Below, piece after piece: positions 1 through 64,000 of a stretch of DNA of 64,000 nucleotides; the first letter of the stretch is position 1; the number at the start of each line of letters is the position of its first letter. This DNA is from Staphylococcus muscae (GTDB lineage Bacteria; Bacillota; Bacilli; Staphylococcales; Staphylococcaceae). The position numbers and the translations under genes are program-made. The notes below the pieces were generated by a model that saw only the letters and a program-made list of their open reading frames with translations, searched no databases and was not told the DNA's origin. The stretch lies in NCBI RefSeq assembly GCF_003019275.1, contig NZ_CP027848.1, positions 992,001-1,056,000 on the forward strand, in the 5' to 3' direction.

Positions 1-645
1 GACAGAGCGAATAATAAGACGATGTTCAAATTGCTCTAATGCGATAAAGCCAACTTTTTCTCCATTTAGCATTAAATCAACAACATCGAATGTGCTCGAA
101 ATAGATGCTTCTTGATACTGAAGTTTAAGAGATGAGACATACTTTGCGTCCAAATCTAAATAGTAAAGACGCTCCTTTCCAATCGGTCCTTCCTCTTTCG
201 TTGCAGCGTGCATAAAACCAGCACGTTCATACAAGTTCCATGCAGCAGCATTTTCAGCATCAACAACTAAATATAAATGGTTAAATCGTGGAAATACTTC
301 TTGAACATATTGTGGTAAGATCATCATCATTTTAGTGCCATATCCATGACCTTGATAACGTTCATTAATCGATAGTGAACGAACATACACGACCTCTTCC
401 GGTGTATCATATCCTTCATGTTGATAATGCTTATGCAACACGAAAAAACCAATCACTTCATCTTGTGTATTCAACACAACATTCGCAACACGATTTTCAT
501 CTTCCAGTGCTTCATCAAGGACTTCTATGGGTAAAGATGAGTAGATACGTTGTCTTTCACTCAACTCAAAGTTGTTCAAGGCATCACGGTATTGCTTGTC
601 ATAAGATTGTATAGTAATATCATCAAAGCGCTTACTTTTTGTCAT
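1..645 (-). CDS. GNAT N-acetyltransferase, 3' end cut by window edge
   Basis: The reading frame starts at ATG 645 behind a good ribosome binding site (AGGGTGGAG) and stays open to base 1, giving at least 215 residues. It begins MTKSKRFDDI. Near residues 90-110 it has the acetyl-CoA loop of the GNAT fold (SINERYQGHGYG, pattern Q/R-x-x-G-x-G), followed by a typical strand and the AENAAAWNLYERAGF motif. These are hallmarks of Gcn5-related acetyltransferases that move acetyl from acetyl-CoA to an amine. The substrate cannot be read from sequence. About 75 further residues follow the GNAT core, so the protein is longer than a minimal one. It is divergent from the transporter gene downstream of position 850. 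Confidence 0.8.
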   Translation of the reverse strand, partial: MTKSKRFDDITIQSYDKQYRDALNNFELSERQRIYSSLPIEVLDEALEDENRVANVVLNTQDEVIGFFVLHKHYQHEGYDTPEEVVYVRSLSINERYQGHGYGTKMMMILPQYVQEVFPRFNHLYLVVDAENAAAWNLYERAGFMHAATKEEGPIGKERLYYLDLDAKYVSSLKLQYQEASISSTFDVVDLMLNGEKVGFIALEQFEHRLIIRSV

Positions 646-763
646 AGAAAACTCCACCCTTTAGCATTATACTTTATTGATATCATACACTATTTTAGTA
701 AATTCAAAACACATATCACATATAAAAATGGAAATTTTCTACATGTACAACGAGTAATTGCAA

Positions 764-788
764 GACATATGTCGGGACATCATATGTC
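764..788. promoter_or_regulatory. Paired palindromes upstream of the BCCT gene, possible operator
   Basis: A perfect palindrome GACATATGTC (764-773) is followed two bases later by an imperfect one, GACATcatATGTC (776-788). They lie 66-90 bp before the transporter start, where a repressor of an osmolyte-uptake gene could bind. The regulator is not identified, so the assignment is inference from symmetry and position. Confidence 0.35.
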
Positions 789-853
789 AGTTTTTTAGAT
801 AACGTCTCGGTCCAAGCTTCTATATCAATTTGACTTTTTCGAAAGGGGATATT

Positions 854-2446
854 ATGAATCAACCATTATCAAAAAAGAAAAAGCATCGTAATATTGTTTA
901 TACTGTCGCTTTCTCTATCATCTTGTTTTTAACGCTCATAGCTGCTGTTTTCCCAAAAGGTTTTGGTAACTATGCGCAACACGTTTATGATTTTTTGGCC
1001 ATTAATTTTGGCTGGCTTTTCCTAATTATCGTATTTGTTTTAGATATATTTTTAATTTTTCTTGCTACATCACGTTACGGTCGTTTTAAATTAGGACCAG
1101 ACGATGAAGAACCAGAATTTTCATTTATATCATGGATTGGAATGTTATTCTCAGCAGGTCTTGGCGTAGGGATCGTCTTCTGGGGCGTTGCCGAACCACT
1201 TACCCACTACTTACATTCACCATTTCCTAACAGTGTGAAAGGAGAATCCGTTGAATCAGCACGATTAGCTATGGGGTACACATTCTTCCACTGGGGAATC
1301 TCTCAATGGTCGATTTTTGCGATGAGTGGTCTCATCGTTGCCTACTTCCAATTTCGAAAACAGCGTGACGGTCTCATTTCAACTGCAATGGAACCCGTCT
1401 TCGGTGAAACATACCGACGTCCATTTCGAAATGGAATTGATATCCTTGCGATTATCGCAACAGTAATGGGGATTGCAACATCAATCGGTCTTGGTATCCT
1501 TCAAATCGCAGGTGGCTTGAATCATGTCTTTCATATTCCTAACAATACAATCACGTTGATTGTCATTACTTTACTTATGACAGGCATTTTTCTCAGTTCT
1601 GCACTCACAGGTATTGAACGTGGCGTGAAATGGTTGAGTAATCTAAACATCATCATTGGTGCTGCGTTGCTCATATTCATATTCATTTTCGGTGACTTAC
1701 GATTTATTGTTGAAACATTTACTGTATCTATTGGAGACTATATCTCTCATTTTGTAACGTATAGCTTGCGTATTGATCCATACTCAGGTGACAACAGTTG
1801 GATTCAACAATGGACTGTTTTCTATTGGGCATGGGTGATATCTTGGTCTCCATTCATCGGTGGTTTCGTCGCTCGTGTCTCTCGTGGCCGTACGATACGT
1901 GAATTCGTAGTGGGCGTTCTCATTATTCCACCATTAATTTCATTTACTTGGATTGCTGGTTTTGGTGGAACAGCTATTAACTGGGCTTTACACAAAAACT
2001 CAGATATCGCACAAGTTGTCGATAAAGATTATACAGTTGCACTTTTTGAATTGTTACGTAACTTCCCATTGTATGAAGTAACAAGTGCCTTAGCGATTAT
2101 TTTAATTTTTACATTCATTGTGACAAGTGCCGACTCTACAACACATATCGTATCAGGCATGGCAACAGGCGGTGTGGAAAACCCGAAACGCAAGCACAAG
2201 CTTGTATGGGGACTTTTAATTGGCGGTATTTCTCTTGCGTTGACAGTTGCAGGTGGCTTAACAAGTCTACAAACGGCTTCTGTTGTCACAGGTTTACCTT
2301 TCTCGATTATTCTATTGCTGATGATTTTCTCATTGATGCGGGCTTTACACCGTGAACCGACTGAGCATTTCAAAATGACACATATTGATGATGAAAAAGA
2401 CTTTTCTAAGACAATTGAAGAACGCGAGAAAAATGATGAAATGTAA
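854..2446 (+). CDS. BCCT-family betaine/choline-type transporter
   Basis: A 530-residue integral membrane protein with about 12 hydrophobic segments and a short basic N-terminus (LSKKKKHR). Family marks are the glycine-rich segment FSAGLGVGIVFWGVAEP, in which GxGxG is the form found in sodium-coupled members, and the tryptophan box WTVFYWAWVISWSPF that forms the quaternary-ammonium site in BetP and OpuD. The family imports glycine betaine, choline or carnitine for osmoprotection. A TTG lies 24 bp upstream in frame, but GAAAGGGGAT sits six bases before ATG 854, so that ATG is chosen. The acidic C-terminal tail (EEREKNDEM) may be an osmosensing region. Substrate choice among OpuD-, CudT- and BetL-like proteins is not resolved. 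Confidence 0.9.
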   Translation: MNQPLSKKKKHRNIVYTVAFSIILFLTLIAAVFPKGFGNYAQHVYDFLAINFGWLFLIIVFVLDIFLIFLATSRYGRFKLGPDDEEPEFSFISWIGMLFSAGLGVGIVFWGVAEPLTHYLHSPFPNSVKGESVESARLAMGYTFFHWGISQWSIFAMSGLIVAYFQFRKQRDGLISTAMEPVFGETYRRPFRNGIDILAIIATVMGIATSIGLGILQIAGGLNHVFHIPNNTITLIVITLLMTGIFLSSALTGIERGVKWLSNLNIIIGAALLIFIFIFGDLRFIVETFTVSIGDYISHFVTYSLRIDPYSGDNSWIQQWTVFYWAWVISWSPFIGGFVARVSRGRTIREFVVGVLIIPPLISFTWIAGFGGTAINWALHKNSDIAQVVDKDYTVALFELLRNFPLYEVTSALAIILIFTFIVTSADSTTHIVSGMATGGVENPKRKHKLVWGLLIGGISLALTVAGGLTSLQTASVVTGLPFSIILLLMIFSLMRALHREPTEHFKMTHIDDEKDFSKTIEEREKNDEM

Positions 2447-2625
2447 TCCATTGTACAATGGCATGTCAGCCACCTACTTTTTCATTTGTTTAGACGTCGA
2501 AAATATTATCTCAACTACACTATCATAAGATTGTAAAAAACAATTTTTCCAATCATAGATACTGTCCTTTTACATTAAATTCATTTAATATGTATATGTA
2601 AATATAAATGAAGAGGTGACGCTTA

Positions 2626-3423
2626 ATGCGAATCGGTATTGATGCGGGTGGGACATTGATCAAAATGGTCATTGAACAAGATGGCCAGCGTAACTATCAA
2701 ACGTATCTATCTACACAACTAGAAGAAGTTGCAGCATGGCTCAATGACCAACCATGCGAAGATATCCATATCACAGGTGGTAAGGCAAAAATGTTAAATG
2801 ACCTACTCAACTGTGAAACGCAGTCTTATATTGAGTTTGATGCTGCTGCAAAAGGCATTCAAATCTTACTGAAAGAGCAAGGAACACAACTAGATCGCTA
2901 CATTTTCTCAAACGTAGGAACAGGAACATCAATTCACCTATCTGATAGTTCAGGTCAACAACGTGTTGGTGGTATTGGAACAGGTGGAGGCATGATTCGA
3001 GGCCTTGGGTACCTTCTTACCGAAATTGATGACTACGAAACATTAACAAATCTTGCTCAAAATGGAAATCGTGACATTATCGATTTAAAAGTAAAACATA
3101 TTTATAAAAATGATACGCCCCCTATTTCAGGCGAATTGACTGCCGCAAACTTCGGACACGTCCTTCATAACTTGGATAAAACTTTTACAGATGCCGATAA
3201 GCTTGCCTCTGTCATGGGTGTAGTTGGTGAGAGTGTAACAACAGTATCTATTCATGTGGCACGTGAACATCACGCTGAAGATGTCGTATATATCGGCTCT
3301 TCATTCCATAACAACCCATTATTACAACAAGTTGTTACGGACTATACGATTTTACGTGGTTTCAAACCGCACTACTTAGACAACGGCGCTTTTTCAGGTG
3401 CATTAGGAACACTTTATCTCTAA
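2626..3423 (+). CDS. coaW: Type II pantothenate kinase
   Basis: CoaW phosphorylates pantothenate in the first step of coenzyme A synthesis. The 265-residue product has the ASKHA-fold phosphate-binding N-terminus [15 protein letters not shown] and the second glycine-rich loop [17 protein letters not shown] near residues 120-135. Its length matches the staphylococcal type II enzyme (about 267 residues), which is related to eukaryotic PanK and, by family knowledge, is not feedback-inhibited by CoA. The start follows AGAGGTGACGCTT. It is a single-gene unit ended by a strong terminator shared with the converging gene. Confidence 0.93.
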
Positions 3424-3425
3424 CT

Positions 3426-3475
3426 AAAAAAGTGGGAAAACATACCTTTCGTTAGGTAGTTCTCCCACTTTTTTA
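3426..3475. terminator. Bidirectional terminator between coaW and the DUF2750-like gene
   Basis: AAAAAAGTGGGA pairs with TCTCCCACTTTTTT across a loop of about 23 bases. A-rich and T-rich flanks let it serve both converging genes. Confidence 0.85.
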
Positions 3476-3479
3476 TTCA

Positions 3480-4151
3480 TTAAAATGTTAATTCATTCGC
3501 TAATTTCTGAGCGGACACAATTGTCCCAACAACGCCCGGTTTCACATCGATAGCTACGTAACGATTATCATCACGTAATTCATCCAGCCACTCTGCGAAA
3601 ACTTCACCTTCAACATCAATGAGTTCAAATGCATCAAAGTCTTCTTCCGCTACTTTCTCAGCACGCTTACTCAAACTCCATACCGGCATGAAGTGAGATT
3701 GTTCAAAGTTATCATTCTCGTCATAAACCACTGCAAAATGCTTCATTCCTTTTTGCGTCAAACCGTAGACCGTGTCTGACTTAGCAACATCTTGAACAAA
3801 CTCACGTACACGAATGTTGTCCAAATCTGTCATAATTTCATTCATTGCTTCAACGATCTTAATCTCGTGTCCAGCTGCTTTATCCGTCACATTCACTAGC
3901 GCTTCGTCATCATCGTCGAACATATCATCTAATTCATAAGTTGCAAAACGATCAATATCCATTGTGATAATCTTATCGTAAGCAACATCAAATGTCTCTA
4001 AATACTCTGTTGCAAATGTCTCACGTGTCCAAAAACAGAAATAAGGACGATCTCGATACATGTGCTTGACAATCTTTTTGTCTTTGACTGCAATAAAAAA
4101 TTGCTCGTTCGTTAAAATATCTTTATAAAAACGTTCACTTTTATAAGACAT
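3480..4151 (-). CDS. DUF2750-like protein of unknown function
   Basis: A 223-residue soluble acidic protein beginning MSYKSERFYKDI. The pattern FYKDILTNEQFFIAVKD followed by YFCFWTRETFA, repeated weakly in the second half (KHFAVVYDE then FMPVWSLSKRAE), resembles the two-module arrangement of DUF2750 proteins, and staphylococci carry one beside coaW. No catalytic motif is visible. A longer frame opens at 4214, but the only good ribosome binding site (GGAGGGTT) precedes ATG 4151. Upstream lies the repeat-rich gap at 4331-4606. The family assignment rests on recalled pattern and synteny and is moderate. Confidence 0.65.
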   Translation of the reverse strand: MSYKSERFYKDILTNEQFFIAVKDKKIVKHMYRDRPYFCFWTRETFATEYLETFDVAYDKIITMDIDRFATYELDDMFDDDDEALVNVTDKAAGHEIKIVEAMNEIMTDLDNIRVREFVQDVAKSDTVYGLTQKGMKHFAVVYDENDNFEQSHFMPVWSLSKRAEKVAEEDFDAFELIDVEGEVFAEWLDELRDDNRYVAIDVKPGVVGTIVSAQKLANELTF

Positions 4152-4330
4152 GCTATAACCCTCCACTTGTTGGTTCTCTTCATCGACTATAAATGACACC
4201 GATGATTCCGTCAATGCTTGATGTCATCCAATAATCCAATCTTTTGGGAGACTAGAAGATACTTGAATAAACGTCATATTGACAATCCCTAATTAGTTAG
4301 ACTATAACATACTTTAGACATATAACATAG

Positions 4331-4620
4331 ATACGAGGTTGTGAAAGGAGCGTTTAGGAATTGAGCAGAACCCGAGCAATGTGTAAAATCGCTTTTTGAT
4401 TTTATGAAATTGCGAAGTTCTGTCGATAGTCCTGCTCCTTGAACACTGACAATACGAGGTTGTGAAAGGAGCGTTTAGGAATTGAGCAGAACCCGAGCAA
4501 TGTGTAAAATCGCTTTTTGATTTTATGAAATTGCGAAGTTCTGTCGATAGTCCTGCTCCTTGAACACTGACAATACGAGGTTGTGAAAGGAGCGTTTAGG
4601 AATTGAGTCCTGCTTCTTCA
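4331..4620. repeat. Tandem 121-bp structured repeat, two full copies plus a shortened third
   Basis: Two identical 121-bp units start at 4331 and 4452, and a third begins at 4573. Each starts ATACGAGGTTGTGAAAGGAG. Each unit can fold into one long interrupted hairpin: AAGGAGC with GCTCCTT (outer), CAGAAC with GTTCTG, CAAT with ATTG, and TAAAATC with GATTTTA around a short loop. The third copy is broken after GAATTGAG and joins TCCTGCTTCTT, which is both the repeat's right stem and the 3' end of the ATP-grasp gene. Related single units occur at 9745 and 59139. The repeats fill the gap between the DUF2750-like gene and the ATP-grasp gene. Confidence 0.9.
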
Positions 4621-5792
4621 ATGAATTGCTGTTCATATGCTTCAATCTCCGCTTCGCTATCCGCATGCCAAATACAACCAAATCGTGAATCAACATGTTT
4701 TTCTGTATACCAATCTCCATCGTAATATGACAATGGGAAAAGAACGCCTTTCTCAACAAATGTTTTAATAGCATCGTAGAAACGTTCATTGTTCCCTTTC
4801 GCCACATAACTATAAAACTTGTGATAGTCTCCTTCTAAGTTGTCAGCAAGTAATAACATACTTGTAGATCCGTTTTGTCGATAGTTTAAGTCAATCGCAT
4901 AGACATGACCTTCTGCATCTTCTAACAGGTCGAATCCTGCTACACCAATAAAACCTTCTTCAACTGCTCTTTCCATCAATGCCCGACCTGCATCTATGAC
5001 CGTCTGAGGGACGTGTTGGGCATTGACGTTACCTTGATAAAAGCCATATTCATTAGTTAATTGCTTTGCTGCTCCAAGATAAAGAATACCTTTATCTGGA
5101 TGTTTCGCAAACTGCACACAATAGTTATCCACGACATCAATACACTGTTCAATAATTAATGTATCCGTCGCTGCTTCCGCTTTCTTCACACGGGCAATTG
5201 CTTGCTCTAGTTCTTTTTGTGTATAACAAATCATCACACCATAGCCACCTGCTGTTGGCAAGTCATCGCCCGGTTTGATAACGACAGGTAATTCCCAACG
5301 GCGTACAGCTTGTTCAAATTCGTTAAACGGCACCACTTCTCGCTTCGGCAAATACTTGCCATCTGTCCAGTCCGGTATTTTGGATTTATTGTTCAAATCA
5401 ATAAATGTTTGCTTATTCATTGCATACTTGTCAGCAGAGACAATGTCATCACCATGCACATATTGGAAATAAATTTTTCGGTCTTCTTCTAATGTCAAAC
5501 GTTGTAATAGTGACTCATATGAAGATTGATCTTTAAAATAATATAAATTATCAGGAATACGACGATGAATTAACGCAAATAGTTGTGCTAACTTATCTGT
5601 CACACTTGCTTCATGTACAATTACGGGCATATCTGCTATCAGTAATTCTCTCGCAGATAAAAAGTTAGATTGATGTTCATCTGGTTCTAACCAAGGATTC
5701 GACACATATGAAGGTCGAGATGAATATACGACATCATTTGAATACAACTCAGCCATTGTTAAATAAGACTGAGTATTTTTTACATCGGTCAT
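4596..5792 (-). CDS. ATP-grasp ligase-like protein
   Basis: A 398-residue cytosolic protein with an ATP-grasp core. PVVIKPGDDLPTAGGYGVMI (about residues 174-193) carries the ATP-binding lysine and glycine loop. LIIEQCID is the linker strand, and GVAGFDLLEDAEGHVYAIDLN followed by YRQNGST holds the metal-binding acidic and Asn residues. Such proteins join a carboxylate to an amine through an acylphosphate, for example amino-acid or dipeptide ligases; the substrates are unknown. It overlaps the M20 gene upstream by 4 bp (ATGA), so the two are translationally coupled and both lie behind the SAM riboswitch. The last codons and the stop (residues GLNS) coincide with the adjoining repeat, so the C-terminus may have been remodelled. 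Confidence 0.82.
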   Translation of the reverse strand: MTDVKNTQSYLTMAELYSNDVVYSSRPSYVSNPWLEPDEHQSNFLSARELLIADMPVIVHEASVTDKLAQLFALIHRRIPDNLYYFKDQSSYESLLQRLTLEEDRKIYFQYVHGDDIVSADKYAMNKQTFIDLNNKSKIPDWTDGKYLPKREVVPFNEFEQAVRRWELPVVIKPGDDLPTAGGYGVMICYTQKELEQAIARVKKAEAATDTLIIEQCIDVVDNYCVQFAKHPDKGILYLGAAKQLTNEYGFYQGNVNAQHVPQTVIDAGRALMERAVEEGFIGVAGFDLLEDAEGHVYAIDLNYRQNGSTSMLLLADNLEGDYHKFYSYVAKGNNERFYDAIKTFVEKGVLFPLSYYDGDWYTEKHVDSRFGCIWHADSEAEIEAYEQQFIEEAGLNS

Positions 5793-6973
5793 AATAAATG
5801 CTCCCTTAATAATTGATGTTCCTGTTGTATCTTCTCAAGCTGTGCTGGATCTTGAATTAATTTTGCGCCCATCAACGCAATAATTTTCGCCCCTTTAATT
5901 AGCGCCTTGTCTCCCATTGGACTTGCTGCTGCTTCTCTAAAACGATGTGTATGCCCTACTAAGCTTCTTGGGCCAATTTTCACATGTGGATGAATCGTTG
6001 GTACAACGTGACTAACATTACCTGTATCTGTTGAACCAAATCCAAAGTCATCATGACTGACTTCTTCACCAAGTTCCGTTGCATATTTCTCAAAGAGGTC
6101 ATCTAACAATGGGGATTTAATAAATTCGTTTACACCATTTTGAATCGGTCCAAATTCATAGTTACAGCCCGTTTGTAATGCTGCCCCTTTGGCAATATCA
6201 TGCACTCGTTCAGTGAGAACATCCAGTGATTTTCGTGTTGTCCCTCTCGTGTAAAAACGCGCATGTGTAAAGTCAGGAATAATATTCGCTGCTTTCCCAC
6301 CATCTAAAATCACACCATGTACACGTTCAGACGATTGAATGTGTTGACGTAACTGTGCAACACCATTGAAAAAACTTAGCATTGCATCAAGTGCGTTACG
6401 TGCTTCATACGCATTTTCCGAAGCGTGTGCACTACGTCCAAAAAACTTAATATCTAACACGTCAACTGCAAGGGTATGAATCGTTGGATATGTTTCATTA
6501 CCCGGATGAATCATCAATGCGACATCAACATCTATAAGCCCTTCTTTCACATAAGATGCTTTTGCAGAGCCATTTTCGCCACCTTCTTCTGCCGGACAAC
6601 CGTATACGATAACGGTACCGCCAATCTCGTCCACAACTTGTTTTAATGCCACACCAGCTAATACACTGGCTGTTCCAATGATATTGTGTCCACAAGCATG
6701 TCCAAGTCCAGGTAAGGCATCATACTCAGCCAAAAAACCAATTCTAGGGCCTGGTTTATCAGATTGATAAGTTGCAATAAAGCCTGTCGCATGACCTGCA
6801 ATATCACGTATCACTTCAAAATCATGCTGCTTTAAATGATCGATTAATAATCGTGATGCGAATAATTCCTCATTCCCTAATTCAGGGCGCTCATGTATTT
6901 GATGACTCATGTCCAAATAGTTCAGCCTATGATTATCTATATAGTCTAGGATCTGTTGTTTTACTGTTATCAA
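5789..6973 (-). CDS. M20-family amidohydrolase
   Basis: A 394-residue metallopeptidase-like enzyme of the M20 (AbgB/amidohydrolase) type that cleaves an amide or N-acyl bond. Metal and catalytic motifs are LAEYDALPGLGHACGHN (about residues 79-95), PAEEGGENGSAKA (about 128-140) and MIHPGN. A lid-domain region with GGKAANIIPDFTHARFYTRG follows. A frame opens at TTG 6991, but that codon sits inside the run GAAAGGAG; TTG 6973 lies eight bases after that ribosome binding site and is chosen. It is first in a two-gene operon with the ATP-grasp gene and is controlled by the SAM-I riboswitch just upstream, suggesting work in methionine, cysteine or SAM-product salvage. Exact substrate unknown. Confidence 0.85.
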   Translation of the reverse strand: MITVKQQILDYIDNHRLNYLDMSHQIHERPELGNEELFASRLLIDHLKQHDFEVIRDIAGHATGFIATYQSDKPGPRIGFLAEYDALPGLGHACGHNIIGTASVLAGVALKQVVDEIGGTVIVYGCPAEEGGENGSAKASYVKEGLIDVDVALMIHPGNETYPTIHTLAVDVLDIKFFGRSAHASENAYEARNALDAMLSFFNGVAQLRQHIQSSERVHGVILDGGKAANIIPDFTHARFYTRGTTRKSLDVLTERVHDIAKGAALQTGCNYEFGPIQNGVNEFIKSPLLDDLFEKYATELGEEVSHDDFGFGSTDTGNVSHVVPTIHPHVKIGPRSLVGHTHRFREAAASPMGDKALIKGAKIIALMGAKLIQDPAQLEKIQQEHQLLREHLL

Positions 6974-6989
6974 TATAAAAGCTCCTTTC

Positions 6990-7169
6990 AAAAAAATATC
7001 AACCTTGTACGAGCGCTACATTTATCAAGTGCGATATGTACAAAGTTGATAATATCTTGTCCATGTCATTTATCTGTCAGCTAACTTGCTGTTGGATTTA
7101 GCACCTTTATCGTCACCGATGAGGTTGCAGGGCTTCACAGGGCCAATTCCCTCCACCACTCTTGATAAA
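6990..7169 (-). promoter_or_regulatory. SAM-I (S-box) riboswitch with terminator
   Basis: Read on the minus strand, 7169-7069 gives the S-box aptamer core: TTTATCAAGAGTGGTGGAGG, TGGCCC, TGAAGCCC, GCAACC, AAGGTGCTAAATCC, closed by GATAAA. Downstream, TATCAACTTTGTAC pairs with GTACAAGGTTGATA followed by seven T residues (6990-6996), an intrinsic terminator. In known S-box leaders SAM binding favours the terminator, so the M20/ATP-grasp operon should be on when SAM is low. Confidence 0.93.
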
Positions 7170-7408
7170 TTATATTTAATTATTACTTATTCTATCGGAT
7201 TTACGATTATTTGTCATGTCATTTTTTCAATATTTTCTAAAATCTTTATAAAAGACGTATTTATATCTATCTAACAACAGGTACTTTGCATCATATATTT
7301 TATTGCTTTCAAATATATACCCACATCGTCAAAATTCAAATCATGCCCCTGTTAGTTTCTTCTGAATATGATAAAATAACGATAAACTATAAAGGAGGCG
7401 TTATCACA

Positions 7409-7876
7409 ATGCCAAAAATGAATGTTGAAAGTTTTAACTTAGACCATACTAAAGTTGTTGCTCCTTATATCCGCTTAGCTGGTAAAATGACTGGGAACAA
7501 TGGTGACGAAATCCACAAATACGATATTCGTTTTAAACAACCAAACAAAGAGCACATGGAGATGCCTGGGCTCCACTCATTAGAACACTTGATGGCCGAA
7601 AATATTCGTAACCATTCAGACAAAGTGGTAGATTTAAGCCCTATGGGATGCCAAACTGGTTTTTACGTCTCATTTATCAATCACGACGATTATGAAGATG
7701 TATTAAACATCATTGAAAAAACGGTACAAGACGTTCTAGATGCAACGGAAGTACCAGCATGCAACGAAGTACAATGTGGTTGGGCTGCTTCTCACTCATT
7801 AGAAGGTGCAAAAGAAATTGCACAAGCCTTTTTAGATAAGCGTAATCAATGGCACGATGTCTTCGGTGAAGGATAA
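7409..7876 (+). CDS. luxS: S-ribosylhomocysteine lyase
   Basis: LuxS cleaves S-ribosylhomocysteine to homocysteine and DPD, the precursor of autoinducer-2, in the activated methyl cycle. The 155-residue product has the metal ligands of HSLEH (His56, His60) and Cys123 in EVQCGW, and the catalytic Cys81 in PMGCQTGFY. Length is normal for the staphylococcal enzyme. A longer frame starts at 7286, but AAAGGAGG at 7391 precedes ATG 7409, and the protein from there begins [13 protein letters not shown] as in relatives. It is divergent from the SAM-riboswitch operon, so two SAM-linked units lie back to back. Confidence 0.97.
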
Positions 7877-7885
7877 GTTGAAAAC

Positions 7886-7918
7886 AAAAACACGGATGCA
7901 AATGCACCCGTGTTTTTT
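7886..7918. terminator. Bidirectional terminator between luxS and the DoxX-like gene
   Basis: AAAAACACGG and CCGTGTTTTTT form a stem around ATGCAAATGCA. It serves both converging genes. Confidence 0.85.
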
Positions 7919-7922
7919 GTTA

Positions 7923-8276
7923 TTATAATTTTCGTATCCATGCCATTAAAACAAATTGTAATGGCAGTCGGCCGTATAAAACGGATTGTGGTAACTCTTT
8001 ATCACCCAGTGGTAGTTTATGACGTGCCATATAAATATTCGCTGGAAGTACTGCCCATAAAAATGCAATGATTGCATGTTTAAACCAGTAGCCAGGTTTT
8101 CTTATGGCTAAACCAATACCAAAGATGAGTTCCATAACACCCGTTATCCAAACAATCTCCTTTTTAAACGGTAAATAATGCGGAACAATATTGCGGAAAT
8201 TACGCTCTCTCTTGAAGTGTAAATATCCTGCACCTATAAATAAGATTGCCAACAATTGTCGACCGATCCACTTCAT
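7923..8276 (-). CDS. Small DoxX-like membrane protein
   Basis: A 117-residue protein with four hydrophobic segments, starting MKWIGRQLLAILFIGAGYLHF. The N-terminal GAGYLHF segment and ITGVMELIFGIGLA in the second helix are typical of the small DoxX/YphA-like membrane family of uncertain function. ATG 8276 is chosen over TTG 8285 because AAAGGA lies nine bases upstream of the ATG and abuts the TTG. It follows pdp by 20 bp on the same strand, so the two are probably cotranscribed, although no functional link is obvious. Confidence 0.75.
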   Translation of the reverse strand: MKWIGRQLLAILFIGAGYLHFKRERNFRNIVPHYLPFKKEIVWITGVMELIFGIGLAIRKPGYWFKHAIIAFLWAVLPANIYMARHKLPLGDKELPQSVLYGRLPLQFVLMAWIRKL

Positions 8277-8295
8277 TGCATTCAATCCTTTACAA

Positions 8296-9597
8296 TTATT
8301 TCGTAATAACTTCGTGAATTAATGTAGGTGTTTCTCCACGATTACTAATTGTAATATTATCATATAATTTTTCTTTCACTTGTTCAACATCTTCTTGGTT
8401 TGCATAAATTGTTAACAATGACTCGCCTTCTTCAACTTTGTCACCGACTTTTTTATTTAATACAAGACCAACAGCTAAGTCGATTGTATCTTCCTTCGTT
8501 TGACGTCCTGCACCTAACATCATAGATGCAATACCAATTTCATTTGCAATCATTTCAGATACAACACCAGATTGTTTTGCTGGTAATTCAAATGTGTATT
8601 TCGCAGTTGGTAACTTAGATGGATCATCTACAACAGATGCATCCCCACCTTGATTGCTCAAGAACACTTTGAATTTTTCAAGTGCTTTACCGTTATCAAT
8701 GACACCTTTTAACAACTCACGTGCTTCATCTAAAGTCTCAGCTTTTTCAGCTAATACAACCATTTGAGAACCAAGTGTTAAAACTAATTCTGTTAAGTCT
8801 TCTGGACCTTCACCTTTCAATGTGTCGATTGCTTCCTTCAACTCAAGTGCATTACCAATCGCACGACCAAGTGGTTGGCTCATATCAGAAATAATCGCCA
8901 TTGTGTTACGTCCAACTTGGTTACCAATTTTCACCATTGCATTTGCCAATTGTTCAGCATCTTCAACTGTTTTCATGAATGCACCGTTACCTGTCTTAAC
9001 ATCTAATACAATTGCATCTGCACCCGCAGCAATCTTCTTACTCATAATAGATGATGCAATTAATGGAATTGAGTTAACCGTACCTGTTACATCACGTAGC
9101 GCATAGATTTTCTTATCAGCAGGTGTTAAGTTTCCTGTTTGGCCGATAACTGCAAGATGGTCTTCATTTACTAACTTAATAAATTCATCTTCAGAAATTT
9201 CAACGTGGAAACCTTCAACCGCTTCTAATTTATCAATCGTACCACCTGTATGTCCTAATCCACGACCACTCATTTTTGCTACTGGAATATCTAAGGCAGC
9301 CACTAATGGTGCTAGCACAAGTGTTGTTGTATCACCGACACCACCAGTTGAGTGCTTATCTACTTTGATACCATTAATATCAGAAAGATCGATTTGATCA
9401 CCAGACTCTACCATTGCCATTGTTAAGTCTGCACGTTCCTCATCAGTCATATCTTGGAAGAAAATCGCCATCGCTAAACTCGACATTTGATAATCAGGAA
9501 TATCACCATTCGTATATCCATTCACAAAAAACTTAATCTCTTCCGTTGTCAATACTTCACCGTCTCGCTTTTTTGCGATAATGTCTACCATTCTCAT
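8296..9597 (-). CDS. pdp: Pyrimidine-nucleoside phosphorylase
   Basis: A 433-residue enzyme that splits uridine, thymidine and deoxyuridine with phosphate into base and pentose-1-phosphate. The family signature is near the N-terminus: [11 protein letters not shown] (phosphate site, about residues 79-89), followed by [19 protein letters not shown]. Full length, with GAGGAG seven bases before ATG 9597. In S. aureus pdp is followed by deoC and deoD; here deoD is on the opposite strand about 400 bp away and deoC is absent from this interval. Confidence 0.95.
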
Positions 9598-9744
9598 GAT
9601 TATTCTCCTCTTCTCTATTTACATTTAAACAATATATTTAAATATCATTTATTTTGTAAGCCTTTTCTATTTTATTATATACGATTATGTTTCATTTGAT
9701 AAACAATTCGTATTTTAAATCGGAAATATTTTGATTAAGTGGCT

Positions 9745-9875
9745 AACGAGGTTGTGTGAGAAGCGTTTAGGAGTTGAGCAGAATCCGAGCAATGAATAAA
9801 ATTTATAGAATTGCGAAATTCTGTCGAAAGTCCTGCTTCTTGAACACTGACAATACGAGGTTGTGAGAGAAGCAC
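9745..9875. repeat. Single copy of the structured intergenic repeat
   Basis: One 109-bp unit flanked by two copies of ACGAGGTTGTGWGAGAAGC-type sequence (9746 and 9855). It has the same architecture as the 4.3-kb array but a shorter apical stem. The outer stem is AGAAGC with GCTTCT and the next is CAGAAT with ATTCTG. Both pairs differ from the 4.3-kb copy on both sides, so pairing is kept. It lies between the divergent pdp and deoD genes and accounts for about a third of that 408-bp gap. Confidence 0.85.
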
Positions 9876-10005
9876 TGTTGTTTCAAATGGAGATGTTTAT
9901 CTCTACGCTTATTCTTCTAGTAACTCTAATCGACATTTCAGAGTAGGTCTGTTATCTTTAAAGTAATCACATAAAAAAATAAATGATCTTAAGGAGCTGT
10001 TTGTT

Positions 10006-10716
10006 ATGACACAAGGTACACCACATATTCAACCGAACGGAACAAAAATTGCTAAGACGGTTTTAATGCCGGGAGACCCATTACGTGCAAAGTATATTGC
10101 GGATAACTTCTTAGAAAATGTAGAACAATTCAATGATGTGCGTAATATGTTTGGATACACAGGCACATACAAAGGGAAAGAAGTTTCAGTGATGGGTTCT
10201 GGTATGGGGATTCCAAGTATCGGTATCTATTCATACGAGTTATACAACTTTTTCGATGTAGACACAATTATCCGTATCGGTTCTTGTGGCGCAATGCAAG
10301 AAGACATTCAACTTTACGACATCATCATTGCTCAAGGTGCATCAACAAATTCAAACTTTGTCGATCAGTATCAAATTCCAGGTAACTTCGCACCACTTGC
10401 TGATTTCGACTTAATCGTTAAAGCGAAAGAAAAAGCAGATGCCATTGGTGCACGTACACATGTTGGAAATGTCTTATCTTCAGACACATTCTATAATGCA
10501 AATGCTGACTTCAACCAAAAATGGATTGATATGGGCATTCTAGGTGTAGAAATGGAATCAGCAGGTCTCTACTTAAATGCCATTAAAGCAGGCAAAAAAG
10601 CGTTAGGCATCTTCACAGTTTCTGACCATTTATTACGCGACGAAGCAACAACACCTGAAGAACGTCAAAACTCATTTACACAAATGATGGAAGTTGCACT
10701 TGAAATCGCTGAATAA
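10006..10716 (+). CDS. deoD: Purine nucleoside phosphorylase, DeoD type
   Basis: A 236-residue enzyme of the hexameric PNP family that phosphorolyses purine (deoxy)nucleosides. Motifs are MPGDPLRAKYIA (phosphate site, about residues 22-33), GSGMGIPSIGIYSYEL and the family pattern IIRIGSCGA, with GVEMESAGLY and TVSDHLL at the active site. Start ATG 10006 follows AAGGAGCTG. Monocistronic, with its own terminator. Separated from the pdp unit by the repeat element rather than lying in one deo operon. Confidence 0.95.
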   Translation: MTQGTPHIQPNGTKIAKTVLMPGDPLRAKYIADNFLENVEQFNDVRNMFGYTGTYKGKEVSVMGSGMGIPSIGIYSYELYNFFDVDTIIRIGSCGAMQEDIQLYDIIIAQGASTNSNFVDQYQIPGNFAPLADFDLIVKAKEKADAIGARTHVGNVLSSDTFYNANADFNQKWIDMGILGVEMESAGLYLNAIKAGKKALGIFTVSDHLLRDEATTPEERQNSFTQMMEVALEIAE

Positions 10717-10738
10717 TTTATTCTTATAAAATACTTAT

Positions 10739-10780
10739 CCCCACAATAATGGTACTAGACCATCATTGTGGGGATTTTTA
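10739..10780 (+). terminator. Terminator after deoD
   Basis: CCCCACAATAATGGT pairs with ACCATCATTGTGGGG (one mismatch) and is followed by ATTTTTA. Confidence 0.9.
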
Positions 10781-10819
10781 ATTTCTCATACGTGCACTAC
10801 TGCATATATTGAATATTCA

Positions 10820-10936
10820 TTATGATTGGAAGTTCTGAACTTTAATTGCTTCTATATCATTGACTAGTCCACAATCCTTACAAAATATATATTTAACTTC
10901 TGACCCTTTTGTTGATCTTTTGTTTCTCTTATTGAT
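10820..10936 (-). pseudogene. Possible remnant of a zinc-ribbon protein
   Basis: Out of frame with rbsK and overlapping its stop, a short open stretch reads KRNKRSTKGSEVKYIF, then CKDCGLVNDIEAIKVQNFQS and a TAA at 10820. It lacks a start codon and a ribosome binding site. The CxxCG pattern and protein-like composition suggest the C-terminal piece of a lost gene, but 35 codons could be open by chance. Confidence 0.3.
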
Positions 10937-11816
10937 TCAACGCTTTATCAACCACTTCACGTGTCGGAATACCACCTTGCGCCCCTAGCGCAGATACCGC
11001 AAAGCTAGATGCCATATTCGCAAATTGTATCGCTGTTTCAAATGATTGTCCTTCACTTAACGCAACGGCAAGTGCACCGTTAAATGTATCACCTGCACCA
11101 GTCGTATCAACTACATCGCAAGGATATGCAGGTACTGTTTGTCGTGTTTGATCAAAATACACAGCACCTTCTGCACCAAGTGTCACGATCAGTTGATTGG
11201 GATGTTGCGCTAACGCATCGTCCATAGATTCACCAAACAACTGCTGACACTCACTCTCGTTCGGCGTCAAATAAGTGACTTTATTTAATAATCGATTATC
11301 CAAAGCACGGTATGGTGCTGGATTTAGTATCACTTGTAACTCTAATTGAGCGGCTTCGTCTATTACTGCTTCAACTGTTTTCGCCGGTATTTCTTGTTGC
11401 ATGACAATGATGTCGCCTTTTTCAAACTGCTGCAAAATGGGCAATACAACTTCAGGTACAATTCTATTATTTGCAGCAGGTACGACAATAATACGATTAT
11501 CTTGTTCATACAATGTAATGTGTGCTGTTCCGGAGTGTTCTCCTTCAATTGTTTGCATATAATCTACATTGACACCATGTTGTCTCAAGTTATTAAGGAT
11601 TGTTTGACCAAATGCATCATCACCTACTGCACCAATCATGTAGACATCTCGATTGCGTTTCAGACGAGCTGCTGCTACTGCTTGGTTTGCCCCTTTTCCA
11701 CCGGGCGCCATATATAAAGTCTCTCCTAATATCGTTTCACCTTGATCAGGCATCACTTGCGTCTGTACCGTTAAATCCATAGACGCACTTCCGATGACAA
11801 TAATTTTATGTGTCAT
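10929..11816 (-). CDS. rbsK: Ribokinase
   Basis: A 295-residue PfkB-family sugar kinase that phosphorylates ribose to ribose-5-phosphate. It has the N-terminal family motif GGKGANQAVAAARL (about residues 38-51) and the C-terminal anion-hole signature DTTGAGDTFNGAL (about 239-251) with the catalytic Asp. It has close to the usual length of about 300. It follows the DCC-family gene by 15 bp, so they form a two-gene unit. No ribose transporter (rbsU/rbsD) is next to it in this window, unlike the usual rbs operon. Its neighbourhood of nucleoside phosphorylases fits a role in pentose salvage. Confidence 0.9.
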   Translation of the reverse strand: MTHKIIVIGSASMDLTVQTQVMPDQGETILGETLYMAPGGKGANQAVAAARLKRNRDVYMIGAVGDDAFGQTILNNLRQHGVNVDYMQTIEGEHSGTAHITLYEQDNRIIVVPAANNRIVPEVVLPILQQFEKGDIIVMQQEIPAKTVEAVIDEAAQLELQVILNPAPYRALDNRLLNKVTYLTPNESECQQLFGESMDDALAQHPNQLIVTLGAEGAVYFDQTRQTVPAYPCDVVDTTGAGDTFNGALAVALSEGQSFETAIQFANMASSFAVSALGAQGGIPTREVVDKALNQ

Positions 11817-11831
11817 AGTTGTTCATCCTCG

Positions 11832-12215
11832 CTATTCTATGAAAAATGATTTTTCGTACTCAGTTGGTTCTACCCAAGTCGTTGACCATAGTTTATCTCG
11901 ATTACTTGCAAATGTACGATAACCTATATTGCGTATCGGCTTAGGCACAATCCATAATAAAAGTGCTAAGTATTTGTATCCGCCTAATGCCCGCAACATA
12001 TGCACAATGGCTGTCGATTCAAAAGTAAGGTCTTCCCCACGTTGTAACACAACACTGTTTTTCTTCGTGACACCTGATTGCTGTGATTCTAATATTTGAC
12101 CAGCCTTACCTTTCAACGGTGCGAATTGATAACTTCGGGGTAATCCATGACGAATTAACCAAATCGCATAGTTATAGCAATAAACACATTTGTGATCATA
12201 ATAAATAATTGGCAT
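11832..12215 (-). CDS. DCC-family thiol-disulfide oxidoreductase-like protein
   Basis: A 127-residue protein whose N-terminus MPIIYYDHKCVYCYNYAIWL carries the CxxC of the DCC (DUF393) family. The usual YDGxCxxC is here YDHKCVYC, with His in place of Gly. A second family feature, the region around ALGGYKYLALLLW and NIGYRTFASNRDKLW, is present. Function is probably redox, but no substrate is known. ATG 12215 follows GAGGTGAATATT; GTG 12224 sits inside that site and is rejected. It is the first gene of the unit with rbsK. Confidence 0.8.
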   Translation of the reverse strand: MPIIYYDHKCVYCYNYAIWLIRHGLPRSYQFAPLKGKAGQILESQQSGVTKKNSVVLQRGEDLTFESTAIVHMLRALGGYKYLALLLWIVPKPIRNIGYRTFASNRDKLWSTTWVEPTEYEKSFFIE

Positions 12216-12274
12216 AATATTCACCTCAACTTTATTTTAACGTTTCTCTAATAAGATAGAAATGAATACCACTT

Positions 12275-12320
12275 AAAAAATTGTGGCTAGCAAAACATTG
12301 CGTTGCTGAACCACAATTTT
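12275..12320 (-). terminator. Terminator after the NhaC-type gene
   Basis: On the minus strand AAAATTGTGG pairs with CCACAATTTT, then T residues follow. Confidence 0.85.
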
Positions 12321-12332
12321 CTAAAAGATCTC

Positions 12333-13763
12333 TTATTCCATCGCTTGTTGCTGTTGGAAATAGACCTTTTCTTCTTTTGATAATTGAATGATTTTGAAGC
12401 CGATAAAGCCATAAATAATTGAAATAATAGGGACGACATAATTCAAAATCGCAAATGGTGCATATTCAATTACATGTACATTTAACGTTGTTAAGATGAA
12501 TACACCACATGTATTCCAAGGGACAAAGACAGATGTTAATGTCCCACCATCTTCTAGTGCACGTGATAAGTTTTTCGGATGTAACCCTTTATCAATAAAC
12601 GTTGAAACATACATACGTGATGGCACAATAATTGAAATATATTGTTCTGAACATGATAAGTTTGTACCAAAACAAGAAATAATCACGGATGCGATCAACG
12701 TACCTGTATTTTTAGCAAACTTTAATATAACAGAAATTAATGCTTTCAACATACCTGAGTATTCGAGCAAGCCACCGAATGTCATCGCAACAAGTGTCAA
12801 TGAAATCGTATAGAACATCGACTCAAGACCACCACGGTTGAATAACTCATCAATTGTCTTATTGCCAGATTCTAACACGTAACCTGTCTGCAATGACTGA
12901 ACAGCTGTTGCTAAAGAATCACCTTGTACAAAGATTTGTGTAAAGAAACCGAGTACAACCCCTAACACGATAGCTGGAATCGCTGGTACTTTCAATGCAA
13001 CGGCAATAATGACAATAAGTGGTACAACTAATAACCACGGTGTAATGAAAAACGAATCATCAATGGCATTCATAATGCTATCAATACGTCCACGGTTCAA
13101 ATGATCACTACCGTACATCTGACCTAAAACGAAGAACGCAATCAAACTGATCACTAACCCCGGAATCGTTGTATAGAACATATGTTTAATGTGATCAAAT
13201 AAATCAACATTTGTTAACCCTGAAGCTAAGTTCGTCGTATCAGATAACGGACTCATCTTATCACCGAAATATGCCCCTGAAATAACAGCACCAGCTACCA
13301 TACCCGGCGATAATCCCATACTAATACCAATCCCCATTGATGCAACACCTACTGTTGCCATTGTAGACCAAGAACTTCCAATTGCTAATGATACGATACC
13401 ACAGATTACAACAACAACCGCCAAGAAATATGTAGGTGATATCAGTTTTAAACCATAATATATCATTGCAGCAACAACACCGCTGCCAATCCATGCACCG
13501 ATGATCAAACCAACTAGCATGATAATCACAACGGCAGGTAATGCATGTTTAATCCCCTTGTACATCATTTCTTCTACTTCTTCCCATTCATAATCGTGAA
13601 ACATCGTCACAATAATTGCGACAGTTGTTCCAATAAGTAAAGGAATATGTGGTGCTTGTTGCAGCTTTACCACAGTAAAGAGCATTGCAACAATCATAAT
13701 GCTGAGTGTCAATAGTGCATACCATACATTTATCTCTTTCTTATTACGTTTCTTAATATTCAA
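12333..13763 (-). CDS. NhaC-family Na+/H+ antiporter
   Basis: A 476-residue polytopic membrane protein with about 12 hydrophobic segments. The NhaC region is visible in IGSSWSTMATVGVASMGIG and GAVISGAYFGDKMSPLSDTTNLA, with conserved Asp and Ser/Thr likely in the ion path. The second repeat shows CFGTNLSCSEQYISIIVPSRM. Such carriers exchange Na+ for H+, or in some members organic acids. A frame opens at 13835, but the strong site GGGGAGAGG lies six bases before TTG 13763, giving LNIKKRNKKEINVW as the N-terminus. A cre box 26 bp upstream suggests catabolite control. Single-gene unit. Confidence 0.85.
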   Translation of the reverse strand: MNIKKRNKKEINVWYALLTLSIMIVAMLFTVVKLQQAPHIPLLIGTTVAIIVTMFHDYEWEEVEEMMYKGIKHALPAVVIIMLVGLIIGAWIGSGVVAAMIYYGLKLISPTYFLAVVVVICGIVSLAIGSSWSTMATVGVASMGIGISMGLSPGMVAGAVISGAYFGDKMSPLSDTTNLASGLTNVDLFDHIKHMFYTTIPGLVISLIAFFVLGQMYGSDHLNRGRIDSIMNAIDDSFFITPWLLVVPLIVIIAVALKVPAIPAIVLGVVLGFFTQIFVQGDSLATAVQSLQTGYVLESGNKTIDELFNRGGLESMFYTISLTLVAMTFGGLLEYSGMLKALISVILKFAKNTGTLIASVIISCFGTNLSCSEQYISIIVPSRMYVSTFIDKGLHPKNLSRALEDGGTLTSVFVPWNTCGVFILTTLNVHVIEYAPFAILNYVVPIISIIYGFIGFKIIQLSKEEKVYFQQQQAME

Positions 13764-13788
13764 TTTAAACCTCTCCCCTTCACTTAAA

Positions 13789-13804
13789 ATGTAAGCGATT
13801 ACAA
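13789..13804 (-). promoter_or_regulatory. CcpA cre box upstream of the NhaC-type gene
   Basis: ATGTAAGCGATTACAA matches the cre consensus WTGNAANCGNWNNCAW at every fixed position. It lies just upstream of the TTG start in the promoter/leader region, where CcpA binding normally represses. Confidence 0.7.
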
Positions 13805-13877
13805 ATATCATACTATGACTCGATTTCTCCTGCAAGAATTTTCGGAATATTTTATGTACTTACGATCACTTTTATGT

Positions 13878-13920
13878 AAAAAGAAGTCTCGCCTATTTTT
13901 GAATAAGCGACACTTCTTCG
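13878..13920 (-). terminator. Terminator after the EVE/AAA-like gene
   Basis: On the minus strand GAAGTGTCGCTTATTC pairs imperfectly with AATAGGCGAGACTTC and is followed by TTTTT. Confidence 0.75.
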
Positions 13921-13925
13921 TATGA

Positions 13926-15290
13926 TTATTTTTTTGCTTGAATAATACGTGTATATTTCAACATTTGTGTAGAGTATGTTTCTTTCACTTCTTGTGGTGT
14001 TAAGTACGTCACGCCTACAATATGCCAGTTCGGGTTGAAGCGATAAAATGAATCTTTGTCACGACTCCATTTAATCATACTACCATCTTTGTTATAGCGT
14101 GGTAAAGTCATCTCATAACCTTCTAACACATTGATATACGTTTGGAAAATATCTGGATCAATGCGTTCAAACTGATCAACAACTAAGTATTGTCGGTCTG
14201 ATTTCGGCATTAATTCTGTAATAAATCCTTCACGATAATACAATGCTCCTGCCTCGTTCGGCAAATATCGACCATACAACATCTCTTCAGAAAAATCCGG
14301 ATGCCCAACTGTCATCACGGGTGTCGCATTCGCTTTCTCTACAAGGGAAGTCGCTGCTTTGAGACCTTCTGTTTTATCGTCAGCCAATAATAGAATAAAC
14401 GGCTTTACATCTTCTTCCTTAGGCAACTCATAATCTGCCTTCACAGTTTCAAACTGTCCTTTGAGACCGTCATTTTCACTCATTTCCATCATCGCATGAT
14501 ACTGCGTTGGTGTTAAGCTCGCAATTGCTTGCTTCGCATTCTCTTGTAAGAAATAGAGATTTTTAAGTTTTGGGTGTTTATTCAACGTCATCAAACTCAT
14601 CGGATGAATATCTTCAAGATAACGTATCTCAATCGCTGTACTATTCGTTCTTCCTGACTCTGGTGGGCGTGTATGAATATGATGCGCAACTTCTGCACGT
14701 CCTACAATCGATTGATTCATATGTCTGTTATACACCACAATCTGGTCACCGACTTCAAGTTGTGTATAGTGGTGGTAACCATTGCGTTTAATACCGTTAC
14801 GTGTATGTGTATAAATCGTATATGTTTCTTCTGGTTCAAATGTTTCTGTTTCAGCCATAAAGAAATAGCGTGGAATCGTTACATCCCCCGTCCCAAGTCC
14901 TTTTATTAATTCGAACTCGTCATAAGAGATTTTGTTGAACAATGTCTCTTTCATATTATTCATGCGAAATTCTAGTGCTTCACTACGCTTTAAATACTCA
15001 GTCGTTAAAGGTTTGAACGTTTCATTAAATTTAAATTGTACGTGAATTTTATTCTGTGCACCTGTTGTGACACTTATGATTTCACCCCACCCAAGTAATC
15101 CAGCATCTGTCTGCACTTGATAAAAGATAACTTTATCTCCTACTTGTGCTTGTTTAAATGCACGAAAACCTTGTGTCGGATTGAATTGTGCGCCTGATTC
15201 AAAGACAGTGGTTTGTCCTACTAACGGTTCATTGTGATTCCATCTATTATAACCACAATTCAGCCAAAAGTAATTTGTTTCTGCAGCCAT
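13926..15290 (-). CDS. Double EVE-domain protein with degenerate McrB-like AAA region
   Basis: A 454-residue soluble protein I recognise only in parts. Residues about 5-135 (YFWLNCGYNRWNHN, GFRAFKQAQVGDKVIFYQV) and about 155-265 (YTHTRNGIKRNGYHHYTQLE, VGDQIVVYN) look like two EVE/PUA-like domains, a fold that reads modified bases in DNA or RNA. Residues 295-435 resemble the AAA core of McrB-type proteins: GHPDFSEEMLYGRYLPNEAG, a Walker-B-like YLVVDQFERIDPDIF, TYINVLEGYEM, and NWHIVGVTYL as sensor 1. The Walker A loop is missing (FILLLADDKTEGLKAA) and Gln replaces the catalytic Glu after Asp372, so NTP hydrolysis is unlikely. No McrC-like nuclease is adjacent. The start follows GAAGGAG with rather long spacing. 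Confidence 0.6.
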   Translation of the reverse strand: MAAETNYFWLNCGYNRWNHNEPLVGQTTVFESGAQFNPTQGFRAFKQAQVGDKVIFYQVQTDAGLLGWGEIISVTTGAQNKIHVQFKFNETFKPLTTEYLKRSEALEFRMNNMKETLFNKISYDEFELIKGLGTGDVTIPRYFFMAETETFEPEETYTIYTHTRNGIKRNGYHHYTQLEVGDQIVVYNRHMNQSIVGRAEVAHHIHTRPPESGRTNSTAIEIRYLEDIHPMSLMTLNKHPKLKNLYFLQENAKQAIASLTPTQYHAMMEMSENDGLKGQFETVKADYELPKEEDVKPFILLLADDKTEGLKAATSLVEKANATPVMTVGHPDFSEEMLYGRYLPNEAGALYYREGFITELMPKSDRQYLVVDQFERIDPDIFQTYINVLEGYEMTLPRYNKDGSMIKWSRDKDSFYRFNPNWHIVGVTYLTPQEVKETYSTQMLKYTRIIQAKK

Positions 15291-15448
15291 GGTATATGAT
15301 TCTCCTTCACCATATAGTTATCTTGTTCATTATAAGTGTTTATAGTTTAAACAACAACAGATTTTCTAGAGTTTCTTATCTCTATTGTAAGATACTGTTT
15401 GACTAGATGCATGCTCACGAATGATATTCTAGCCCTTCCAACACAATC

Positions 15449-15685
15449 TTATCTTGTAAAAATTTGTATAAGTCCAGCAATCACTGGAAAGACATTAACG
15501 AGTATTCCACCTAGCTTCAACATATGGCTAATGTCTGGATTAGGGAGCGTCCACAATGTGGCAATAATTCCCAACATGCCAATCATGACTGGAAACATGA
15601 GTGACGGAAAGAGGGGTACCTCAAAAAAGATACACGCACCCGACAAAATGCCACATATGAGCGCCATATATAAACCGATTTTCAA
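15449..15685 (-). CDS. Small hypothetical membrane protein
   Basis: A 78-residue protein made almost entirely of hydrophobic segments (about three helices), reading MKIGLYMALICGILSGACIF at the N-terminus. It starts at TTG 15685, eight bases after AAGGAGG, the feature that makes it convincing. It follows the FadR-type regulator by 28 bp on the same strand and is likely cotranscribed, so it may be part of the regulator's own target unit. No family recognised. Confidence 0.65.
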   Translation of the reverse strand: MKIGLYMALICGILSGACIFFEVPLFPSLMFPVMIGMLGIIATLWTLPNPDISHMLKLGGILVNVFPVIAGLIQIFTR

Positions 15686-15713
15686 TAAAATTCCTCCTTA
15701 TGATTATTACGTG

Positions 15714-16412
15714 TTAATCGACAATATAATGATCGATCAATGTTTGACGAACTTCTGCTAGATGACACGCCATATTTTTCATCGCTGTTTCACCATCTTG
15801 TTGCTGAATAGCTTCCAAAATAGCTGTATGTTCATGAAAAAGTCGTTCCATCGTTTTTTGACGATTATATAAATAAATGTGGCGTGTCCCCTTCATCGTT
15901 TGTTGAATTAAATCAGATATATTGTGCAATAATTCATACAATAACTGATTATCCGATGCTTTTGCAATGGCGAGATGAAAGCGTAAATCCGCTTCTTCTC
16001 CAGACTCTCCCGTTTGAATCGCATTGCGCATATCACTGAGTGCATGTTCCATTTCTTCCAACATTGCATCCGTTCGCCGTTCTGCTGCAAACTGTGCCGT
16101 TGACAGTTCAACCACTTCACGTAATTCCAAAATTTCTTTCACTCTTTTGGGCGTTAATGATTGCGTAATAAAGTCAAAGAGCTGTGGTGTTTTCTGTTTA
16201 ACAAAAGTACCATAACCATGTTTCATTTCAATTAAACCGATAATCCGTAATGCATTTAAAGCTTCACGCACAGAGGCATTACTTACCCCAAAATCTTCCG
16301 CTAATTTTTGTATTGAAGGGAGACGTTCCCCTTCTTTTAACACACCACTTTCTATTTGCTCAATTAATCTATTTGCAATTTGCTCATAAATTTTAGGGCG
16401 TGATATTTTCAT
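15714..16412 (-). CDS. FadR/GntR-family (FCD-domain) transcription regulator
   Basis: A 232-residue regulator. The N-terminal winged helix (about residues 8-75) shows the GntR pattern IYEQIANRLIEQIESGVLKE, then LPSIQKLAEDFGVSNASVRE and ALRIIGLIEMKHGYGTFV. The C-terminal all-helical FCD ligand domain includes LELREVVE, the acidic/His pattern DLRFHLAIAKAS, and HEHTAILEAI with the metal-binding His residues typical of the family. Members sense small carboxylates such as lactate, gluconate or fatty acyl-CoA; the ligand here is unknown. A perfect operator palindrome lies just upstream of its start, implying autoregulation. Convergent context offers no metabolic operon, so its regulon is elsewhere or includes the small membrane gene. 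Confidence 0.9.
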   Translation of the reverse strand: MKISRPKIYEQIANRLIEQIESGVLKEGERLPSIQKLAEDFGVSNASVREALNALRIIGLIEMKHGYGTFVKQKTPQLFDFITQSLTPKRVKEILELREVVELSTAQFAAERRTDAMLEEMEHALSDMRNAIQTGESGEEADLRFHLAIAKASDNQLLYELLHNISDLIQQTMKGTRHIYLYNRQKTMERLFHEHTAILEAIQQQDGETAMKNMACHLAEVRQTLIDHYIVD

Positions 16413-16427
16413 TGTTATCCTCCTTAT

Positions 16428-16443
16428 AACTAATCTGTTAGTT
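16428..16443. promoter_or_regulatory. Operator palindrome of the FadR-type regulator
   Basis: AACTAATCTGTTAGTT has perfect 6-bp arms around TCTG and lies 15 bp upstream of the regulator's start, overlapping the likely transcription start. Position and symmetry suit autorepression by a GntR dimer. Confidence 0.6.
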
Positions 16444-16658
16444 TAATGAATATTGCATCTAAAACATGACATTATACGAACTACTTTTAATGTTTTCTAA
16501 AAATCATTCGCTTTCTTACTAATGTTATAACACAATTAACTTATTCATGCGATAAAACATCACAGTATTAAAATTTTACATTTTTCTTTTATCATATTAA
16601 TTTGCAAATGGGCGTGTTTTTGATATCGTTGAGTATATGTCGAAAGGAGTGCTCACCT

Positions 16659-17528
16659 TTGTTTAAGTTTACAAGTTTATTTTTAGAACATACAAAGTTA
16701 CAGCGAAAAAAATTATATAGTATGAACTTAGTCAATTTCCTGTTGATGTTAATACTTTTAAGTCTCTCAGTATTACCAATGGGGCTCATATTTAACTTAT
16801 GGGCAATGGCTTTCTTTACAGGGCAAGGCAATACGATGTCACTCATATTGGTGACAATGGGCGCATTGCTATTAATCGCATTAATTTTCTTAATGATTAC
16901 CTTCCCACTCTTCGTAGGAACGATTCGTTCGATGTACCAGGCGATTACACAACAAGCGACACTTAAATGGTCTGTGTTATTTAGTACTTTTAACGGAAAA
17001 ATATGGCGTAAAAGTCTTCTAGTTGGTCTCGTCACGTCTCTGTTCTTACTTGTGTTAGTCATCATCGATTACTTTATTACAATGGGCTTACGTCAACTCT
17101 TAAAGCCTCTTGTATCAAGTAACTTTACTGAAATGATGATTCTATTCGTTATTGCTGTTATTTCTAGTATTATTTCAGTGTTTATCGCGATTTTTATCAT
17201 CAATTTCATCACAGCATTTGTTAAAAACCCTGATAATAAAATTCGTCATAATATCAAAATTGCATGGACAACAATCAAAAATGGTCAAAAAACATTTTTA
17301 CCATTCTTAATTGGACTCTACCTATTAAACTTGACCTTACTTATCTTTGCAGGTCCTGTCTTTTACGGTATTCAAATGAGCCAAGCACATATTTCACAAA
17401 ATCTCGCCTCAATTATTACCGGTATTGTTAGTGCAATATTCTTTTTTATTCGTTATACTGTTTATTTCATCATGCTCGGTACAATCATCACGTACTTTCA
17501 TCACCAAGGACATAAAAACGTATCATAA
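16659..17528 (+). CDS. DUF975-like polytopic membrane protein
   Basis: A 289-residue protein with about six membrane segments, a short basic N-terminus (EHTKLQRKKLY) and central stretches such as LITFPLFVGTIRSMYQAI; it resembles the DUF975 group of unknown function. A longer frame opens at 16602 but has no ribosome binding site. AAAGGAG at 16643 suits TTG 16659, giving MFKFTSLFLEHT. It stands alone, diverging from the FadR-type regulator and ending at a terminator shared with the converging HAD gene. Function unknown; the region KNPDNKIRHNIKIAWTTI between helices is probably cytosolic. Confidence 0.7.
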   Translation: MFKFTSLFLEHTKLQRKKLYSMNLVNFLLMLILLSLSVLPMGLIFNLWAMAFFTGQGNTMSLILVTMGALLLIALIFLMITFPLFVGTIRSMYQAITQQATLKWSVLFSTFNGKIWRKSLLVGLVTSLFLLVLVIIDYFITMGLRQLLKPLVSSNFTEMMILFVIAVISSIISVFIAIFIINFITAFVKNPDNKIRHNIKIAWTTIKNGQKTFLPFLIGLYLLNLTLLIFAGPVFYGIQMSQAHISQNLASIITGIVSAIFFFIRYTVYFIMLGTIITYFHHQGHKNVS

Positions 17529-17538
17529 CACATAATAT

Positions 17539-17580
17539 AAACGTAAGTGTCGTTCAATCATAAACGCACTTACGTTTTTC
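17539..17580. terminator. Bidirectional terminator between the DUF975-like and HAD genes
   Basis: AAACGTAAGTG pairs with CACTTACGTTT, flanked by A-rich and T-rich sequence. Confidence 0.85.
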
Positions 17581-17584
17581 TTTA

Positions 17585-18442
17585 TCATTTATTCATTAAA
17601 TGTTCAATGAGAAAGCGTGCTGCACCATCATCATTATTAGTCACTGATGTTTCATACATCGTTAATGCTTTAATTGCATCACTGGCATTTTTCATCGCAA
17701 CTGTCACGCCACCAACTTCAAACATCGTTCGGTCATTATCACTGTCACCCATTACAAGTGTCTCTGATATATCAATATTAAAATGTTGACACATCTCCTG
17801 AATACCAGTTCCTTTATTCACTTGATAAGCCATCGTTTCCACATTGTTCGGTGTTGATTGCGATACTTCAATTTTTAACATATCTATTTGTGACTTAATC
17901 GCTTCACGAAATGCAGCAATTTTTTCCAAATCAGGATGGAATAAATAAATTTTTGAGTAACTCAAATCTTCTGGAAATGTCTCTTGCCATGATAATTTCG
18001 TTTCAACCGCTTCTTGTCGAGACAACCATTCACTCGTTCCTACTGATTGGGGTTGTTCGCCTTCAATAAGTTGCAACATCCATGTCTTATCTTCTGTTAA
18101 CGCAAAACGTGGTTGATTAAATGGAAATACTTCATAATAAATTCCTGCATCTTGCGCTTGTCGAACAATTGCACGTACACCTTCATCTGATAAACCATGT
18201 TGAAATAACACATCTTCTCCGATATGACCACTCGTACCATTGGATGAAATAATGCCATCAAAATGTAATGTGTCGGGAATCAACAATGAAATTTCTTCCT
18301 TTGCACGCCCTGTTGCTAAAAAGACTTTGTACCCCGTTTGTCTTAATCTTGAGATCGCTTCTGATGTATAATCAGTTGCACGGTTATTCTCACGTAAAAT
18401 AGTCCCATCCATATCTAAAAATATTGCCTTCACTTGTTGCAT
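17585..18442 (-). CDS. Cof-type HAD-family phosphatase
   Basis: A 285-residue haloacid-dehalogenase-fold hydrolase. Motif I is IFLDMDGTIL near residue 10 with the nucleophilic Asp, motif II is VFLATGRA, motif III the lysine region GTGIQEM, and motif IV GDSDNDRTMFEVGG. The long middle section is the C2b cap typical of Cof enzymes that dephosphorylate sugar phosphates, FMN or pyridoxal phosphate. The start is ATG 18442 after GGAAAGGATCG; a frame open from 18484 lacks a site. It lies 86 bp downstream of the ABC ATPase gene on the same strand. Confidence 0.88.
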   Translation of the reverse strand: MQQVKAIFLDMDGTILRENNRATDYTSEAISRLRQTGYKVFLATGRAKEEISLLIPDTLHFDGIISSNGTSGHIGEDVLFQHGLSDEGVRAIVRQAQDAGIYYEVFPFNQPRFALTEDKTWMLQLIEGEQPQSVGTSEWLSRQEAVETKLSWQETFPEDLSYSKIYLFHPDLEKIAAFREAIKSQIDMLKIEVSQSTPNNVETMAYQVNKGTGIQEMCQHFNIDISETLVMGDSDNDRTMFEVGGVTVAMKNASDAIKALTMYETSVTNNDDGAARFLIEHLMNK

Positions 18443-18528
18443 GATTAACGATCCTTTCCACATTGTTCTTGGTAATCTATACATATAAAGTGTGTCATCT
18501 TCTCATACGAAAAGCAATCAATACCTAT

Positions 18529-19305
18529 TTATAATCGAATCAGTTGGTACCTTCCTTTTTGCTGCTCTAATTGCACAAGTATTCCAAATAATTGTGTGAG
18601 TGTTTGACTCGTCAAAGTTTGATGAATCTCACCACTTTTTTGTATTTCCCCTTCCTTCAATAACAAGGCATGGGTAAAATCTGCCGTTACTTCTTCCACA
18701 ACATGCGTCACATAAATGACTGCCATCTCTTTATCATCATCTTGCAAATTCACAATCATATCCAACAGTTGTTCACGCCCTACATAATCCAATCCATTAC
18801 AAGGCTCATCTAATATTAACAAGCGTGGGCGTGTGACGAGTGCACGTGCTAACAATACACGTTGTTGCTCTCCCGTTGATAACTGCCCAAAGTAACTGCC
18901 TTCAAAATGTGACATGCCAAAGCGACGTAGTATTTGTTGCACCTGTTCTATTTCCTGTTGCGTTGGCGTTTGATATACTCCTATCGACTTGTAAATACCG
19001 CTTAAAACGACATCTCGCACTATTTCTCCTTCCGCAAAACGATCGTGTAATCCACCTGAAACATAGCCGATTTGTTCACGAACCCGATGTGCGGAGTATC
19101 CTTCATGTCCAGGCTTCATACCAAATAGACTGACTTCTCCTTGCGATGCAAAATCATACGCAGTCATGACATTTAATAAAGTACTCTTACCTGCACCATT
19201 CATACCATAGACTAACCATTTTTCTCCCGGTTGAATCTGCCATGAAATATTATGTAATAGCTGTTTTCCACCTTTTATCTTTGTCATATTGTTTAATTCA
19301 ATCAT
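18529..19305 (-). CDS. ABC transporter ATP-binding protein
   Basis: A 258-residue ATPase subunit with Walker A GMNGAGKSTLL (about residues 36-46), signature QLSTGEQQRVLLARAL, Walker B RLLILDEPCNGLD and a switch His in VIYVTHVVEEV. No permease gene lies beside it, so its transport partner, if any, is elsewhere; the signature and short form resemble the molybdate-like stand-alone ATPases found in staphylococci. ATG 19305 follows AGGGGTGG; the codons before it are part of that site. Directly upstream the AT-rich kwa/tnsA island begins. Confidence 0.85.
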   Translation of the reverse strand: MIELNNMTKIKGGKQLLHNISWQIQPGEKWLVYGMNGAGKSTLLNVMTAYDFASQGEVSLFGMKPGHEGYSAHRVREQIGYVSGGLHDRFAEGEIVRDVVLSGIYKSIGVYQTPTQQEIEQVQQILRRFGMSHFEGSYFGQLSTGEQQRVLLARALVTRPRLLILDEPCNGLDYVGREQLLDMIVNLQDDDKEMAVIYVTHVVEEVTADFTHALLLKEGEIQKSGEIHQTLTSQTLTQLFGILVQLEQQKGRYQLIRL

Positions 19306-19324
19306 CAATACCACCCCTATGTTT

Positions 19325-19367
19325 AAAAAACGACTGACTTCACAAATGAGGTAAAATCAGCCGTTTG
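19325..19367 (-). terminator. Terminator-like hairpin at the border of the AT-rich island
   Basis: On the minus strand AAACGGCTGA pairs with TCAGTCGTTT, then TTTT. It may be the ancestral glmS terminator, now 2.1 kb away because of the insertion; this is inference. Confidence 0.65.
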
Positions 19368-19409
19368 ATGTTAATTAAAAGTATGCTACAAACGTTGATT
19401 TTATAATAG

Positions 19410-19450
19410 AAAAAACTATAAATTTTGTAAAAATCAGAATGTATAGTTTT
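19410..19450 (-). terminator. Terminator after the kwaB-like gene
   Basis: On the minus strand AAAACTATA pairs with TATAGTTTT, then T residues. Confidence 0.75.
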
Positions 19451-19493
19451 AGTTTTGAATCAGAATTATTTTTTATAAAAAGATTAATTAAAA

Positions 19494-20427
19494 CTAAATA
19501 GCTATTTCAACCTCTCCAGAAATCAAACGTTGAACAATACTGTTATGAATAATACCTACAAATGTTTTGGCTGTTTCTGGTGTTACGGTAATTGTTTTAT
19601 TGTTATCATCAAAAATAACTCTTAGAGATTCGTCAAGTTTGTCCACAGCTTCTTTAATTTGCTCTATTGAATAGCTGGTTTCAGGAGTATTATATTTTGA
19701 CAATCTTCTTACTGACCTTGCACTGCTACTTAATTTTTGAAAAACCAAATTATTGTCTAAACCTAAAAATTTATATTTATCTGCGGAAATAGTGTACTCT
19801 CCTTGAATAAATCTATTAATGGTAGCTTGTGACTTAGCTTTTCTATTTTCATTTAAGGTCAACATACTTTCAAATCTATTTACATCATATACAAAAAGTC
19901 TTTTAGTACTTCGGTCTAAACGTGCTGTAACAGCAGGAGGAATTTGAATCCCTTTTGGCACATCAACCACAGTAGTATTATCTGTTATTGAAAACGATAA
20001 GATGGGTTTATTCTTAATTACAGCATTTCTTGCAATTGATAGAAAATAAAGAGAATTTTCATCTTGTACAATTAAAAATTTTACCCCCTCATTTTTTTCA
20101 AAATTTCTTATGTGCTCTGGTTTATTGCCGAAATTTGAAAATTGAATAACTCTATCAGTTTGATTATTCAATAAATTTTCTATCTCTGATTTAAAAGTGT
20201 ATAAATAACTTTCTTCTAAAATATTTTTGAAATCTATATAATATGGTATATCTTCAATTAATGCATTCCCATTTAAAACTTCCATATCATTTTCTGCTTC
20301 CTTCTTTTCCTTTAAATCATTGTTGAAGGCATTGTATATACTATTTTTCTGTATCTCCTGTCTGCAACTGATAAATTCTATATAACTTGGAATTTTTGAT
20401 GTACACATAAATTCTCTCTAATGCCAT
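19494..20427 (-). pseudogene. KwaB-like (DUF4868) defence protein gene, apparently frameshifted near its 5' end
   Basis: The main frame gives about 300 residues. Features that recall KwaB of the Kiwa anti-phage system are a core such as ITDNTTVVDVPKGIQIPP, LDRSTKRLFVYDVNRFESML, and a helical C-terminus. In the frame visible from ATG 20408 the start has no good ribosome binding site. A better start, ATG 20425-20427 after GTGAGG, reads MALERIYVYIKNSKLYRIYQ but hits TAG after an A5 run at 20344-20348. Removing one A there joins both frames. So the gene is either mutated by one base or begins at 20408. It follows the kwaA-like gene in operon order and ends at its own terminator. Confidence 0.6.
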
Positions 20428-20438
20428 TTATAAAAACC

Positions 20439-21051
20439 TCACTTCTCATACATAGTAATATATAATCTTGATTTCAAAGGTTCACCTATATGGTAAACTT
20501 TAAATTCTTCATATTTTTTTGATTTAAATGTAAATACATAATCATCGTCTTCTGTTTTGCATAAGTCTATACCCAATATTATAAGAAAAATATTTGGGAA
20601 AATATCAGTACTTTTTCATAATTAAAATATAAATCAGAATTTGAATAATAATAAAAATTAAAATAGCTACCAATAAGTTACTTTCAATAATTAATACCGC
20701 CGGTAAAACATTGCCTAAAAGAAAGGAAATTATACTACCGTTTATTTCTTCTAAATTATTTAATTTAAATTTTTCTTTCTTATTATTTAAAACTCGATCT
20801 GTAGAAGGAGTTTTATATTGGTTGATTATTAACCATTTTAGAAATAGAGCCAATATAAATAAAATCAAAAATAAAATTCCGCACCACCAATAAACATCTA
20901 ATTTCATTTTTAAAATCGTAGTATCGAATGGATGTTGAAATTTATCATCTATTTGAAGTAAGAATAAAAAATAGGCTGGTGTCATAGCAGTTATAAAATA
21001 TAAAAATTTATAAAAAAATCTAGTGCCATAAAAAATATCAAACACCTCCAT
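20439..21051 (-). pseudogene. KwaA-like membrane protein gene with a frameshift
   Basis: The first frame (21051 to stop at 20605) encodes 148 residues with four hydrophobic segments, including FLYFITAMTPAYFLFLLQI and LLVAILIFIIIQILIYILI. It ends right after an A5 run (20612-20616). With one A fewer the frame continues STDIFPNIFLIILGIDLCK, then DDDYVFTFKSKKYEEFKVYH, to a stop at 20439, giving about 205 residues. That tail looks like the cytosolic end of KwaA-type proteins, and its stop overlaps the ribosome binding site of the next gene. The start is uncertain: ATG 21051 contains the only purine-rich site (GGAGGTG), so a start at ATT a few codons on is possible. Confidence 0.6.
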
Positions 21052-21104
21052 CCATTAAAAATAACAGTAAATAAAAGGGGGGAATTTAAACCTTAAATAA
21101 ACAG

Positions 21105-21391
21105 TTATTGCAAGAACCCTTTCTTCTGTTCTTTGTAAAGGTCGAGTTAGGGAAATTGTTCTCGAATATCGATAATACAATTTGAATATCAGTTAAATAA
21201 AAGTAATTCCATTCTAAATCAGATAAAAATTCATGTTCTCTTCCTATCTTAATACCTTTTAATCGTGTAGAACGACCGAGTGATAAAACATCTTGAATAT
21301 TTAACCACAGCTTATAATCCGAACCAATACCTGAATCTCTACTTTCTTTAATCTATTTTCCATTTTTATATGTTCTATCTCTTTTAGACAT
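21105..21391 (-). pseudogene. Decayed tnsA (Tn7-type transposon endonuclease)
   Basis: From ATG 21391 (after AAAGGGATATTTTT) the frame reads MSKRDRTYKNGK, an in-frame TAG at codon 13, then IKESRDSGIGSDYKLWLNIQ, DVLSLGRSTRLKGIKIGREH and EFLSDLEWNYFYL. This matches the TnsA N-terminal pattern (DYKPWL, QGRSxRxKG, GRxHHLLSDLE). A frameshift near 21178 then reveals IDIREQFP, a TAA, and LDLYKEQKKGFLQ. TnsA normally cuts the 5' ends of Tn7. Three lesions and loss of the C-terminal half make it nonfunctional. It lies on the same strand as glmS and directly behind it, exactly where tnsA of a Tn7 element sits. Confidence 0.85.
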
Positions 21392-21433
21392 AAAAATATC
21401 CCTTTGAATTAATATAATCCAAAAGGATATTTC

Positions 21434-21462
21434 ATCGCAACTTTTTAACGAATGTCGCATCT
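21434..21462 (-). mobile_element. Possible right-end sites of the Tn7-like element
   Basis: Between tnsA and glmS, the minus strand carries TGCGACATT and, 19 bp further in, TTGCGATGA, two related words spaced like transposase-binding repeats of Tn7-type ends. A terminal TGT and a 5-bp duplication were not identified, and no matching left end was found near 19.3-19.5 kb. Confidence 0.4.
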
Positions 21463-21502
21463 TTATTTTAAATCTATACTTTTTACTTTATGAGACTGTA
21501 AA

Positions 21503-23305
21503 CTATTCTACTGTTACAGATTTTGCTAAGTTACGTGGTTTATCCACATCTAAGTCACGATGCAACGCTGCATAGTATGAAATCAATTGTAATGTAATGA
21601 CCGATACTAATGGCGTTAATAGTTCATGAACGTGAGGAATCACATATGTGTCTCCTTCTTTTTCAAGTCCTTCCATTGAAATAATGCTTGGACGTGCACC
21701 ACGTGCCACGACTTCGTTAACGTTACCACGAATTGATAAGTTCACATGACTTTGTGTTGCTAATGCAATGACTGGTGTGCCATCTTCAATTAATGCAATC
21801 GTACCATGTTTCAATTCGCCACCTGCAAAACCTTCAGCTTGGATATATGAAATCTCTTTTAATTTCAATGCGCCTTCCAAGCTGACATGATAATCAAGTG
21901 CACGACCGATGAAGAATGCATTACGTGCTGTTTCAAGGAAATCTTTTGCAATTTGTTCCATTTTCGGTGCATCGTCAACAATTGTTTCAATAGCAGCCGT
22001 TACTTTCGCTAATTCAGGCAATAGATCTACGCCTGTTTCACGACCACGTGCTTCTGCTACAACTTGTGCTAAGATTGCCAGCACGGCGATCTGTGCTGTG
22101 TAAGCTTTTGTTGAAGCAACTGCAATCTCAGGACCAGCATGTAACAATAACGTATGATCCGCTTCACGTGATAACGTTGAACCCGCTACGTTTGTGATTG
22201 TTAATGAACGATGACCTAGTTTCGTAGTTTCAACAAGCACTGCACGGCTGTCTGCTGTTTCACCTGATTGAGAAATATAGATGAATAGTGGACGTTCAGA
22301 CAATAAAGGCATATTGTACACAAATTCAGATGATACGTGCACTTCTGTTGGGACACCCGCCCATTTTTCTAAATATTCTTTTCCGACTAAACCAGCATGA
22401 TAACTTGTACCAGCCGCAATAATATAAATACGGTCTGCTTTTTTAACATCTTCAATAATGTTTGAATCCATACTCAAGTTACCTTGTTCATCTTGGTATG
22501 CTTGGATAATACGACGCATTGCTGCGGGTTGTTCGTGAATCTCTTTCAACATATAGTGATCATAGACACCTTTTTCAGCATCAGATGCATCGATTTCAGC
22601 TGTATAGCTGTCACGTTCAACAATATTTCCTGCTAAATCTTTGATTGTGACTTTATCACGTTGTACCAATACAATTTCTTGGTCTTTTAATTCTTTGTAT
22701 TCACTTGTCACTTGGATCATTGCCAATGCATCAGATGCGATTACGTTAAAGTTGTCACCAATACCTACAAGTAATGGAGATTTATTTTTGGCAACATAGA
22801 TTGTATCATTGTCTTCGCTGTCTAATAATCCTAAAGCGTATGAACCGTGTAATAATGAAATCACTTTTGTAAATGCTTCTTCTGTATTCATACCTTGATT
22901 CGCAAAGTATTCTACTAACTGTACGATAACTTCTGTATCTGTATCTGACACAAGTGTTACTTCTGGAATATAAGTGTCTCTTAACTCTTCATAGTTTTCG
23001 ATAACACCGTTGTGTACAAGTGTAAAACGTTCACTTGTTGATTGATGTGGGTGAGAGTTTTCATAACTTGGGACACCATGTGTTGCCCAACGTGTGTGAC
23101 CGATCCCAACTTGCCCATCAATATCGTTATCTGATGTTTTGCGTAATTCTGCGATACGGCCTTTTGCTTTTGTTACAGTGACATCATTGTCGTCACGTGT
23201 TGCAATTCCAGCTGAGTCGTAACCACGATATTCTAACTTTTCAAGTCCATTTAATAAAATTTCTTTTGCTTTTTCATAACCAATATATCCTACAATTCCA
23301 CACAT
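21503..23305 (-). CDS. glmS: Glutamine-fructose-6-phosphate aminotransferase (isomerizing)
   Basis: GlmS makes glucosamine-6-phosphate from fructose-6-phosphate and glutamine, the entry to peptidoglycan amino sugars. The 600-residue product has the glutaminase N-terminus MCGIVGYIG with nucleophile Cys2, GHTRWATHG and HNGVIENY, then two SIS domains ([17 protein letters not shown]) and the C-terminal KSVTVE motif. Full length. Start ATG follows GGAGGAAAAATT. A glmS ribozyme lies in its leader. Its 3' end is the attTn7 target of Tn7-type elements, and a decayed tnsA lies just behind it. Confidence 0.98.
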
Positions 23306-23434
23306 AATTTTTCCTCCATGTTAAAAGAACGGTACAGAAAGCTATCTTGATGTCATATGAATTCTGTTTAATCCATCATGATACCAATAACACTTATGTA
23401 TCGTTTTACTTATTATTTTTAAATTATTGGCGAT

Positions 23435-23630
23435 CTTATTAACTTTGTCCAAAAGGTTACCCTTCTGTTTTAATTAATAAGCTACGAATGAGCCACATCC
23501 GGGATAGCATCCGCCGAACTGATTCGATCACTATCCTCCTCGTCTACAAGCATATACATCCATCTCTTAATAAACTCTGTCTAGTTTATCAATCTACAAT
23601 GAACGGCAATCACTTGTACTGGCGCTTTAA
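23435..23630 (-). ncRNA. glmS ribozyme
   Basis: On the minus strand the leader begins AAGCGCCAGTACAAG, with cleavage expected before the G of GCGCC. It contains the conserved core GACGAGGAGGATAGTGATCG, then TTCGGCGGATGCTATCCCGG, and ends with the AAGGGTAACCTTTTGG region. In known cases glucosamine-6-phosphate acts as cofactor for self-cleavage, which destabilises glmS mRNA. The remaining 23306-23434 is plain leader with the ribosome binding site. Confidence 0.95.
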
Positions 23631-23783
23631 TTAACTACAATACTTCCCTCCAATCAGTACACAATATATTTTATTTTACACTGTTCAAAACTTCCAATGC
23701 AAATAAAAAATGCTCATTATATTAAAAAACTGATAAAAATGCTCTTATTTTAATAACCACTAACATATACTATCAACATCCAT

Positions 23784-23822
23784 AAAAAGAAACCCGCTAT
23801 CTTCGACTTGATATCGGGTTTC
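23784..23822 (-). terminator. Terminator after glmM
   Basis: On the minus strand GAAACCCGATATC pairs with GATAGCGGGTTTC, followed by TTTTT. Confidence 0.88.
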
Positions 23823-23830
23823 TCTGAGGA

Positions 23831-25180
23831 TTATAATCCCATTTTTTCTTCTACAACATCTGCAATTGTTTGTGCAAAACGAACTGCATCTTCATCTGTT
23901 TTTGCTTCAACCATGACACGTACAAGCGGTTCTGTTCCGGAAGGACGAACTAGAATACGTCCTTCTCCGTTCATCTCCGTTTCAACACGGTCCATGACTT
24001 CTTTGACATCAGCATTATCTTCTACGCCATATTTATCAGTGACCCTTACATTTACAAGTGATTGTGGGTATTTCTTCATTTGGGCAGCTAACTCACTCAG
24101 TTTTTTGCCAGTACGCTTTACAACAGCTGCAAGTTGCACACCTGTTAATAAGCCATCACCTGTTGTGTTGTAGTCCATCAATACGATATGACCCGATTGT
24201 TCGCCACCTAAGTTGTAATTACCACGTCGCATCTCTTCCACAACGTAACGGTCTCCAACTTTTGTTTTATTCGATTGAATGCCTTCTGCTTCTAAAGCTT
24301 TATAGAAGCCTAAGTTACTCATCACTGTTGAAACAATCATGTTATCATTCAATTCTTGGTTTTTCGCCATTTCTTGACCGATAATAAACATAATTTGGTC
24401 ACCATCAACGATATTACCTTTTTCATCCACAGCAATTAAGCGATCTCCATCACCATCGAAAGCCAATCCAAAATCACAACCTTCTTCAACAACCTTCTTC
24501 GCTAAAGGTTCTGGGTGTGTTGATCCGACACCTTCATTGATATTGTAACCATCTGGACTGCATCCAATTGTCATCGTGTCCGCTTCAAGGTCTCCAAATA
24601 AGAAAGGTGCAAGAGAAGCTGTTGAACCGTTAGCACCATCTAAACCAATCTTCAGTCCTTCTAAATTCACTTCAATCGTTGACTTCAAGTAACTTAAATA
24701 CTTTTGTGCCCCTTCAAAGTAATCCGATGTGTGTACGATCTTAGAACCGATTGGTCGTGGTAATTCTGTCGTTTCATCATCTAATAAAGCTTCAATTTCT
24801 TGTTCTTGTGCATCACTCAGCTTGAAGCCATCTGAGCCGAAAAACTTTATACCGTTATCTGCAACAGGGTTATGCGATGCTGAAATCATTACACCTAATT
24901 CTGCTTCCATTTCACGTGTTAAATACGCAACTCCCGGCGTTGAGATAACACCTAAGCGCATCACTTCTGCACCAATTGATACAAGCCCTGCAATTAATGC
25001 GTGTTCTAACATCTCCCCAGATACACGTGTGTCTTTCCCCACTAACACACGTGGATGTTCTGTATGTTCATTATGTGCTAAAACATAGCCACCGTATCTT
25101 CCTAATTTAAACGCTAACTCTGGTGTTAACTCTTGGTTGGCTACGCCTCTGACACCGTCTGTCCCAAAATATTTACCCAT
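23831..25180 (-). CDS. glmM: Phosphoglucosamine mutase
   Basis: GlmM interconverts glucosamine-6-phosphate and glucosamine-1-phosphate, the step after GlmS. The 449-residue product has the active-site serine loop [15 protein letters not shown] (Ser102), the metal loop [13 protein letters not shown], the sugar-binding GGEQSGH and the phosphate site [10 protein letters not shown]. Start [12 protein letters not shown] is canonical. It is the last gene of the dacA-cdaR-glmM operon; a terminator follows, and glmS is transcribed separately behind its ribozyme. Confidence 0.97.
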
Positions 25181-25203
25181 AATTCATATCTCCTTTATAT
25201 TAT

Positions 25204-26136
25204 TCATTCAACGGATATCGTAGCAGTGACATCTGTTGGTTTCGTGTAAGATACTTGATCTGGTAAGTCCAATTTCACTGACCTTGTCGTAGTAGTCGAG
25301 ACACCATTGACATCCACTTCTCCAGATATTTCATCGACATCTTCTAAGGCTTCTCGATTACCATAAAGGTCAATTGTCGATTTATCTAAGGTCACATCGC
25401 CTACCTTAAAACCGTCAGCAGCTGTACCTTTTTTCGTCAAATCAATCTTCACTTTTTTATGATACGGTTCAACATCAACTGTTACATCGACAGTTGAAGG
25501 AACCACTTGTACATCTAGCTTATTCATATTTTTATCGAAAACAGCGACATTTGCTTTAGCTGTTGTTTTTTGAGTGATCAGAAAATCTTCTCTTAAACTT
25601 GCTTTTGCAAATGCAATTCGATCCAACTGTTCTTTTCCGCCGATGACTTTCACCGTATGATTTTTAACAGTTGCTTCGGAAACTTGGTAATTTGGATCAA
25701 CTGCATATCGACTAATATTCGGCTCGATGATCACTTCTCGTGATTCTTTCTTCTCAATAGAGAGTGTTGCTTCTTTAGGATAGACACGATAATTAATATC
25801 TCTGTCTAAACCACGCACCTGAAATGCAATCGTTTGTTCACCTGTACCGGCATCTGTCGCATCTAACGTGACTTTGTAATCTTCAACTTTTGTTGCTTGT
25901 AACACTTTAGATTGCGGACCACTCAACTCAACATCGACTGTATCTGGTGCCCCTGACACATATAGGTCTTTGTTGTTATTGATCACTTCTACTGGTACAT
26001 TCTTAATCGTCTTATGCCCATCTTTTGCAATATTATCTGTTGTAAAAGAATCTCCTAAGACATTATTTACTGATAAGAACAGTAGCAGCGCCAATATTAA
26101 CGCAAAAAAGCGCAAGCCCCATTTAGACTCTAACAT
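25204..26136 (-). CDS. cdaR: CdaR/YbbR-domain regulator of diadenylate cyclase
   Basis: A 310-residue protein with one N-terminal membrane helix (FFALILALLLFLSVNNVLG) and an extracytoplasmic portion of repeated YbbR-type beta modules (for example NVPVEVINNNKDLYVSGAPD, VDVELSGP, KVIGGKEQLDRI). Homologues bind and modulate the membrane cyclase CdaA. It begins one base after the dacA stop and precedes glmM by 23 bp, the conserved dacA-cdaR-glmM arrangement that couples c-di-AMP with cell-wall precursor synthesis. Confidence 0.92.
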   Translation of the reverse strand: MLESKWGLRFFALILALLLFLSVNNVLGDSFTTDNIAKDGHKTIKNVPVEVINNNKDLYVSGAPDTVDVELSGPQSKVLQATKVEDYKVTLDATDAGTGEQTIAFQVRGLDRDINYRVYPKEATLSIEKKESREVIIEPNISRYAVDPNYQVSEATVKNHTVKVIGGKEQLDRIAFAKASLREDFLITQKTTAKANVAVFDKNMNKLDVQVVPSTVDVTVDVEPYHKKVKIDLTKKGTAADGFKVGDVTLDKSTIDLYGNREALEDVDEISGEVDVNGVSTTTTRSVKLDLPDQVSYTKPTDVTATISVE

Positions 26137-26943
26137 CTAATTCACACCTTTCTTTACAAAGTGTGTTCCAAACCAATGTTCAGACAGTAATTCTTCAAAA
26201 ACTTCGACTGAAATATCTTTACGCAGCTTGCCATCAAAAGTAACTGATATAGAACCTGTTTCTTCTGAGACGATGACAGTGAACGCATCGGATACTTCTG
26301 AAATACCAACGGCTGCACGATGACGAGTCCCCAAACTTTTAGCAATTTTCGGACTATCGGACAACGGCAAATAACTCGCTGCGGTCGCAATCTTATCTCC
26401 TTGAATAATCATTGCACCATCATGTAACGGTGTATTCGGAATAAAGACATTTGTTAATAATTCCTGCGAAATGTCTGAATGCATTGGAATACCCGTTTCA
26501 ATATAATCTTGTAATCCCGTTTCTTTTTCAAAAACAATCAATGCCCCAATACGGCGCTTTGCCATATATTGAACAGCTTTTGATACGGCATCAACAAGTT
26601 TTGGTACTTCTTCATAAGATGTGGTCGTATAGCGTTTAAAGAAGCTGCCACGCCCTAATTGCTCAAGCGCACGTCTGATCTCAGGTTGGAAGATAACAAT
26701 GATTGCTAAAAAGCCCCACTGCATCGCCAAATCAAACATCCTTGAAGTTGTTGTGAGTTGTAAGTATTCACTGACGGCTTTCCCGATTAGAATAAATAAT
26801 ATCCCTTTTAATAACTGAATGGCTTTCGTTCCCCTAAAAACTGCAATCAATAGGTAGATGACATACCAAACAATTAATAAATCTAGAATACCCGTGACAA
26901 CTTCAAGCGTACTTAATTTTTCAAAGAGATTTGAAATATGCAT
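26137..26943 (-). CDS. dacA: Membrane diadenylate cyclase
   Basis: CdaA/DacA condenses two ATP into c-di-AMP, which controls potassium and osmolyte balance and wall integrity. The 268-residue protein has three N-terminal membrane helices (about residues 13-85) and the DisA_N catalytic domain with LHDGAMII (Asp175-Gly-Ala) and GTRHRAAVGISE (Arg207-His-Arg). Start ATG 26943 follows GGAGGAGATGCT. First gene of the dacA-cdaR-glmM operon. The upstream gene rocF reads the same way across an 81-bp gap, where I see no clear terminator. Confidence 0.96.
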   Translation of the reverse strand: MHISNLFEKLSTLEVVTGILDLLIVWYVIYLLIAVFRGTKAIQLLKGILFILIGKAVSEYLQLTTTSRMFDLAMQWGFLAIIVIFQPEIRRALEQLGRGSFFKRYTTTSYEEVPKLVDAVSKAVQYMAKRRIGALIVFEKETGLQDYIETGIPMHSDISQELLTNVFIPNTPLHDGAMIIQGDKIATAASYLPLSDSPKIAKSLGTRHRAAVGISEVSDAFTVIVSEETGSISVTFDGKLRKDISVEVFEELLSEHWFGTHFVKKGVN

Positions 26944-27024
26944 AGCATCTCCTCCGGTAATCTATTCCCATAAGATCTATTATAACAAGGATAACAGTCA
27001 CTTGTCATATATCATTTGTGAAGA

Positions 27025-27930
27025 TTATAATAATGTTTCACCGAAGAACGAACCTAACAATGCCACCGCTTGTTCTGCTGTATGATTACCATTGTCTAAT
27101 AGTGGATTCACTTCTACTACATCCAATGAAGTAATTAACCCAGATTGCTGCAATAACTCTAGCGCAAAATGACTTTCGCGATATGTTAAACCACCCGACA
27201 CTTTCGTACCAGTTCCAGGCGTTTCATTTGGGTCTAAAGCATCTACATCCAACGACAAGTGAATACCATCCGTACGCTCTTTTAGGTATACAATCGTTTC
27301 TTGAATCACTGTCTTAATTCCTAACGCATCGATATCTGCCATCGTATACGTTTTAATACCATGTTTTTTAATATATTGCCGCTCACCATAATCTAAGTCG
27401 CGCATACCAATTAGTACAATACGATCAGGTGAGACTTTAGGTGACATACCACCAAGCTGTGCAAGTTGTTCATCCCCTTCTCCAGCAAGAATGCGAAGAG
27501 ACATGCCGTGTACATTGCCAGATGGTGATTCTTCAGGTATGTTCAAGTCACCATGTGCATCATACCAAATCACACCGAGTTGATCGTAGTGAGCACTCAC
27601 ACCTGATACAGAACCAATTGCTAGTGAATGATCACCACCTAGTACAACTGGGAAATGCCCTTGTGTGATGCTTTCAGATACCTTCTCCATTAATGTTTTA
27701 TTGTATGAGAAAATTTCTTCATAATTTCTCAGTCCTGACGTCTCAGCTTGTAGCTTTTCAACACTTACTTTTGGAACAGAAATATTCCCGCTGTCTAATA
27801 CTTCATGACCAATTCTTTGAAGTCTTTCAACAACTCCTGCATAACGAATTGCATCCGGGCCAAAATCCACACCGAATTTCCTTTGACCGAATAATACCGG
27901 TGCACCTATAAGCTCTATCTTTTTATTCAT
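27025..27930 (-). CDS. rocF: Arginase
   Basis: Arginase hydrolyses arginine to ornithine and urea, a manganese enzyme of arginine catabolism. The 301-residue protein carries all ureohydrolase metal motifs: GGDHSLA (His101), YDAHGDLN (Asp124, His126, Asp128) and SLDVDALDP (Asp228, Asp230). Start ATG 27930 follows AAGGGGGATTTT. It could supply ornithine for staphyloferrin A synthesis encoded 20 kb away, and urea for pH control; this connection is inference. Confidence 0.96.
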
Positions 27931-28203
27931 ATAAAATCCCCCTTGTTTTAGATCGCACTTGATAACCCCTTGAATGCATCAAGCGCATCATTGTCAGAAT
28001 AATCAAGCAATCGAATAAAATCAAGTATTTATATGCTAACTTTTATATAATTAAATAGTTTCATGCATTTTGACTTTCATTTTTAGTAGTTTTAATATAT
28101 CATTACACATAGGCGCATCATGTCTCCTCTTTATTTTTTGTTTAGTCACTTAAAATTATAGAGGCATGAGCGCTTTTTTTGTATCCAAATGATTTAAAAC
28201 ATA
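27931..28203. other. Intergenic region upstream of rocF
   Basis: About 270 bp of AT-rich sequence between rocF and the terminators of the rRNA/tRNA operon. It must hold the rocF promoter, but I see no confident operator, RNA element or small gene in it. Confidence 0.5.
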
Positions 28204-28238
28204 AAAAAGGCGGGATAGCATTTCATGCCATCCCACCA
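28204..28238 (-). terminator. Second terminator after the rRNA-tRNA operon
   Basis: On the minus strand GGTGGGATGGCAT pairs with ATGCTATCCCGCC around GAA, followed by TTTTTTATG. Confidence 0.88.
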
Positions 28239-28272
28239 CAAAAGGTGAACATCCTTTAAAACATAAAAAACC

Positions 28273-28302
28273 AAAAAAACCTACCTCGATTGAGATAGGG
28301 TT
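28273..28302 (-). terminator. First terminator after tRNA-Lys
   Basis: On the minus strand AACCCTATCTC pairs imperfectly with GAGGTAGGTT, followed by seven T residues. With the next hairpin it makes a tandem stop. Confidence 0.7.
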
Positions 28303-28307
28303 ACAAG

Positions 28308-28380
28308 TGAGCCATAGAGGATTCGAACCTCTGACCCTCTGATTAAAAGTCAGATGCTCTACCAACTGAGCTAATGGCTC
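28308..28380 (-). tRNA. tRNA-Lys (anticodon TTT)
   Basis: Cloverleaf with acceptor GAGCCAT/ATGGCTC, D-loop TTGGTAGAGC, anticodon loop CTTTTAA, and TTCGAAT in the T arm. CCA is not encoded. Last gene of the rrn operon. Confidence 0.96.
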
Positions 28381-28383
28381 TTA

Positions 28384-28458
28384 TGGCTGGGCTAGCTGGA
28401 TTCGAACCAGCGAGTGACGGAGTCAAAGTCCGTTGCCTTACCGCTTGGCTATAGCCCA
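28384..28458 (-). tRNA. tRNA-Gln (anticodon TTG)
   Basis: Acceptor TGGGCTA/TAGCCCA with encoded CCA; anticodon loop CTTTGAC; T arm GGTTCGAATCC. Confidence 0.96.
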
Positions 28459-28462
28459 AAGA

Positions 28463-28546
28463 TGGTGGAGGGGGGCAGATTCGAACTGCCGAACCCGAAG
28501 GAGCGGATTTACAGTCCGCCGCGTTTAGCCACTTCGCTACCCCTCC
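28463..28546 (-). tRNA. tRNA-Tyr (anticodon GTA)
   Basis: Class II tRNA of 84 bases with a long variable arm (CTCCTTCGGG), anticodon loop CTGTAAA and encoded CCA. Confidence 0.96.
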
Positions 28547-28562
28547 GCGTATAAAATTAAAA

Positions 28563-28638
28563 TGGTGGAGAATGACGGGTTCGAACCGCCGACCCTCTGC
28601 TTGTAAGGCAGATGCTCTCCCAGCTGAGCTAATTCTCC
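28563..28638 (-). tRNA. tRNA-Val (anticodon TAC)
   Basis: Acceptor GGAGAAT/ATTCTCC with encoded CCA; anticodon loop CTTACAA; T arm GGTTCGAACCC. Confidence 0.96.
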
Positions 28639-28646
28639 AAAAAAAG

Positions 28647-28718
28647 TGACCCCTACGGGACTCGAACCCGTGTTACCGCCGTGAAAGGGCGGTGTCTTAA
28701 CCGCTTGACCAAGGGGCC
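28647..28718 (-). tRNA. tRNA-Glu (anticodon TTC)
   Basis: Acceptor GGCCCCT with AGGGGTC; anticodon loop CTTTCAC; T arm GGGTTCGAGTCCC. CCA is not encoded. Confidence 0.95.
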
Positions 28719-28722
28719 TTAA

Positions 28723-28797
28723 TGGCTCCACAGGTAGGACTCGAACCTACGACCGATCGGTTAACAGCCGATAGCTCTACCACTGAGCTACTGTGGA
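28723..28797 (-). tRNA. tRNA-Asn (anticodon GTT)
   Basis: Acceptor TCCACAG/CTGTGGA with encoded CCA; anticodon loop CTGTTAA; first tRNA after the 5S gene. Confidence 0.96.
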
Positions 28798-28808
28798 TTA
28801 ATAAGATT

Positions 28809-28923
28809 ACCTGGCACCGTCCTACTCTAGCGGAACGTCAGTTCAACTACCATCGGCGCTAAAGAGCTTAACTTCTGTGTTCGGCATGGGAACAGGTGTG
28901 ACCTCTTTGCCATTGGCACCAGA
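28809..28923 (-). rRNA. rrf: 5S ribosomal RNA
   Basis: 115 bases starting TCTGGTGCCAATGGCAAAGA and ending GGTGCCAGGT, with the conserved CCGAACACAGAAGTTAAGC in loop B/C. Placed between 23S and tRNA-Asn. Confidence 0.96.
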
Positions 28924-28999
28924 TAAATTTGAATGTTATACATTCAAAACTAGATAGTAAGTATATCAGTTACACAAACAAAACCTTGTGAAAAAATTT

Positions 29000-33959
<4,960 letters not shown>

Positions 33960-34240
33960 AGAAGTAAGCTTGATATAGCTCGATATAGCTCGTTTGATTG
34001 TTTAAGTCAATCACTCTTGAAAGTACTACTCTGAGTACTCAAATTATCGGAATTAACGTTGACATATTGTCATTCAGTTTTCAATGTTCATCTTCACTTG
34101 AATTAAGTTTTAACAACTTTATTTGTTTCAAGACTTAATCAATCATAAATCATTTTAAAAACTTTATCAATAGTAACTTTTACACTATCGTTTTCGTTCG
34201 CCTTTGATTTATGCTCAATCGTCGTTTTTGCGACTTTAAT
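33960..34240 (-). other. rRNA operon leader
   Basis: About 280 bp between promoter and 16S. It carries short duplicated words (GATATAGCTC at the 16S side) and sequence similar to the spacer segments, consistent with 16S processing stems. No gene seen. The rest of the gap to 34486 (mrp side) is AT-rich with nothing clear beyond the promoter. Confidence 0.6.
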
Positions 34241-34269
34241 ATCTTAACAAGTGATTTATTTGTTGTCAA
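34241..34269 (-). promoter_or_regulatory. Strong sigma-A promoter of the rRNA operon
   Basis: On the minus strand TTGACA (34269-34264), 17-bp spacer, TAAGAT (34246-34241), preceded by an A/T-rich upstream element. It points into the 16S leader. Confidence 0.88.
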
Positions 34270-34486
34270 CCATAAAATAAAATTCATTTTTTATTTTTGA
34301 TTTATATGAACTCTCGCTCACAAGAAATTATTCTACTGCCTTTACAAGAAAAAATCAAGTCTCATTTTTAATTTTTATATTTTTATTTTTACGTCTCACA
34401 ACACAATACGACAACGATACTGATATATAATAAAAAGCCAGAAAAGATGCTACTTCAACACCCTTTCTAGCTATGATCTCTTCATA

Positions 34487-35551
34487 TTACTTCGCTGTTT
34501 TCTCAATAATTTTACGTGCAATAGATTGATAGATTTCACCTAATTTATCTTCTGGCTGATAAATAGATGGTGCAAAGTCTACTGGTTTCCATGATGGTTG
34601 TTCTAATGGTAATTGGCCAAGAAGGTCTGTTTGCAACTCATCTGCAAGCTTTTGACCGCCACCTTGTCCGAATACATATTCTTTGTTACCTGTTTCTTTA
34701 CTTTCAAAGTAAGACATGTTTTCGATAACACCTAAAATAGAATGCTCTGTATGTTTTGCCATTGCACCGGCACGTGCTGCAACAAATGCTGCTGTTGGGT
34801 GAGGTGTTGTGACAATAATTTCCTTACTTGATGGTAGCATTGTATGAACATCAAGTGCCACGTCTCCTGTTCCAGGCGGTAGGTCTAGAATAAGATAATC
34901 TAAATCTCCCCATTTTACATCAGTGAAGAAGTTCGTCAACATTTTACCTAGCATAGGTCCACGCCAAATAACAGGTGCATTTTCTTCTACAAAGAATGCC
35001 ATTGAGATGACTTTAACACCATGACGCTCAACTGGTACTACGGTTTTACCTTCAATACCTGGTTTTTCATCAATACCCATCATATCAGGAACACTAAAAC
35101 CGTAAATATCTGCGTCGATCAGTCCGACACGCTTGCCTTCACGCGCAAGTGAGACAGCTAAGTTGACAGCAACAGTTGATTTACCAACGCCGCCTTTACC
35201 TGAAGCAACAGCTATAAATTCTAAGTCATTGCCTTGTGCGATAAATTGTTCGATCGTTTGTTGTTCTTCTTCCTTGCTACCACGATATTTGGATACCGTT
35301 TCTTCCGGTAGTTCTTCAAAGCGAATACCGACTGTTTTCGCACCGTTTTCTTTTAACTTTTCAACAATTTCCATTTGTAAATCTAATTGTGTTTGTCCAC
35401 CTAATTGCGCCATCGCAACTTTGACACTCACATGTTCTTTCTCTTCTTTAACTGATACATCTATGACGCCACCTGTTTCACTAAGTGGCACATGAATAAT
35501 TGGATCATTGATTTCTCCAACGAGTGTTTTCACTTGTTCTACTGTTAACAC
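34487..35551 (-). CDS. Mrp/NBP35-type P-loop iron-sulfur carrier
   Basis: A 354-residue ApbC/Mrp-family protein thought to carry or transfer Fe-S clusters to apoproteins in an ATP-dependent way. The N-terminal MIP18-like domain (about residues 1-85) is followed by the deviant Walker A ASGKGGVGKST (about 116-126), switch region LIDADIYGFSVPDMMG and LILDLPPGTGDV. The usual C-terminal CxxC pair is not evident, as in many Firmicutes members. GTG 35551 follows AAGGAGAG; an in-frame GTG 24 bp upstream has no proper site. Conserved position between the rRNA operon and the sdrM-sepA cluster. Confidence 0.88.
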   Translation of the reverse strand: MLTVEQVKTLVGEINDPIIHVPLSETGGVIDVSVKEEKEHVSVKVAMAQLGGQTQLDLQMEIVEKLKENGAKTVGIRFEELPEETVSKYRGSKEEEQQTIEQFIAQGNDLEFIAVASGKGGVGKSTVAVNLAVSLAREGKRVGLIDADIYGFSVPDMMGIDEKPGIEGKTVVPVERHGVKVISMAFFVEENAPVIWRGPMLGKMLTNFFTDVKWGDLDYLILDLPPGTGDVALDVHTMLPSSKEIIVTTPHPTAAFVAARAGAMAKHTEHSILGVIENMSYFESKETGNKEYVFGQGGGQKLADELQTDLLGQLPLEQPSWKPVDFAPSIYQPEDKLGEIYQSIARKIIEKTAK

Positions 35552-35655
35552 GGATGATCTCTCCTTTTTGTACACGTTTGTATATAGTTTAACAAAATAT
35601 AAAGCGATTGCATAAGGTAAAAGCCCTGATTTCTCGCAAAAAGTCCCCTATTCCT

Positions 35656-35706
35656 AAAAAACTGACTCGAAAAGTCTACATTAAGGCTTTCCAAGTCAGT
35701 TTTTTC
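35656..35706 (-). terminator. Terminator after the sdrM-sepA-MFS cluster
   Basis: AAAAAACTGACT pairs with AGTCAGTTTTTT across a partly paired loop. Confidence 0.8.
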
Positions 35707-35723
35707 TGCTTAATATCTAATTA

Positions 35724-37196
35724 TTAATGTGCCGTTTTATTAGACGCTTGCCATTGCTTACGTGGTTTAGGCGTTTTAATTTTTTTACCGCGATCATATA
35801 TGAAGAAACTGATAACAAATCCGATAAGCACTAGGACTGTTGTAACATAAAATGCCAAATCAACACCTGCTGCCATTGCTTCTCGTTGTACAAGTGATGT
35901 TGACATACCTGTTGGGGCAACATAATGTGCGGCGCCAAGTGACATCAACGTCACCATTAATGCTGTTCCCATAGAGCCAGCAATTGTTCGCAATGTATTC
36001 ATAATCGCCGTGCCATGTGACATCATTTCATTTGAAAGGGAGTTTATTCCCGCAGTATTCAACGGCATCATAATTAACGAAATTGCGAACAGACGAATAG
36101 TGTACATACTAATAACATAGAGATATGCTGTATGTCCTGTTAACTGAGACATCATAAATGTTGAAACTAATAATATTGCAAACCCCGGTATGACTAGTAC
36201 CCGTGCACCAAATTTATCATAAAGTCGTCCCGTAATAACGGACATAATACCATTAATAACTGCGCCAGGTAACACAACTAAACCGGATAACATTGCTGAT
36301 AAGCCTAAGGAGTTTTGGACGTACAATGGAATTAACAATGCAGGCCCTACCATAGATGTAAAAGCGATCATAGAGGCGATAGATGTCAATGTAAAAGTGC
36401 GTGTTTCAAAAGCGTGTAAGTTCAAAATTGGATTGTCGATTTTAAGTTGACGAACAACAAAGATACCGACAATTAAAAGGCTAATTAATAAACTAACAAA
36501 GACAATAGGATGATGGAAACCTTGTGACCCTGCAATACTGAAGGAATAAAGCATCAGCCCAAATCCTAATGTAGAAAGTACGACAGATAGCTTATCCAAA
36601 ACAACAGGTCTCGTATCACTAAAGTTACGCATGTAAACCATTCCGAATATATAACCGATTACTGCAACAACAACAACGACATACAGCGGCGCACGCCAAG
36701 AAAAATGATCTACGAGCACACCGGATAACGTAGGTCCAATTGCCGGTGCAAACTGAATAACCAATCCGGAAAGCCCCATGGCGAATCCACGTCGGTCTTT
36801 AGGGAAAAGTGAAAACATTGTAAATTGACTCAGTGGCATGATAATACCTGCACCCATCGCTTGTATCACACGTGCAATCATCAGTGTCATAAAGTTTGGT
36901 GACAAGGCAGCAGTCACAGAACCAATTAAAAACATCCCCATTGCTATAATGTACAATCTACGCGTAGGGATGCGATCCATAAAATAGGCTGTCAGCGGAA
37001 TCATGATACCATTCACAAGCATAAAACCAGTAACCAGCCACTGGGATGTACTCTCATCAATGTTTAATCCATGCATAATTGCAGGAAGTGCTGTATTCAA
37101 TAAAGTCTGGTTCAGGATGGCAATGAAGGCGCTGATGAGCATGACTGCAACAATAATATTTCGTTGCTCTCTACTAACTTGAACTTGAGATGTCAT
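35724..37196 (-). CDS. DHA2-family MFS multidrug efflux protein
   Basis: A 490-residue drug:H+ antiporter with 14 predicted helices. Motif A-like sequence is AYFMDRIPTRRLY after helix 2, and motif C is GLVIQFAPAIGPTLSGVLVD in helix 5. It is the third gene of the sdrM-sepA cluster, 80 bp after sepA, matching the SA1970 position in S. aureus, where the homologue is described as a lincomycin-type efflux protein. ATG 37196 follows GAGAGGAG by seven bases; the longer frame from 37253 lacks a site. The C-terminal tail is basic (KKIKTPKPRKQW). Substrates not deducible. Confidence 0.88.
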   Translation of the reverse strand: MTSQVQVSREQRNIIVAVMLISAFIAILNQTLLNTALPAIMHGLNIDESTSQWLVTGFMLVNGIMIPLTAYFMDRIPTRRLYIIAMGMFLIGSVTAALSPNFMTLMIARVIQAMGAGIIMPLSQFTMFSLFPKDRRGFAMGLSGLVIQFAPAIGPTLSGVLVDHFSWRAPLYVVVVVAVIGYIFGMVYMRNFSDTRPVVLDKLSVVLSTLGFGLMLYSFSIAGSQGFHHPIVFVSLLISLLIVGIFVVRQLKIDNPILNLHAFETRTFTLTSIASMIAFTSMVGPALLIPLYVQNSLGLSAMLSGLVVLPGAVINGIMSVITGRLYDKFGARVLVIPGFAILLVSTFMMSQLTGHTAYLYVISMYTIRLFAISLIMMPLNTAGINSLSNEMMSHGTAIMNTLRTIAGSMGTALMVTLMSLGAAHYVAPTGMSTSLVQREAMAAGVDLAFYVTTVLVLIGFVISFFIYDRGKKIKTPKPRKQWQASNKTAH

Positions 37197-37276
37197 ATTC
37201 ATTCTCCTCTCTTTCAACCATTTTATTCTACGCCTATAAATTTCTATTGGCAAATTAATAAACCGACACCCCCTAT

Positions 37277-37732
37277 TTATGGACGTCGATTCAAATCTTC
37301 AGAGTCTGGGTAGAAGACTTCCTTGCATAGATATAAAAAAGCAATAATCAACATCAATACCCAGTAATCAATATGAATTTTTGTATAATAAATATGCACC
37401 ATATAATAGAACATTACAACCATTACTGTATAGGTAATCAAGTGAAATGTTGTCCCTTTTAAATACGGGCTGGCATACAATTTTTTACGCAAAAGGTCCA
37501 TCGTATATTCGATACAAAATATGACGAAATAACTCAATAAAATATAACTGCCATAATATATCAAATTGTCATAAAATCCTTTGTTGTATTCAAACTCACC
37601 TAACTGTAAAAAAATCAAAATACGACTCAAACCATATAAACCAAATGCTAACAATATTAAGAAAACCATACCTGAAATGATAAAAATAGAGAGTACAACA
37701 AATAAGGACATCATATTAAATTTACCTTTCAT
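37277..37732 (-). CDS. sepA: SepA-type small multidrug efflux protein
   Basis: A 151-residue membrane protein with four hydrophobic segments. It closely resembles S. aureus SepA, sharing FGLYGLSRILI, YDNLIYYGSYI, TFHLITYTV and the C-terminal FYPDSEDLNRRP. SepA has been linked to antiseptic and acriflavine resistance but belongs to no large transporter superfamily. The S. aureus protein is 157 residues. ATG 37732 follows GGGGGGAACAGC; GTG 37756 would give 159 residues but has no site. It lies 27 bp after sdrM in the same operon. Confidence 0.93.
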   Translation of the reverse strand: MKGKFNMMSLFVVLSIFIISGMVFLILLAFGLYGLSRILIFLQLGEFEYNKGFYDNLIYYGSYILLSYFVIFCIEYTMDLLRKKLYASPYLKGTTFHLITYTVMVVMFYYMVHIYYTKIHIDYWVLMLIIAFLYLCKEVFYPDSEDLNRRP

Positions 37733-37759
37733 GCTGTTCCCCCCATTTCCTATCACTTC

Positions 37760-39088
37760 TTAAACTTCATGTTTGTTCACGACAGACCATACAATCATCA
37801 ACATGAGTACGACAAACAAGCTCGTTGCCATTACATTTTGAATTGGCCATGATGTCCACGATACTTGCCATGCGTAAACTATACCAACTACTGCCGAGCC
37901 AGTCGCATTGCCCAAATTACGTGTCAATGTAAATAACGACATCATTTTCTTCATATGATTTTGTGTCGCAGTTTCTTGAACAACAATACTATCTTTTGTA
38001 TAAAGCATACCAAAACTCAATCCTACGACAAACATCACAATGGCAATGATACTGATTTTTGTTGCACCGAGAAACATACTCATACTTCCCAATATGAGTA
38101 TAGTAAATGCTAACAAGTAAATCCCTTTCGTCGAGAGTCGTGCTTCTATTTTATCCAGAGTAAAATTAATGAGCAACCATGCCATTGTGAGCGGAAAAAC
38201 AATCAAACCACTTTGTAGCGGTGTCAAATGTAAATAGTCTTGCAAATACGTTGGCACAAAGACATTGAAGCCAATCAATACAAATGCAACGAAGAAGTCT
38301 GTAAAAAAAGCACGTGAAATTTTAGGTTGGAACTCACTCATCGGTAAAAATGGTGATGTATGACGTCTCGATACATAAAACAAGAATACACTACATAAAA
38401 CTACCAAGAAAATACCTATTGATGAGAGCGTCAATGAGATGGGTGTTACCATCGCTCCAATTAACAAGAAAATAAGCACATAAAATATAAGCATTCCCGC
38501 ATAATCTACTTTTTGTCGTACAACTTTTTCATCTTCAAAATGATAGGCATAAAGTACGAAAAAGAAAGCAACCAACCCAATCGGAACATTGATATAAAAC
38601 AGCCAATGCCATGTCGCAACTTCTAGTATAAAACCACCAAGAAACGGACCTAAAATACTAGAAATACCCCAAACACTTCCTACAATCCCCATTACTTTAT
38701 ATCGGAAGGGTATTTCGAAAGCTAACTTAGGAATTATTTGTGCTAAAGACATATTCACCCCTGCACCGATACCTTGAATGAAACGGGCAATAATTAACAC
38801 TTCAAAGCTCGGACTTAAACCAGACAGTAAACTACCGCCAATAAACAACACTAATCCTATCATTGTGACGTAGATCACCTTCACACGTGACATCAACTCA
38901 CTCAACAGCGGGATAACGAGAACTATCCCTACGAAATAAACAGTAAAAACAAGCGAAATCGGCAGTGTTGCATTGAGATCATCTCGAATAGTAGGTAAGG
39001 CAAGAGAGACGATAGATGTTTCAATTGCGGACATAAACATAATGAGTACGAGTGAAATAATGACACTAATTTTTTTAAAACTCATCAT
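37760..39088 (-). CDS. sdrM: MFS multidrug efflux protein SdrM
   Basis: About 442 residues and 14 helices of the DHA2 family. The N-terminus MMSFKKISVIISLVLIMFMS and motif C region GSVWGISSILGPFLGGFILE are visible, as is LPTIRDDLNA in the first loop. Its order before sepA identifies it with S. aureus SdrM, which exports norfloxacin and dyes. Two tandem ATGs follow GAAAGGAGAGTT; the first (39088) is given, the second is equally possible. First gene of a three-gene efflux operon. Confidence 0.9.
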   Translation of the reverse strand: MMSFKKISVIISLVLIMFMSAIETSIVSLALPTIRDDLNATLPISLVFTVYFVGIVLVIPLLSELMSRVKVIYVTMIGLVLFIGGSLLSGLSPSFEVLIIARFIQGIGAGVNMSLAQIIPKLAFEIPFRYKVMGIVGSVWGISSILGPFLGGFILEVATWHWLFYINVPIGLVAFFFVLYAYHFEDEKVVRQKVDYAGMLIFYVLIFLLIGAMVTPISLTLSSIGIFLVVLCSVFLFYVSRRHTSPFLPMSEFQPKISRAFFTDFFVAFVLIGFNVFVPTYLQDYLHLTPLQSGLIVFPLTMAWLLINFTLDKIEARLSTKGIYLLAFTILILGSMSMFLGATKISIIAIVMFVVGLSFGMLYTKDSIVVQETATQNHMKKMMSLFTLTRNLGNATGSAVVGIVYAWQVSWTSWPIQNVMATSLFVVLMLMIVWSVVNKHEV

Positions 39089-39185
39089 AACTCTCCTTTC
39101 AAACATTTCACACAAAAGGCTAGGGTTCACTTCAACAATGAATTCCTAGCCAACAAATACTACTTATTTATTTAAGTTCTTGGTA

Positions 39186-39884
39186 CTACATAAAATAGAG
39201 AATGCCTACGAAATGGAAAAGTGAGGCAATCAATATAAAAATGTGCCAAATCATGTGGAAGTATGGGCGATTCTTTTGAGCATAAAACCAAGCACCAATC
39301 GTATATGAGATACCACCTAGTAAAATAAAAATTAAGAACCACCATAACCCTTTGCCAATGATAATAGGTCCATAAATAATACCTACCCATCCCATTAATA
39401 AATAGATCATTAAGCTGAGTTTAGGATTCACTTTTGTAGCAATCGCTTTATATAAAATTCCCCAAATTGTAGTTGCCCACAAAATAATCATAATCGTCCA
39501 ACCGAGCCAACCGCCTACTAACACGAGTGAGACAGGCGTGTACGTTCCTGATATTGCGACATAAATCATACTGTGATCAATAATACGCATCACGTACTTA
39601 TGCGGAGAATTTTGTTGCATGGAATGATATACCGTTGAAGACATAAACATTAAAAACAAACTTATTACAAAAATAGAAACACTGACCGACATTAAAACAC
39701 CGTGGTTAATGTAACTATAAACTGCAGCATATGGCAATGCGATCAGCATCAGAATCGCTGCCACACCATGAGATACAGAATTTCCAATCTCTTCACCAAA
39801 AGTTAATGGATTGATTTCTTTGAATGTCTCAAGGGCTGTTTTTTTCTTCACCTTCTTCGCATTCACTGCATCTACTTTCGACAT
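39186..39884 (-). CDS. Hemolysin-III/TrhA-type (PAQR) membrane protein
   Basis: A 232-residue protein with seven membrane segments. PAQR-family marks are the Ser and His in MSSTVYHSM (helix 2-3), DHSMIYVAISGTYTP and the C-terminal HMIWHIFILIASLFHFVGIL, whose His residues with the earlier His and Asp form a zinc site in related hydrolase-like membrane proteins. Older annotation calls this hemolysin III, though true hemolytic activity is doubtful. Bacterial TrhA members affect membrane homeostasis. It begins nine bases after the uridylyltransferase stop, so the two are an operon. Confidence 0.9.
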   Translation of the reverse strand: MSKVDAVNAKKVKKKTALETFKEINPLTFGEEIGNSVSHGVAAILMLIALPYAAVYSYINHGVLMSVSVSIFVISLFLMFMSSTVYHSMQQNSPHKYVMRIIDHSMIYVAISGTYTPVSLVLVGGWLGWTIMIILWATTIWGILYKAIATKVNPKLSLMIYLLMGWVGIIYGPIIIGKGLWWFLIFILLGGISYTIGAWFYAQKNRPYFHMIWHIFILIASLFHFVGILYFM

Positions 39885-39892
39885 CTTATCAC

Positions 39893-41083
39893 CTACTCTA
39901 TAATATTCAAACGTCTCAAGTCGACAGTTGCCGTCTCAACGCTGTCTTTACCTTCTTTATTCTTTAATGGACTAAACTCTTCTTCACGTGGTACTTGTAA
40001 CGTGATGAATGTATTTGCGTATTCGAAAATATCAAAATAAAATAACTCAAATTTAAGTGTTGGCCGTGTTACTACACCAAAGTCTTCATCTAACTGTTCA
40101 AGTTGTTTGATTGCTAAATGATATGGTAATGCTTTATCTACTGCTTGATTGATAAAATCAAGACGGAATGCATGAATACCAATGTTAGCATTGTTAAAGT
40201 TATCCGCTGCACCATCAGCTAGCTCAGAATACTCTAATACAGCATCTTTGCCTGCTTTCGATACAAGTCGTCCTACTGACTCCCCCGGTTTTGGCGCAAT
40301 TGACTTCGATGTTACATCCTTTTGATGGTGCACCGTAAACCCTGCGAATAATGGATCTAAGACACGCACAAGCACATTATCAATATTGTTCATAAATACA
40401 TACTCGTTACCATTTTCAATCATCTGTGACAGAAAACCTGCTTTTTTCAATGATTTGAAGACACCACCATTACCGTTTGGCGTTTCCATAATTCGACCTG
40501 TTTTATCAAAAATCAACTGTCCCGCTTCATTCAACGCCACCATATTATCTTGCTTGTAAAAATAAATATGTTCTTGTGGGTAATTAAAATAGCGATGTGT
40601 TTCAAAAAACGCACGTGTTTCTTCATCGTTGATATCACTTGTCATAATATACCAATCAACGAAACGCCCTGTATCTTTTTGAAGTTGTAACAATTGATCT
40701 GCTTGTAGTTCAAACAAACTTTTATTACCTAGCGTAAATGTTCCTTTAGGCCCTTTATGTCCTAGACGAGTGCCTTGCCCACCAGCCATAAGTAATACCG
40801 CAAACTTACCATCACGAATGGCTTCCAATCCTTTTTCAGTATATAAAGCAATCGCTTCATCTGTTAATGATGCACGTTGCTCAAAGTCAACTTCTTGAAC
40901 GTCAGAAACATCATCAATCTCTTGTCTATTCACATAAACATCATTGTATAACGACTGAATATCTGCCAAATCTAATGACTGGATTTTATCATTTAGACGT
41001 TCTTTTTCATTTGTACTCATCATTTTTTCATATTCACACAAATGTGCCTGATTAACCTTCTCTAATTTATTCTTATCTAACAT
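39893..41083 (-). CDS. UDPGP-family uridylyltransferase
   Basis: A 396-residue nucleotidyltransferase of the eukaryote-like UDP-N-acetylglucosamine pyrophosphorylase family. The nucleotide loop is [20 protein letters not shown] (about residues 95-114), with substrate motifs [27 protein letters not shown] and [11 protein letters not shown]. It matches the S. aureus SA1974 type protein in sequence and place. [20 protein letters not shown] is taken as the start by homology; the ribosome binding site AAGGAG lies 14 bases upstream, unusually far. The natural sugar is not established. Confidence 0.92.
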
Positions 41084-41143
41084 AACTTTGTATTCCGCTC
41101 CTTTTGAATGAATCATTCATATACTTCACTCTTTTCTATCCAA

Positions 41144-41656
41144 TTACATGCCGTGAAGTAGTGAGTCAATAATGTTCCTTAATCCTTCATCAAATAGTAT
41201 GTAAATCGTCAAAATACTAAATGTAGTTGCCAAAGACAAATCAAGTAGGCCACCCGTTTTAAATTGAATCGGGAATCTCACTTTGATTGGCAACGGAAAT
41301 AATAGATGAACGCCTCTAGGGGTCAACATATCTAATATTACATGTGAAAGCATACCACAGATTATAGAAATCATGTAGTATATCGGTGTTTGTATCGTAT
41401 ACAATAACCCGTATATAATGGCAATAAACAATATCGAATGCGTTAATGTCCGATGACCAAACAAACGTTTGACAATCCAACTCAAAAGTGGAACTTTGCG
41501 TCCTATCTTACTCTGTGTATGGCAAATATCTGGAAATATACTCGCAATACTTGCGATGACCATACTTGTGACGGTTTCAAAAATATCTAACTCGAATTGC
41601 ATTGCAACTGCTGTACCGACTAACAAACCAGCTGCTGCATGTGTTTTACCTGTCAT
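41144..41656 (-). CDS. YdjM-like (DUF457) membrane metal-dependent hydrolase
   Basis: A 170-residue membrane protein starting MTGKTHAAAGLLVG, with the family pattern of THxxxG at the N-terminus, FPDICH (about residues 41-46), GHRTLTHSILF (about 67-77) and GMLSHVILDMLTPRGVHLLFP (about 100-120). The spaced His and Asp residues likely bind metal at the membrane face. B. subtilis and E. coli relatives are DNA-damage or phospholipase-type proteins of unclear function. ATG 41656 follows GAAAGGAGC. It is cotranscribed with or just upstream of the uridylyltransferase. Confidence 0.85.
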   Translation of the reverse strand: MTGKTHAAAGLLVGTAVAMQFELDIFETVTSMVIASIASIFPDICHTQSKIGRKVPLLSWIVKRLFGHRTLTHSILFIAIIYGLLYTIQTPIYYMISIICGMLSHVILDMLTPRGVHLLFPLPIKVRFPIQFKTGGLLDLSLATTFSILTIYILFDEGLRNIIDSLLHGM

Positions 41657-41833
41657 GAAGCGGCTCCTTTCAATAATAAAAAATTATAGCACAAAACACC
41701 ACTTCATACGAACGTATTTTCGCTTTTAAATAGTATGTCACATTTGTTTAAAAAGTATCACATATTAACTTGCATTTTTTGTGTGAATGCGTTATCATAT
41801 AACTACAAATTAGTTAAAGGATGTGTCAGTCAA

Positions 41834-42094
41834 ATGGCTATGACAGTTAAGAAAAACGACAAAGAAGTACAAATTCAATGGAGAGTTGCAGATATCCGCA
41901 TCCCTAATGAATCTATTAAAAATGTTTCAGAAGACAAAGATATCCATGCAGTACCAGAGTTAGACAGCAAGCACGTTTCTCGTATCGGTTCAACATTTGG
42001 TAAAACGAACCGTGTCATTATTGATACTGAAGATCATCAATACATCATCTATACATTTAACGATAAAAAAGTTTACAACGAAGTTACGAAATAA
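41834..42094 (+). CDS. UPF0457/SunI-like PH-fold protein
   Basis: An 86-residue cytosolic protein reading [20 protein letters not shown], then [20 protein letters not shown] and a closing [15 protein letters not shown]. These are the strands of the bacterial PH-like UPF0457 family (YnzG; SunI of Bacillus is a lantibiotic-immunity relative). Staphylococci have one copy at this place. Function here is unknown. The frame is open from 41735, but homology and AAAGGATG support ATG 41834, with long spacing. Ends at a strong terminator. Confidence 0.85.
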
Positions 42095-42116
42095 GTAACT
42101 ATATCATTATAAAATA

Positions 42117-42151
42117 AACGGCGTTCTCTTTCGGGAGAGCGCCGTTTTTTT
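42117..42151 (+). terminator. Terminator after the UPF0457 gene
   Basis: AACGGCGTTCTC, loop TTTCGG, GAGAGCGCCGTT, then TTTTT. Confidence 0.95.
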
Positions 42152-42189
42152 ATCATCATCAACCGGACATTTTTCTTTTTTATGCGTAC

Positions 42190-42216
42190 AAAAAATGGAA
42201 CAGCCTAAGCCATTCC
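42190..42216 (-). terminator. Weak terminator after the YjiH-type gene
   Basis: On the minus strand GGAATGGCTTAGGCTGTTCC then ATTTTTT. The stem is short and interrupted. Confidence 0.5.
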
Positions 42217-42239
42217 ACCTTTATAACGTATATATGATT

Positions 42240-43610
42240 TTAGAAAAAGATGTGCGCGAATAAAACGATAACTGGTAATGTGATAATTGTACGAATTAGG
42301 AAAATCAAGAATAATTTTCCTAGACTGACTGGTATTTTAGAACCTAGAATCACACCGCCAACTTCTGATAAGTATATTAACTGACATACGCTGAGCACAC
42401 CTACTACGAAACGAGTTAAGTCACTTTGAACACCTTCAATGAGAATAGACGGTAAGAACATATCTGCAAAACCAATAATCATTGTTTCAGATGCTGCAGC
42501 TGCTTCTGGTACTTGTAATAGTTCTAAAAATGGTACGAACGGTTTACCAATAATAGTAAAAATGGGTGTGTACGTTGCTAATATTGTTGCAGCTGTACCA
42601 ATTGCCATGACAACTGGAATAACGACTAACCACATATCCATTACAGTGCGTACTGCTGTATGAACATAACGCTGGAAGCCCGGTGCATGATAGCCTGTTT
42701 CAACTGCATCACCATATCCTTTTGCGAGTGCTTCTTTGTATGAATAACGCTTCTCTGGACGTTCTTTTGCAGAAACACCATCTACATAGTTGTCTTCTAC
42801 CGAACGCAATGGCCAAATACGTGGCATGATTAATGCAGCTACAAAACAAGCTACGATAACTGTGAAGTAAAAAGCAGCAAAGCGATCGATTAAACCAATT
42901 GTTTCAGCAATAACAATCGCAAATGTTAAAGATACAACGCTGAACGTTGTCGCAATAACTGTCGCTTCTCTTCGTGTATAGAAGCCTTGCTCATATTGTT
43001 TACTCGTAATCATAACACCGACTGTACCGTCACCAATAAAAGATGCTAAGTTATCAACAGTCGAACGTCCTGGCAATGTAAATAAAGGACGCATAATGGG
43101 TCTAAAGATCGGTCCCAAAAATTCTAACAAACCGTACTCTAACAATAATGGCAAGAAGATTGCAGCGAAGAAGAAGACTGCAACAAGCGTTGGGAGTAAG
43201 TCACCAAAGATCAAGGCACCTGTATCTTCAGATGTCACCCATTCTGGTCCGACTTGTAAAAACGTAAGCCATGCAAAGACAACCGCAAATAGACGTACGA
43301 TAACCCATGGCCAAGTCACATTAAAAGTATTGACCATAAATTCTGATTGACCTTTTTTGTTATGCCAAATCAAACTATATAAAATTGTTAAAATCCCGGA
43401 AATTGTAATAATTGCAATAATTAAGTATGGCATTACGCCACCAATTGTGTCTTTGAAAATACCTGCTAAAAATGCGATTGGCAATGTCGTTTTACGTTGC
43501 CCATCTTCTACAATTGGCACAGGTACTAAAAATAAAATAATACCGATTAACGACAACAGAATAAACTTCCATTTTCCTACTGTATGCTGCTGTTTTGTTA
43601 AGTTATCCAT
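42240..43610 (-). CDS. YjiH-type nucleoside-recognition membrane protein
   Basis: A 456-residue protein with about ten membrane segments. The Gate/nucleoside-recognition pattern is visible twice: ASFIGDGTVGVMITSKQYEQ with GFYTRREA (about residues 185-212), and SEVGGVILGSKIPVSLGKLF near the C-terminus. Members resemble spore-maturation SpmA/B and concentrative nucleoside transporters, but the substrate is unproven. ATG 43610 is chosen because AGAAGG lies nine bases upstream; the first ATG (43619) abuts the site. The conserved position before hts matches S. aureus SA1975. Confidence 0.88.
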   Translation of the reverse strand: MDNLTKQQHTVGKWKFILLSLIGIILFLVPVPIVEDGQRKTTLPIAFLAGIFKDTIGGVMPYLIIAIITISGILTILYSLIWHNKKGQSEFMVNTFNVTWPWVIVRLFAVVFAWLTFLQVGPEWVTSEDTGALIFGDLLPTLVAVFFFAAIFLPLLLEYGLLEFLGPIFRPIMRPLFTLPGRSTVDNLASFIGDGTVGVMITSKQYEQGFYTRREATVIATTFSVVSLTFAIVIAETIGLIDRFAAFYFTVIVACFVAALIMPRIWPLRSVEDNYVDGVSAKERPEKRYSYKEALAKGYGDAVETGYHAPGFQRYVHTAVRTVMDMWLVVIPVVMAIGTAATILATYTPIFTIIGKPFVPFLELLQVPEAAAASETMIIGFADMFLPSILIEGVQSDLTRFVVGVLSVCQLIYLSEVGGVILGSKIPVSLGKLFLIFLIRTIITLPVIVLFAHIFF

Positions 43611-43696
43611 TTTATCCATCCTTCTTTTTTTGTCAGTGGTTATGGCTAAAAATGATATATCAATTGTATGTGACTCTGATCATTATGTAGTTATAT

Positions 43697-43749
43697 AAAA
43701 AATCATCTTTATCCTATTGTTTATAAATTATACATAGGATAAAGATGAT
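43697..43749 (-). terminator. Terminator after htsC
   Basis: ATCATCTTTATCCTA pairs perfectly with TAGGATAAAGATGAT. On the minus strand six T residues follow. Confidence 0.9.
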
Positions 43750-43794
43750 ATGCAAGAATCATTTGAATATTGATACAATAAAATGCATATTCAA

Positions 43795-44757
43795 TTACAT
43801 CTTTCTTAAAACAAACAAGAAATAAGGTGCTCCAATAATTGCAATTAATACACCGACTGGAATATCAATTGGGGGCGCAATAATACGAGCAGCTGCATCA
43901 CCCACTACCATTAGCACACCACCGATTAAGCCAGACATCATAACAATATGAAAATGTTTATGCCCTACAATACTGCGCGCAATATGAGGTGCAATTAAAC
44001 CTAAAAAGCTCAACCCACCTACTACTGAGATTGCCGACCCTGCTAACATTACAGCTGCCAGTAATAGCATCATTTTAACTCGTTTAACCTCTGTGCCGAG
44101 CGCAGTGGCTACTTCATCACCTAAATGTAAAATATCGAGTTTGTGACTGTAATATAAAATAATCGGGATGCCCACACATAACCATGGCAAGATGGTCATG
44201 ACGTGATGCATAGAACGACCAAACAAACTACCTGTTAGCCATACAAGTGCAATGTTAGCTTCCATCGGATGACGGATTAGCAAATATTGTACAACCGCCA
44301 TAGCGATGGCACCGATTGCCATCCCTATCAAAGCGAGTTGTGAGCCTTTCACGTTTTTATAGCTGATGAGAAGTGATAAGATGATACTGATCACGAGTGC
44401 CCCTGCAAATGATGCAACTGGCAAAATGAAGAGCGGTGCCGTTGGAAACACAATAATTACAATAACTGCTGCTAAACTTGCTCCTTTCGTAATACCAATC
44501 ACATCAGGGGATGCCAATGGATTGCGAACAATTCCCTGAATGACAGCTCCAGAAATCGATAATGCTGCCCCCACTAATACTGCTAATAACATACGTGGTA
44601 CGCGATATTCTGCAAGGATAAAGTTACTGTTCGTCCATACTTCTTGAAGTACTTGCGTAGGAGCAATCCACACAGCACCTGCACTTAAACCTAAACATGC
44701 AAAAACAATCAGTAGCAGGATCACAATGATATAACGTTGTTTTAAATGTACTCTCAT
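43795..44757 (-). CDS. htsC: Staphyloferrin A ABC transporter permease HtsC
   Basis: A 320-residue FecCD-family permease with about ten helices. Typical segments are RVPRMLLAVLVGAALSISGA, VIQGIVRNPLASPDVIGITK and the C-terminal GLIAPHIARSIVG with the cytosolic loop that contacts the ATPase. The start overlaps the htsB stop by 4 bp (ATGA); the site is GAGAGGGG. Together with HtsB it imports Fe-staphyloferrin A captured by HtsA; the ATPase FhuC is encoded elsewhere in known staphylococci, and none is seen here. Confidence 0.93.
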   Translation of the reverse strand: MRVHLKQRYIIVILLLIVFACLGLSAGAVWIAPTQVLQEVWTNSNFILAEYRVPRMLLAVLVGAALSISGAVIQGIVRNPLASPDVIGITKGASLAAVIVIIVFPTAPLFILPVASFAGALVISIILSLLISYKNVKGSQLALIGMAIGAIAMAVVQYLLIRHPMEANIALVWLTGSLFGRSMHHVMTILPWLCVGIPIILYYSHKLDILHLGDEVATALGTEVKRVKMMLLLAAVMLAGSAISVVGGLSFLGLIAPHIARSIVGHKHFHIVMMSGLIGGVLMVVGDAAARIIAPPIDIPVGVLIAIIGAPYFLFVLRKM

Positions 44758-45779
44758 CGTGTACGCACCCCTCTCAAAGTAATCCATAAGAAGTAAAAGG
44801 CACCGACAAAGGAAGTGACAATACCGACAGGCGATTCGAATGGGAAAGCAATCAGTCGACTTAACACATCTGATAAGAGCAACAAGTTAGCCCCCATAAT
44901 CATGGATAACAAAATAATTAAAAAGTAATTACGGTTAAGATAGTATTTCACAATATGTGGAATAATCAAGCCGATAAATCCGATTGGCCCTGCAATGGCA
45001 ACACAAGACCCCGCCAAAATAACAACTAAAAATCCTGCTATCGCTCTAATAACTTGTGTATTTTGTCCGAGTCCTGTTGCAATTTGATCACCCAAATCGA
45101 GTACAGCAAGTTGTTTCCCTAATAACAGTGCGCCAATCAATCCTGCAATCAAAAATGGTGTCACCTTCGCAATATGTACCCATTTAATCGTATGCAATGC
45201 ACCGACGAGCCAGAACATCACTGTCGTTGTCGCATCTTCATGTAACAAAATAATTCCTTGCGTCAAGCTTGTAAAGAACAAATGAATTGTCATACCAGCA
45301 AGTGCCAACTTAATCGGTGTCATACCTTTTGTTGTATCTGCCAACAAGTAAACTGTCAAACCACCGATAAACGCACCGACAAATGCAAATACCACGTTGT
45401 AGGCTGCAAACGATGGAATAAGTACGGTAATTAACACAACAGCAAATGAAGCACCGGCGTTAACACCAAATATCTGTGGTGATGCCAATGGGTTACGCGT
45501 GATAGCTTGCATCAATACCCCGGCAACACCTAACGCAGCACCAATCATCACGGCAGCAACCATTCTAGGCATGCGTACGTTATGTATAATAAATGTTGAT
45601 TTCGTTTCTTTAACAGAGAAAAAATAATCTACGAGCGACTGAAAGTTAATTTTGGACGATCCGACTGCAAGATTTAAATAGATTGCAAAAACAAGAAAGC
45701 ACACGCTCACAATAAATGCGAGCGTGGTGCGTCTCTTTTGGTGATGTCCATCATATGATTTCATTGTTTGTTTTAACAT
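44754..45779 (-). CDS. htsB: Staphyloferrin A ABC transporter permease HtsB
   Basis: A 341-residue FecCD-family permease, paralogous to HtsC, with about ten helices and segments RMPRMVAAVMIGAALGVAGV, ITRNPLASPQIFGVNAGASF and GFIGLIIPHIVKYYL. ATG 45779 follows AAAGGTGATTGGCT; two upstream codons are discarded. It is 34 bp after htsA and translationally coupled to htsC. Expression is expected under iron limitation through the Fur box before htsA. Confidence 0.93.
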   Translation of the reverse strand: MLKQTMKSYDGHHQKRRTTLAFIVSVCFLVFAIYLNLAVGSSKINFQSLVDYFFSVKETKSTFIIHNVRMPRMVAAVMIGAALGVAGVLMQAITRNPLASPQIFGVNAGASFAVVLITVLIPSFAAYNVVFAFVGAFIGGLTVYLLADTTKGMTPIKLALAGMTIHLFFTSLTQGIILLHEDATTTVMFWLVGALHTIKWVHIAKVTPFLIAGLIGALLLGKQLAVLDLGDQIATGLGQNTQVIRAIAGFLVVILAGSCVAIAGPIGFIGLIIPHIVKYYLNRNYFLIILLSMIMGANLLLLSDVLSRLIAFPFESPVGIVTSFVGAFYFLWITLRGVRTR

Positions 45780-45813
45780 AGCCAATCACCTTTATTTAAG
45801 TCATTCAAGTTGC

Positions 45814-46794
45814 TTATTTTTCTGATTTAGAGATTTCTGCAAGTTCTTTGGCAATTTCTTCAGAAGAGATTAAACCACGGAACTTCGCCCATGTTAAACG
45901 ATCCACAACATGTACACGATCGTTTTTCACAGCGTCTAATTCATTCCAAACTTTGTCTTCTTTCATTTTAACGTAAAATGGGTCATCTTCGCCATTCACC
46001 ATAATAAACATACGTTCAGGGTTTACATCTGATAATTGTTCTGAGTTCATGTTTAAGTATGGTGCGTTTAAATACTCAGGTAACTGATCTGCAACATCTT
46101 TTGTCAATGCTTCTTTAAAACCAAGTTCATGTAAGAATTGTCCAACGTAAGATTTGTCAGAGTGTGCGAGTAAGCCTGATTGAGAAATAACAGCTGGTAA
46201 GACTTTTTTGTCTTTATCCATTGTAATTTCTTTTTGGTACTTTTCAATCTTGTCTTTATGTTCATCAAGGCGTTTATCCGCTTCATCTGATTTTGATAAT
46301 GCTTTACCGATTGTTTTGAATGCTTCTAAGTTTTGTTTATAATCTGAGTCTAAACTTGGTAACAAAATTGTTGGTGCAATCTTGCTCAACTGTTCATAAT
46401 TCCCTTTATGACGGTTGCTATCTGCAATAATTAAGTCTGGTTTCAATTGACTGATAACTTCTAAATTCGGCTGTTTACGATCACCAACCGACTTATAATC
46501 GCCAACTTTATCACGAATTGGATCAATGATATTTTCTTTATCTCCATCATCTGCGATACCGACTGGTTTCACACCTAATGCAACCAAAGCATCAACGAAT
46601 GAATATTCAAGTGCCACAACTTTTTTAGGTTCTTTCTCTATTTTTGTAGTACCACCGTCATGTTTCACTTCAACGGCTTGCCCTTTTGAACTAGACGAAC
46701 TTTCTTTTTTCGAGTCATTCGCATTCCCACACGCTGCTACAAGCAGCATGACAGCGATCATTGCGATTAGACCCATCCATTTATTTTTGTTCAC
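45814..46794 (-). CDS. htsA: Staphyloferrin A receptor lipoprotein HtsA
   Basis: A 326-residue siderophore-binding lipoprotein of the periplasmic-binding (FhuD/BtuF) fold. The signal peptide ends in lipobox LLVAAC with Cys22. A hydrophilic tether (NANDSKKESSSSSKGQ) is followed by VVALEYSFVDALVALGVKP, two lobes joined by a long helix, and conserved Arg and His residues that hold ferric staphyloferrin A in the S. aureus protein. Translation begins at GTG 46794 after AAAGGAGCGC. A perfect Fur palindrome lies 52 bp upstream. Confidence 0.93.
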   Translation of the reverse strand: MNKNKWMGLIAMIAVMLLVAACGNANDSKKESSSSSKGQAVEVKHDGGTTKIEKEPKKVVALEYSFVDALVALGVKPVGIADDGDKENIIDPIRDKVGDYKSVGDRKQPNLEVISQLKPDLIIADSNRHKGNYEQLSKIAPTILLPSLDSDYKQNLEAFKTIGKALSKSDEADKRLDEHKDKIEKYQKEITMDKDKKVLPAVISQSGLLAHSDKSYVGQFLHELGFKEALTKDVADQLPEYLNAPYLNMNSEQLSDVNPERMFIMVNGEDDPFYVKMKEDKVWNELDAVKNDRVHVVDRLTWAKFRGLISSEEIAKELAEISKSEK

Positions 46795-46844
46795 AATTTA
46801 GCGCTCCTTTTGTATATAAAATGTAAGCCTTAACAATAATATAA

Positions 46845-46861
46845 TTGATAATGATTATCAC
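46845..46861. promoter_or_regulatory. Fur box upstream of htsABC
   Basis: TGATAATGATTATCA is a perfect palindrome and matches the core of the staphylococcal Fur box. It sits between htsA and sfaC, just behind the sfaC stop. Confidence 0.92.
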
Positions 46862-46863
46862 TG

Positions 46864-47937
46864 TCAATGGTGTACACTAAATTTTTCTTTTTTCTTATCA
46901 ACAAATCCTTGAATAAGCAGTTCAATCCCTTCATCTTCAATATAGTTACGTTCTAACTGTTGATTATGCATACTTTGTGCAATGGCTGAATATCCAAGTT
47001 CAAATGAAATGCTATCGCCTATTTGATAATAATCTGCCAGTCCGAGATTAATCAACAAGACATCACTCGTATAACCAACGATTGATAATTGATCATCCAT
47101 TGGTATCATGTCACCAACATCTGTATCCAACTCCCCGATATCCACAACTGCTTGCAAGTATGATTGACGTGTTCTCATATCTAGACGTGGTTTGATTTCA
47201 AGAATTCTTCCAGTCATCGTCACTGCTTGATCATAAAGTTGTGGCAAGCGCATATTATAAGCTGTCTCAACACCTCTAAATATTGCTTCTCCAATGCGCA
47301 GTTCATTAATACGTCCCATATCTTGATACATCGCTAACATGAGCATGCTTGAATTTCCACCTGAAATTGTATGCAAATGAACGCCTGTATCTCGTTCTAC
47401 CGCTTCAATGAACTGATTCATATAAGGTAAATCCTCTTCTGTTGGTGGCATTTGTCTGTAACACATAAAGTTAAAGGCAAGACCTTTAAAATCAATACCT
47501 TTCATCTTCTTAATTTGTTTAATATACGAAACTACCTCGTAAGTCAATACACCTTCTCGTCCGTCTTTCCAGTCCACCATAAGTAGCAATTGATGTGTTG
47601 TTCCTTGCTCAATTGCTGCTTCGTTCAACGCATGGATTGTTTCTAACTCAGTTTGTAAGCTGATGCGTGTTAATTGCACAGTGCGTGCCGCTTGTTCGGA
47701 GAGTGTCCCTTTAATCAGCATATAATCTTTACGTTGTGTTTGGACTTCAGAAATATGATTTAACCGTGATGCTGCGAGTAAATCAAATCCTAAATCTCTT
47801 AAAGCATGCTCAACTTGTGCATCGCCTGCCATACATTTTGCGACAGGTATCATACGAATACGGCGCTGATACAACATCTGTTGTAATAGCAACGCATTAT
47901 ACTTAATTTTGCTCAAATGTATATGAATCTCACCCAT
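46864..47937 (-). CDS. sfaC: Staphyloferrin A PLP-dependent racemase SfaC
   Basis: A 357-residue alanine-racemase-fold enzyme thought to supply D-ornithine for staphyloferrin A. The PLP lysine is in IPVAKCMAG (Lys34); DWKDGREGVL, ISGGNSSMLM and INELRIGEAIFRG line the barrel. ATG 47937 after GAGGGTGTTGTAAT is chosen rather than the upstream ATG at 47958, which lacks a site. The stop of sfaB is one base upstream of the start, so sfaA, sfaB and sfaC form one operon. Its end abuts the Fur box of htsA. Confidence 0.92.
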   Translation of the reverse strand: MGEIHIHLSKIKYNALLLQQMLYQRRIRMIPVAKCMAGDAQVEHALRDLGFDLLAASRLNHISEVQTQRKDYMLIKGTLSEQAARTVQLTRISLQTELETIHALNEAAIEQGTTHQLLLMVDWKDGREGVLTYEVVSYIKQIKKMKGIDFKGLAFNFMCYRQMPPTEEDLPYMNQFIEAVERDTGVHLHTISGGNSSMLMLAMYQDMGRINELRIGEAIFRGVETAYNMRLPQLYDQAVTMTGRILEIKPRLDMRTRQSYLQAVVDIGELDTDVGDMIPMDDQLSIVGYTSDVLLINLGLADYYQIGDSISFELGYSAIAQSMHNQQLERNYIEDEGIELLIQGFVDKKKEKFSVHH

Positions 47938-47938
47938 A

Positions 47939-49708
47939 TTACAACACCCTCTTTTCATACAGTGGATTTTCTAGCGCAATAGTTGTATATTTTTTTACTT
48001 GTTGTTTCATGCGCATATTTAAGAGTGCCTTAACAACTACTTCTTCACCAAACAATATACGCTTCAATGCCATAGCATGCTGTTGCGTATCATCAATTGC
48101 TTCATATAAAACATCACGAATAATTTCGTACAATGCTTGCTCATCACATTGGTGCTTATGTTTTAAATGGTGAATGAGTGTCCCAAGTTGATTTTGGATA
48201 ACAGCATGTTGAAACTTCGCAATCACGGTATCAATATTTTCGGCAATGAGACTTGTATTAGTTACTTCTACATCCGGAATCGCACGCTGTAACGTCGATA
48301 AATCTAAGCGTGCACCACCCAAATCTCTAACGATAAAAGATAATGTTTGGTTATTTTTATTAACTTCTAAAATCGTATTTTGTTGGTGTGCTTCTAAAGC
48401 AATTCCGTATTGCTGAATGTACGCAATTAACGGCGTCATCAATGCATGACTATATGTACGGATGAAGCTTGAAATCGTCGTTTCATTTATTTTTCCATAT
48501 AAGTATTCAATCAAACTGTCCACTACAACCTGATTATCAACAGGATTGCGTTCAATTAAACATGCTGTCACCATTTGTATGATCTCTCTCTGAGTATCTT
48601 CTGGCGATTCACGTACAATCATCGCACATTGCCGTGCAATATCAGCTGGCGCATCAATATGCATACCATATGGCTCCATCGCTACTTGTAACGTGGGATA
48701 TTGCGTCAACATCGCTTGCAGTTGATGACTGAGTCGTGGACCATCCACTGTTGTCACTGTCGATACTGTACGTACCGCACTTGTCGCTTGAACATTGACC
48801 GGTAATTTAATGTGGAATGGACGTCCTAACAAGTACATCGTCCTGAACGATAACGTTGGTTTTGCATCAACTGTTAAAGGTGTTGGGACCAGTTGGTGCG
48901 TACGGATATGCTCGCTGAATTGTGCCACAATCACATGCTCATATTGCCAAGGATGGACGAATAATACCCGATAATCTTCGAGTGACACATCATACGGTGC
49001 AATATATTGTTGCAATTGGCGCTTCATATCTGGAATAACAGTATTCAATACAAAGTTGGCATCATCATTCATTGCCGTTTCTTGTACCATATTTTTATGT
49101 AGTAATACAATCTTTAATGGTACTATCCGCATAAACTCTGGCGCATAGGATTGAATATCACCGGACGTTAATGGTAGCTTGGTTTTCGTTAATGGATGTG
49201 ATGGATGGCCATGCCAGATCATCCCTTCTGTGTAACCGAGTGCAGTGAAGCCACTGTCTTCATTCATATGTGCCAACCAAGCAATAAAGTTCAATTCACT
49301 CGGCATGCGTGAAAATTTTAATGCATGACGCATCGCTGTTTCTCGATGTTCATATTGGCGAAGGCTCAGTGATAATCCAAGCACACTATGTTCCAATTCG
49401 TCTATCAGTCTCTCATGAAAATCCATACCAAAATCCGTTTTTAATATTTCAATAAGATCACGTAAACACGCCACTTCTTTCGTTTGTTCTCCTATCGAAT
49501 AACTAATCGGCCCCTCCATCGTTATTTGAAAGAATGAACTTTTCGTTATGTAGTTCACACGTAATAGGCGCCCTTGATATTGAATCCTTACTTCGCCTTT
49601 CATCGTCTCAATATATGTAGTCGGTGGGAATAGCGATTCTTTCATACACGCTATTAACACTCGATATTGAATCAGTTGATCTGCTTTATGTTGATGCATC
49701 ATTGTCAT
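47939..49708 (-). CDS. sfaB: Staphyloferrin A synthetase SfaB (IucA/IucC family)
   Basis: A 589-residue NRPS-independent siderophore synthetase. The family pattern is seen in GHPSHPLTKTKLPLT (about residues 168-182, ATP-phosphate contact), VHPWQYEHVI, KLPVNVQATSAVRTV and EAHQQNTILEVN with RDLGGARL near the C-terminus. It activates a carboxyl of citrate as an adenylate and forms an amide; in S. aureus SfaB adds the second citrate. It overlaps sfaA by 4 bp and starts at ATG 49708 after GGAGG. Confidence 0.95.
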   Translation of the reverse strand: MTMMHQHKADQLIQYRVLIACMKESLFPPTTYIETMKGEVRIQYQGRLLRVNYITKSSFFQITMEGPISYSIGEQTKEVACLRDLIEILKTDFGMDFHERLIDELEHSVLGLSLSLRQYEHRETAMRHALKFSRMPSELNFIAWLAHMNEDSGFTALGYTEGMIWHGHPSHPLTKTKLPLTSGDIQSYAPEFMRIVPLKIVLLHKNMVQETAMNDDANFVLNTVIPDMKRQLQQYIAPYDVSLEDYRVLFVHPWQYEHVIVAQFSEHIRTHQLVPTPLTVDAKPTLSFRTMYLLGRPFHIKLPVNVQATSAVRTVSTVTTVDGPRLSHQLQAMLTQYPTLQVAMEPYGMHIDAPADIARQCAMIVRESPEDTQREIIQMVTACLIERNPVDNQVVVDSLIEYLYGKINETTISSFIRTYSHALMTPLIAYIQQYGIALEAHQQNTILEVNKNNQTLSFIVRDLGGARLDLSTLQRAIPDVEVTNTSLIAENIDTVIAKFQHAVIQNQLGTLIHHLKHKHQCDEQALYEIIRDVLYEAIDDTQQHAMALKRILFGEEVVVKALLNMRMKQQVKKYTTIALENPLYEKRVL

Positions 49709-50877
49709 TGACTTGTGCCTCCATTCGTCTTAATCATCACAATATAACTACTCATCGCTATTAATAAAGTCGCCATCCCCATGGTCATAAATGTCATCGC
49801 AATGTCTACATATTCCGATAACATACTCATTAGTAATGCACCGAGAGGAATCATCCCACGATCCATCATTACAACACTCAATATTTTACCACGATGCGCT
49901 GGATCGACATCATTTTGAAAATAAATACGATTTGTTGTGCGTGCAATCTGTCCAAATAAACCGACAAAAAAGATCATCAGTAACAATCTAACGATGCCAA
50001 ACGGATAAATGCACATTAAACTCAACCCAAACAATATTGAGCTGATATAATATAAGCGTTGTGAAGGGATATATTGCAGCATCTTCGGTATGATGAGTGT
50101 CGCTATAATTCCTCCGGCTGCACTGACTGCCATCGCAACACCAAATAGTTTCGCATTATTAGGATAATGTGTATCTGTTAATATCGGTAACAATGTCGCA
50201 TAACAATACCCTGTTGCCATAATAAAAAGTGCTGTCATAAAAATATGACGCCCTTGTGTATGTATTTTAAAATATTGCCATGCAACAGCGAATGCTCCGC
50301 TTTTTTTACAATTCGGTTGTTCTGTTAGTTCAAAACGAAGCGGCATACTTACAATCAGCGATAATACATAACAAACAGCTTGTACGATAAATGCACTTTG
50401 AATACCTGACGATGCGATAAGGAATCCTGATATAGCTGGACCGATAGAACGACATGTGTTCAAAATAAACGATTGATAAGAGACAGCTTTCGAGATAGAA
50501 AGATTGTCTGATAAATCCGGTAAGACTGCCTGTCTGACTGGCGTTTCAATCGCACTCATACAACCGCGTAAAAAAGCATAAAGATACAGATAATAAACAG
50601 GTATATCTCCCATTATGATAATCGCACACGTTAATGTTGCTGTAATCACGAGTGAGCAACTTATGCTTAACTTGATAAGTGTACAACGTCTAAAACGATC
50701 GGCAATCGCACCTGCCCACATACTCAATAAAAATATGGGTACTAATCGAAAGAAATTAATCCATGCAAGATCAAATGCACGATGATTTAATTGATAGGCA
50801 TACCAGTTTAACGCAATTTGTCCAATCCAATTACCAAGAAAGAGTAAAAAGGCACCGGAATAGAACCATTTTGCCAC
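49705..50877 (-). CDS. sfaA: MFS staphyloferrin A exporter SfaA
   Basis: A 390-residue MFS protein with 12 helices. It has ADRFRRCTL in the loop after helix 2 and ETPVRQAVLPDLSD between helices 4 and 5, a layout shared with siderophore exporters such as EntS. In S. aureus SfaA secretes staphyloferrin A. The start is GTG 50877, eight bases after GGGGAG. It opens the sfaABC operon and faces sfaD across a 111-bp region with a Fur box. Confidence 0.92.
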   Translation of the reverse strand: MAKWFYSGAFLLFLGNWIGQIALNWYAYQLNHRAFDLAWINFFRLVPIFLLSMWAGAIADRFRRCTLIKLSISCSLVITATLTCAIIIMGDIPVYYLYLYAFLRGCMSAIETPVRQAVLPDLSDNLSISKAVSYQSFILNTCRSIGPAISGFLIASSGIQSAFIVQAVCYVLSLIVSMPLRFELTEQPNCKKSGAFAVAWQYFKIHTQGRHIFMTALFIMATGYCYATLLPILTDTHYPNNAKLFGVAMAVSAAGGIIATLIIPKMLQYIPSQRLYYISSILFGLSLMCIYPFGIVRLLLMIFFVGLFGQIARTTNRIYFQNDVDPAHRGKILSVVMMDRGMIPLGALLMSMLSEYVDIAMTFMTMGMATLLIAMSSYIVMIKTNGGTSQ

Positions 50878-50895
50878 GTTATCCACTCCCCTTTA

Positions 50896-50916
50896 ATTGA
50901 TAATCGTTCTCATTTC
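50896..50916. promoter_or_regulatory. Fur box between sfaA and sfaD
   Basis: TTGATAATCGTTCTCATTT matches the 19-bp Fur pattern NTGATAATNATTATCANT with two mismatches in the right half. Its place between divergent starts suits control of both sfaABC and sfaD. Confidence 0.85.
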
Positions 50917-50988
50917 CGGTATTATGGATTATACGAATTATAATATTGTTTGTAAATAAAAAAGATATAATATAAATGAGGTGCTCAA

Positions 50989-52947
50989 ATGAATGCTGAA
51001 CAGAAACAAATAGAAACACCCACGACCATCATGACAAATGATGAACGTGCAACATATGAGACACTCTGCAAGAAAGACCTAAAATGGGCAGAGTCTTTTC
51101 AACAAGCTTTGTCGGTAGGTCGTGACCTTGTTACTGCAAGACTCATCACATCAATTTATCGAGAAAATCTTGTAGATGGATACATACACAGCAAGATGGT
51201 TAATCATACTTCCCTGTCTGAATCACCCCTTCAACACGAAACTGTTCTTGAAATTCAGTTCTCTCAATCTCAGATGGTTTTATGTGCACCAATTACAGGT
51301 CTTCATGCATTTAACCGAATTGATGTCGAAGGTCCTTTTTATTGGCGTCAAACTAATTATTATGAACGCATCGCACATCCCAATCATGTACTCGATGCAA
51401 TCATTGCTGAGAATGTACAATACACAGGACCAGCAGCTGAACAATTTCGCGACGATCTAAGCAATAGCGCTTGTTATATGGCGCTGGCAATAAGTTATCA
51501 GCAATTGAAATATCGTCATACAACAGATACGCTATTAACAGCGATTGAACAACAATCAGACCCTTACCTTGCGTCTGAACAAGCTGTTGTAGAAGGTCAC
51601 CCCATTCATCCAGGTGCGAAGTTGCGTAAAGGAATGACAGCAGAAGAAACGATTGCCTATTCTTCAGAGTATGAACAACCAATGGGATTGCGTTTCATAT
51701 TAGTGCATCAAAACTATGTAAAAGTACAAAATTTAAATAAATCATTTGATGCAATATTATATGATGCGTTTGATGGTTTAGAAGCAGCATGCCAACAATC
51801 CTTTAACACGACGAAGCTTAATCGTTCGGATTATCACCTCATGATTGTACATCCTTGGCAATATGATCACATATTGTCTGCTGATTATGCTGACGAGTTG
51901 GCAAAACAAATCATCATACCCGTAGATGTAACATTTGATTATTATGCTGGTTTATCTTTTCGTACGTTGATGCCAAAACATCCTAAAATATCACCGCACA
52001 TCAAACTCTCGACCAACGTTCATATTACAGGAGAAATACGTACGCTATCAGAACAAACAACACACAACGGTCCGCTAATGACTCAAATATTGCATGACAT
52101 TACCACACAAGATACATGGTTTTCTCATGTCCCAACAAGTGCTGTCGATGAATTGTCAGGGGTACACTTTTTCAATCAAAATGACGCACCTGACATACAG
52201 GAACGCCGAAGTGAACAACTCGGTACACTGTTGCGCCATAACATCTATCATGATCTTGATGACACTGTTTTACCATTACTTCCTTCCAGTTTGATTGTAA
52301 GTACACCACATCAAGCATCATCGTTAATCATCGAACTGGTGGAACGTTACCATGAGCATCATCCAGAACTTAGTGAACACACTGCTGTTCAACAATGGTT
52401 CTCTCGATATGCCGCTTCATTAATTGATTATGTCATGCCACTTTTAATTAAATATGGCATTGCACTCGAAGCACATTTACAAAATACGATTGCTGTTTTT
52501 AACAAAGAAGATGGCTTACTCAATCATATGTATATTCGTGACTTTGAAGGATTGCGCATTGATACACAACAACTTCATAAAATGGGTTATGATACATCAA
52601 ACTTTCATGAAAAATCTCGTATTTTGACAAACAGTCAGAAATCAGTCTTTAATAAAGCTTTTTATGCGACAGTTCAAAACCATCTGGGCGAACTTGTTGC
52701 TGCATTGAGCGATCATTATACAATTGAATCTCTTGAAACAGACTTATGGCATATAGTCCGTGATCAAATACAATCATTATTTACAACCTTCCGCGATCAT
52801 AAATTTGATACACAAAGACTTGAAAACATTGAAAAGATATTCTTTAATTCAGTCATTGACTATAAATGCGTTACAACAATGCGCCTTTTAGATGAAGCAC
52901 ACGCCTATACTTATGTAAAAGTAGAGAATCCATTAGCAGATAAATAG
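50989..52947 (+). CDS. sfaD: Staphyloferrin A synthetase SfaD (IucA/IucC family)
   Basis: A 652-residue synthetase, paralogous to SfaB, with EGHPIHPGAKLRKGMT (about residues 203-218), MIVHPWQYDHIL, KLSTNVHITGEIRTL, EAHLQNTIAVFN and IRDFEGLRI. In S. aureus SfaD couples the first citrate to D-ornithine before SfaB finishes the molecule. ATG follows GAGGTGCTCAA. It is the sole gene of its transcript and ends at a terminator. The divergent Fur-controlled region links its expression to sfaABC. Confidence 0.95.
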   Translation: MNAEQKQIETPTTIMTNDERATYETLCKKDLKWAESFQQALSVGRDLVTARLITSIYRENLVDGYIHSKMVNHTSLSESPLQHETVLEIQFSQSQMVLCAPITGLHAFNRIDVEGPFYWRQTNYYERIAHPNHVLDAIIAENVQYTGPAAEQFRDDLSNSACYMALAISYQQLKYRHTTDTLLTAIEQQSDPYLASEQAVVEGHPIHPGAKLRKGMTAEETIAYSSEYEQPMGLRFILVHQNYVKVQNLNKSFDAILYDAFDGLEAACQQSFNTTKLNRSDYHLMIVHPWQYDHILSADYADELAKQIIIPVDVTFDYYAGLSFRTLMPKHPKISPHIKLSTNVHITGEIRTLSEQTTHNGPLMTQILHDITTQDTWFSHVPTSAVDELSGVHFFNQNDAPDIQERRSEQLGTLLRHNIYHDLDDTVLPLLPSSLIVSTPHQASSLIIELVERYHEHHPELSEHTAVQQWFSRYAASLIDYVMPLLIKYGIALEAHLQNTIAVFNKEDGLLNHMYIRDFEGLRIDTQQLHKMGYDTSNFHEKSRILTNSQKSVFNKAFYATVQNHLGELVAALSDHYTIESLETDLWHIVRDQIQSLFTTFRDHKFDTQRLENIEKIFFNSVIDYKCVTTMRLLDEAHAYTYVKVENPLADK

Positions 52948-52966
52948 TATATAGATAAACGAAATA

Positions 52967-52998
52967 GAGCTGAGACATATGTTCAGCTCCTTCTTTTA
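52967..52998 (+). terminator. Terminator after sfaD
   Basis: GAGCTGA pairs with TCAGCTC around GACATATGT-like loop sequence, followed by CTTCTTTTAT. Confidence 0.75.
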
Positions 52999-53134
52999 TG
53001 TTGTAGAAATAAGTATAGTGGCACTGGATGTCTCAGTTTTTAAAATTACTATTTCTTGCTAAACACTGTTGTTACAACTTGAAATAGTTTACAATAGTGC
53101 GCAGAGACTATTTTTCAAAGGAGTTCTGATAACA

Positions 53135-54292
53135 ATGACAGTGATGCGCACATTCACTTTTATGTTAAGTATTTTTATTGTGGGCATGGTCGAAATGGTC
53201 GTTGCAGGTATTATGAGTTTGATGAGTGCTGACCTACATATTTCAGAAGCTTGGATTGGACAACTTGTAACAGTATATGCTTTTACATTTGCTTTGACAG
53301 GTCCAATCTTAGTTAAATTGACAGAACGCTATGCACCAAAACCTGTTTTATTAGTAACTATCGCAGTTTTTATTATAGGCAATATGATGATTGCATTGTC
53401 ACCTAACTTTATCGTATTAGTCATTGGACGTATCTTATCATCAGCTGCCGCAGCTTTAATCGTAGTAAAAATATTAGCCATTACCTCTTTTCTCTCAGAA
53501 CCACACAAAAGAGGTCGCATGCTCGGTATTGTCTATACGGGTTTCAGTGCTTCTAATGTATTCGGAGTGCCTATCGGGACATTGATCGGTGATTGGTTAG
53601 GTTGGCGATTCACATTCGGTTTAATTAGTTTTGTAGGATTACTCGTTACGATCCTTCTTACGATTTACTTGCCACGTGAGCTTCACATGAATATTCATAC
53701 ACATAATAGCACAAGTAATAACCAACCGAATGTACATAGTAAGAAAGAAATCATCAAACTATTGGCAGTCACTTTTATTTTACTCACTGCAAATTCCATC
53801 GCATATATCTATATTAATCCACTAATTCTATCGGGTGGCCATACATTACAATATGTATCTCTCGCATTGTTAGTCATTGGTGTTGCAGGTATGCTTGGTA
53901 CATCAATGGGTGGCTACTTTACCGATAAACTTTCATTTAAGACATGGTTGATATTCAGTAGCTTAGCATTTGCCGTTATCTTAACTTTACTCAATCAGCT
54001 ATGGGCAACATCAATTCTACTACTCATCACCTTATTCGCTTGGCATATTATTGAATGGAGTACGAACCCAGCTGTACAATCTGGGCTCATCAGTCAAGTT
54101 CACGGTGACCATAGCCAAGTGATGAGTTGGAATATGTCCGCATTAAATGCTGGTATAGGATTAGGCGCATTACTCGGCGGTGTGATTGTTTCACATTTAA
54201 GCCTTCACGCAACTGTCTATATTGCAGCTGCAACAAGTCTGTTGGCTTTCTTCATCGTAATTACTTTACAAAAACCACAGACATCACATTAA
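53135..54292 (+). CDS. DHA1-family MFS transporter
   Basis: A 385-residue 12-helix transporter resembling AraJ/NepI-type exporters, with ILVKLTERYAPKPVLL after helix 2 and GFSASNVFGVPIGTLIGD in helix 5. A hydrophilic, Asn/His-rich central loop (NIHTHNSTSNNQPNVHSKKE) separates the halves. Start ATG 53135 after AAAGGAG is preferred to TTG 53069. It is not present between sfaD and asp23 in S. aureus, so with arsRBC it is part of a species-specific insertion. Substrate unknown. Confidence 0.87.
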   Translation: MTVMRTFTFMLSIFIVGMVEMVVAGIMSLMSADLHISEAWIGQLVTVYAFTFALTGPILVKLTERYAPKPVLLVTIAVFIIGNMMIALSPNFIVLVIGRILSSAAAALIVVKILAITSFLSEPHKRGRMLGIVYTGFSASNVFGVPIGTLIGDWLGWRFTFGLISFVGLLVTILLTIYLPRELHMNIHTHNSTSNNQPNVHSKKEIIKLLAVTFILLTANSIAYIYINPLILSGGHTLQYVSLALLVIGVAGMLGTSMGGYFTDKLSFKTWLIFSSLAFAVILTLLNQLWATSILLLITLFAWHIIEWSTNPAVQSGLISQVHGDHSQVMSWNMSALNAGIGLGALLGGVIVSHLSLHATVYIAAATSLLAFFIVITLQKPQTSH

Positions 54293-54294
54293 TC

Positions 54295-54340
54295 AAAAAA
54301 CGCTACGGCTCATCCTTTAGACGAGTTCGTAGCGTTTTTT
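54295..54340. terminator. Bidirectional terminator between the MFS gene and arsC
   Basis: AAAAAACGCTACG pairs with CGTAGCGTTTTTT. Confidence 0.9.
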
Positions 54341-54736
54341 CTATCTATTTTTAAAGTTTTCAATAGCAGTTTTAATTTCATCTCTTACACGTTGAAATTC
54401 CGACCATGGCTGACCTGCTGGATCATCAAAACCCCAATGTTCTTTCTTTACATGTGGTGGCATCACTGGACAATTTTTATCCGCATCACTACACAATGTA
54501 ACAACCAAATCTGCCTTATTTAATATTGTTGGATTGATCAAATCAGAAGTATGTGTACGAATATCAATACCCACTTCATCCATCGCTTCTATCGCTTTAG
54601 GATTCACGCCATGCGTTTCAATTCCACCTGAATACACATCCCATGAATCACCGAGTATTTTCTTGCCCCATCCTTCTGCCATCTGGCTTCGACAAGCATT
54701 TCCTGTACAAATAAAATAAATCACTTTTTTATCCAT
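54341..54736 (-). CDS. arsC: Thioredoxin-coupled arsenate reductase
   Basis: A 131-residue low-molecular-weight-phosphatase-type ArsC that reduces arsenate to arsenite. The P-loop is CTGNACRS with nucleophile Cys10, and the redox pair Cys82 and Cys89 is in [11 protein letters not shown], as in the pI258 enzyme. Start follows AGAGAGAATGAT. Third gene of arsRBC; it lies 15 bp after arsB. Confidence 0.96.
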
Positions 54737-54751
54737 ATCATTCTCTCTTTC

Positions 54752-56041
54752 TTAAAAAATAATCAATGTGAGATACAAGCCTAATAGTGTGACAAATAGT
54801 ACAGGAATCGTAATCACAATACCTGTTTTGAAGTACGTCCCCCATGAAATCTTCACACCTTTTTGCGTCAAGACATGTAACCACAATAATGTAGCGAGTG
54901 ATCCAATCGGCGTGATTTTAGGTCCTAAGTCAGAGCCAATTACATTCGCATAAATCATCCCCTCTTGTAATATACCCGTCACATTTGACTGATTGATAGC
55001 AATCGCATCAATCAGAACAGTTGGCATATTATTCATAACAGATGATAGAAATGCTGCAATAAAACCCATTCCCATAACACTACTAAATAACCCATATTGA
55101 GAAATATTGGCGAGCACATCTGCGAGCAACGTTGTAATCCCTGCATTTTTTAATCCAAAGACAACGAGATACATTCCGATTGAAAAGGCAACAATATTCC
55201 ACGGTGCATCTTTGATGACTTGTGCAGTATGTACCGCAGGCGATTTTCTTGCTAATAAAACGAAGATAAATGCGATACTTCCTGCAATAAGTGACACAGG
55301 AATCTTCAACCATTCACTCACAAGATAACCGATTAATAAAATGCCTAATACGATCCATGATATTTTAAATAATCGCTCATCCTTAATGACCGTTTGCGGT
55401 GCAACTAAATGTATCGCATCAAACGACTTCGGAATCGCCTTTCTAAAGTACAACCATAACACAACAATACTCGCTATCAATGAAAACATATTAGGAATGA
55501 TCATACGCCCAAAATATTCTAGAAACCCTATGCTAAAATAGTCGGCTGATACGATATTCACTAGGTTACTAACAACTAATGGCAATGAAGTTGTATCCGC
55601 AATAAAACCACTTGCTATAATGAATGGAAATACAACTTTTTCATTAAAACCTAAGTTTCTAACCATTGCCAACACAATCGGTGTCAATATTAATGCTGCC
55701 CCATCATTTGCAAAAAAGGCTGCCACGATTGCACCTAACAGCATAATATAGACAAACATCTTCAAACCATTTCCATTTGAAGCACGAGCCATATGTATCG
55801 CTGACCATTCAAAAAAACCAATCTCATCTAGAATCAATGAAATAAGAATGACCGCCACAAAAGTCAGCGTTGCATTCCATACAATTCCAGTTACTTCCCA
55901 TACATCACCGAGACTCACCACACCTGTGATAATTGCGATAAGCGCACCAATCAGCGCTGTAATACCAATATCTAATCCTTTAGGTTGCCAAATTACAAAA
56001 AGTAATGTGACTAAAAAAATGATAATTGCTAAGAGCATCAT
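54752..56041 (-). CDS. arsB: Arsenite efflux membrane protein ArsB
   Basis: A 429-residue arsenical pump with about 12 helices, very close to the pI258 and pSX267 staphylococcal ArsB ([40 protein letters not shown], the length of 429). It exports arsenite or antimonite, alone or with an ArsA ATPase; no arsA is present, so it would run on membrane potential. ATG 56041 directly abuts the arsR stop (overlapping TGATG); it gives the same length as known proteins. Two codons (GTG, TTG) upstream in frame are not preferred. Confidence 0.95.
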
Positions 56042-56355
56042 CAACACGTTCCACCTTTCATTGTTTTACAAATACATTGTTCGCTTCCCCTATGTACTTG
56101 ATTCAAGTTCATACTAATTGCTTCGAGTTGTTCTGCATTCAATTTGTACATTCTCTTATTCCCATCTTTTCGCACTGTCACCATCTCACTCTCAACAAGT
56201 GCCTTCATATGATGACTTAACGTTGGCTGAGAAAAATCAAAATGTGCGAGTATATCGCAAGCACATAGTTCACCACACGATAACAAATCAATAATTTCCA
56301 AACGATTGGCATCTGCCAATACTTTCAACTGTACGGCTAATACTTGATATGACAT
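56041..56355 (-). CDS. arsR: Arsenic-responsive repressor ArsR
   Basis: A 104-residue SmtB/ArsR-type winged-helix repressor. The metalloid site is in [12 protein letters not shown] (Cys residues at the start of helix 3), followed by the recognition helix [15 protein letters not shown]. The C-terminus is Cys-rich ([13 protein letters not shown]). Arsenite binding releases it from the operator. A strongly symmetric operator lies immediately upstream. First gene of the arsRBC operon. Confidence 0.96.
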
Positions 56356-56374
56356 AGAATACCTCCTTCACCTA

Positions 56375-56410
56375 ACATAGATTATCATCTATATAGATAA
56401 TTGTCTATGT
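56375..56410. promoter_or_regulatory. ArsR operator
   Basis: A 36-bp symmetric site: ACATAGA and TCTATGT at the ends, with TCTATATAGA in the centre, separated by six bases each side. It lies 20 bp before arsR. Confidence 0.85.
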
Positions 56411-56416
56411 GCAAAC

Positions 56417-56452
56417 AAAAAAAGAACCGAGCACATATGTACTCAGTTCTTC
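56417..56452 (-). terminator. Terminator after asp23
   Basis: On the minus strand AAGAACTGAG pairs with CTCGGTTCTT, followed by TTTTTG. It separates asp23 from the ars region. Confidence 0.88.
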
Positions 56453-56467
56453 TCACCAAATAACGGC

Positions 56468-56953
56468 CTATTGTAATCCTTTTTGCTCGTTATTGTTACC
56501 TTTTTCATTTTTTTGTTGCCATTCTTTACGAGTCATTACATCTTCAACTTGCATGTTTACTTCCACAACTTCTAAACCAGTCATGTGTTTCACTTGTTCT
56601 TTGATTAATTCAGTTACTTTGCGGAAGATTTTTGGTGCTGATTCACCGTATTCTAAAACAACTTTTAAGTCGATTGCTGCTTGTTTTTCACCAACTTCAG
56701 CTGATACACCTTGAGTTACGTTGTTACCACTTGTGAATGAACCACTGATGCTGTCAACAAAGCCGCCTTTCATGTCTAAGATACCTTTTACTTCACGAGC
56801 TGCGATACCAGCGATTTTTTCAATAACTTCATCAGAGAATGTTAAGCTATTTGAGAATTGTGGTTCATTCGCTTGACGTTTTTCTTGTTCTTTTTCGTTT
56901 ACACCTGTGTTATTGTTGTATGCTTCTTTTGCTTTATTGTTATCTACTGTCAT
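56468..56953 (-). CDS. asp23: Alkaline shock protein 23
   Basis: A 161-residue Asp23/Gls24-family protein (S. aureus form 169 residues). The family core is [20 protein letters not shown], then [20 protein letters not shown] and [19 protein letters not shown]. The N- and C-terminal tails are rich in Asn, Gln, Lys and Glu. In S. aureus it is an abundant membrane-associated protein held by AmaP and is the standard reporter of sigma-B activity. Last gene of amaP-DUF2273-asp23. Confidence 0.95.
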
Positions 56954-57022
56954 AATAAAAAACTCCCTTATTTTTAAATATTGTATTTACACTGTTTCTA
57001 AAATCTCGATACGTTTTGCAAG

Positions 57023-57268
57023 TTAGCTTAACCGATTCAATAAATTCAAGAAATCTTGTGTTCGGTCTTTAATATACCCAACTCCGACACCGATTAAACA
57101 TAAAACTAAAATTAAAATTGTTTTCCAAAAGCCAAGCGTTAAAAACAAGATTGCAATGATAAGGAAAGAGAAGAACCCGATAATACGCCATTTATAACTG
57201 CGTAATAAGGCAATAATCTGATCATTCGTTACTTGTTCACCTTGACCATTTTGATGTTGGTTAGCCAT
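57023..57268 (-). CDS. DUF2273 small membrane protein
   Basis: An 81-residue protein with two membrane segments (IIGFFSFLIIAILFLTLGF and ILVLCLIGVGVGYIKD) after a hydrophilic N-terminus. It belongs to the small DUF2273 family always found with Asp23-type genes. ATG 57268 follows GGAGGGGTCCT. It lies 12 bp after amaP in the sigma-B operon; function unknown, presumably part of the Asp23 membrane assembly. Confidence 0.9.
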   Translation of the reverse strand: MANQHQNGQGEQVTNDQIIALLRSYKWRIIGFFSFLIIAILFLTLGFWKTILILVLCLIGVGVGYIKDRTQDFLNLLNRLS

Positions 57269-57280
57269 AGGACCCCTCCT

Positions 57281-57823
57281 TTACACTACACGTGCTTCGC
57301 CGCTTTGACGTTGATCACGCACATTGATTTCTAACTTTCTCACTGGCATTTCTGAAAAACGTTCAACATTTTCTTTAACATCTGCTCTCACTTGTTCTGT
57401 TAAAGACTGAATGTTCACTGCCGTTGTTGGTACAAGAAAGTCTGCTTTAATATCAACAAAGTTATTATTCTTTTTGTTGTATAATTTCGCTACTACATTC
57501 GGTTGGCGAATTTCATCATATTTCTTGATTGTATCCAACGCTGTATTTTCAATAGATTTGCGCGAAATATAAATATGTCCATCTTGATAGTCTTTGTATA
57601 GCCCCGGTTTACGGTGCGTTGGTTTAAATGCACTGAAAAATAAAATAAATCCTATTAAAATTAAAAACGCAGATAAGCCAATCAATAATGGTTGGAACCA
57701 CTCATATTGATAGAGATAATTTTGATATTGTTTGATTGGTTCGTAGTCTAAATACATAAACAATAAGAATCCTACGATGACCACCATTAGTAATCCTAGA
57801 CAGAAATTTTTAAGTCGTCTCAC
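57281..57823 (-). CDS. amaP: Asp23 membrane anchor protein AmaP
   Basis: A 180-residue protein with two N-terminal membrane helices (about residues 6-25 and 43-66) and a cytosolic Asp23-like domain (KLEINVRDQRQ near the end). AmaP holds Asp23 at the membrane in S. aureus. Translation starts at GTG 57823 behind AGGAGGTGACG. First gene of the operon, with a sigma-B promoter 50-70 bp upstream. Confidence 0.92.
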   Translation of the reverse strand: MRRLKNFCLGLLMVVIVGFLLFMYLDYEPIKQYQNYLYQYEWFQPLLIGLSAFLILIGFILFFSAFKPTHRKPGLYKDYQDGHIYISRKSIENTALDTIKKYDEIRQPNVVAKLYNKKNNNFVDIKADFLVPTTAVNIQSLTEQVRADVKENVERFSEMPVRKLEINVRDQRQSGEARVV

Positions 57824-57867
57824 CTTGCGTCACCTCCTATTTTGTTGTCAATTGTCTCACATTCAAT

Positions 57868-57892
57868 ATACCCGTAATGTATGATTGAAAAC
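57868..57892 (-). promoter_or_regulatory. Sigma-B promoter of amaP-asp23
   Basis: On the minus strand GTTTT, 15-bp spacer, GGGTAT fits the sigma-B consensus GTTTWW-N12-15-GGGWAW, in the place known for the S. aureus asp23 operon. Confidence 0.85.
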
Positions 57893-58097
57893 ATAAATTT
57901 CAAAAATAGTGAACAGAAAGTTAATTTTTTATAATAGCTTTCAAATTCTCACTCATTGGTTTCGAATGTCAAGCTCTCTTAATTTACCCACTTCGATCCT
58001 TCATAAACCTAGATATAAAAAAAGAAAATAATTCCATCCCATCAATCGCATCTCACAAGTTGGCGTGTCCACAGAAACGCTTCAATGTGAACAAAAC

Positions 58098-58151
58098 TTA
58101 GGGGTGGAATCGAAATCTTCTTTTTACAAAAGATTTCGTTATCCCACCCCA
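58098..58151 (-). terminator. Terminator-like hairpin after hchA
   Basis: On the minus strand GGGGTGG...GAAATCTT pairs with AAGATTTC...CCACCCC. It is a strong long stem with a weak T-tract. The 57900-58097 stretch beyond it is AT-rich with nothing further recognised. Confidence 0.7.
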
Positions 58152-58182
58152 GTATGACTAGAAGCTTATTTCACTTTTTCTT

Positions 58183-59049
58183 TTATTGAATATGCGCTAA
58201 CATTTCATTTACTGCCAATTTACCTAACGCATCAGATGCTAGCGGACTATCTCCAGTTAATAATTGACGATCTTTATGAACTTGACCAGTCATCTCTTGA
58301 TTTACCACATGTAACTCATCTTGCGTTAAACTCTCTGCAACAAGCCATTGGAGTTTACCCGGCAAGTAACCAATATCAACATTTGCTCCTTCATCCAAAG
58401 CATCTGGGAAGACACACACTTCATATCCTGCAAATGTAGATGTTTGACGATTCAATGAACCTGCAAGTAATGCTGCTGGTCCATGACACAATGTGATAAT
58501 AAAACGATTATTCGTAAGTGCCCAATCTAAAGTTTGTTGAACATCTTCACTTTCTGGCAAGCCAATCAGTGCCGCATGTCCACCTGGAATAAAAACAGAT
58601 AAGTAATCAGCATCTGCTCCTAACTCATGAGCCACAACATCCGATAATTTTTTCGGTGCTTTTAATTTCGCTTTAAGTTGCTCATACGTTTCCATTACCG
58701 CTTCATCTTCTGTTGGCATTGCCCAATGCTCCAACTTAACTGGGTTACCTGACAATGTCGCAACATCTAAATCAAATCCAGCTTCCATCATATGATGTAA
58801 TGGTAGTAACGTCTCTACTGGATGATTGCCCGTTGAAAACATTTTACCGTTTTGCAACATCAAGTATCTTTCATCTGACGCAATAACTAAAACCTTCCAT
58901 TTTCCTTCTGTATAAGCATCTTTATGTTCTACACCTTCAAAGTTCGTTTTAGGTGCTGTATATAATGACAACGAATACTCAGACGGGAAATACGCATTGT
59001 CTTCCGCTCTATCTGGTACTGGTTGCTTACTTAAATGATTCTCTGACAT
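58183..59049 (-). CDS. hchA: Hsp31-type chaperone/glyoxalase III
   Basis: A 288-residue DJ-1/PfpI-superfamily protein of the Hsp31 class, which detoxifies methylglyoxal without glutathione and acts as a holding chaperone. The nucleophile elbow [11 protein letters not shown] carries the Cys, with [12 protein letters not shown] before it and the acidic and His partners in [12 protein letters not shown] and HxxP regions. ATG 59049 after GAAGGGTG is chosen over the upstream frame from 59088. Monocistronic, with a repeat element upstream. Confidence 0.92.
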
Positions 59050-59138
59050 TTGAATTACACCCTTCTCTGTTGTTATGAAACACATCATATGCCTATTTAT
59101 AGATGAAGTAAACGAATCTGCTTGTTACTGCTAGCAAT

Positions 59139-59284
59139 CAAACGCTCCTTTCACAACCTCGTGATGTCAGTGTTCCAAAAGCAGAATTCTCGACAGAATA
59201 TCACAATTCGACAAAATCAAAAAGCGATTTTTCTCATTGCTCTGATTCTGTTCGCATTCTAAACGCTTTTTTCACAACCTCGTT
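59139..59284. repeat. Third copy of the structured intergenic repeat, inverted
   Basis: On the minus strand one 121-bp unit lies between two ACGAGGTTGTGAAA-type direct repeats. Its outer stem is AAAAGC with GCTTTT, then CAGAAT with ATTCTG, CAAT with ATTG, and AAAATC with GATTTT. It is between hchA and the sae promoter and about 28 bp from the SaeR box. Confidence 0.85.
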
Positions 59285-59301
59285 CTACAATTTAAGATTT
59301 A

Positions 59302-59327
59302 GTTAAGAATTGTTAATCGATAGTTAA
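59302..59327 (+). promoter_or_regulatory. SaeR binding site upstream of saeP
   Basis: GTTAATCGATAGTTAA (59312-59327) is an exact GTTAA-N6-GTTAA SaeR box; another GTTAA lies one helical turn upstream at 59302. A -10-like TAATAT follows near 59352, so this is the autoregulated P1-type promoter. Confidence 0.88.
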
Positions 59328-59403
59328 TGTGAATTAAGATTTTGCTCATGTAATATACAAAGTGTCAAAACAATAAAACCAAAAATGAAAGTGGGAAATA
59401 ATT

Positions 59404-59850
59404 ATGAAAATCAAATCAGTCTTACTATCAACAACAGTTGCAACATCATTACTTTTAGGCGCTTGCGGTAACATGGATGATGACAAAGAAATGAAAAAAG
59501 ATGACAAAATGATGGAAAGCAAAATGGAAGACAAAAAAATGGACGATAAAAACATGATGATGAAAGAAGGCATGTTCAAAGGCGAAAATGATCAAATGGT
59601 TAAAGGGAAAGCAATGATCAAAGACGGCAAACTAATGCTAACTGACTTCAAATCTGATAAAGGTCCAGACTTACATGTGTATTTAACTAAAAATGGTGAT
59701 GTAGAAAAAGGTATGAAAATTGACAAAGTGAAATATGATGAAATGAAACAAACTTTCGACCTTAAAGACGTCAATGTGAAAGATTATGATACAGTTACAA
59801 TCTACTGCGATAAAGCACACGTTGTATTCGGGAATGCGATGTTAAAATAA
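59404..59850 (+). CDS. saeP: Sae system lipoprotein SaeP (DM13 domain)
   Basis: A 148-residue lipoprotein. The signal peptide ends at lipobox LLLGAC (Cys21). A tether of only Asp, Lys, Glu, Met and Asn follows (about residues 24-55), then a DM13 domain with GPDLHVYL, the Asp-rich middle and TVTIYCDKAHVVFGNAML, whose Cys is the conserved one of the domain. In S. aureus SaeP with SaeQ forms a complex that stimulates SaeS phosphatase activity. First gene of saePQRS, behind the SaeR box. Confidence 0.92.
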   Translation: MKIKSVLLSTTVATSLLLGACGNMDDDKEMKKDDKMMESKMEDKKMDDKNMMMKEGMFKGENDQMVKGKAMIKDGKLMLTDFKSDKGPDLHVYLTKNGDVEKGMKIDKVKYDEMKQTFDLKDVNVKDYDTVTIYCDKAHVVFGNAMLK

Positions 59851-59894
59851 TCCCAGACATCGTATCTTACAAAAAATATTGAAGCATTTCAGTG

Positions 59895-59928
59895 AGATAG
59901 AATTCTGCCACACTTGGGAATTCTATCT
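59895..59928 (+). terminator. Hairpin between saeP and saeQ
   Basis: AGATAGAATTC pairs perfectly with GAATTCTATCT around TGCCACACTTGG, followed by TCTTTTAA. It may attenuate read-through from saeP into saeQRS or stabilise the saeP mRNA. Confidence 0.75.
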
Positions 59929-59951
59929 TCTTTTAATGAAAGGAGGCAATT

Positions 59952-60416
59952 ATGATGAACACAATATGGAAACTAATTATTTTACTCATTAGAATGGGGA
60001 GCGGTATCGTGATGTTGATGCAAGGATTTGAAAAACTAACAGGTGGATTTGCGATTAGTGGTTTAATTCCTGTCGTTCAAAAAAGTCCAGATATTCCGGA
60101 ATGGTATAAAACTTTCTTCGCCAACATCGTGAATAGTCAACTTGATCTATTTCAATGGCTCATACCACTTGGCGAAATTACAATCGGTCTTGGATTAATT
60201 CTCGGTATCTTATCTTATACTGCCAGCTTCTTCGGCGCCTTTGTAATGTTAAATTATCTTTTAGCAGATATGATTTTTACGTATCCATTACAGTTGTTTT
60301 TCTTTATAATAATATTAATGAACAAAAACACCTTAGATTCAATTGATCTATTTCACTTTTTTAAAAGAAAAAAACTAGGGAATGATGCGCATGGAACACA
60401 TACTCATAGTAGATGA
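59952..60416 (+). CDS. saeQ: Sae system membrane protein SaeQ (DoxX-like)
   Basis: A 154-residue membrane protein with four helices. [20 protein letters not shown] near the N-terminus and [20 protein letters not shown] in the middle mark the DoxX family. It partners with SaeP to modulate SaeS in S. aureus. ATG 59952 follows AAAGGAGGCAATT. It overlaps saeR by 26 bp, so translation is coupled. Confidence 0.92.
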
Positions 60417-61074
60417 TGAGCCCGATATTCGTGATATATGTAAAACTTATTTTGAATTTGAAGGTTATACCGTATCGACTGCTGGCAATGGGCAAGAAGC
60501 ATTGGACCTTCTGGATGCCTCTATCGATCTCATCATTCTAGATATTATGATGCCTGACAAAGATGGTTACACTGTTGTGAAAGAAATGCAGGCACGCCAA
60601 TTAGAAATTCCATATATTTATCTCACAGCGAAAACAACAGAATCTGATGCCATATATGGCCTGATGCTTGGGGCAGATGATTATGTCAAAAAACCATTTA
60701 GCCCCCGAGAACTTGTTATTCGTGCTAAAAATATATTAAAACGGGTGAAGCACACCCCTGTGGCTCAAGACATTTTGACATTTGGAACACTTACGCTAGA
60801 TAACCTGACAAAAACCATGACAATTCATACAGAAACAGTCAATTTAAGGGTGAAAGAATTTGAGTTACTCTGGTATTTCGCTACACATGAAAATGTCGCT
60901 CTATCAAAGACTGATTTACTCGAACAAGTATGGGGCTATGATTACTATGAAGATATGAATACGTTAAATGTTCATATTCACCGCTTGAGAGAAAAACTTG
61001 AACAACACAGCTATGATGACTATGCAATTACAACAGTTTGGGGACTTGGTTATAAGTTCCAAAGGAGGCATTAG
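60391..61074 (+). CDS. saeR: Response regulator SaeR
   Basis: A 227-residue OmpR-type regulator that controls exoprotein and virulence genes. The receiver has VDDEPD with the phospho-Asp51 in [10 protein letters not shown], Lys in KKPFSPREL; the winged-helix domain ends [15 protein letters not shown] and [13 protein letters not shown]. Strong similarity to S. aureus SaeR. The frame is open from ATG 60382, but AGGGAATGATGCGC precedes ATG 60391, and the protein from there aligns end to end. Confidence 0.95.
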
Positions 61075-62103
61075 ATGACAATTCGCAAACAATTATTCCT
61101 TTCTTTTGTCACTTCTGTCATCATCACAACACTGTTCTTATTCATCCTTTATAAACTCATGTGGTTCGATGCACAACAAACACTGTTTCTCACATTGTTT
61201 TCAATGATTTCAAGTATGATGACTATGATGATTGCACTCACTTTTATCGTGCCAACCATTCATAAAATCGAACGTCTGAATAAAGAAACACAAAAAGTAG
61301 CAGACGGAGACTTTAACATCGATCCTATCACCATCTCATCTCCATCAGAACTAAAGGAACTCAATGACTCATTCAAAGTGATGGTACGACGAGTTGAACA
61401 ACAAATGGCTCAAATTAAAGATGAAGAAGCGGAAAAAATGTACATGGTTCAAAACTTAGCACATGATTTAAAAACTCCGCTAGCAAGCATTAAGTCATAT
61501 TCCGAAGCACTACGAGATGGTATGATTAATGGCACAAATTCACAACAACATGCATACAATGTATTGATTAACCAAGCAGATCGACTAAGCCATATGTTTG
61601 ATGACTTAACATCTATGGTGAGTGTCACAACACATGCACAAGATAGAGTCTCTCTGCAAGTTGATCAATTGCTGATATCAATATTGGATCCTTACCAACA
61701 GCAATTAGAACAGGAAGACCGCTCTCTAACTGTTAATGCAGACACATCGATTCCACGCTTTATGCAAGATAAGATGGCAATTGAACGTATTATTTCAAAC
61801 TTCTTGGATAACGCCTTAAAATTTTCAGAAACTGGAACGCCCATCGATGTAAATATTAAGCAACTATCGCCAAATGAATTAGCAATTTCTGTGAGAGATG
61901 AAGGGACAGGTATTGAATCAAAATATTTGAATCGTATTTTTGAACGAACATTTCGGATAGACCCGTCACGTAACCTTGATCGTGGTGGTTCAGGCTTAGG
62001 CTTATATATTGCTCAAACACTTGCGCATCAGATTGGTGGTCATATTGAAGTCCAAAGTACTTATGGTATAGGAACAACCGTAACATTGTATTTTCCTATT
62101 TAA
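61075..62103 (+). CDS. saeS: Sensor histidine kinase SaeS
   Basis: A 342-residue intramembrane-sensing kinase with two N-terminal helices joined by a very short outside loop (LMWFDAQQTLF, similar to S. aureus LMWFNGHMTL), then HAMP, the H-box NLAHDLKTPLAS (His130), N-box NFLDNALKFSET, and G boxes DEGTGIESKY and GGSGLGLYIA. It phosphorylates SaeR and its phosphatase activity is tuned by SaePQ. It begins directly after the saeR stop. Ends at a strong terminator. Confidence 0.95.
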   Translation: MTIRKQLFLSFVTSVIITTLFLFILYKLMWFDAQQTLFLTLFSMISSMMTMMIALTFIVPTIHKIERLNKETQKVADGDFNIDPITISSPSELKELNDSFKVMVRRVEQQMAQIKDEEAEKMYMVQNLAHDLKTPLASIKSYSEALRDGMINGTNSQQHAYNVLINQADRLSHMFDDLTSMVSVTTHAQDRVSLQVDQLLISILDPYQQQLEQEDRSLTVNADTSIPRFMQDKMAIERIISNFLDNALKFSETGTPIDVNIKQLSPNELAISVRDEGTGIESKYLNRIFERTFRIDPSRNLDRGGSGLGLYIAQTLAHQIGGHIEVQSTYGIGTTVTLYFPI

Positions 62104-62110
62104 ATGATAA

Positions 62111-62158
62111 ACAGGCAGTCACAAAATAGAGAATGTCTCTATTTTATGACTGCCTTTT
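62111..62158. terminator. Bidirectional terminator between saeS and the PepSY-like gene
   Basis: AGGCAGTCA pairs with TGACTGCCT and an inner AAAATAGAGA pairs with TCTCTATTTT, followed by TTTATTTTT. Confidence 0.92.
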
Positions 62159-62176
62159 ATTTTTATTGCTCCGATG

Positions 62177-62686
62177 CTAATCATCGTCTATCTCGTCATC
62201 ATCATCGTCTGAATAATAGTAGTACGGATTGGGCTGGACTTGTAAATTCGTTTGTGCGCCAGACTGCTGTGCTACTGACGGATCTTCCATTGATTGTGTC
62301 TGTGAAGGTGCTTGCTGCTGCACATTTTGCTGTTCAGATGTTTGATCGCCTGTTTGTTTCTCTTTTGACTGTTGCACACGCTTTTTCTTTGGTTTTTCTT
62401 TTTTTTCAGCCTTTCGCTTAATCACTTTTAAATGAGATATTTTTTCTGACTGTCGATCGATCTGAAATCGAAAAATTTTCTGTTTATCTTCAACTGTTAC
62501 TTTAAAATAGTGTTTATCTTCAGACATGTTAAAACTTTTGATGTCTCCAGCGTAACGTTCTTTCACCATTGCTTTTCCTTCTTCGGCACTCAATAATGAC
62601 TTATTACTCTGAAAGATCATCATTCCCAACACTAAAATAAGCACGAAGATAATCATATATAAAATAGGTTTTATTAAATTATTCAA
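62177..62686 (-). CDS. PepSY-like membrane-anchored protein with acidic tail
   Basis: A 169-residue protein. Residues about 7-26 are a membrane helix, then about 33-90 look like one PepSY-type module (LSAEEGKAMVKERYAGDIKS, FKVTVEDKQKIFRFQIDRQS). A strongly basic linker (KRKAEKKEKPKKKR) leads into a Gln-rich region and a polyacidic C-terminus with four Tyr and a run of Asp. It overlaps the histidine kinase gene upstream by 8 bp, so the two are cotranscribed; PepSY proteins often act as extracytoplasmic partners or inhibitors. I do not recognise a named gene. Confidence 0.7.
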   Translation of the reverse strand: MNNLIKPILYMIIFVLILVLGMMIFQSNKSLLSAEEGKAMVKERYAGDIKSFNMSEDKHYFKVTVEDKQKIFRFQIDRQSEKISHLKVIKRKAEKKEKPKKKRVQQSKEKQTGDQTSEQQNVQQQAPSQTQSMEDPSVAQQSGAQTNLQVQPNPYYYYSDDDDDEIDDD

Positions 62687-64000
62687 TCACATGCTCCTTT
62701 ATATTAAGTGTTATCGTTGTTCCCTCTCCGACAGTTGATGCCATAGAAATATCCACTTGATTTTTCTGGGCAATTTCTTTAGCAATATACAAACCAAGGC
62801 CACTGCCCCCATTTTGTCTTGTCCGTGCCTTATCCACACGATAAAAACGGTCAAATATTTTATTTAAACTCTCTTCAGGGATACCTTCACCTTTATCGCT
62901 GATTTGAATTTTAATTGCTCGATTCACACTATGGATTTGAATCACAATGACTTCATCACTATACTTCATGGCATTATCAATAAATATCGTAAAGAGTTGG
63001 ATCAACTGTTCTTTATTTGTTTTTATATATTTCGAGGTCTCTTTACCATTGACGACAATCTTCCTTTCATAAGCCAATGTTAACTTTTTAGATAACTGTC
63101 GCAATACTTGTGTCACATCAAAAATTTCTATTTCTGATTGTTGTTTCTTCTGTTGGAATGACGTAATTTGTAACATTTGATCTGCCAAACTTTTCATCCG
63201 CTTCGACTCTTCATGAATCACGTCTAATCCTTCATCAAGAAGTTCTGGTTTTTGTTTACCAAATCGTTTCAACATCTTACTATAACTATGAATAACGGTA
63301 ATTGGTGTTTTAAGCTCATGGGATGCATTCGCAATGAAACTTTGTTCTTTCTCTTCTTGTTCACTTAATCGCTGCATCATCAAGTTGAAAGTATCAGTCA
63401 AATCATCCAGTTCCTTAGTGCTACGTTCCAACTTTTCCACTTTTCGATAACCTTTTGTTTTATTAATATTAGACATTTTATCAATGAGTAAATGAATAGG
63501 TTTTAAAATATTATGTGTAATAATCATATTTAATATAAAGATAATCAGCGTCAACATCACCGTGGATCCTATCAATATCCACTTGAGTGTTTCAAATGAT
63601 TCATGTTTCATATCGACATTTTCATAGATTTGTAAATTGACGGTTTCATCATTCTCCCATAAGACTGGCACAGATACCATGACAAAGTAATGCCCTTTAT
63701 GTTCGACATAACGATCCACCTGTTTGTTGGAATAATCCGAGACCAATGATTCATAATTTTTATTTGTCATAATTTGGATTTTTCGTTTATTGTCACGGTC
63801 TACAATCGCAATCGAACCATCTGATAATAAATGATTCACTATAATTCTTTCATTGTCACCACGATGATGCTGTGACTTTTCTAACTCTTTAATAATATTC
63901 ACTGCTCTGTTTTCTATTTGATGCACTTCACTATCAATCGCATTCTTTTTAAATGTCATATAGACAAAAACATTTACAATAATTAAAGTAATGACGATCA
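62679..64000 (-). CDS. Sensor histidine kinase, 5' end beyond window edge
   Basis: The frame is open to the right edge, giving at least 440 residues. A first membrane helix (VIVITLIIVNVFVYM) lies at the edge, then an extracytoplasmic region of about 130 residues, a second helix (LKWILIGSTVMLTLIIFILN), HAMP, the H-box FIANASHELKTPITV, N-box FIDNAMKYSDEV and G boxes DKGEGIPEESLN and NGGSGLGLYIAKE. The internal ATG 63959 is not the start, because the helix precedes it. The response regulator gene should lie further right. It is an EnvZ/OmpR-class kinase, not SaeS and not obviously ArlS. Signal unknown. Confidence 0.9.
   Translation of the reverse strand, partial: IVITLIIVNVFVYMTFKKNAIDSEVHQIENRAVNIIKELEKSQHHRGDNERIIVNHLLSDGSIAIVDRDNKRKIQIMTNKNYESLVSDYSNKQVDRYVEHKGHYFVMVSVPVLWENDETVNLQIYENVDMKHESFETLKWILIGSTVMLTLIIFILNMIITHNILKPIHLLIDKMSNINKTKGYRKVEKLERSTKELDDLTDTFNLMMQRLSEQEEKEQSFIANASHELKTPITVIHSYSKMLKRFGKQKPELLDEGLDVIHEESKRMKSLADQMLQITSFQQKKQQSEIEIFDVTQVLRQLSKKLTLAYERKIVVNGKETSKYIKTNKEQLIQLFTIFIDNAMKYSDEVIVIQIHSVNRAIKIQISDKGEGIPEESLNKIFDRFYRVDKARTRQNGGSGLGLYIAKEIAQKNQVDISMASTVGEGTTITLNIKEHVIE

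Follow-up and report, generated by a model that had tools for sequence, protein, structure and literature searches.

An intergenic hairpin repeat of staphylococci, probably an IS1182-type mobile palindrome that replaces older stem-loops

A short hairpin repeat found in Staphylococcus genomes is probably a non-autonomous, palindromic mobile hairpin of the IS1182 type, copies of which were swapped in for older DNA, in clear cases a terminator-type stem-loop. An IS1182-family (IS1272-like) transposase would read the hairpin by its structure, in the donor as well as in the target, and exchange one stem-loop for another, while the need to fold, perhaps together with use as a terminator, would hold the stems paired as their letters drift. 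This reading ties staphylococcal intergenic hairpin repeats, so far unexplained, to a little-studied mode of transposition known from IS1272, the replacement of stem-loops. It gives a reason for hairpins sitting at terminator positions, and it lets stem covariation be accounted for without assuming an RNA function; swapping in for older hairpins would help account for a fold that is kept despite changing letters. A wider proposal is put forward more tentatively, namely that a gene-less class of hairpins may move by structure-for-structure exchange, the transposase reading shape and not sequence, and hence that terminators would be replaced harmlessly, the element's own older copies would be replaced or extended, and the stems would evolve freely under the pairing constraint alone.

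Loci in the window and distribution of the element

The window, that is the whole stretch of 64,000 nucleotides that was analysed (G000:C1:992001-1056000, from the 2.1-Mb genome of Staphylococcus muscae), contains three arrays of a hairpin unit of 109–121 bp, each ending in a truncated copy. At 4.3 kb, two identical tandem units of 121 bp on the plus strand (4333–4453 and 4454–4574, arms AAGGAGC/GCTCCTT) are closed by a 3'-truncated third copy (4575–4607); the original prediction had found the element here and given it as 4331–4572, the true span being 4333–4607. The 9.7-kb array, also on the plus strand, is made of a full unit that has lost its apical loop (9746–9854, arms GAGAAGC/GCTTCTT) and a closing 3'-truncated copy (9855–9873). 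The 59.1-kb array lies on the minus strand, with the full unit at 59163–59283 (arms AAAAGC/GCTTTT) and the 3'-truncated copy that closes it at 59140–59162. The common frame and the stems previously quoted for these three loci are present and correct. Folded as RNA, the 4.3-kb, 9.7-kb and 59.1-kb units have z-scores of -5.0, -3.1 and -1.5, respectively, the last being unremarkable when taken alone.

The 9.7-kb unit lies between divergent genes of the pyrimidine-nucleoside-phosphorylase type and of the phosphorylase superfamily, the latter probably of the purine-nucleoside type, and the 59.1-kb unit between divergent DJ-1/PfpI and DM13 genes. Within the truncated copy that closes the 4.3-kb array, 4596–4607 supplies the last codons and the stop (4596–4598) of a 398-amino-acid open-reading frame on the minus strand (4596–5792), for which no Pfam family was found. 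For the region 43800–56400, the list of open-reading frames suggests genes of the iron-uptake/siderophore type and, after them, a cluster of the arsenic type.

The element had been predicted to be dispersed, and it is. BLAST gives 32 matches in the window's genome, partial ones counted, and matches in 30 of the 84 genomes of the genus. A covariance model built from 44 copies (cut-off E <= 1e-4), a check of the kind originally suggested, gives 30 matches in the window's genome and finds the element, in a patchy distribution, in 38 of the 84 Staphylococcus genomes; at the scale of the family it matches 47 of 108 genomes in three of five genera. Model counts per genome range from 0 to at least 44, the high counts being lower bounds. 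When a degenerate pattern of 22 bases was run against one genome per species (84,980 species, with the window's own record possibly not included), 35 stretches matched, all of them titled Staphylococcus. A plasmid- or phage-borne element was rejected, within the limits of blastn sensitivity, as one window copy used as a query gave no match in plasmid and phage collections.

Covariation of the stems and probable exchange of units

The stems were compared in an alignment of copies from many species, in which 45 of 71 remained after thinning to below ~95% similarity and 44 were used, one of L084 being left out. RNAalifold folds the alignment into one long hairpin of six helices and 34 pairs, 27 of which show changes on both sides. 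Pairing is found in 94.9% of the paired cells, as opposed to 82.6% in shuffles, and falls to 38–51% when the partner is slid by 1–3 columns. Cells with two-sided changes number 204 against 50.8 ± 8.2 in shuffles, and the covariation score is 0.445 against 0.198 ± 0.008, figures that are tempered, like the G-U counts below, by a control for relatedness among copies that is only partial. A six-pair stretch of helix 2 occurs as eight different fully Watson-Crick arm pairs, in 34 of the 44 copies. The covariation is real and beyond chance, and what had been claimed from three copies, that changes occur on both sides so that pairing is kept, persists in this larger sample.

G-U cells on the plus strand of the 44 copies number 145 against 15 A-C cells (38 against 15 without four G-U-rich pairs), and columns 18 against 5 (p 0.011). 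Since G-U is so much commoner than A-C, the fold of one strand seems favoured, which would suit a structured RNA useful to the host, such as a terminator or a 3'-UTR or leader element kept for its folded transcript. The placement of the element relative to genes was examined at 142 loci, kept after duplicates, loci near the end of a stretch and loci lacking a neighbouring open-reading frame of at least 80 amino acids on either side had been dropped. On the 5' side, 47 of 80 genes reading into the element have their stop codon within 30 nt of it (open-reading frames called mechanically), again as a structured RNA would have it, while facing genes on the 3' side stop within 30 nt of the core in 4 of 78 cases and within 80 nt in 26 of 78. 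The stop-codon bias at the 5' end, strong at first sight, weakens once the 3' tail is counted: in copies whose tail can be recognised, the 5' and 3' ends differ weakly, 15/30 vs 7/30 (p 0.06). Replacement of terminators would account for the placement no less well than a dedicated 3'-UTR signal. A structured RNA is also hard to reconcile with the even split of co-directional loci, 42 sense and 40 antisense, with the two window loci out of three that lie between divergent genes, and with the 46 of 84 genomes that have no match at E <= 1e-4. Such an RNA appears a decidedly improbable explanation overall.

Many loci in the window's clade consist of a run of full units and, after it, a truncated copy whose breakpoint is specific to the locus. 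Orthologous loci in sister genomes have their flanks and often the truncated copy in common, and the number or type of full units can differ; at L079, for example, there is only a short fragment, and its relative L064 has the fragment together with a full unit. At each of the three window loci, the unit found at the corresponding place in the sister genome G074 is a rather different one. The best unit identity between the two genomes, gaps left out, is 84% at 4.3 kb, 85% at 9.7 kb and 81% at 59.1 kb, while the flanks of these loci are 87–96% identical to G074 and their units 91–96% identical to a paralogue in the same genome. A regular target-site duplication was rejected, the short matches between left flank and unit junction at some loci of this clade being inconsistent.

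Of thirteen orthologous pairs, one has no full unit on one side, and 12 comparisons remain, L007 taking part in two of them. In six of the 12, a group that includes all three window loci, both units are nearer to a paralogue in their own genome (89–98%) than to each other (77–88%, gaps left out), and the same six emerge when gaps are counted. In the other six the orthologous units are 92–98% identical and the unit has not been exchanged. Since orthologous window loci carry different units, exchange of whole units, and not compensatory change in place, is probably at least part of the reason why the stems of the window copies differ. Quasi-palindrome repair could be another source of arm matching. 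The original prediction had read the three copies of one genome as direct evidence of selection on the fold; with units probably exchanged at all three loci and a repair process that could also match the arms, they do not amount to such proof.

Recombination could be given a larger part. Hairpin breakage or replication template-switching, with homologous recombination and gene conversion swapping the palindromes, would spread the element with no transposase, and part of the covariation would then be quasi-palindrome correction. The unit differences at old copies are as expected from recombination between repeats, and chimeric units with mismatched arms are present at L142 and L157. However, the asymmetric internal loops, which correction of the arms would tend to erase, are conserved across the 44-copy alignment. 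Spread of this kind is rather unlikely, and the insertions described below also speak against it.

Replacement of older segments in the S. aureus complex

The insertion mode is best seen in G066. This genome is 85–88% identical at one locus to G058, which is S. schweitzeri by the exact flank match of L050 to L070; from this and from 85–92% mutual identity at that locus, G066, G058, G004 and G006 appear to belong to the S. aureus complex. The covariance model finds 27, 11, 1 and 0 copies in these four closely related genomes, respectively. The element takes the form, in G066, of a repeat of ~159 bp with sharp boundaries, GAGGTCGGGACA...TGTCTCAACCTC, with terminal inverted repeats GAGGTYGGGACA.../...TGTCTCAACCTC, and the ends of the repeat matches cluster at -5..0 and 158..161.

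Fifteen of the 27 G066 copies were compared with the sister genome G004, which yielded 12 readable empty sites; L119 and L131 contain long unalignable stretches and L126 has no match in G004. All 12 empty sites hold 17–39 bp that are missing from the filled site, with boundaries uncertain by up to ~10 bp in L120, L122 and L123. The target is thus replaced without target duplication at every readable site, which is the behaviour expected of an IS1182/IS1272-derived element, and the mobile palindromic element that had been offered as one of two alternatives in the original prediction gains its support from these sites. The older segment recurs in G006 at three loci, L128, L129 and L132, the last of which has it in G058 as well, and is therefore ancestral at these three. 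The G004 empty sites hold no copy of the element where the G066 insertions lie, and the ends of the insertions are uniform, neither of which agrees with spread by recombination between copies.

Three of the replaced segments are clear terminator-type hairpins, TAGAACCCC...GGGGTTCTA at L121, CGGTAAGTTCT...AGAACTTACCG at L125, where it is flanked by A- and T-tracts, and AACAGCTATGAC...GTCGTGGCTGTT at L128. In these clear cases the outer A- and T-tracts of the replaced hairpin stay behind. Eleven of the 12 replaced segments, L132 being left out, were scored as inverted repeats against local control windows. L121, L125 and L128 each score above all 407 control windows, L130 and L127 reach 0.02 and 0.06, and the combined p is 8e-5, while the remaining six (0.19–0.94) are indistinguishable from the control windows. 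The 11 segments tested are three unmistakable hairpins, two more that are likely hairpins and six that are unremarkable. At L133 the best inverted repeat covers exactly the replaced 23 bp, with an ordinary score.

The left flank of the G066 copies is A-rich (4.6 of 8 vs 2.8) and the right flank T-rich (3.9 of 8 vs 2.7), both significant by resampling over the 15 loci. Such A- and T-tracts beside the copies would also suit the structured RNA considered above. Among 20 further loci from S. schweitzeri and other species, four (L042, L050, L068 and L093) gave comparisons, with no clean empty site, and the divergence at L163 in G074 was too great for the site to be read.

Possible kinship with IS1182-family elements and named repeats

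IS1272, of the IS1182 family, is reported to replace target inverted repeats of 21–85 bp without target duplication (Wan et al. 2017, PMC5678879). The same paper describes some of the targets as “non-IRs” and gives IS1272L a tandem duplication at its left end; the words MITE, miniature and terminator are absent from its main text. The element shares with IS1272 the GRGGCTGGGACAT-like ends, the replacement of hairpins and the lack of target duplication, but IS1272 is 1,945 bp long and carries a transposase gene, while the element is gene-less and has a long covarying internal hairpin.

Three staphylococcal proteins were scanned and fit the NCBIfam model of the IS1182 transposase; one, at 548 amino acids, is as long as the major IS1272 protein. 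The inverted ends that flank staphylococcal IS1182-family genes are mostly of the GRGGCTGGGACAT type, a motif search having located both ends at 6 of 11 loci. The ~159-bp form has terminal inverted repeats like those of its putative parent: its two ends match the 15-base IS consensus GAGGCTGGGACATAA at 12 and 13 positions, for which the naive chance is ~1e-5 and ~1e-6 in a fixed register, with the match judged after the fact and the consensus taken mostly from one IS end. The left end of the window's clade matches at only 10 of the 15 positions.

The presence of a transposase does not follow that of the element. A protein search finds an IS1182-type transposase in 26 of 38 element-bearing and 32 of 46 element-free genomes, and PF13751 is found in 21 of 38 and 27 of 46, with no association in either case. 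G006 lacks the element and has IS1182-type genes that are open, and G066, with its 27 copies, has only transposase fragments among the matches listed. Since the transposase does not track the element, we can only infer mobilisation by an IS1182-family enzyme, from the ends and the insertion mode. A search for such a transposase in the window's genome and in G073 found none; the copies in the window's genome are probably relics, which recombination would now be reshuffling. Nearly identical open IS1182-family transposase genes occur in G074 (10 matches; L236), a sister species of the window's genome.

Neither the IS1182 nor the Y1 type of transposase correlates with the element across the 84 genomes, which is what spread with no transposase would predict. 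The Y1 (HUH) transposases were considered as movers of a REP/REPIN-like element, with which the repeat agrees in being a hairpin without regular target duplication. Their genes are found in 14 of 38 element-bearing and 18 of 46 element-free genomes, and were not found in G073, G074, G054, G011 and G044. Deletion of a target hairpin is, to our knowledge, not a feature of Y1 insertion. Mobilisation of the Y1/REP kind is thus disfavoured, to the point of being hardly credible.

BOX, RUP, SPRITE, ERIC, bcr1 and REP/BIME are small dispersed hairpins, some of them modular or mosaic, like the element; we know of no hairpin-for-hairpin replacement among them. Searches of the open-licence PMC literature found no paper that linked repeats of this kind with IS1182/IS1272 or with the replacement of stem-loops.

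STAR, like the element, is an intergenic staphylococcal repeat, and is described as a 14-bp GC-rich direct repeat T(G/A/T)TGTTG(G/T)GGCCC(C/A) (PMC3532100). It was ruled out, as had been expected: at up to two mismatches the window contains two matches to the consensus, neither of them inside the arrays. No Rfam family reaches its gathering threshold on the window copies. The further statement, that the element was not recognised as another named repeat, is made uncertain by Sta-1, a likely named counterpart. As far as the available part of a 2008 survey describes it, Sta-1 is an S. aureus family of 105 bp with 25 intergenic copies and a single stem-loop (PMC2267715). G066 has 27 matches to a core of ~115 bp, and size, copy number, location and fold fit this description, on which basis Sta-1 may be the same repeat; mobility and insertion mode are absent from the survey's account in that part. 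Rfam S35 was rejected on L034, where it scores 43 bits against a threshold of 69 and its alignment takes in the flanks and leaves an unmatched insert inside the element.

Related structures occur elsewhere. In G022 (L099–L118) the hairpin core lies within a longer composite, mosaic-like repeat, with an upstream module ...ctaggggctgaggg and, in most copies, a downstream module GGGAGCAGTACAGAAATC...GATTTCGTCGTACTGCCCCC. A further palindromic repeat, with ends of the GGGAGTGGGACAGAAAT type, occurs at L204 and L206 and may represent a separate hairpin family whose ends are related. The hairpin at L064 (6418–6590) holds an insert with a STAR-like TTGGGGCCCC stretch, and the matches at L087 and L092 are longer than usual too.
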